Of a stretch of DNA of 12,499 bases, positions 1 to 12,499 are shown in pieces; position 1 is the first letter of the stretch; every line of letters starts with the position of its first letter. The stretch lies in contig JAUWSZ010000021.1 in NCBI GenBank assembly GCA_030609865.1, positions 1-12,499 of the forward strand, in the 5' to 3' direction. Source of the stretch: a bacterium. GTDB taxonomy: Bacteria; Desulfobacterota; DSWW01. The notes under the pieces are model-generated. The model was not told the origin of the DNA. It saw only the letters and a program-made list of their open reading frames with translations, and searched no databases. Both the position numbers and the translations under genes were made by a program.

Positions 1-306
1 ACGGCCAGCTATTCGGCGATCCTGAAAGAGGCCTCGCTGCTGACACTGATCCGGTTCGTGACTTCGGACCCGGATCCGAGTCTGCAGATCCTCAAGGAGG
101 CCGGCTACAACGTGACGGCAAGTGAGGTTATTCTCTCGATATTGGAGAATCGCCCCGGGCGCCTTGCCGCCATCACGGACTGCCTCGCAAAGGAAGGGGT
201 CAACATCGATTATACCTATGGCTCTTCTCTGGAAGAGATGGGCAAGGCGCTCTTCGTGTTCCATGTCTCCGACACGAAGGCAGCCCTGAAGGCCCTGAAA
301 GAATAA
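1..306 (+). CDS. ACT-domain protein, 5' truncated by the window edge
   Basis: The frame is open from base 1 and ends at TAA 304-306, giving 101 visible residues; the start lies upstream of the window. The C-terminal part reads as an ACT fold: a first strand around 'SEVILSILENRPGRLAAI', then a helix and 'GVNIDYTYGSS', the usual beta-alpha-beta layout of small-molecule-binding regulatory domains. The visible N-terminal part (ILKEA..LTLIRFVTSDPD..LQILKEAGY) looks like the end of a preceding ACT repeat, so this is probably a short tandem-ACT protein of the kind that binds amino acids. A GTG at 58 could be proposed as a start, but the open, homologous-looking frame upstream argues against it. The ligand and partner are not visible. 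Confidence is high for the ACT fold and low for the role. Confidence 0.8.
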   Translation, partial: TASYSAILKEASLLTLIRFVTSDPDPSLQILKEAGYNVTASEVILSILENRPGRLAAITDCLAKEGVNIDYTYGSSLEEMGKALFVFHVSDTKAALKALKE

Positions 307-307
307 G

Positions 308-364
308 CGGGCCCTGCGCGGTCTTTGCTCTCCCTCCAGGCGGTCGTAGCTGAGGCAGGGCCCG
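308..364 (+). terminator. 10-bp perfect inverted repeat just after the ACT gene, possible terminator
   Basis: CGGGCCCTGC at 308-317 is the exact reverse complement of 355-364, separated by 37 nt, and begins one base after the stop codon. The position suits a transcription end for the ACT gene, but no T-run follows and the loop is long, so intrinsic termination is uncertain. Confidence 0.35.
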
Positions 365-434
365 AGGCGAAAGGTCAAAGGCGAAAGACAGGGATCAGGG
401 GTCAGGGATCAGGCCCAGCCGCTCCCCGCCAAGA

Positions 435-507
435 AATCGGGGACAGCCACCGAACTCGGCAATTGACTGGTTGTCCTCGAATTCGAGTTTAGTGGCTGTC
501 CCCGAAT
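435..507. repeat. REP-like imperfect palindrome upstream of the symporter unit
   Basis: Arms 435-458 and 484-507 are reverse complements at 21 of 24 positions, around a 25-nt centre; the core is GGGGACAGCCAC / GTGGCTGTCCCC. The centre holds a second small palindrome, CTCGAATTCGAG at 477-488. Long-armed intergenic palindromes of this type resemble REP elements mobilised by RAYT (Y1) transposases, but no transposase is present here, so that link is inference. Just upstream, 393-417 has a short run of near-identical GGGATCAGG-type repeats. The 307-611 gap otherwise contains only the inverted repeat at 308-364 and the repeat unit at 541-601. Confidence 0.7.
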
Positions 508-540
508 CGCCCCACAGCCATTCGCCCCTGCCAAGGAGGG

Positions 541-601
541 GGGTGGGCTAATACCTAACAGCTAATACCTTACAAGCTAACACAGACCACGAACTGTGCA
601 G
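541..601 (+). repeat. Dispersed TAATACC-type repeat, copy 1
   Basis: Bases 541-570 match 7633-7662 at 29 of 30 positions, 7 kb away. The unit is made of CTAATACC/AGCTAAC steps. Its last part, 575-601, matches 2261-2287 at 22 of 27 positions on the other side of the symporter, in the same orientation. The unit ends directly at the ribosome-binding site (GAGGGGG) of the small gene at 612, so it lies in that gene's leader. Confidence 0.65.
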
Positions 602-611
602 AGGGGGAAGC

Positions 612-710
612 GTGCTGCCTCTCTCGACCGCTCTTTGCCTCGTCGTGCCGCCGATTGTGATTCTTACGATCGCCATCCTGTACTTCTTCCGCAAGGAAGG
701 GCCGAATTGA
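612..710 (+). CDS. Small single-span membrane protein, probable symporter accessory peptide
   Basis: A GTG at 612 preceded by a strong GAGGGGG ribosome-binding site opens a 32-codon frame ending at TGA 708-710. The peptide is almost wholly hydrophobic: a membrane span at about residues 5-26 with a double proline near the middle (VVPPIV), followed by a short charged tail FFRKEGPN. It lies directly ahead of the symporter gene, and its stop codon overlaps that gene's TTG start (TTGA), implying translational coupling. Very short membrane proteins immediately upstream of sodium:solute symporters are known in bacteria and annotated as small symporter accessory proteins; this one fits in size, place and topology. 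A role in stability or assembly of the transporter is inferred. The alternative is a leader peptide acting only in cis on symporter translation. Confidence 0.72.
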   Translation: MLPLSTALCLVVPPIVILTIAILYFFRKEGPN

Positions 711-2194
711 TCCTTTTCGTCTTTCTCCTCTATCTCCTGCTCCTGGCATGCATCGGTATCTACTACACAAAGGCCAACCGTGCCCTGGAGGATTTTGTCC
801 TCGGCGGCAGGAGGCTCGGCCCCTGGGTGACCGCCGTTTCTGCCGAGGCGTCGGACATGAGCGGATGGCTTTTGATCGGTCTTCCTGCGGCGGCCTTTGC
901 CGGCGGGTTTTCCATCCTTTGGGCGGTTGTCGGATGCGCGGCCGGGACCCTGTTCAACTGGGTGGTGATCGCGCCGCGGCTCCACAGGGCCGCTGGACGA
1001 GCCGGCGCCCTGACCATCCCGGATTTCCTCGTCGCACGCTTTTCCGGGCGGGGAGGCCTCCTCATCCGGATCGTGGCGGTTGCCATCATCCTGGTCTTCT
1101 ACGCAACCTATATTTCCGCCCAGTTCACGGCGGCCGGAAAGATCTTTGAGACGACCTTCTCCGGGGTCTCGACCCCCTGGGGAGAGATATCGATCGATTA
1201 CGTCCAGGGAATCCTGATCGGTTGCGGGGTGATACTGTTCTACACGATTTCGGGTGGTTTTCTGGCCGTGGCCATGACCGACCTGGTCCAGGGCATGATC
1301 ATGGCATTCTCCGTGGTTGTGATCCCTGCGGTGGGAATCTGGCAATTGGGAGGCCTGGACGGGCTGTGGAATGCCATGGCACATGCGCGGGAAGGGGAGG
1401 TCCTTCTTCGGTTGGGAGGAGAACAGAGGGGGCTTGGCTTTCTGCTCGGCGTAGCGGCCGGGGGGCTTTCCTGGGGTTTGGGGTATCCGGGCCAGCCGCA
1501 CATCCTCGTGCGATTCATGGCCATCAAGGAGGCCGGAAAGCTCAAGTTCTCGGCACTGATCTCGGTTTGCTGGGTCCTGGCCGCCCTTTACGGGGCCATG
1601 TTCGTCGGTTTTGTCGGAAGGGCCTTCCATCCCGGAGGCCTGGAGGATCCGGACAGTGTTTTTCCGCTGCTCGCGACCCAGCTTCTGCCGGACTGGCTTG
1701 CCGGCATCATGATCGCAGCGGCCATCGCTGCTGTGATGTCTACCGTGGATTCCCAGATCCTGGTCGCAGTCTCCGCCGTTGTGAGCGACATTTACGGAAA
1801 ACTCCTGGGCGGTGAAGTCCGTTCCTCCCGGGGGGTCTGGCTCGGCCGTCTCACCGGGGTCCTGCTCGGGGGTGCGGCCTTCCTGTTGGCCCTGCAACGC
1901 AGGGGCGTGTTCGAGCAGGTCTTCGACGCCTGGGGAGGTCTCGCCGCCGGGCTGGGACCTGCCGTCTGCTTCTCCCTGCTGTGGCCTCGCACCACCTACC
2001 AGGGGGTTCTCGGGGGCATGCTGGTCGGCGCCGCCCTTACGCAACTCTGGCCGGCCCTGGTCGAGTTCTTCCCCCACCCGGTCGTTACGGTCTGGCCGGC
2101 CGCCCTGATTCCCAGCTTCGGCCTGTCCTGTTTGACGATTTGGGTGGTGAGTTTGGCTACGGTAAAAGTTTGTGGGGTCAGGTCTTGCATTTGA
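707..2194 (+). CDS. putP: Sodium/proline-type symporter (SSF family, PutP-like)
   Basis: Inner-membrane Na+-coupled solute carrier. I place the start at TTG 707, overlapping the preceding small gene's stop and with AAGGA at 693-697 as ribosome-binding site; this gives 495 residues starting directly in the first membrane span. An in-frame ATG at 596 would add a hydrophilic, unrelated N-terminus and is rejected. PutP hallmarks are the SAEASDMSGW motif, whose Asp (D50) corresponds to the Na+-site Asp of E. coli PutP, followed by LIGLPAAAFAGG; GGFLAVAMTDLVQG; GLGYPGQPHILVRFMA; and AAAIAAVMSTVDSQ...VVSDIYGKLL. About a dozen membrane spans are apparent. Proline is the best guess for substrate from these motifs; another amino acid or carboxylate cannot be excluded. 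The C-terminus is odd: the last codons and the stop lie inside a perfect palindrome, and the hydrophilic tail after the last span is shorter than in E. coli PutP. Confidence 0.88.
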   Translation: MILFVFLLYLLLLACIGIYYTKANRALEDFVLGGRRLGPWVTAVSAEASDMSGWLLIGLPAAAFAGGFSILWAVVGCAAGTLFNWVVIAPRLHRAAGRAGALTIPDFLVARFSGRGGLLIRIVAVAIILVFYATYISAQFTAAGKIFETTFSGVSTPWGEISIDYVQGILIGCGVILFYTISGGFLAVAMTDLVQGMIMAFSVVVIPAVGIWQLGGLDGLWNAMAHAREGEVLLRLGGEQRGLGFLLGVAAGGLSWGLGYPGQPHILVRFMAIKEAGKLKFSALISVCWVLAALYGAMFVGFVGRAFHPGGLEDPDSVFPLLATQLLPDWLAGIMIAAAIAAVMSTVDSQILVAVSAVVSDIYGKLLGGEVRSSRGVWLGRLTGVLLGGAAFLLALQRRGVFEQVFDAWGGLAAGLGPAVCFSLLWPRTTYQGVLGGMLVGAALTQLWPALVEFFPHPVVTVWPAALIPSFGLSCLTIWVVSLATVKVCGVRSCI

Positions 2195-2237
2195 ACTTTA
2201 CTCCGAGGCTAAAGTTCAAATGCAAGACCTGACCCCA
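2173..2237. repeat. Perfect 28-bp inverted repeat overlapping the symporter 3' end
   Basis: Arms 2173-2200 and 2210-2237 are exact reverse complements with a 9-nt loop (CTCCGAGGC). The left arm begins TGGGGTCAGGTCTTGC. It encodes the last six residues and the stop of the symporter, and sits between that gene and the convergent nrdG. The form is that of a REP-like mobile palindrome; as RNA it would be a very stable hairpin and could end transcription from both sides, although no T-run follows. It is unrelated in sequence to the palindrome at 435-507. Confidence 0.85.
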
Positions 2238-2250
2238 ATAAGAGGTGGTT

Positions 2251-2287
2251 GGGAGCTAACAGCTAACCTAATCCACGCACTGTGCAG
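2251..2287 (+). repeat. Dispersed TAATACC-type repeat, copy 2 (degenerate)
   Basis: GGGAGCTAACAGCTAACCTAAT followed by CCACGCACTGTGCAG. Bases 2261-2287 match 575-601 at 22 of 27 positions in direct orientation, so related units stand on both sides of the symporter pair. It lies in the 67-bp gap before the nrdG stop, where I see no other signal. Confidence 0.5.
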
Positions 2288-2304
2288 GAGCCAAAGAAGC
2301 GAGA

Positions 2305-3027
2305 CTAGGCCACAGCCTGTTCCTTCAGGTATTCGGGGGGATAGGCCGGAAGGTCACAGAAGAGGGGATCGAGGCATTTCCCGGGACGAAACTGCTGCAG
2401 GAAGTATCGGTGGCTGCCCTGGAGCCATTCACCCAGATGGGCGAGATCGCCTTCATCGAGCAGACCCGGTACGACGGTGGTCCGGAGCTCATACGGCACG
2501 GCCGAGGCCTGGAGCAGTTCCACCGTTGCTTCCGTGGCGGCCACCAGTTCGGTCTCCGGCATGGCCGTGCGGGCGATGGCGCGGATCTTGTCCGGAGGCC
2601 CCTTGATGTCCACGGCCACGTAGTCCAGAAGGGAAGCATCCAGCAGGGGCCCGAGCCGTTCCGGCAGGGAGCCGTTGCTGTCCAGCTTGATCTGGAGGCC
2701 CAGTCCACGAATTTGTCGGCACAGCTCGGGGAGTCCCTTTTGAAGCAAAGGCTCTCCGCCCGTCAGGCAGACGCCCTCCAGCATCCTGCTGTAGGTTGCC
2801 AGGTAGGTGATGATCTCGTCCAGGTCGAGGGGTGCCTGTCCGTCCCCCTCCTCGTCGAGGACGAGTTCCGGGTTGTGACAGTAGGGGCAACGAAAGTTGC
2901 AGCCTTGGAGAAACAGGGTGGAGGCCACCCGCCCCGGATAGTCGAGCAACGTGGTCTTGGACCAGCCAAGAATGCGAACAACCGGCTCCTCGGGGGGAAG
3001 CTCCAAGTCGGTCGGAATCAATGACAT
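2305..3027 (-). CDS. nrdG: Anaerobic ribonucleotide reductase activating enzyme (radical SAM, NrdG2 type)
   Basis: Cytoplasmic 4Fe-4S/S-adenosylmethionine enzyme that installs the glycyl radical on NrdD. The start is ATG 3027-3025, overlapping the TGA of the glutaredoxin-like gene by one base (TGATG), giving 240 residues; an earlier in-frame ATG at 3078 would overlap that gene by about 50 bp and is less likely. The radical-SAM cluster motif CNFRCPYC (C43, C47, C50) follows an N-terminal stretch (LGWSKTTLLDYPGRVASTLFLQG) typical of the NrdG2/TIGR02495 group. TGGEPL (89-94) is the SAM-binding GGE motif; LQIKLDSNGS and DYVAVDIKGP are later barrel strands. It is longer than E. coli NrdG (about 154 residues), as expected for this group. 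It is the last gene of the nrdD operon and coupled by overlap, with no intrinsic terminator beyond the palindrome at 2173-2237. Confidence 0.92.
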   Translation of the reverse strand: MSLIPTDLELPPEEPVVRILGWSKTTLLDYPGRVASTLFLQGCNFRCPYCHNPELVLDEEGDGQAPLDLDEIITYLATYSRMLEGVCLTGGEPLLQKGLPELCRQIRGLGLQIKLDSNGSLPERLGPLLDASLLDYVAVDIKGPPDKIRAIARTAMPETELVAATEATVELLQASAVPYELRTTVVPGLLDEGDLAHLGEWLQGSHRYFLQQFRPGKCLDPLFCDLPAYPPEYLKEQAVA

Positions 3028-3467
3028 CAGGGTCGGTCTTGGAGGATTTCGCGGATTTCTCGCGGACCCATGGCCCACTTCAGAATCTGGCCGTCTCCAG
3101 CCACATTGAGCAAGACGGGAAGGTTCATCTCTCCGCTGTCCTTGCGTGTGATCTTGTTCCGGATTTGCCGGTAGTACTGGGTGAAGAGCTTTCGACCCGT
3201 GGTATCCTGGAGGTCCAGGATTTCGACGTGAAGGTCAAGGGTGCCGAGGTCCTCCTTCACCTCGTCGCATTTCGAGCAATTCGGCCTGGTGAAGAGCTTC
3301 CAGTCGCTCGACCCGTTCACGCGATGGGTTCGAGGCTCCATGAAGCTGTTGAGTTCCAGGATCGGCATCATTCGTACGTCCGGCCTCTCCGCGGAAACGT
3401 CGTCCGTGCCGGTGGGCTCCCTCTTCTCCTCCGCGATGGCCTTGTCCACGCCGTGGAGGGTGACCAC
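3027..3467 (-). CDS. Glutaredoxin/thioredoxin-fold protein within the nrdD operon
   Basis: A predicted 146-residue cytoplasmic redoxin. From residue 55, DWKLFTRPNCSKCDEV contains a glutaredoxin-type CxxC (C64, C67) after the first beta strand; LHVEILDLQDT is the second strand, and NLPVLL carries the expected cis-proline before the last strands. The N-terminal ~50 residues match nothing I recognise. I keep GTG 3467 because AGGGA sits just before it and the gap to the nrdD stop is only 6 bp; an internal ATG near residue 33 or 43 would give a more usual redoxin length. Its place between nrdD and nrdG indicates that it supplies electrons to the reductase, as NrdH-type redoxins do for thiol-dependent class III enzymes. 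That role is inferred from context plus motif. Confidence 0.82.
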   Translation of the reverse strand: MVTLHGVDKAIAEEKREPTGTDDVSAERPDVRMMPILELNSFMEPRTHRVNGSSDWKLFTRPNCSKCDEVKEDLGTLDLHVEILDLQDTTGRKLFTQYYRQIRNKITRKDSGEMNLPVLLNVAGDGQILKWAMGPREIREILQDRP

Positions 3468-3473
3468 GTTTCC

Positions 3474-5597
3474 CTAGGGCTTCGTCGAAAAGAGCCTGCG
3501 GTCCAGGTATTCCTCCGCCTTGCCCTTGTTCCAGTTCTTGACGGGCCGATAGTAGCCCACGATCCGGGCGTACACCTCTGTTTCATTACCGCAAGACGGG
3601 CACTTTTCCTGCTCGCCTTTGAGGTACCCGTGGTCTGAGCACACGGAAAAGGTGGGGGAAATCGTGTAATAGGGGATTCGGTAGTTCTCTGCGATCTTCC
3701 TTACCAGCTTTTTGCAGGCCTCCGTGTCCTCGATGCTCTCCCCCAGGAAGCTGTGGAAGACCGTGCCGCCCGTGTATTTTCGCTGAATCTCCTCCTGGAG
3801 GTCCAGGGCACCGAATAGGTCCGACGTGTAGCCCACGGGGAGTTGGGTGGAATTCGTGTAGTAGGGCGCCTCCTCGCCGGCGGTCACGATCTCCGGGTAG
3901 CGCTCCTTGTCGATCTTCGCGAGCCGGTACGAGGTGGACTCGGCAGGGGTGGCCTCGAGGTTGTACAGGTTGCCGGTTGACTCCTGGTATTCTATGAGGC
4001 GTTCCCGCATGAAGTCGAGCACCTCGAGGGCGAACAACCGCCCTTCCTCGGCCACCAGGTCCTTGCCGAGGAAATTCGTGCAGCATTCGTTCATTCCCAC
4101 GAGACCGATGGTGGAGAAGTGGTTGTCCCATGTGCCGAGATATCTTTTCGAATACGGGAACAGCCCTTCGCCCATCAGCTTCGTGATGATTGCACGTTTG
4201 ATTTCGAGGGAGTCCCGGGCACTACCCATCGTTCGGCCGAGTCGCTCGAAGAACTCTTCCCGGCTCCTGGAGAGGTAGCCCAGCCTCGGAAGATTGATCG
4301 TGACGACCCCGATCGACCCTGTGAGCTCGGCCGCACCGAAAAGGCCCCCTCCCTTCTTCTTCAACTCCCGCTTGTCCAACTGAAGCCGGCAGCACATGGA
4401 GCGCACGTCGCTGGGTTGTAGGTCGCTGTTGATGAAGTTCTGAAAATAGGGGGTGCCGTACTTGGCGGTCATCTGGAAAAGAAGCTCCGCGTTTTCGCTG
4501 TCCCAGTCGAATTCCTCGGTGATGTTGTAGGTAGGTATTGGATACGGAAAGCCCCGGTCCGCCGCGTCCCCTCCCATCATTACTTCCAGGAAGGCGCGGT
4601 TGATCATGTCCATCTCTTTCTGATAATCGCCGTAGCAGCTGTCCTGGGCCTTCCCTCCGATGATGACCGGCTCGTCCCTCAGGTCCTGGGGCACGACCCA
4701 GTCCAGCGTGATGTTCGTGAAGGGCGCTTGCGAGCCCCAGCGACTCGGGGTGTTCACGCCGAAGATGAAGCTCTGGATGTTCTGCTTCACCTCCCGGTAG
4801 CCGATGCCGTCATGCCGTATGAAGGGGGCGAGGTAGGTGTCAAAGCTCGAGAATGCCTGTGCCCCGGCCCACTCGTTCTGGAGGACTCCCAGGAAATTGA
4901 CCATCTGCGCTATCAGGGTGCTCAGGTGATGGGGAGCGTGAGAGCTGATCTTGTTCGGCACACCGCCGAGACCCTCCTGGAGGAGCTGTTTCAAGCTCCA
5001 GCCGGCGCAGTACCCGGAGAACATGCACAGGTCGTGGATGTGCATCGTTCCGTTTCGGTGGGCGTTCGCGATGTCTTTGGTGTAGATGTTGTTGAGCCAG
5101 TAGTTGGCGGTTACCGTTCCGGAATTGTGAAGGATGAGTCCTCCCAGGGAGTAGTTCACGTTGCTATTTTCCCGGACACGCCAGTCCGCCTGGCTGAGGT
5201 ACCCATCCATCGTGTTCTTGATGTCCAGGAGCAGGCTCTTGGTTTCCCGTATGCGGGCATGCTGTTCCCGGTACAGGATGTAGGTCTTGACCGTCCTGGC
5301 ATGCCGCCTGTGAATCAGGACCTCTTCGACAAAATCCTGGATTTGCTCGACCGCGGGGATCGAGCGGGGATGGGTTTGCTTCACGAGCGTCTCACACACC
5401 TCGTTCGAGCATCGAACGGCCTCGTCCCTGTCCTCCAGGTCCACTGCCTTCATGGCATTGACGATGGCCTGTGTGATTCGCTCCTGGTCAAAGGGAACGA
5501 TCTTTCCGTCCCGTTTCCGGATGCAGTAGTTTTCGTCGGTCAGATGGAGAAAAGCCGGTTTCTCCCTCGTGTCCGACTCGACGTATGCCTGCGCCAT
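3474..5597 (-). CDS. nrdD: Anaerobic (class III) ribonucleoside-triphosphate reductase
   Basis: Glycyl-radical enzyme reducing ribonucleoside triphosphates to dNTPs without oxygen. It is 707 residues from ATG 5597, with AAGGAG nine bases upstream. The N-terminal ATP-cone (about 23-118: CIRKRDGKIVPFDQERI...ILYREQHARIRE) is the allosteric dATP/ATP site. The barrel carries HDLCMFSGYCAGW and RSMCCRLQLD (C402/C403), where the substrate-side thiyl cysteine lies. The C-terminus has a zinc-site region (CSDHGYLKG...CPSCG, C653/C666/C669) and the radical loop RIVGYYRPV with Gly681. E. coli NrdD has Met672 nine residues before its radical Gly and uses formate; the equivalent residue here is Glu672, pointing to the thiol-dependent subgroup and agreeing with the glutaredoxin-like gene that follows. 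First gene of a three-gene operon; the promoter region carries NrdR-like boxes. Confidence 0.95.
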   Translation of the reverse strand: MAQAYVESDTREKPAFLHLTDENYCIRKRDGKIVPFDQERITQAIVNAMKAVDLEDRDEAVRCSNEVCETLVKQTHPRSIPAVEQIQDFVEEVLIHRRHARTVKTYILYREQHARIRETKSLLLDIKNTMDGYLSQADWRVRENSNVNYSLGGLILHNSGTVTANYWLNNIYTKDIANAHRNGTMHIHDLCMFSGYCAGWSLKQLLQEGLGGVPNKISSHAPHHLSTLIAQMVNFLGVLQNEWAGAQAFSSFDTYLAPFIRHDGIGYREVKQNIQSFIFGVNTPSRWGSQAPFTNITLDWVVPQDLRDEPVIIGGKAQDSCYGDYQKEMDMINRAFLEVMMGGDAADRGFPYPIPTYNITEEFDWDSENAELLFQMTAKYGTPYFQNFINSDLQPSDVRSMCCRLQLDKRELKKKGGGLFGAAELTGSIGVVTINLPRLGYLSRSREEFFERLGRTMGSARDSLEIKRAIITKLMGEGLFPYSKRYLGTWDNHFSTIGLVGMNECCTNFLGKDLVAEEGRLFALEVLDFMRERLIEYQESTGNLYNLEATPAESTSYRLAKIDKERYPEIVTAGEEAPYYTNSTQLPVGYTSDLFGALDLQEEIQRKYTGGTVFHSFLGESIEDTEACKKLVRKIAENYRIPYYTISPTFSVCSDHGYLKGEQEKCPSCGNETEVYARIVGYYRPVKNWNKGKAEEYLDRRLFSTKP

Positions 5598-5657
5598 CTT
5601 GTCTCCTTGTGCATACGGATTAACGTTTTAGAAGTTGTTTGTATTTTAGGCAATTGG

Positions 5658-5694
5658 TATAGGTTATTTAAAGTAAATTCTTAAATAACCTATA
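5658..5694. promoter_or_regulatory. Perfect 14-bp inverted repeat in the nrdD leader
   Basis: TATAGGTTATTTAA at 5658-5671 is the exact reverse complement of 5681-5694, with a 9-nt spacer. It is AT-rich, lies about 60 bp upstream of the nrdD start and downstream of the predicted transcription start, and its outer end overlaps NrdR-like box 1 by 8 bases. It could be a dimeric operator (for example for an anaerobic or redox regulator) or an mRNA hairpin in the 5' leader; no specific regulator can be named. Confidence 0.6.
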
Positions 5695-5702
5695 TCTAGT
5701 GT
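5687..5702 (-). promoter_or_regulatory. NrdR-like box 1
   Basis: On the minus strand this reads ACACTAGATATAGGTT, which matches the palindromic NrdR consensus ACACTATATATAGTGT at 13 of 16 positions. It lies about +10 to +25 from the predicted nrdD transcription start. NrdR is the ATP-cone repressor of bacterial ribonucleotide reductase operons and binds paired boxes about 31-32 bp apart centre to centre; box 2 is exactly 31 bp away. Confidence 0.65.
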
Positions 5703-5717
5703 CTTCAGGATAGATGA

Positions 5718-5733
5718 CTACTATATCTTGTTG
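5718..5733 (-). promoter_or_regulatory. NrdR-like box 2, overlapping the nrdD -10
   Basis: On the minus strand this reads CAACAAGATATAGTAG and shares the ATATAG core with box 1; 10 of 16 positions match the NrdR consensus. Weak alone, it gains support from its 31-bp (three helical turns) spacing to box 1 and from covering the predicted -10 element, where a repressor would block polymerase. Confidence 0.5.
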
Positions 5734-5747
5734 CTTATTCCTGTCAA
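5720..5747 (-). promoter_or_regulatory. Sigma70-type promoter of the nrdD operon
   Basis: On the minus strand TTGACA (5742-5747, perfect -35) is followed after 16 bp by TATAGT (5720-5725, 5 of 6 of the -10 consensus). Transcription would start near 5713, giving a leader of about 115 nt. The rest of the 5598-5954 gap holds the inverted repeat, the NrdR-like boxes and a possible terminator of the gene upstream; I see no other gene there. Confidence 0.65.
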
Positions 5748-5858
5748 GGGAAAAATGCTCTGACCCTGGAACAGCGTCTTTCTTTGACACGGTGCTTCAT
5801 AAGAAAAAACAGTTAAATTGGTGACTTAGATGCTTCAAAAAGGGGCAAGAATTTTTCT

Positions 5859-5892
5859 AAAAAGCCCTCAAATGGGTTGCAGACCCGGCCTT
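5859..5892 (-). terminator. Possible intrinsic terminator after the LarA-family gene
   Basis: On the minus strand AAGGCC opens an imperfect stem closed by GGGCTT, with an inner GGGT/ACCC stem, and is followed by a T-run (about 5858-5864 on the plus strand). It lies about 60 bp past the LarA-family stop. The stem is imperfect, so confidence is moderate. A short GCCCC/GGGGC hairpin closer to the stop could add to it. Confidence 0.4.
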
Positions 5893-5954
5893 GATTCGAC
5901 GAGTCGGGCGCGGCTCCCGCCGGAGATGCCCCTGCCGGGGCGGTTTCGGCCCGT

Positions 5955-7484
5955 TTAGAGCACCTCGGTCACGAATATGGGGGGGACAGCAAGGTGTGTC
6001 AGGGAGAACCCTTTCCCCAATCCCTCTGGCGCGATCGACAGGGCCCGCTCCAGGGTCGGGACGGGTGTGAAGCCCAGACGCTCGACGACCCCGGGGTCTC
6101 GAGCGCCCACCACCAGGATCTTCGACAGCCGCTTCAGGGCAAGGCAACCCCAGGCCCAGGCGTAGAAGGGATGGACCCCATGGTAGGCATACCGATGCCG
6201 ATATCGGTCGATGTACTCGGGCCTTGTTGCCAAATCGATCTCAAAGCCTTCTTCGATCTCCCTGGGATCCCGGGTCTGTGGAAGGACACGATCGTAGAAT
6301 TCCGCGTAAGAGGGATGGTGTTGTGGATGGAACCCGGGCAGAAACGGGTTCATCAGGATCATGACCCCGCCATCCCGTACCACGGGGCGTTGCTGATGCA
6401 GGTTGTACACATAGCCGAGGGCCATGTTCATTACCAGGATAGGATTGATCCGGGAGAAGACCGAATACGGAGAGAGGTTGGGAAGCCCCAGGAACAGGGC
6501 ATCGGTCTGCCCCTTGACCGTAACATTCTGCTGGCGGGCCAGCGCGGTCAGCGTGGCAGGGTGTACGTCGTCGATCCGGCCGGCATTTACGGCAATCGGC
6601 TCGTAGGCGCTTCTCAGGAATCCGGACAAGTGCTGCTTGACAGGCTCCGGCAGCCTCCTGGCCCATCTCATCGGCGAGGCAACGCGGCCGTTCGGGTCCT
6701 TCCCGTTCACAGAAAGCAACTTATCGATGCCCGGGCCCCAAACCCGGCTATTCACAACCGTCTCGATCGTGAAAATGTTGGCGTTTTCGGAGACGACGGC
6801 CCCCATCTCTCCCATCATCCCGTGGTAGTCACTCCGGTCGGGATCCATAAGGGTTCCCTTCTCGAGCACGCCCACGTTGTGGTGGGCACGGATGCTCTCA
6901 AAGGTCCCAAGACCCACGACGATCGACTTCCAGCCGCCGTTCATCGGGGTCCAGTTGACGTTCACGTAGATGAGCAGATCCGATTCCGTTACCCATCGGT
7001 TCACCTGGACAGGATGCCCGTTTCGGCTCCTGCCCAGATCCACGATCCCGTCCGGATCCTCTGCGTCGTGGTTGGAGATCCGGTTGGGCCCCATCTCTTG
7101 CCAGATTTTCCTGCCCAGCAGGTGGCGCAGCTCGGCCGGGGTCCACTTCCGGTGAAGGCCGATGGCGCAGACCAGCCGGATGCGGCCCTTGTCGATTCCG
7201 GCTCGGAACAGCTCCTCCAGGACCACCTCGATGGCGCTGGCCCGGACGTCCCTGGCCATCGGTGGCTGAGGGAGGCAGGGGTCGTCAAAGGCGATGGTGA
7301 TGCGGTTGCCGGGCCGGACGAGGGCGGCTAGGGGTGGAGAGCCGATCGGCCCTTGGAGGGCTCTTCGGACGGCCCCGTTGTAGTCCCGCAGGCCTTGGAT
7401 CGGCTCCGGGGGAAGAATGGAGCGGGTTTCATCGGGCAGGGTAACATTGACCAGATCGTCTCCGGCGAGTACTTTGCACTGCAT
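5955..7484 (-). CDS. LarA-family (nickel-pincer, lactate-racemase-like) protein, divergent
   Basis: A 509-residue cytoplasmic protein. I start it at ATG 7484, with AGGAGA about nine bases upstream; a GTG at 7502 lies before that ribosome-binding site. The N-terminal domain has the LarA layout: RITIAFDDPCLPQPP (cf. the SDxTRP region), CAIGLHR with His111 (cf. His108 of L. plantarum LarA), NHDAEDPDGIVDLG, then VNRWVTESDLLIYVNVNW. NGGWK gives Lys186 (cf. Lys184, the cofactor anchor), and His202, 16 residues later, fits the nickel ligand His200. The stretch that normally reads PHxxAGxSGGxK is shortened here to PMNGGWK, so the second catalytic histidine (His174) appears absent. The C-terminal half is long (family members are often about 420 residues), with TYR-rich segments such as RYRHRYAYHGVHPFYAWAWG. 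Cofactor genes larB, larC and larE are not in the window. Substrate unknown; probably a 2-hydroxy acid racemase or epimerase relative. Confidence 0.8.
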   Translation of the reverse strand: MQCKVLAGDDLVNVTLPDETRSILPPEPIQGLRDYNGAVRRALQGPIGSPPLAALVRPGNRITIAFDDPCLPQPPMARDVRASAIEVVLEELFRAGIDKGRIRLVCAIGLHRKWTPAELRHLLGRKIWQEMGPNRISNHDAEDPDGIVDLGRSRNGHPVQVNRWVTESDLLIYVNVNWTPMNGGWKSIVVGLGTFESIRAHHNVGVLEKGTLMDPDRSDYHGMMGEMGAVVSENANIFTIETVVNSRVWGPGIDKLLSVNGKDPNGRVASPMRWARRLPEPVKQHLSGFLRSAYEPIAVNAGRIDDVHPATLTALARQQNVTVKGQTDALFLGLPNLSPYSVFSRINPILVMNMALGYVYNLHQQRPVVRDGGVMILMNPFLPGFHPQHHPSYAEFYDRVLPQTRDPREIEEGFEIDLATRPEYIDRYRHRYAYHGVHPFYAWAWGCLALKRLSKILVVGARDPGVVERLGFTPVPTLERALSIAPEGLGKGFSLTHLAVPPIFVTEVL

Positions 7485-7541
7485 TTCGGCTTCTCTCCTC
7501 ACTATGGGTTGTTGCTTTCTCTGAAGCCCGTGGCTGTTCTT

Positions 7542-7668
7542 GGTATTAGGTATTAGGTATAAGGTATTAGCTCCCAGCCCTTGCCGCCACCAGGACTCTC
7601 GATCGTCCTCGTCCTCGAACGGATGGGTGGTGGGGTGGGCTAATACCTAACACCTAATACCTAATACC
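7542..7668. repeat. Inverted pair of TAATACC-type repeats (127-bp hairpin)
   Basis: Arms 7542-7571 and 7639-7668 are reverse complements at 28 of 30 positions and consist of GGTATTA / TAATACC steps. The 67-bp centre is non-coding. The right arm and its flank (7633-7662) match 541-570 at 29 of 30 positions. It occupies most of the gap between the HAD gene and the LarA-family gene, both on the minus strand, and could form a strong mRNA hairpin or be a small non-autonomous mobile element. Confidence 0.75.
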
Positions 7669-7676
7669 CAATCCTT

Positions 7677-8321
7677 TCACCTTCGGTACTCTTCCAGAAA
7701 CCCGGGCAACTCCTCGAGGCGATGGATCCGCAGTGGATGGGGAATGCTGTTGCCCATCAGGATGAACGGAATATCGGCGGCCTCGGCGGCGATGCGGTCG
7801 TTTTCCATGTCCCCTCCATAAACCGCCTGCCTGGGGGCAAGACCTGTCTTCTCCAGGCAGTAGAGCAGCATGTCGGGTGCAGGCTTCGGCTGCGGGACCT
7901 CGAGGATCGTGGAGACCACGTCGAAAACCCCTTCGAGCCCGAACCGCTCGAGAAGCGGGGGGATGGATTTTCCTCGATTGGTGGCCAGGGCGACCTGGTA
8001 GGATGCCTTCAATGCTCCCAGAACCTCGTAGAGGCCAGGCTCCGGATCCATGTATTCGAGAAACGGGAGGTAGTCGATCGTGTAGGCGATGCGCTCCGCC
8101 TCTTTTGCCTTTTCCGGGTCATCCGCGTAGAGGTGCGCGAACAACTGTGGGGTAGAGTAGACGTGACAGAGCCTTCTTGCCTCTTCATCCAGGGGCGGGC
8201 CGCCCATTCTTTCAAGGATCGCGTCGTAGTAGGCGACGTTGGATCGGATGGAGTCGAAGAGAACGCCATCGCAATCCAGCATCACGAGCTTGAGGGTGTG
8301 GTTTCGCGTGTCTTGGATCAT
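7677..8321 (-). CDS. HAD-superfamily hydrolase (phosphoglycolate-phosphatase-like)
   Basis: A 214-residue soluble phosphatase with the full HAD motif set: motif I VMLDCDGVLFDS (nucleophile D16, acid/base D18), a helical cap of the subfamily-I type at about residues 25-95, motif II ALATNRGKS (T114), motif III PQPKPAPD (K146) and motif IV GGDMENDRIAA (D171, D175). The order and size match Gph/PGPase-type enzymes that remove phosphate from small sugars or acids; the substrate cannot be read from sequence. Start ATG 8321 has little ribosome-binding sequence; no better in-frame start lies before motif I. A weak promoter (TTGACC 8388-8393, 18-bp spacer, TAGGCT 8364-8369, minus strand) lies upstream. 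The next gene downstream is the LarA-family gene, separated by the repeat hairpin, so co-transcription is possible but unproven. Confidence 0.88.
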   Translation of the reverse strand: MIQDTRNHTLKLVMLDCDGVLFDSIRSNVAYYDAILERMGGPPLDEEARRLCHVYSTPQLFAHLYADDPEKAKEAERIAYTIDYLPFLEYMDPEPGLYEVLGALKASYQVALATNRGKSIPPLLERFGLEGVFDVVSTILEVPQPKPAPDMLLYCLEKTGLAPRQAVYGGDMENDRIAAEAADIPFILMGNSIPHPLRIHRLEELPGFLEEYRR

Positions 8322-8400
8322 TCGATGTCCATGCCAGGAGCGCTCGGTGAAAGTATCTATAAGAGCCTAGCACGCGGGTTTTTTTCAGGTCAATCGAGTC

Positions 8401-8591
8401 GAAAGGAAACGGTCGCTATGTTCCAATCGACTCTTGGCGTTCGGCGCTGTTCCGGGCTCCCTCTCCGATTTGCTTGGGCTCCGTCTCTCCCGCCCCCGAA
8501 GTCGCCCTGCACAAATCTCCGACGGACCCCGAAACAGCGCCGAAACCCTTGAGCTCTGAAAGGGAAACACAGCGACCGTTTTCTCTCTTTC
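8401..8591. repeat. About 190-bp imperfect palindrome between divergent genes
   Basis: The two halves are reverse complements in blocks: 8407-8417 with 8571-8581 (11 of 11), 8440-8451 with 8533-8544 (12 of 12, TTCGGCGCTGTT) and 8467-8472 with 8512-8517 (6 of 6), with similar but mismatched sequence between. The centre is about 8473-8511. It fills most of the 8322-8634 gap between the minus-strand HAD gene and the plus-strand phosphodiesterase gene. No protein gene fits. It could be a decayed mobile palindrome (MITE- or REP-like pair) or a structured RNA; block conservation with matching arms is compatible with either. Confidence 0.65.
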
Positions 8592-8634
8592 CGGTAAGAT
8601 GAAATGCTGAGGTTGGGCTGGTAAGATCTATAGG

Positions 8635-9123
8635 ATGGACCTAAAACAGAAAACCGGCAAGGGCCGCCGCATAGGCGTCGTGTCGGATACCCACGGGCTG
8701 ATTCGGCCCGAATTGCTAGAAGCCCTCTCGGGGGTGGAGATGATCATCCACGCAGGGGACGTAGGGGGGCGTCGGGTCCTCGAGGTGTTGCGAGCCCATG
8801 CGCCTGTTGTGGCAGTGAGGGGAAACATGGATGGGGGGCCGTGGGCCCGAGGGTTGTCCGAAACCGAGGTGGTGGAGATCGATGGGTCCCGCTTCTATGT
8901 CCTTCACGATGCCAACGAAATTGACCTGGACCCGGCCGCGGCCGGTTTTCGGGCCGTCATCAGCGGTCACACCCATCGGCCGTCCCTGTGCAGGCGCAAT
9001 GGCGTGCTCTTCCTGAATCCGGGCAGTGCCGGCCCGAGGAGGTTCAGGCTCCCGGTCACTGCCGCCATCCTGCATCTGCGGGGGGAATCCATGGAGGTGG
9101 AACTGCTCGAGGTGAAGGACTGA
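8635..9123 (+). CDS. Metallophosphoesterase, YfcE/MJ0936-type phosphodiesterase
   Basis: A 162-residue soluble calcineurin-like phosphodiesterase that uses two metal ions. The motif series is complete: GVVSDTHG (D18, H20), IIHAGDVG (D42), AVRGNMD (N64), YVLHDAN (H91) and ISGHTHRP (H112, H114), ending with the family signature NPGSAGPRR. Length and motif spacing match YfcE-type enzymes, which hydrolyse phosphodiesters in vitro; the natural substrate is generally unknown. ATG 8635 is preceded only by TAGGA directly abutting it, so the ribosome-binding site is poor. The gene is convergent with the histidine kinase gene, 21 bp apart, and I see no terminator between them. Confidence 0.92.
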   Translation: MDLKQKTGKGRRIGVVSDTHGLIRPELLEALSGVEMIIHAGDVGGRRVLEVLRAHAPVVAVRGNMDGGPWARGLSETEVVEIDGSRFYVLHDANEIDLDPAAAGFRAVISGHTHRPSLCRRNGVLFLNPGSAGPRRFRLPVTAAILHLRGESMEVELLEVKD

Positions 9124-9144
9124 CTTCTTTGTGAATCGGACCAC

Positions 9145-10608
9145 TCAGGAAGGCTCGTCGGGGAGATCCGGCAGGGCCTCCGTGCCGGCCGGCATTCCCT
9201 TTGCGGCGTCCTGCAAGGGTGAATCGATGGGTACCACGATACGGAACGTGCTGCCCTCACCCGGGACGCTCTCCGCCCATATCTTGCCGCCCAGGCAGGT
9301 GAGAATCTCCTTGCAGATCGAAAGGCCGAGTCCGGTCCCCTTTGGCTTGTCCGTCAAGGTGTCGCCCACCTGTTTGAAACGCTCGAAGATTTGCCCAAGC
9401 TCTTCAGGGGGAATGCCGATCCCCGTGTCGGCCACGGAAAGGCATAGGAAGCCCCCGGTGTCTTTGAGGCCCCTCTCTTCGCAGCGGGAGCCTTGAATGT
9501 GGATCCTGCCCCCACGTGGGGTGAATTTGATCGCGTTTCCGAGCAGATTCGAGAGAACCTGAAGGATTCGGTCTTCGTCCATCTCGAAGCGGGGCAGGCC
9601 CTCCTGTACGTCGATGTCCAGGTGGAGTTCCTTGTCCAGCAGCAGGCCCTGGACACTCTCGGTCGCCCGTTGAACCACGGCCCCCATCTCCAGTCTCCGG
9701 AGATTCCACTCCATCTTTCGGGCGTCGATCCTTGCCAGGTCCATGATGTCATCGATGAGCCGTGTCAGCCGTTCGCTCTCACGGTTGATGATGGTAAGGA
9801 ATTCCTGCAGCGTGTCGGATCCGTCATCGTCGTAGTTCAGCAGGATTTCCGAGAAGGACCGGATCGACGTCAGGGGCGTTCTCAACTCGTGGGACACGGA
9901 GGAGAGAAAGGAATCCTTTGTCTTGTCGAGTTCTTTGAGTTCCTTGTATGCCTCGCGCAGCTCTGCGGTCCTCTTCTGGACCCGTTCCTCGAGTTCGTCG
10001 TTAAGTTTGCGGATTTCCGCTTCCGCCTTGTTACGCGCGGAGATATCCTGGAGCAGGAAGACCTTGCCGGCGCTGGTCCTCAGTTTTACGACGATCAACT
10101 CGAGAGGGACGGTCTCACCCTCTTTCTTTCTTCCGGTGCCCAGCCCCTTGGAGAAGCCTTCCTTTTCGACCCGCTGGTAGAACCCGCTCCCATGTTCCTG
10201 TCCCGAGATTGCCTCGAGTTTCAGAAGATCCGTCTTTTGGTTGATCATCTCCTTGGCGGTGTAGCCGAACATGCGCTCCACAGAGCCGTTGCACATGAGA
10301 ATCCGGTTCTCTGCGTCCGCGACGAGGAGCACGTCCGGATGGATGCTCAGGATGATGTCTTCCAGCTCGTCCTGCTTGCGGAGGGCCCGAATCCAGCCCC
10401 GGTAGATGAGCCAGAGGAGGCCTGCCAGGTAGAGGAGAACCAGGTTCGCATACAACTGGAAATCCGCGACCTTCGAGTAGAAATTCAAAAATCCAAGGAT
10501 TCTGTCCGTGGCATTGATGGCGATGGCAAAAAGCGCAACGCTGACCGTCAGGACCACGACCAGTGCGAGATTAACAGTATCCCTGTTGCTCGCATTCATG
10601 GACTTCAT
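9145..10608 (-). CDS. Membrane PAS sensor histidine kinase
   Basis: A 487-residue two-component sensor of the inner membrane. Two N-terminal spans (about 12-32 and 52-70) enclose only some 20 residues, so there is no sizeable periplasmic domain. A PAS domain follows (about 80-190: PDVLLVADAENRILMCNGSVERMFGY...GKVFLLQDIS), then a coiled linker (191-230). The HisKA helix has SVSHELRTPL with phosphoacceptor H240. The ATPase domain shows the N box NLLGNAIKFTPRGG, G1 DTGIGIPPEE, F box FERFKQ and G2 GTGLGLSICKEI. The short C-terminal tail is proline-rich. The signal is probably cytoplasmic or intramembrane, through PAS. No response regulator is adjacent, so it is an orphan here. ATG 10608 has GGGAAGA as ribosome-binding site; a TATGAT -10-like element lies at 10650-10655 on the minus strand. 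Confidence 0.93.
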   Translation of the reverse strand: MKSMNASNRDTVNLALVVVLTVSVALFAIAINATDRILGFLNFYSKVADFQLYANLVLLYLAGLLWLIYRGWIRALRKQDELEDIILSIHPDVLLVADAENRILMCNGSVERMFGYTAKEMINQKTDLLKLEAISGQEHGSGFYQRVEKEGFSKGLGTGRKKEGETVPLELIVVKLRTSAGKVFLLQDISARNKAEAEIRKLNDELEERVQKRTAELREAYKELKELDKTKDSFLSSVSHELRTPLTSIRSFSEILLNYDDDGSDTLQEFLTIINRESERLTRLIDDIMDLARIDARKMEWNLRRLEMGAVVQRATESVQGLLLDKELHLDIDVQEGLPRFEMDEDRILQVLSNLLGNAIKFTPRGGRIHIQGSRCEERGLKDTGGFLCLSVADTGIGIPPEELGQIFERFKQVGDTLTDKPKGTGLGLSICKEILTCLGGKIWAESVPGEGSTFRIVVPIDSPLQDAAKGMPAGTEALPDLPDEPS

Positions 10609-10766
10609 TGCATCTTCCCGATACCGAGCGGTTACGAGCGAGTCTATCCATCATAACTGATAAGGAGATCGGCTGTTTGGGAGGAAAAACTTACTCGAAG
10701 GAGGAAGAGTCGGGCTTTTTTGTTTGGATGACCTCGACAGCGGGGGGGATCGCCTCGAGTCCTTCC

Positions 10767-11084
10767 TCAGCGCCCGATCATGGCAATCTTGTTGTAGAAC
10801 CAGCCGATGAAGGAGCCGGTCAGGGTTCCCAAGGCAAAACCGTACAGGAACCCGATGAAGCTTCCCGGGAAGGAGACCCGGTACCCGATGAAGTACTGGC
10901 TCAACAGGGCCAGGTGGGGCCCCACGGGCTCTCCCCCCTTCACGACGAGCCAGTTCGTTGCCAGGAACAACGCTAGGCCGCAGACGATTCCCAGGGTAAG
11001 CCCGAAGACCTTCGTATTCAGCCAGAGGACACCACTGAACAGCTTTTGTTCAGCGGCCCGATCTTCTTCATTTCGCCCGTTCAT
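10767..11084 (-). CDS. Small membrane protein, stand-alone copy of the neighbour's C-terminal domain
   Basis: A 105-residue protein from ATG 11084 with GGGAGGA eight bases upstream; a longer in-frame reading to 11255 would run deep into the upstream gene and has an unrelated N-terminus. After a short hydrophilic head (MNGRNEEDRAAEQK) there are two hydrophobic segments, about residues 25-42 and 70-95. Between them is the motif FLATNWLVVKGGEPVGPHL followed by QYFIGYRV. The upstream FAD protein ends in the same domain: across the 31 residues from FLAT to FIGYxV, 24 are identical. The genes are 31 bp apart on the same strand, so co-transcribed. I do not recognise a named family. Pairing or heterodimerisation with the FAD protein's membrane domain, or a role as its membrane partner, is inferred. 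Confidence 0.82.
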   Translation of the reverse strand: MNGRNEEDRAAEQKLFSGVLWLNTKVFGLTLGIVCGLALFLATNWLVVKGGEPVGPHLALLSQYFIGYRVSFPGSFIGFLYGFALGTLTGSFIGWFYNKIAMIGR

Positions 11085-11115
11085 GCCTCTGTCCTCCCGC
11101 GCTTCCGGCGCTTCG

Positions 11116-12499
11116 TCAGAAATGCTCGAAAAAATCTCGCAGAGACAACATCTCGGCCTTCTTCTTTGCCATGTACAGGTAAGCAGCGAGGATGAAATTT
11201 CGAAGATAGGCAAACAGCCATCCGAAAAGAAACCCCCAGACGAAAGCGTATCCAAAGGCCAGACAGGCCCCTTGCGTCGTGACCGTGTACCCGATGAAGT
11301 ACTGCTCCAGGAGTCTCAGATTGGGGCCGACGACCTCTCCACCTTTGATGACCAGCCAAAGGGTGGCCAGGAAGATGAGGAGCCCTGAGGCGGTCCCCAC
11401 CGAAATTGCGAAGGCCAGCTTGTCCATTCGGGCGAATGCAGGCGCAAGCACACCTTCCCACGACTTCGCCGCTTTCTGCTCTTCGAGATACTCTTCTTCC
11501 TCGTTGACACTCCAGAGGTCATGGCGCGAACCCAGGACATTCTCGGCGGCCAGCATCCCCGTGATCATCGAATGATCCATATTGTTGTACCGATGCATGC
11601 CATTGCGGCCGATGGTCTGGAGATTCTCGATTGTCCCGAGGAAGGTTCGAATCGTTTCCAGGTGTTCTTCAACCCCGTGGTTGTAGACGGGATACGCCTT
11701 GGGCTGACGCACCACGTAGCTGTCGATCACATCGTCCGCATGGGCCAGCCCGAGTTCTGCCAACTCCGAGGAAGCGAGCCCCCGCAGGTCCTCATCGGGC
11801 ATCTGCCAGACCTCATCCCCTTCGTCGCAGAAGTATTCCATCCCCAGACTGGTCTTGTCCGGATTCGGAACCATGGCGGCACTCCAGTTTTTGAAATTCT
11901 GGATACGCCCCACCCTCACCTCTGAACCGTGCACGTAGATCCACTGGTCCGGAAAGACCTCCCGCTTGTTCACGATGAGAACCACGATAAGAAAGGCACG
12001 GTAGGAGAGCTTGCGGGCCGCCTCGCGTACCTCCTCAGGCGCCTTCGGATCGAGCATGCCTACGAGCGTCGAGATGGGAATGCTGGAAATCAGCTCGCGA
12101 ACCGGGAATTCGTGTTCTCTGTCGCTTTCCTGGAAAACCACACGAAGAATCCGTCCCTTATCGAGGCAAAGGCGAGTCACTTCGGATCGCAACCTCAGTT
12201 GTCCTCCCGAGGATTCGATCGCCTTCCGAAAACGTTCCCACATCATTCCCGGCCCCTTCTTGGGGTAGCTAAAGGCCTCGATCAGGGACTTCGCCTTCTG
12301 GACACCGAAAAGGGCGTTGGTGACGGCCCTGGCAAGGGACAACCCCTGGATACGCTGTGCGGCCCAGCTCGCAAGGATTTCGTCGCAAGGGATCCCCCAG
12401 ACCTTTTCCGTATAGGTTTTGAAGAAGGTTCTGTAGAGGCGTTCACCAAACCGGTTGGAGACCCACTGTGCGAAGGTTTCCTCCTGGGGATGCTTCCAG
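11116..12499 (-). CDS. FAD-dependent amine-oxidase/UGM-like oxidoreductase with C-terminal membrane domain, 5' partial
   Basis: The frame is open to the window edge, giving 460 visible residues; the N-terminal Rossmann FAD motif lies outside. FFKTYTEKVWGIPCDEI (about 25-40 of the visible part) is a motif of amine-oxidase / UDP-galactopyranose-mutase-like flavoproteins found in envelope-sugar and prenyl pathways. Near the end of the catalytic part, IGRNGMHRYNNMDHS...AAENVLG is the C-terminal FAD-contacting region. About the last 105 residues (11116 to roughly 11433) form a membrane domain with FLATLWLVIKGGEVVGPNL, QYFIGYTV and a second hydrophobic helix, then a basic tail MAKKKAE. The small gene downstream repeats this domain. 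A TTG at 12342 is not the true start because homologous sequence continues upstream. The reaction is unknown; the family suggests redox or mutase chemistry at the inner membrane. Confidence 0.82.
   Translation of the reverse strand, partial: WKHPQEETFAQWVSNRFGERLYRTFFKTYTEKVWGIPCDEILASWAAQRIQGLSLARAVTNALFGVQKAKSLIEAFSYPKKGPGMMWERFRKAIESSGGQLRLRSEVTRLCLDKGRILRVVFQESDREHEFPVRELISSIPISTLVGMLDPKAPEEVREAARKLSYRAFLIVVLIVNKREVFPDQWIYVHGSEVRVGRIQNFKNWSAAMVPNPDKTSLGMEYFCDEGDEVWQMPDEDLRGLASSELAELGLAHADDVIDSYVVRQPKAYPVYNHGVEEHLETIRTFLGTIENLQTIGRNGMHRYNNMDHSMITGMLAAENVLGSRHDLWSVNEEEEYLEEQKAAKSWEGVLAPAFARMDKLAFAISVGTASGLLIFLATLWLVIKGGEVVGPNLRLLEQYFIGYTVTTQGACLAFGYAFVWGFLFGWLFAYLRNFILAAYLYMAKKKAEMLSLRDFFEHF

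What the first reader, a model, noticed from the sequence alone, without database searches (positions are those of the whole stretch)
10767..11440. Duplicated membrane domain: fused to an FAD oxidoreductase and free-standing next door
The C-terminus of the FAD protein and the whole of the 105-residue downstream protein share one two-helix domain with a polar signature between helices (WLVxKGGExVGPxLxLLxQYFIGY); 24 of 31 residues are identical across the core. The DNA keeps the trace too: GTACCCGATGAAGTACTG occurs at 10881-10898 and 11287-11304. A charged, glycine-rich loop kept this strictly between two membrane helices suggests a functional site (quinone, lipid or sugar-lipid binding, or a pairing surface) rather than a plain anchor. 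I do not recognise a named domain, so this may be an undescribed two-component membrane flavoenzyme.
Basis: partly seen in the sequence, partly recalled or inferred. Interest (0 to 1): 0.72.

Follow-up and report, generated by a model that had tools for sequence, protein, structure and literature searches.

The report
Membrane-tethered sugar-ring mutase with partner
A flavin enzyme that looks like the one that turns six-membered galactose rings into five-membered ones is tied to the membrane by a small two-helix domain and travels with a separate sister copy of that domain, a pairing found in several bacterial phyla whose purpose is still untested.

Summary
The FAD protein's C-terminus (copy A) and the 105-aa downstream protein (copy B) are paralogous two-helix membrane domains (BLASTP E 1e-20; 24 of 31 core residues; exact 18-base repeat). 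The duplication is old, not local: A and B fall on two sides of one branch (29 and 29 copies, support 99/96) in loci from five phyla. In five genome surveys, 24 of 25 genomes with a recognised A copy have B in the same unit; in the exception the contig ends. Some loci carry A, enzyme and B as three genes. The enzyme is a UDP-galactopyranose-mutase (UGM) homologue: UGMs are its best fold matches, and the diphosphate, uracil-stacking and several flavin contacts of Aspergillus UGM are invariant. Glycosyltransferase or Wzx-type genes lie near 27 of 43 units. The domain is a sub-threshold relative of NCBIfam NF037947 ('bacteriophage holin'). B's second helix is a strict glycine zipper. Best reading: a UGM-like sugar mutase held at the membrane by an A:B bundle near glycan assembly. 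Against a strict pair: 9 of 14 Acidobacteriota enzymes of the same clade lack A/B, so the pair is accessory, not catalytic. Complex, substrate and loop function are untested.

The parts
11116..12499 (-). FAD protein gene, 5' end beyond the window; PRK07208-type, UGM-like
   Evidence: NF005548 E 5.8e-142, over its cut-off; UGMs are the PDB sequence matches of the window protein
11485..12498 (-). catalytic UGM-like flavin domain (P0001 residues 1-338)
   Evidence: AfUGM F158, W167, R182, W315, Y317, R327, Y419, R447, Y453, N457 all present in the window protein; the Y104 and H63 positions lie beyond the window end
11119..11430 (-). copy A: C-terminal two-helix membrane domain with tail (P0001 residues 357-460)
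   Evidence: BLASTP to B E 1e-20; helices placed by the secondary structure of the model of the L007 homologue
11272..11346 (-). conserved loop of copy A (KGGEVVGPNLRLLEQYFIGYTVTTQ)
   Evidence: A2 column counts
10767..11084 (-). copy B: free-standing 105-aa membrane protein
   Evidence: 742 homologues at E 0.001, best 120 listed; GGAGG 8 nt upstream
10866..10940 (-). conserved loop of copy B (KGGEPVGPHLALLSQYFIGYRVSFP)
   Evidence: alignment A3
10797..10865 (-). second helix of B, glycine zipper G74-G78-G82-G86-G90 (G94)
   Evidence: five glycines invariant in 33 of 33 rows, G94 in 27 of 33
11093..11097 (-). ribosome-binding-like GGAGG before B
   Evidence: sequence

Best explanation
A membrane-tethered UGM-like flavin mutase. 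The cytoplasmic FAD domain contracts (or re-expands) the ring of a nucleotide sugar through a flavin N5-sugar adduct, as UGM does. Two sister two-helix domains, A (usually fused to the enzyme, sometimes a separate gene) and B (separate in every unit read), pack through glycine-zipper helices into a heteromeric bundle that holds the enzyme at the inner membrane, beside the glycosyltransferases and flippases that use its product. Shown by sequence: UGM fold and active-site residues, ancient A/B split, joint retention of A and B, frequent glycan neighbourhood. Inferred: activity and substrate, A:B contact, orientation (loop outside, FAD domain inside), tethering as the purpose.
For: Foldseek: the 34 best PDB rows are UGMs (A. 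fumigatus E 1.6e-31; 4dsh TMt 0.85, 23% identity), then protoporphyrinogen oxidases. AfUGM residues named as substrate or flavin contacts in Table 3 of PMC3624792: Y104, F158, R182, Y317, R327, Y419, Y453, N457, W167, H63, R447 invariant in 35 of 35 rows and, where covered, in the window protein. The classical GLF family PF03275 is over its cut-off in only 3 of 34 genomes checked, one of which has no A/B. A and B are two sides of one branch, 99/96, 29 and 29 copies. A with B in the same unit: 24 of 25 genomes, five of them known beforehand from the B-seeded scan. Nitrospirota: all 11 enzymes above 800 bits have A+B; none of the 45 other genomes with an enzyme match (487 bits or less) has such a pair. 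In G349 A+B lie on another contig than the enzyme, beside GT2 and Wzx-type genes. Glycan genes near 12 of 12 Nitrospirota units against 1 of 20 arbitrary 16-kb stretches from five of those genomes.
Against: In Acidobacteriota 9 of 14 enzymes scoring 650 bits or more have no A/B match genome-wide, and A/B-bearing enzymes are not one clade (AU p 0.0003; 0.0006 after moving L081 to the A/B side): the pair is dispensable for the enzyme. L027/G012 has A+B and no such enzyme detected, in a 1.6-Mb genome that may be incomplete. The AfUGM N207 position (Galp contact) is I/V and Q107 (uracil H-bond) is variable, so sugar or nucleotide may differ. 16 of 43 units show no glycan gene: nine in a dnaE/hslUV context, five on contigs under 5.5 kb, and L020 and L028 on longer ones; the window itself shows none. 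The UGM residues are shared by related enzymes without A/B. No complex was modelled.
Confidence: 0.55

Rival explanations
1. Lipid-linked mutase: the A:B bundle binds a polyprenyl-(di)phosphate sugar and presents it to the flavin, so ring contraction happens on the lipid carrier instead of on UDP-sugar.
For: Conserved loop in both copies; diphosphate contacts kept while Q107 and N207 are not; GT2 and Wzx-type neighbours.
Against: Both uracil-stacking aromatics are invariant, as expected for a nucleotide substrate; enzymes without A/B exist in the same clade.
Confidence: 0.12
2. Redox coupling: A:B brings the mutase to the quinone pool or another membrane donor that keeps its flavin reduced, which UGM needs although its reaction has no net redox change.
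For: [quoted passage not shown] Placement at a membrane would serve this.
Against: I recognised no haem or quinone motif by eye and ran no search for one; many hosts are anaerobes in which reduction should be easy (general knowledge); enzymes without A/B exist.
Confidence: 0.1
3. A:B is its own small membrane machine (channel, flippase or assembly factor for glycan lipids) that is only co-transcribed with, or loosely fused to, the enzyme.
For: A+B occur without a neighbouring enzyme in L027 and L033, near deacetylase, or GT2 and Wzx-type genes; single relatives stand alone in many genomes.
Against: Enzyme next to B in 28 of 30 loci of the first scan; Nitrospirota pairs not seen without the enzyme.
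Confidence: 0.17
4. The flavoprotein is an oxidase such as protoporphyrinogen oxidase, as a number of database entries name it, and the domain is a plain anchor.
For: Name 'protoporphyrinogen oxidase' on many JGI entries among the 120 listed; PPO structures are the next fold matches.
Against: UGM active-site residues invariant; NF008841 PPO 18.1 bits of 517 against NF005548 473.7 of 389; glycan neighbours.
Confidence: 0.06

Closest known systems
UDP-galactopyranose mutase (UGM; Aspergillus fumigatus 3ukh, 4dsh)
   Same: Fold and nearly all mapped diphosphate, uracil-stacking and flavin-histidine/arginine contacts
   Different: About 20-23% identity in the fold alignments; N207 and Q107 not kept; a membrane domain at the C-terminus and a separate sister protein, which the matched UGM chains do not align to
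NCBIfam NF005548 (PRK07208.1-4, 'hypothetical protein')
   Same: FAD domain above the cut-off (473.7 against 389 bits)
   Different: The match ends at P0001 residue 353 and does not cover the membrane domain
NCBIfam NF037947 holin_4 ('bacteriophage holin')
   Same: Two helices with a YxGYxVxxxGSxxGxxYGF...YN pattern; seven A/B proteins score 32-47 bits
   Different: Below the 70-bit cut-off. Four proteins that pass it (L030, L048-L050; 76-84 bits) lack the KGG[DE]xxGPxLxLLxQ loop and have no UGM-like gene in the stretch fetched. Other single relatives are intermediate: L114-L117 and L108-L110 have a shortened GG...LxxLxxFYxGY loop

Membership tests
UDP-galactopyranose mutase | UGM fold of the flavin domain | tested here: met
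   AlphaFold model of the L007 homologue, mean pLDDT 83; best Foldseek matches UGM, E 1.6e-31
UDP-galactopyranose mutase | diphosphate-binding R182, Y317, R327, Y419, Y453 (AfUGM) | tested here: met
   invariant 35/35; present in the window protein
UDP-galactopyranose mutase | galactose contacts N207 and N457 | tested here: inconclusive
   N457 invariant; N207 position I/V in 35 rows, aligned there only by profile
UDP-galactopyranose mutase | over the curated cut-off of PF03275 (GLF) or TIGR00031 | tested here: not met
   20.3 of 26.3 bits and 22.5 of 303.75 bits, on the window protein with its N-terminus missing
UDP-galactopyranose mutase | UDP-Galp/UDP-Galf interconversion by reduced flavin | not testable with these tools
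   needs an enzyme assay
NF037947 holin_4 | score above the curated 70-bit cut-off | tested here: not met
   P0002 43.1, FAD C-terminus 28.3 bits; six other A/B proteins 32-47 bits
NF037947 holin_4 | phage origin / holin function | tested here: inconclusive
   no PHROG match at E 0.1 for P0002, L030, L048 or L007 B; only weak matches (best E 0.027) for L024 A; holin function not testable
Protoporphyrinogen oxidase | match to the PPO equivalog model NF008841 above cut-off | tested here: not met
   18.1 bits of 517, on the window protein with its N-terminus missing

The most novel reading that the evidence does not exclude
A UGM-type mutase that became a membrane enzyme: an A:B glycine-zipper heteromer whose conserved loops handle a polyprenyl-linked sugar or feed electrons from quinol, so that furanose formation is coupled to the lipid carrier or to the respiratory chain.
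Probability: 0.2. Interest if true: 0.8.

Novelty: new variant of a known kind. Interest (0 to 1): 0.52.

Why it matters
UGM makes galactofuranose donors and works only with reduced flavin; the section I read of a 2013 review says that a system keeping it reduced must exist and that bacterial forms use NAD(P)H poorly. A membrane-tethered form with a dedicated partner would offer a system in which to test membrane coupling, would give a function to an unnamed two-helix family, and would correct the 'protoporphyrinogen oxidase' and 'bacteriophage holin' labels on such genes.

Tried and rejected
Tried without gain: search of the window's own genome (none held); phage families; PDB sequence search with the B profile (best E 0.073, an unrelated receptor); Foldseek with the B model (0 matches at E 0.001; best E 2.0, the glycosyltransferase GtrB, read as chance). 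I looked for one ORF with two copies of the domain, to model A:B in one chain: none in the lists; among the best 120 of 281 FAD-A relatives none was longer than 614 aa.

Rejected: recent local duplication (tree); holin function as an inference from the name (sub-cut-off match, no phage family); plain redox enzyme (UGM residues). A one-to-one dependence of the enzyme on A/B was my reading after the Nitrospirota surveys and was rejected by the Acidobacteriota survey. L081/G178, first counted as without A/B, has a diverged A-like ORF next to the enzyme on the other strand (generic profile E 0.0016; the A profile gives 7.4e-26 but that ORF was in the profile, which also held at least one B, L004). 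Looser claim dropped on checking: that single matches in the surveys are all plain holin_4; several are intermediate. The A and B profiles were imperfectly sorted (51 and 35 rows), so I judged those single copies by eye from the printed sequences.

Papers: nine answered searches, of which I saw listings and abstract starts only; two found no paper. No listed title or abstract start described this pair. Of PMC3624792 I saw the outline, passages of the structure section and of Table 3, and section 3.3, not the whole text. The library holds only open-licence papers.

Full report
What is there. On the minus strand the window ends in a FAD-protein gene (11116-12498, start beyond the window), followed after 31 nt by a 105-aa gene (10767-11084) with a GGAGG 8 nt before its ATG. 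The last 100 or so residues of the first (copy A) and the second protein (copy B) align at 44/98 identities, E 1e-20.

How old and how general. A scan of the genome collection with B gave 30 loci. In 28 of 30 a FAD gene of the same kind lies next to B. The exceptions are L027 (A and B as small genes, no enzyme beside them) and L030 (a lone NF037947 protein). A tree of 59 domain copies, with A and B assigned by gene order, puts 29 A copies and 29 B copies on two sides of one branch with 99/96 support: one old duplication, then parallel descent. By record titles the loci come from Desulfobacterota-type, Nitrospirota, Acidobacteriota, Chloroflexota and KSB1 bacteria. In L023, L024 and L032 A is a separate gene ahead of the enzyme, in L027 and L033 A and B have no enzyme beside them, elsewhere A is fused. 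L023's enzyme reads as two ORFs.

Surveys with a domain profile built from A and B rows. Phylum of the NaphS2 genome: 148 genomes, 4 fused copies, 4 with B adjacent. Its order: 85 genomes, 6 fused, 6 with B (G002 and G045 are in both). Phylum of the Nitrospira genome: 198 genomes, 11 fused, 11 with B. Phylum of the Acidobacteriota genome: 199 genomes, 4 with A and B (G009, G215, G176, G349). Phylum of the Caldilineaceae genome: 201 genomes, 1 pair (G011), and G544 with A and enzyme but no B, its contig ending about 120 bases beyond the enzyme. That is 24 of 25 distinct genomes; five of the 24 (G001, G002, G007, G009, G011) were known beforehand from the B-seeded scan. The other matches are single small ORFs. 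I read 39 of them and three from Nitrospirota; 24 further Nitrospirota genomes with single copies were not read. None of those read has A's RN...D tail or a fused enzyme; most look like NF037947, eight (L108-L110, L114-L117, L119) carry a shortened GG...L.L loop, and L119 looks most like a lone B. So A/B is an offshoot of a wider free-standing family.

The enzyme. NF005548 (PRK07208.1-4) matches the window protein at 5.8e-142. A model of the L007 homologue (599 aa, 35 rows, mean pLDDT 83) has UGMs as its first 34 Foldseek rows. Through the profile alignment to A. fumigatus UGM and Table 3 of PMC3624792 I mapped contact residues: Y104, F158, R182, Y317, R327, Y419, Y453, N457, W167, H63 and R447 are invariant in 35 of 35; N163 is T (as T180 of DrUGM in that table); Q107 varies and the N207 position is I/V; of the other flavin contacts S461 is S in 31 and Q458 in 8 of 35, the rest differ. 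PRK07208-type enzymes without A/B keep most of these too, so they mark the enzyme family, not the membrane form. PF03275 GLF is above its cut-off in 3 of 34 genomes (G008, G045, G747; G747 has no A/B).

The membrane domain. In B's second helix glycines 74, 78, 82, 86 and 90 are invariant in 33 of 33 rows; in the loop G50, G51, G55, L58, L60, L61 and Y68 are invariant and K49 is K in 31 of 33. A keeps the loop nearly as well and small residues at like places, adds invariant R572-N573 and a conserved charged tail (35 rows). The models show two long helices with a short one between, for both; I had no coordinates to inspect. With the FAD domain in the cytoplasm the loop would face the periplasm; this is inference, and the basic residues after A's second helix fit it.

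Neighbourhood. Pfam confirms GT2, GT4, Wzx-type, polysaccharide deacetylase and GFO/IDH genes beside units in several phyla. With these as queries, 12 of 12 Nitrospirota units (the 11 survey genomes and L029) have such genes within the stretch read, against 1 of 20 arbitrary stretches from five of these genomes. Six of the 12 supplied query proteins themselves, and L029, L039, L042 and L044 are close relatives, so the 12 are not independent. Overall 27 of 43 units have such genes, eight of them having supplied queries; of the 16 without, nine are a lineage with the unit between hslUV and dnaE, five are contigs under 5.5 kb, and L020 and L028 are longer.

What speaks against a strict pair. A reciprocal search with the enzyme finds 14 Acidobacteriota enzymes at 650 bits or more. 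A/B is beside three (G009, G176, G215), unlinked in G349; a diverged A-like ORF lies near the one in G178; nine have no domain match in the genome or nearby. They lie inside the clade of A/B-bearing enzymes; forcing the A/B bearers into one clade is rejected (p 0.0003; 0.0006 with L081 moved over). In Nitrospirota the split is clean, though the profile includes the membrane domain and so favours fused enzymes, and only six candidates per genome were scored.

Conclusion. The finding is real, and the nine paper searches named did not list a description of it: a UGM-like mutase with a paired membrane module that can be fused, split or lost. I hold the tethered-mutase reading at 0.55; the loop's function stays open.

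Noticed in passing
window 9145-10608 (-): A PAS/HisKA/HATPase sensor kinase follows B on the same strand; the close relatives L001 and L002 carry an orthologue downstream of B too (78% and 72% identity).
   Followed up: partly
window 5955-7502 (-): A LarA-like protein close to NCBIfam LarAH_14_15_16 (537 bits of a 740 cut-off), relative of nickel-pincer hydroxyacid isomerases.
   Followed up: no
L086:4553-7495: A 981-aa ORF joins about 490 residues without a Pfam match to a UGM-like FAD domain.
   Followed up: partly
L008:5675-6193 and eight other loci: A 172-aa cysteine-rich protein, without a Pfam match in L008, lies just before or overlaps the FAD gene in nine loci (cluster c2).
   Followed up: partly
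L030, L048, L049, L050: Proteins called 'bacteriophage holin' (NF037947) stand singly in genomes with no PHROG match for the two tested (L030, L048); the phage name looks doubtful.
   Followed up: partly
L108-L110, L114-L117, L119: Single free-standing relatives with a shortened GG...L.L loop, intermediate between NF037947 and A/B; they may show where A/B came from.
   Followed up: partly
L023:751-2212: The UGM-like gene reads as two overlapping ORFs, a frameshift or assembly error.
   Followed up: no
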